7,700 bases of DNA, taken from Candidatus Mcinerneyibacteriota bacterium (GTDB lineage Bacteria > AUK180 > JAQVHJ01). The stretch spans positions 1 to 7,700 of the forward strand of contig DAOVMD010000131.1 of NCBI GenBank assembly GCA_030630935.1. Reading direction: 5' to 3'. A program made the translations under genes and the position numbers. The notes under the pieces were generated by a model, which was not told the DNA's origin, ran no database searches, and saw only the letters and a program-made list of their open reading frames with translations. Shown here piece by piece: positions 1 through 7,700 of the stretch. Positions within the stretch are counted from its first letter, which is position 1. Every line of letters starts with the position of its first letter.

Positions 1-75
1 AAGCTAATAGAATAATATTATAATTCAAACTTAATTCCAATTATATTATATAATAATTAAGCAGACATTTATATT

Positions 76-145
76 TTCTATTCATTTTTTTATCCCAGAA
101 TCATGTTGCCGGAAGCTTTGCTTCCAATCTCTTTTAACTATGTAT
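76..145 (+). repeat. Dispersed intergenic repeat with hairpin, intact copy
   Basis: The first 22 bases (76-97) are identical to 2047-2068, just left of the IS. The stretch AATCATG (99-105) and the following hairpin GGAAGC-TTT-GCTTCC (111-125) plus CCAATCT correspond to sequence just right of the IS (3895-3928). This copy is therefore an uninterrupted relative of the site into which the IS inserted. The hairpin has a 6-bp stem and a 3-base loop. The copy at 3907-3921 keeps the pairing with different bases. No coding potential is seen. Positions 1-75 are plain AT-rich DNA in which I see nothing. Confidence 0.75.
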
Positions 146-158
146 TCTCTTCACGCTC

Positions 159-222
159 GGAGTTTGCCCCGAATTTACTTCAAGGCGTCTGGAGTTTACC
201 CCGAATTCACTTCGGGGTGGCT
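159..222. repeat. Two tandem 32-bp units, second with a hairpin
   Basis: Unit 1 (159-190) and unit 2 (191-222) both begin GGAGTTT and continue with CCCCGAATT or a close variant. Unit 2 contains CCCCGAA-TTCAC-TTCGGGG (199-217), a perfect 7-bp stem with a 5-base loop. In unit 1 the 3' arm is decayed (TTCAAGG), so that hairpin is lost. These are more GC-rich than their surroundings. They are probably intergenic repeat debris rather than a terminator, because no gene ends upstream within the window and no T-run follows. Confidence 0.7.
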
Positions 223-287
223 AACAAATAAGGATTTTATATTAAGTACCGGTAGCTCTAAACAAGTATATTACAATCTATAATATA

Positions 288-320
288 GCGGCGTGTTCAG
301 TGTGTTCAGTGGTTAATTTT
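288..320 (+). repeat. 33-bp inverted repeat, left arm
   Basis: This stretch is the exact reverse complement of 1767-1799. It contains the internal direct repeat GTGTTCAGTGTGTTCAGTGG (two GTGTTCAGT units). The two arms lie on either side of the barrel gene, about 1.45 kb apart. The wording (ttaaccactgaacac when read on the other strand) resembles short intergenic repeats that I recall from several environmental bacterial groups. No transposase lies between the arms. Confidence 0.8.
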
Positions 321-394
321 AATCTTTTTTGTTAATTCTTTTCTACTTTTATTTTGCAAATAAACATTATACACTACTAAATGTTCATCAATCC

Positions 395-423
395 TTGACA
401 ATGAGGAAGTTTTAAAGTATAAT
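395..423 (+). promoter_or_regulatory. Consensus sigma70-type promoter for the barrel gene
   Basis: TTGACA at 395-400 and TATAAT at 418-423 are both perfect consensus hexamers, separated by the optimal 17 bases. Transcription would start near 430, giving a leader of about 75 nt before the ATG at 505. A perfect promoter suggests high constitutive output, as expected of an abundant outer-membrane protein. Confidence 0.85.
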
Positions 424-445
424 AGAATTAGGTAAAATTAATTTA

Positions 446-482
446 CGTTCTTTAAAGGGTCTTCCTTTTAGAGAAAAGAACG
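446..482 (+). promoter_or_regulatory. Hairpin in the 5' leader of the barrel gene
   Basis: CGTTCTTT (446-453) pairs with AAAGAACG (475-482), 8 bp. Stacked inside it, AAAGG (454-458) pairs with CCTTT (464-468) around loop GTCTT, leaving a 6-base bulge on the 3' side (469-474). It lies between the predicted transcription start and the ribosome-binding site AAAGGA (492-497), which stays free. It could stabilise the 5' end of the mRNA or bind a regulator. No known riboswitch class is recognised. Confidence 0.55.
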
Positions 483-504
483 GAAAAAGGAAAAGGATTG
501 AGCG

Positions 505-1572
505 ATGAAAAGGATAAATTGTTTTAAGATTTATTTGATTTTGGTTATAGTGCTATTTGTAATTCCTTGTTATGGTGTAATTTATTATCATGAAGCTTCA
601 GCCAGGTCCGCGGGGATGGGCGGTTCATTTTATACAATTTCTGATGATCCCGCAGTAATGTTCTATAATCCTGCGGGGATTGCCGGGATAGAAGACATTA
701 CAATCTCAGGAAATTATACAATTAAGAATGAAAATACTGAAGAACTCTATATTGGATATAATTTTATTTCAGGAGTATTTATTGTTGTTCCATTGAAACA
801 TTTCAATATTGGCTTTGGGTATTCGACTCCCATTTATTGGAGATATAATTATGAGTATAATTCCTGGGGAGAATATTTAAATTTTAAAGATAGCGTTATT
901 TTGGAAAGATTTACAGTTTCATTTGGTGTAAAATCAAAGAATAAGATTAGATTTGGATTAAATCTTAATTATAATCATGTCAAAATTGATGAGTCTTATT
1001 ATTATTCTGATTGGTGGTGGGTCTATTCAGGGGAAGGATATCTAACTGCAAATGTGATTAATTTAGGGCTGGGGCTCCAGGTTGATTTTTCTAAAAGAGT
1101 ATCAATGGGATTAATGATAAAGAATGGGCTAAAATTTGAGTATAATCAGAAAGAAAATAATACTATAAATTATCCTGATGAAATATATAATGTGATTCCG
1201 CCTGAAGCAGCTTTGAGTGTGGGGTTTAATTTTAACAGATTTTCCCTTTCAATAATGGCTCATTATATTTACTGGTCAGCTTATTCAATTGATTCCTCAA
1301 GTTATGTGTATTATTTTTTACCAACTTCTGACTGGTTAAGATATGGTTTGGGTTTTGAATGGGATATTTATAAGGAGAAGCTTTTTATAAGAGGAGGTTA
1401 TAAGGAAAATCAAACAGACGGTTATGTTACAAAAACATTTAAATGTTTGGGTATTGGAATAAAACATAATAAATTCAGGTTTGATTTTAGTTATGAAAAA
1501 GTAGGATTTGATGAAGATTTTCTTGGTTCAGAATCAATTATCAGGACAGGTATTTCCTATAGTTGGAATTAA
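505..1572 (+). CDS. PorV/FadL-like outer-membrane beta-barrel protein
   Basis: The 355-residue product begins with an export signal: MKR, a hydrophobic stretch from about residue 8 to 21, then a likely signal-peptidase cut near C22-Y23-G24. The mature start carries the pattern SARSAGMGG...ISDDPAVMFYNPAGIAG, the hallmark of the PorV / UPF0164 / FadL-like barrel group, in which a conserved N-terminal plug segment precedes 12 to 14 strands. The rest alternates polar and aromatic residues (many Y, W, F) and ends in the strand-like RTGISYSWN, as outer-membrane proteins do. ATG at 505 is chosen because AAAGGA lies 7 bases upstream and the signal peptide starts there. The gene stands alone, behind a consensus promoter, and no terminator is visible after the TAA. 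The role could be hydrophobic-compound transport or a secretion-associated barrel as in PorV. The sequence does not decide, and no porin-secretion partner genes are nearby. Confidence 0.8.
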   Translation: MKRINCFKIYLILVIVLFVIPCYGVIYYHEASARSAGMGGSFYTISDDPAVMFYNPAGIAGIEDITISGNYTIKNENTEELYIGYNFISGVFIVVPLKHFNIGFGYSTPIYWRYNYEYNSWGEYLNFKDSVILERFTVSFGVKSKNKIRFGLNLNYNHVKIDESYYYSDWWWVYSGEGYLTANVINLGLGLQVDFSKRVSMGLMIKNGLKFEYNQKENNTINYPDEIYNVIPPEAALSVGFNFNRFSLSIMAHYIYWSAYSIDSSSYVYYFLPTSDWLRYGLGFEWDIYKEKLFIRGGYKENQTDGYVTKTFKCLGIGIKHNKFRFDFSYEKVGFDEDFLGSESIIRTGISYSWN

Positions 1573-1596
1573 TAACAAAAGAAAAATGATTTTACA

Positions 1597-1619
1597 GGGA
1601 TGTACGGGATGTACGGGAT
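1597..1619 (+). repeat. Tandem 9-bp repeat, 2.6 units
   Basis: GGGATGTAC occurs at 1597-1605 and 1606-1614 and is followed by GGGAT (1615-1619), 25 bases after the barrel gene's stop codon. It lies in the 3' flank and does not form a terminator hairpin. Confidence 0.75.
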
Positions 1620-1689
1620 AAAAAAATAAAAATTAAATTTAACTCGCTTCGCTCAAACTTTTTTATTCTTTAGCAGGTTGACGACCGAA

Positions 1690-1750
1690 GGGAGGAAATC
1701 CCGCTCACGAAGTGCATCGGGAGAACTGACGAGAACTAACGAGAACTAAA
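1690..1750 (+). repeat. Palindromic patch followed by three 10-bp tandem units
   Basis: GGGA-GGAAA-TCCC (1690-1702) and an overlapping CCCG-CT-CAC-GAA-GTG-CAT-CGGG fold (1700-1721) form two alternative small hairpins. They are followed by GAGAACTGAC, GAGAACTAAC and GAGAACTAAA (1721-1750). There is no coding potential. The GAGAAC words recur on the other strand at about 4091-4117 (GTTCTCTGTTATCTGTTCTC), so this is part of a dispersed intergenic repeat vocabulary. Confidence 0.6.
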
Positions 1751-1766
1751 AAAATAAGAAAAAGAA

Positions 1767-1799
1767 AAAATTAACCACTGAACACACTGAACACGCCGC
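1767..1799 (-). repeat. 33-bp inverted repeat, right arm
   Basis: This is the exact reverse complement of 288-320. Identity stops at both ends of the 33 bases. Together the arms bracket the promoter, leader and coding sequence of the barrel gene. Confidence 0.8.
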
Positions 1800-1823
1800 A
1801 AAAAAAACAAACAAAAGAGAAAA

Positions 1824-1873
1824 ATTATTTAACATAGATTACATGATTAATAGGATTATTAAAAAGAATAGAA
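1824..1873 (-). repeat. Dispersed intergenic repeat, hairpin-less copy on the minus strand
   Basis: Read on the minus strand this stretch runs TTCTATTC, a T-rich stretch, AATCATG, then AATCTATGTTAAATA. The same order of words is found at 2047-2078 joined to 3895-3935, and in looser form at 76-145. It differs in lacking the palindromic block of about 20 bases (GGAATC-CAT-GATTCC and its flank) between AATCATG and AATCT. It is a degenerate relative, recognised by word order rather than by high identity. Confidence 0.5.
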
Positions 1874-1928
1874 AAAATGGATGTTTATTTAATTATAATT
1901 ATAATCGTTTCATATAGGAGGATTAAAT

Positions 1929-1989
1929 TCATTTGATCAGGGCGTCCGGTCGGAAGCCCCTAATGCATTGTAATATATAATGCAAATGA
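1929..1989 (+). repeat. Nested palindromes in intergenic DNA
   Basis: TCATTTG (1929-1935) pairs with CAAATGA (1983-1989). Inside it lies GGGC-G-TCC-GGTC-GGA-A-GCCC (1940-1959), a 7-bp stem with one G/A mismatch. TGCATT (1964-1969) can alternatively pair with AATGCA (1979-1984). This is a GC-rich structured island in AT-rich surroundings. It could be an RNA fold or repeat debris. No known RNA family is recognised. Confidence 0.4.
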
Positions 1990-2029
1990 GTTTATCAATT
2001 AATAATTATCAATCATAAATCATAAATGT

Positions 2030-2045
2030 GAAGCGAAGCGAAGCG
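2030..2045 (+). repeat. GAAGC tandem pentamer, three units
   Basis: GAAGCGAAGCGAAGCG is a three-unit 5-bp tandem just before the repeat copy split by the IS. A related CGCTTCGCTC word occurs at about 1644-1653 on the opposite strand. No gene is involved. Confidence 0.6.
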
Positions 2046-2046
2046 A

Positions 2047-2078
2047 TTCTATTCATTTTTTTATCCCATATAATCATG
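2047..2078 (+). repeat. Left part of the IS-interrupted repeat, with target duplication
   Basis: The first 22 bases are identical to 76-97. The stretch ends in AATCATG (2072-2078), directly against the IS. AATCATG recurs at 3895-3901 on the other side of the IS, whereas the intact copy near 99-105 has it once. It is therefore read as the target-site duplication. Confidence 0.8.
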
Positions 2079-2157
2079 TGGTACTGTGAAATGTTTATTC
2101 ACAGAAACCTGTTATTTATCGAATAATACGATATTTATATAATTTTACTTGCTTCCC

Positions 2158-2195
2158 CCCGCTTTTTTTGATAATATTATCAAATTAAAAGCGGG
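2158..2195 (+). promoter_or_regulatory. Hairpin abutting the transposase ribosome-binding site
   Basis: CCCGCTTTT (2158-2166) pairs with AAAAGCGGG (2187-2195), and TTTGATAAT (2167-2175) pairs with ATTATCAAA (2176-2184), leaving only a TT bulge. This is nominally 18 bp. Its 3' arm overlaps the start of the Shine-Dalgarno site GGGAGG (2193-2198). A transcript entering from outside the IS would fold here and mask the site. A transcript started at GATAAT (2170-2175, with TTGCTT 15 bases upstream) would begin inside the 3' arm and escape. A second candidate -10, TATAAT (2138-2143), has a poor -35 and would include the hairpin. Confidence 0.6.
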
Positions 2196-2207
2196 AGGAA
2201 AACAAAC

Positions 2208-3656
2208 TTGAAAAAAATTATGCGCTTTGTTATATGGATTTGTACTAAATTTACACGGGCTGAAATCGAAGAAATAATTAAAGGCCTGACAGATATTGTC
2301 AATGACAGAAACCCTGAGGTCAAGCCCAAAGATGATTTTCAGGAGAAACATCCAAACTACCGTAAGTTCTATGTAGATCCAAAACCGCCCTTAACTCCTG
2401 AAAAAAAAGTTACGGAAAAAAAATATTGGAGAGACTTGATTAAACAATTCAAAAAGAAATACGGGAAAAAACTTCAGCCGGTTAAAAATAAAAAAAAGGG
2501 AACTGCTGTCCCTAAAAATTCAAGGTGCAGAATATGCGGAGCTCCGGCAAAATATCTGTACTTCAACGACGGTAAAAAAAGAACACAGCTAAGATGCAAG
2601 GTTTGTAATTCATTGTCACAGATTCATCCGAGAAATAGATATAAAACAAAATACCTGTGCCCGTACTGCTGCAGAGCCCTGTATCTATGGAAAGAAAGAA
2701 AAGATTGTTCAATTTACAAATGTAATAATGATGAATGCCAATGTTATCTTCAAAATAAAACTAAGCTGAATATCGCTGAAAAGATAATTGTCGCTGTAAG
2801 ATCTTCTCAATTCAAACTTAGATACCAATTCAGAGAATATCACTTCACATATGCCCACCTGAAACCTACAGAACCTAAAAGAAAAATAATTAACATTAGA
2901 AACTCTCTGAATACCATGACTCTCGCTTTAGCTTTTTATGTATCAATGGGATTGTCTTCAAGAAAAACAGCATTCATATTGAAAAACATTTTCTCTATTG
3001 ATATCTCGTATAAAACGGTAATAAACTATGCTGAAGCTGCTGCGTATCACTGTAATAAGTTTAACAACGCTTACAAAGGTGAAGTTGATTCAAGACAGGC
3101 AGGTGATGAAACATATATCAAAATCAATGGTAAAAATGCTTATGTATTCTTCTTCATTGGAGAAAAATCAAGAGTCATTTCTGCATACCATGTTGCTGAA
3201 ACAAGAGACACATTGCCCGCAATTATTACTATGAATGAAGCAATTAGAAATGTGAGTAAAGACAATAGTGAAACAACATTGATAACTGACGGAAACCCAT
3301 CATATCAGGCCGGTATTCATTTTATTAACCAACTCTTTAAAAAAAACATTGTCCATAAAAAGGTCATCGGATTGCAAAATCTCGATAACGAATCTGAAGA
3401 GTTCAGGCCTCTTAAACAACTGATCGAAAGACTTAATCGAACATTTAAATACCATACCAAAAACAGATGCGGGTTCAAATCTAAAAACGGAGCGGTTGTC
3501 CTCACTTCTCTCTTTGTTACTCACTACAACTTCATCAGGCCTCATCAAGCCTTAAAATATAACGTCCCTGTTCAGGTAAATGAAATAACTGATATGAAAA
3601 CTATTCAGGGAAAATGGTCTAAAATTATTCAGATGGGAATGGATAAGGCTGCATAA
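2208..3656 (+). CDS. IS6/IS240-like DDE transposase with N-terminal zinc ribbons
   Basis: The 482-residue product should cut and join the IS ends. Start TTG at 2208 sits 9 bases after GGGAGG. Residues 1-100 are lysine-rich. Two zinc-ribbon candidates follow: C107/C110 with C130/C133, and C151/C154 with C172 and C177 or C179. A helix-turn-helix-like stretch lies near 248-278 (GLSSRKTAFIL...SYKTVINY). The catalytic domain shows D300 (GDETYIKINGK, the classic IS6 DETY-K pattern), D361 (TDGNPSY) and E407 (IERLNRTFK), then a C-terminal HYNFIRPHQAL. The D361-E407 gap of 45 residues exceeds the 34 usual in IS6, so this is a divergent branch. Typical IS6 transposases are about 230 residues, half this length. 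The gene fills the IS and no frameshift is seen. The overlapping open frames on the other strand are shadows. Confidence 0.85.
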   Translation: MKKIMRFVIWICTKFTRAEIEEIIKGLTDIVNDRNPEVKPKDDFQEKHPNYRKFYVDPKPPLTPEKKVTEKKYWRDLIKQFKKKYGKKLQPVKNKKKGTAVPKNSRCRICGAPAKYLYFNDGKKRTQLRCKVCNSLSQIHPRNRYKTKYLCPYCCRALYLWKERKDCSIYKCNNDECQCYLQNKTKLNIAEKIIVAVRSSQFKLRYQFREYHFTYAHLKPTEPKRKIINIRNSLNTMTLALAFYVSMGLSSRKTAFILKNIFSIDISYKTVINYAEAAAYHCNKFNNAYKGEVDSRQAGDETYIKINGKNAYVFFFIGEKSRVISAYHVAETRDTLPAIITMNEAIRNVSKDNSETTLITDGNPSYQAGIHFINQLFKKNIVHKKVIGLQNLDNESEEFRPLKQLIERLNRTFKYHTKNRCGFKSKNGAVVLTSLFVTHYNFIRPHQALKYNVPVQVNEITDMKTIQGKWSKIIQMGMDKAA

Positions 3657-3894
3657 ATAAATAACAAATTAACCGAATACATAATCTTCAATACAAAATC
3701 TATCTGGAAATCTAAAGGACTGCAATCCATATAATATTGTTGTAAAAATAAATATGTCAAAGAACTGATCTATATTAAATCATCTTATAAATGAACCTCT
3801 GAAAACTTAGTAAGTAAGAAAAGAGCTGCTTCATATATATACTTTTGGGGTAGGTTTATGTTTCATATTCTTTCATATTACTTTTCACACTACC

Positions 3895-3935
3895 AATCAT
3901 GCTTCCGGAATCCATGATTCCAATCTATGTTAAAT
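3895..3935 (+). repeat. Right part of the IS-interrupted repeat, with hairpin
   Basis: It begins with the second AATCATG (3895-3901), followed by hairpin GGAATC-CAT-GATTCC (3907-3921) and CCAATCTATGTTAAATAT. Compared with GGAAGC-TTT-GCTTCC at 111-125, one stem pair changes from G-C to T-A with pairing kept, and the loop differs completely. Confidence 0.75.
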
Positions 3936-4211
3936 ATTTGTGGTGTATGAGAATAATTCTTTACGTATGGGAATCCTTTCCGAATAAAACGAATTTGGGG
4001 TTCAGTACTTGAGCGCCCTGTTGTGTTCTTGTGCCTTGTGCACTTGTGCTCTTTACAGCGAAGCTGTAAGTTATCTATAAAACGACTGTTTTCAGTTCTC
4101 TGTTATCTGTTCTCTACTCAAGCAGAGCTTGAGCTTGGCACGTCTCTACAATAACACTTTAACGGGTTTGTTAACACTTGAACTATTTAACTCTTTAAAA
4201 ATTAACCGAAT
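3936..4211. repeat. Gene-free repeat region before the HD-GYP operon
   Basis: No coding frame is supported. It contains four imperfect 7-8 bp TTGTG units (4021-4051). It also has two perfect 7-bp hairpins with three-base loops, TTACAGC-GAA-GCTGTAA (4053-4069) and CTCAAGC-AGA-GCTTGAG (4117-4133), and GTTCTCTGTTATCTGTTCTC-type words between them. Neither hairpin is followed by a T-run and no gene ends nearby apart from the transposase, so they are not typical terminators. Confidence 0.6.
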
Positions 4212-4227
4212 TTGACTGACTGGTCAA
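4212..4227 (+). promoter_or_regulatory. Candidate operator dyad upstream of the HD-GYP promoter
   Basis: TTGACTGACTGGTCAA is a dyad with 5-bp arms TTGAC and GTCAA and six central bases. It ends 8 bases before the -35 box. TGAC-N6-GTCA dyads are common TetR-family operator shapes. No regulator gene is present in the window, so the assignment is tentative. Confidence 0.35.
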
Positions 4228-4235
4228 TTTTTTCC

Positions 4236-4264
4236 TTGACTTTTCATTATAATTTTGGTAAAAT
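4236..4264 (+). promoter_or_regulatory. Promoter of the HD-GYP / MFS operon
   Basis: TTGACT (4236-4241) and TAAAAT (4259-4264) are separated by 17 bases, giving 5 of 6 matches to each sigma70 hexamer. Transcription would start near 4271, leaving a short leader of about 24 nt before the ATG at 4295. Confidence 0.7.
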
Positions 4265-4294
4265 TATAAATCATTAAAAACTGGAAGGAGGCTA

Positions 4295-5932
4295 ATGGTA
4301 AAGAAGACAATTGATTACTCCCATCTTGACACCAAAGTATTCAACAAGGTAATAGAAATAACTAAGTTATTGGTCTCTTCATTTGATATTGATTTTATTC
4401 TTGAGTCCTTAAAGGATTATACTACTGAATTAATTGAATGTGAGAAGGTAATCATTTGGTTAATAGATGAGACTACAAAGGAGTTATATCCTTTTAAATA
4501 CTGGGGATATAAACCTAGTGAAACAGTGGGGTTTAGGTTTAAGAGTGGGGAAGGTACAATCGGCTGGGTTTACAGGTATAAGAAACCTGTTATCGAATCA
4601 GATATCCGGGATAATAAGAATTTTATCAGGAAGGGTGTTGTTAGTGATAAGATTCATTCAGTTCTTCAGATTCCCTTGATTTTTGAGAATCAAGTAATTG
4701 GAGTATTTGATGCAGCGAATAAGAAGCCGGGGAATTCTTTTAGCGAAGAAGACCTTGATGTTTTAAATATATTAGGTAGTTTTGTAGCGATTGCAATTCA
4801 TAATGCAACACTTTTTAAGAGGGCCTCCACCCGGATTGAGCTGCTCAAGACAATCAATGAAATTTCGGATATTATGATTAACCTGTCTGATTTTAAAGAA
4901 ATTCTTCAGATAATTAGTGAAAAGATAGCAGAGATAATGGAAGTTGATCTTTGCGGGATATTTTTGCTTGAAGGAAAGGAATTGGTTTTACATGCGGTTG
5001 TAGGATTACCGAAGAAGCTAATTGGCCATATTCGAAACCCGTTTGATAGGGGATTAATTGGCTGGTCAGCCCAGAATAAAACGCTTGTAATATCTGAAGA
5101 TGCTCAAAATGATCCGCGTTTCCGAAAATATTTAACGAAAAACATTAAGGATCATCATAAATCTGAGATGTGTAATCCGATTCTTTATGAGGATAAATTA
5201 TTAGGAGTAATTTCTGTTGAGACTAAGAAGTTCAAGAAATTCCAAGAGGATGAAGTTCAGATGTTCCAAATTCTCTCAAATGAAATTGCGGTTGGGATTC
5301 ACCGTGTTCAGCTTCAGTCTGAGATGAAGGATATTTATAATAATGTAATTCGAATATTTGCCCGTATAACAGAGGTTAAGGAACCTGAGACCAGCGGTCA
5401 TTGTTACCGTGTTTCCAGGATGTCTGAAGTTATTGCGAGAGAATTAAGTTTTTCTGAGAAGGAAATTGAGGAGTTGATAATTGCATCTTACCTTCATGAT
5501 ATCGGGAAATTAGGGATCCCGGAAGTAATTCTTCATAAAAATGGTAAGTTATCAGGGTCTGAATATAAGGTTATGCGTACGCATCCAGAGATAGGCGCAA
5601 ATTTCCTCGAACCATTTAATATTCCAATTGAAATCAAGAAGACAATTTTATATCATCATGAAAGATATGATGGGAAGGGGTATCCAGAATGTTTGAAAGG
5701 TGAAGAGATTCCTTTAATGTCAAGAGTTTTAACTCTTGTAGATTCATTTGATGCGATGGTAATTTCCAGGAGTTATTCAACCGGGAAATCTGTAAAGCTT
5801 GCAGTTGAAGAGATAAAAAACAATTCCGGTAAGCAATTTGATCCTTATCTTGTTAAGGTGTTCTTAAAGAAATTACCTGTGATCAAGGAAATCCTTCAGC
5901 AGAACCCTGTTCCTTATTCCGGAGGTTACTAA
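4295..5932 (+). CDS. GAF-GAF-HD-GYP cyclic-di-GMP phosphodiesterase
   Basis: The 545-residue product has no signal peptide or membrane span and should be cytoplasmic. GAF domain 1 spans about 28-175 (ends near GVFDAANK and the following helix), GAF 2 about 195-340 (GVISVETKK). A linker helix then leads to an HD-GYP domain from about 345 to 530. The HD-GYP metal and signature residues are present: H369, H401-D402 in HDIGK, H430, H454-H455 in HHERYDGKGYP, and D483 in DSFDAM. An active enzyme hydrolysing c-di-GMP to pGpG or GMP is therefore expected, controlled by ligand or redox sensing in the GAF domains. The ligand cannot be told. The ATG is preceded by GGAAGGAGG (4283-4291), only 3 bases away from its end but 6 from the GGAAGG core. 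It has its own promoter and is followed after 5 bases by an MFS permease, so the two are probably one operon. Confidence 0.9.
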   Translation: MVKKTIDYSHLDTKVFNKVIEITKLLVSSFDIDFILESLKDYTTELIECEKVIIWLIDETTKELYPFKYWGYKPSETVGFRFKSGEGTIGWVYRYKKPVIESDIRDNKNFIRKGVVSDKIHSVLQIPLIFENQVIGVFDAANKKPGNSFSEEDLDVLNILGSFVAIAIHNATLFKRASTRIELLKTINEISDIMINLSDFKEILQIISEKIAEIMEVDLCGIFLLEGKELVLHAVVGLPKKLIGHIRNPFDRGLIGWSAQNKTLVISEDAQNDPRFRKYLTKNIKDHHKSEMCNPILYEDKLLGVISVETKKFKKFQEDEVQMFQILSNEIAVGIHRVQLQSEMKDIYNNVIRIFARITEVKEPETSGHCYRVSRMSEVIARELSFSEKEIEELIIASYLHDIGKLGIPEVILHKNGKLSGSEYKVMRTHPEIGANFLEPFNIPIEIKKTILYHHERYDGKGYPECLKGEEIPLMSRVLTLVDSFDAMVISRSYSTGKSVKLAVEEIKNNSGKQFDPYLVKVFLKKLPVIKEILQQNPVPYSGGY

Positions 5933-5937
5933 GTTCT

Positions 5938-7098
5938 TTGAAGAAATATATTAAACCACTCTTAGGAGTATTTTTTATTTTTTTAGTCTTCGGACTGATT
6001 GATTCATATAGAAGTGTTCTTTTACCGCAAATTAAAGCTGAGTTCAATATCAACTATAAATTTGTCGCTCTAGTCTTTTTCTTATCAGGTCTGGGTTATA
6101 TAGCCGGGAATCTTTTAGGTGGTGAACTGGCTGAACGAATTAAGAGAAAATTAAGTATTTTAATTGGGATATTCTTGATTTTTATCCCTATTATAATCAT
6201 TGTGTTTAATCGCTCATACTTAATCTTCCTATTATTAATGTTTGTAATTGGAACTGGTCAGGGTTTATTGAATACAATCTCCAATGTCCTGGTCATGAGT
6301 TTTAAGCTGAAGAAAAAAGGCGGTGCCTTAAGTATGCTCCATTCATTCTATGGTATGGGGGCATTAATAACACCGGTAATTCTTTCTCAATTATTAAGTA
6401 ATGGTGTTGCCTGGAGGAATACTTTTATTTTGCTATGGGTGATATACGCTCTTTTAATATTTTATTTCATCTTAATTCGAGTACCTGAAACGGTGCTGGT
6501 TGAAGAATGCATTAAACCAAAATCTGAAATGAAAATTTTTAAGAAGGGTGTAATTTGGTTCTACTTAACTGTCTTTTTTTATATGGGTAGTGAAGTAGGA
6601 TTATGTGCATGGCTAATTATTTACCTTCAGAAATTTCATTCTTTCTCAATTAATCTGAGCTCGCTCTATCTGACACTCTTTTTTATTGCATTAACATTAT
6701 CAAGATTGATTGGGGGGGGGCTGGTAGATAAATTCCACTATCTAAAATCATCAATTGCTTTATTAATAATTGTATTAGTACTGCTTTTTGTTGGATTGAA
6801 TTTTGGGAAGGCAACATTGTTTTTATTACCTATAACAGGTTTATTTTATGGGACAGTTTTTCCTAATATTACAGTTGCATTAAAAACTTATCAGCCGCAT
6901 TCCAGCAGAATCATGGGAGTATTTCTGGCATCTGCGAGCCTTGGAGCTATGCTCTTTATATTTCTAATCGGTTTTATTATGGACTCGATTAATCTACAAA
7001 CCGGAATGCTTAGTATAATATTATTCACGATTATTACAATTATTTGTCTAATAATACTTAAGATTAATTCACGGCAATTAAAAAGTTCTTTAGTATAA
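5938..7098 (+). CDS. Major facilitator superfamily permease, FucP-like branch
   Basis: The 386-residue, strongly hydrophobic product has about 12 predicted membrane segments, the standard MFS length. Motif A between helices 2 and 3 is GGELAERIKRK (61-71). The repeat-half equivalent is SRLIGGGLVDKF (255-266). LHSFYGMGALITP (134-146) and YMGSEVGLCAWLIIYL (215-230) match the pattern seen in sugar-permease-like MFS members related to fucose permease FucP. The substrate and direction are unknown. The start is TTG at 5938, 5 bases after the HD-GYP stop. GGAGG (5921-5925) is 12 bases upstream, inside the previous gene, which suggests translational coupling. Codons 259-261 are a run of nine G, where one-base slippage would truncate the protein. 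No terminator is seen after the TAA. Confidence 0.85.
   Translation: MKKYIKPLLGVFFIFLVFGLIDSYRSVLLPQIKAEFNINYKFVALVFFLSGLGYIAGNLLGGELAERIKRKLSILIGIFLIFIPIIIIVFNRSYLIFLLLMFVIGTGQGLLNTISNVLVMSFKLKKKGGALSMLHSFYGMGALITPVILSQLLSNGVAWRNTFILLWVIYALLIFYFILIRVPETVLVEECIKPKSEMKIFKKGVIWFYLTVFFYMGSEVGLCAWLIIYLQKFHSFSINLSSLYLTLFFIALTLSRLIGGGLVDKFHYLKSSIALLIIVLVLLFVGLNFGKATLFLLPITGLFYGTVFPNITVALKTYQPHSSRIMGVFLASASLGAMLFIFLIGFIMDSINLQTGMLSIILFTIITIICLIILKINSRQLKSSLV
6712..6720 (+). repeat. Nine-G homopolymer inside the permease gene
   Basis: Codons 259-261 are GGG GGG GGG, in a gene that is otherwise AT-rich and uses other glycine codons freely. With eight G the frame reads TGG TAG, stopping at once. With ten it reads GCT GGT AGA TAA. 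Either change removes the C-terminal third of the permease. Confidence 0.8.
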
Positions 7099-7119
7099 AT
7101 CATAAAACTAACATTAACT

Positions 7120-7265
7120 GATAGTGTGAAAAACGTTATGAAAGAATATGAAAAATAAAACTACTCCATCAAGACAGGCAAATGGGGTGAGGTAGCTGGA
7201 AGTCCTGTAAATATCGTATTAATCGATAAATAACAGGTTTCTGTGAATAAACATTTCACAGTATC
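7120..7265 (-). mobile_element. Miniature non-autonomous relative of the IS (MITE-like), 146 bp
   Basis: Read on the minus strand, 7263-7208 matches IS positions 2082-2137 at 55 of 56 bases, and the other end (about 7165-7120) is a diverged copy of the IS right end (3850-3894), sharing TTCATATTCTTTCATA and TCACACTA. The termini are GATAGTGTGAAA and, on the other strand, GATACTGTGAAA. CATTAAC flanks both sides (7112-7118 and 7266-7272) as a 7-bp target duplication, or 8 bp with a T/C mismatch. The core of about 45 bases (7163-7207) is more GC-rich and does not match the IS. The element has no transposase gene and would depend on one supplied in trans. Confidence 0.8.
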
Positions 7266-7287
7266 CATTAACCTAAAAGGAGGTTTT

Positions 7288-7700
7288 ATGAAAAGGTTTA
7301 ATCTTCATACACTTATAATTCTGCTGTTACTTGTATTATTTACAGTTTCAGCAGGTGCTGCAAAGAAAGATTTTCAAATAAATAAATTAAGTAATGGTCT
7401 GACAATTATTACAAAGGAGATTCATTTTGTACCTGTGACGTCACTTTATGTTTTTTATCGAGTAGGTTCAATAAATGAGTATGGTCAGATTCTCGGGATC
7501 TCCCATATTGTTGAGCATATGATGTTCAAAGGTACCAAGAATTTCGGTCCAAATGATATTGATAAATTAATCAAATCAGTTGGCGGTTCCCATAATGCGT
7601 ATACCTCTAATGATTTAACAGCTTATTATATCAATCTTCCTTCTAATGCAATTGATATTGGTTTAATGATTGAAGCTGATAGAATGGAAAACTCCAGGAT
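7288..7700 (+). CDS. Exported M16-family zinc peptidase, N-terminal part
   Basis: The first 137 residues are present and the gene continues past the window. A signal peptide (MKRF, a hydrophobic run from about residue 8 to 20, likely cut near AGA-A25) precedes the M16 fold. The zinc-binding motif HxxEH is H73-I-V-E76-H77, followed by MMFKGT. GGSHNAYTSNDLTAYY (99-114) is the conserved second block of the family. The third zinc ligand, a glutamate usually about 75 residues after HxxEH, lies beyond the window. E76 should be the catalytic base, so activity is likely, in the periplasm or at the envelope. The start ATG has AAAAGGAGG (7275-7283) 4 bases upstream. The miniature element ends only 22 bases before the ATG, so any promoter of its own must lie inside that element or further up. 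Confidence 0.9.
   Translation, partial: MKRFNLHTLIILLLLVLFTVSAGAAKKDFQINKLSNGLTIITKEIHFVPVTSLYVFYRVGSINEYGQILGISHIVEHMMFKGTKNFGPNDIDKLIKSVGGSHNAYTSNDLTAYYINLPSNAIDIGLMIEADRMENSR

Follow-up and report, generated by a model that had tools for sequence, protein, structure and literature searches.

What is the 146-bp sequence that lies between an MFS transporter gene and an M16 peptidase gene in this Candidatus Mcinerneyibacteriota genome, and why does it lie where it does? The window, by which we mean the whole stretch of 7,700 nucleotides analysed, is a complete contig (C331) of a draft genome of 3.16 Mb in 471 contigs that is about 80% complete. The answer that we consider quite probable is that the sequence, together with the insertion sequence (IS) resident in the same window, belongs to a family of IS6-like elements that choose their targets left end first and anchored on the Shine-Dalgarno (SD) sequence of a gene.

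The 146-bp element

The element occupies positions 7120 to 7265 on the minus strand, with its left end, of the type proximal to the transposase gene in the IS, at 7265 and its right end at 7120. The MFS transporter gene (5938-7098, plus strand) lies 5' of it; a run of nine G residues at 6712-6720 in that reading frame may be a slippage or contingency tract, or else a source of assembly error. Beyond the left end come the SD sequence AGGAGG of the downstream gene (7278-7283, plus strand), whose A is base 12, counted from 0, outside that end, and the M16 peptidase gene itself (7288-7700, plus strand, truncated by the contig end), whose ATG is base 22 from the left end. The two copies of the target duplication, CATTAACT on the right-end side (7112-7119) and CATTAACC on the left-end side (7266-7273), are identical at 7 of 8 bases with one mismatch, and the CATTAAC that the initial annotation had noticed as a direct repeat outside the unit accounts for seven of those eight bases.

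That both end types of the IS are present in the same relative order, as had been described, was borne out, the orientation being inverted relative to the IS. The reported asymmetry between the ends was reproduced as well: the transposase-proximal end (7208-7263) is identical to the IS at 55 of 56 bases, and the other end matches the distal end of the IS at 39 of 46 (84.8%). In a search of the genome itself, the left end of the IS matched the element at E = 1.8e-21 and the right end at E = 1.1e-8, and the resemblance lies far beyond chance. The termini of the element read GATACTG and GATAGTG, and those of the resident IS begin with GGTA, again as first noted.

The greater divergence of the distal end had been attributed to a sister IS as parent or to unequal constraint. 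Neither is called for, because many non-autonomous copies in the genome have a right end of this subtype, and that of one of them (L087) is identical to it at 42 of 43 bases. Bases 59-97 of the element are interior sequence foreign to the IS that matches about ten longer copies at 87-97% identity, and the whole of bases 1-97 is common to about ten genome copies at the same level. Because these first 97 bases are so widely shared and the right end matches that of L087, the element is an internally deleted, non-autonomous derivative of the IS6-like family. It carries both IS ends, contains no open reading frame (ORF) and is flanked by target duplications, as do miniature inverted-repeat transposable elements (MITEs); near-identical copies at several different sites were not seen, the other copies sharing only parts of it. 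The multi-copy MITE family foreseen in the initial annotation thus exists as a non-autonomous family with varied flanks, but not as a set of near-identical 146-bp units, the 146-bp form itself having turned up only once in this draft genome. Taken alone, the element is a sound, modest observation of the MITE type.

We rate at about even chances that nothing ever transposed as 146 bp and that the unit arose in situ, from a longer insertion whose interior was subsequently deleted. The single copy and the sharing of bases 59-97 with longer copies speak for such a history, as does the deletion junction, at which TGGAGT is joined directly to right-end sequence. Nothing decisive speaks against it, and the target duplication fits both this course of events and transposition of the 146-bp unit.

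Non-autonomous copies in the genome

About 30 left ends and about 28 right ends of the family are present in the draft assembly, from which all genome copies were taken and in which contigs often end inside these repeats. Complete elements without a transposase measure 146, 486, 719, 744, and 1135 bp, and the interiors of the longer ones are built of other dispersed repeats. One such repeat, TTAACCACTGAACACACTGAACACGCC, which forms much of these interiors, also occurs in the window as an inverted pair at 290-320 and 1768-1800. In contig C365 (L013/L073) two left ends, at L013 positions 1401 and 1495, form a tandem pair with an SD-like sequence after each, the SD region itself apparently having been duplicated. 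The element at 2652-3137 of L040 is flanked by a direct repeat of 13 bp (TCTTGTTTTTTCA) rather than 8 bp.

The resident insertion sequence

The full-length IS (2080-3894, plus strand) is 1815 bp long, runs from GGTACTG to CACTACC, and carries the only copy of its transposase gene found in this roughly 80% complete genome. Its target duplication consists of AATCATGT at 2072-2079 on the left and AATCATGC at 3895-3902 on the right, the latter identical to the left copy at 7 of 8 bases. The left end (2080-2137, plus strand) contains the inverted repeats CTGTGAA/TTCACAG and TATCG/CGATA, and the right end (3791-3894, minus strand) comprises about 100 bp that are conserved in the longer non-autonomous copies. 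Read outward from the left end, the target (2054-2067, minus strand) has GGG at bases 12-14 and ATG at base 23, with no long ORF after it. The IS was inserted into a dispersed non-coding repeat, TTTTTTATCCCA..AATCATG..CTTCCGGAA (2054-2079), which also occurs near positions 80-130 and in the 744-bp element of L002.

The transposase (2208-3656, plus strand; 482 aa) consists of an N-terminal extension, cysteine clusters, a helical DNA-binding region, and a DDE domain. Its cysteines follow an extension of about 100 aa as pairs at 107/110 and 130/133, of a pattern typical of a zinc ribbon, with a second cluster at 151-177. D300, D361, and E407 are invariant in 11 sequences, and the IS240-type DDE domain (PF13610) was found in all 11 transposase relatives. 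A structural model (mean pLDDT 70.5) has an RNase H-like core whose nearest counterparts are those of ISCth4 and retroviral integrases; by sequence, the transposase had no match among solved structures. Against the NCBIfam model for IS6 (NF033587) it scored 86 bits, below the curated cut-off of 125, a result in keeping with the suggestion that the long clade be treated as a family of its own.

Relatives in other hosts

Relatives were gathered blind to their flanks and comprised 39 candidate loci from public genomes, further genomes, and plasmids. Scanning public genome contigs with a single protein yielded none, a scan with a two-sequence alignment succeeded, and scanning viral contigs for transposase relatives found none. 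Left ends were located by their terminal motif, because automatic pairing by duplication and inverted repeat gave many false pairs; perfect duplications back this placement in ten cases. The hosts span Clostridia, Aerophobetes, Atribacteria, Omnitrophota, Deltaproteobacteria, Elusimicrobia, KSB1, Brocadia, Aminicenantes, and Acidobacteriota, and further relatives are borne on plasmids of Geobacillus, Pediococcus, and Levilactobacillus. The left ends of these relatives follow the SD rule set out below, which holds at 28-63% transposase identity, L142 being only 28-30% identical.

Perfect 8-bp duplications flank six of 16 chromosomal relatives (L146, L151, L156, L157, L158, and L167) and four on plasmids (L184, L185, L187, and L189). 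The other ten chromosomal relatives have no matching duplication, and nearly all of their left ends are still anchored on an SD sequence; such copies would fit the intramolecular replicative transposition of IS6-type elements (PMC7986276). In Levilactobacillus brevis KB290 (plasmid pKB290-1) the IS measures 1760 bp, has the duplication CTAGTGGC, and precedes an annotated start codon by 23 bases; its flanks, once joined, align over 80% or more of their length with 148 records of related lactobacillus plasmids, in the best case as a single unbroken stretch of 600 bp at 99.7%. For the insertion on Pediococcus damnosus pL21533-5, which has the duplication GAATGTCA and an ATG at 23, CP012291 carries the site without the element, matching over 390 bases at 99.7%. 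These empty plasmid sites prove clean insertion for two relatives. Perfect duplications are also seen on Geobacillus stearothermophilus pEF60063-1 (CATAATTA, ATG at 24) and G. kaustophilus pHTA426 (ACTGAAAC).

In L147 (30-64) the left end of the IS lies 8 bp from the apparent right end of another copy, giving a tandem of right end, 8 bp, and left end. The right ends of relatives (L144-L178) share a strongly conserved ATGAAA about 18 bases from the terminus that is absent from the left ends; it is possibly a transposase-binding site that resembles a gene start.

Target sites

Read outward from the left end, nearly every copy of the family meets an SD sequence and then a start codon. We compared 63 left-end flanks, 26 from this genome and 37 from transposase-linked copies in many phyla (the latter include some closely related IS, at different genes), with 41 right-end flanks from the same families as an internal control, numbering bases from 0 outward from the junction. 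G at base 14 was found in 58 of 63 left-end and 4 of 41 right-end flanks (Fisher p = 3e-18), GG at bases 13-14 in 46 of 63 and 1 of 41 (p = 6e-14), and GGAG starting at base 13 in 31 of 63 and none of 41 (p = 5e-9). ATG started at bases 21-26 in 55 of the left-end flanks as against 2 of the right-end flanks (p = 3e-18), and an ORF began at bases 20-26 in 47 and none, respectively, ORFs having been called mechanically except in the plasmid records.

Aligned on the junction, the 63 left-end flanks give a profile that is flat save for the A+T-rich duplication and a peak at bases 12-16, the composition of which is A/G (93%), G (79%), G (92%), A/G (95%), and G (70%), with GG at 13-14 as the most fixed feature. 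The SD core is therefore what is held in place, and the ATG shifts with the SD spacing. An apparently tighter anchoring on the ATG (standard deviation of 0.93 against 1.86 for the best AGGAGG match near the ATG) was rejected as an artefact of ambiguous SD calls. The SD motif also occurs where no gene start follows (L123, L145, L157, and L073), and L116 deviates in having its SD three bases closer, one of few such sites.

In 137 kb of contigs of this genome, picked regardless of the elements, only 15 of 47 non-coding RGGAG words were followed by ATG at SD spacing; among the insertions in this genome the figure was about 23 of 27 (p ~2e-8). Because of this difference AGGAG alone is insufficient to explain the choice of site, and beyond it there must exist either a second signal, with more of the initiation region being read, or a bias in retention.

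Target choice

We propose that the 146-bp element relies on transposase supplied in trans, probably by the resident IS, and that this enzyme would join the ends to an A+T-rich target so as to produce the 8-bp duplication. The target would be set by the adjoining translation-initiation region, with the SD core AGGAG at bases 12-16 outside the left end, so that this end faces the gene with the ATG 22-25 bases away. On the target DNA, the SD motif may be read by a domain of the transposase, which probably takes in further parts of the initiation region as well. The SD words that lack a start codon, and the position of the resident IS in a non-coding repeat, indicate that a DNA signal suffices at least sometimes, and the variable spacing between SD and ATG does not fit a rigid bipartite protein footprint. 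Insertion into the leader with the ribosome-binding site untouched would limit harm to the host.

The left end (for example 7208-7265), read outward, would fold as RNA into two hairpins just 5' of the SD (z ~ -3), and insertions may therefore remodel the leader of the gene that follows, so that its expression could plausibly be affected. A different account draws on this: insertion would be roughly random wherever the DNA is A+T-rich, and only selection would retain those copies that lie just 5' of an SD and turn their left end towards the gene, for example because that end provides a promoter or an insulating hairpin; insertions within genes would simply be lost. We think this improbable, since from one unrelated host to the next the SD lies at almost exactly the same distance, whereas leader length is less constrained and insertions hundreds of bases upstream, which should be tolerated, were not seen, and since sites without a gene start still carry the motif. 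That unrelated hosts share one position and one orientation speaks for a transposition machinery that recognises its target, and against selection as the sole cause. We give equally little credence to a further version, in which the transposase senses active translation initiation (nascent mRNA or an initiating ribosome), for instance through its zinc-ribbon and N-terminal domains, so that insertion would be coupled to expression.

Other readings of the element

The GATA termini had been taken to point to a matched sister family, and both outermost ends do read GATA in a genome only about 80% complete, from which a sister IS with such ends could be absent or missing through assembly. We judge that the element was very probably not carried by such an IS. 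The second base of the terminus varies among copies (GG, GT, GC, and GA; other left ends start with GGTA, GTTA, or GCTA) and between the two ends of single relatives, as in L156, one end of which reads GGTA and the other GATA, so that GATA versus GGTA is not diagnostic. Both ends of the element are, moreover, 97-98% identical to the ends of other copies in the same genome, in which one transposase gene only was found. A conserved, non-mobile regulatory element of the 5' leader, to which a single copy kept at this locus in relatives had been said to point, would account for the constant distance to the SD and start codon and for the hairpins, but it is hardly credible given two separate ends shared with the IS, the 8-bp duplications, empty sites in relatives that refute it for the family, and no comparable match to the element in 59 other genomes, among them one from its own family and five from its class.

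Three further candidates were set aside. The genes next to the SD are not cargo of the elements, as the genes downstream of insertions are unrelated to one another and the duplication sits between the end and the SD. In an outward hybrid promoter, with TTGACA supplied by the TGTCAA ends, the -10 box would by our reasoning fall on the SD itself. An integron-like cassette array was dismissed, duplications and empty sites being those of plain insertion.

Relation to known elements

In length, domain order, and duplication, the IS fits clade VIII of the IS6 family (ISTet2, ISHahy6, and ISHco2) of Harmer & Hall 2019, a long clade with a zinc finger that is apparently clade i of Varani et al. 2021. 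The clade comprises elements of 1.7-1.8 kb with a transposase of about 450-480 aa, a zinc finger and an N-terminal extension of about 100 aa, an IS240-type DDE domain, an 8-bp duplication, and ends that mostly start with GG (PMC6807381, PMC7986276). The IS described here, with its IS240-type DDE domain, zinc finger and extension of about 100 aa in a protein of 482 aa, length of 1815 bp, and 8-bp duplication, agrees with that description. The passages of the two reviews that were consulted report no target preference and note no experimental data for the clade, whereas the family described here is anchored on the SD. Full-text searches, in which subscription journals were thinly covered, returned no report of SD targeting by IS6-like elements or by the long clade, and an earlier description is possible.

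IS900 belongs to the IS110 family, has a DEDD transposase, and makes no 8-bp duplication. Its transposase is thus of an unrelated class, whereas the present family has a DDE IS6-like transposase and an 8-bp duplication 5' of the SD and is not a member of the IS900 family, even though the outcome, a fixed position relative to the SD and start codon, is alike. The title of Doran et al. 1997, as cited in PMC8141618, reports that IS900 targets signals of translation initiation. A parallel for targeting at a fixed distance by a DDE transposase is the IS1202 family (ISAjo2 and ISAba71), which lies at a fixed distance of 5 bp from the XerC site of pdif and in one orientation (PMC10132070); it differs in its target, a 5-bp duplication, a TnsB-like transposase, and TGT/ACA ends. 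The IS6-family MITEs MITEBth2 (227 bp) and MITEHarch3 (336 bp) likewise have both IS ends and no ORF, but belong to other IS, whereas the copies in this genome range from 146 to 1135 bp, have interiors made of other repeats, and are nearly all anchored on an SD.

Implications

The main interest of these observations is a widespread IS6-like clade that inserts left end first at a fixed distance 5' of the SD. If true, this would be an unusual case of targeting that is precise to the base, fixed in orientation, and sparing of genes without a known accessory target selector, and it would offer a testable system for target choice by an IS6-like transposase. It predicts that non-autonomous copies such as the 146-bp element accumulate in 5' leaders and between co-directional genes, and the family could be used to place sequences immediately 5' of ribosome-binding sites.
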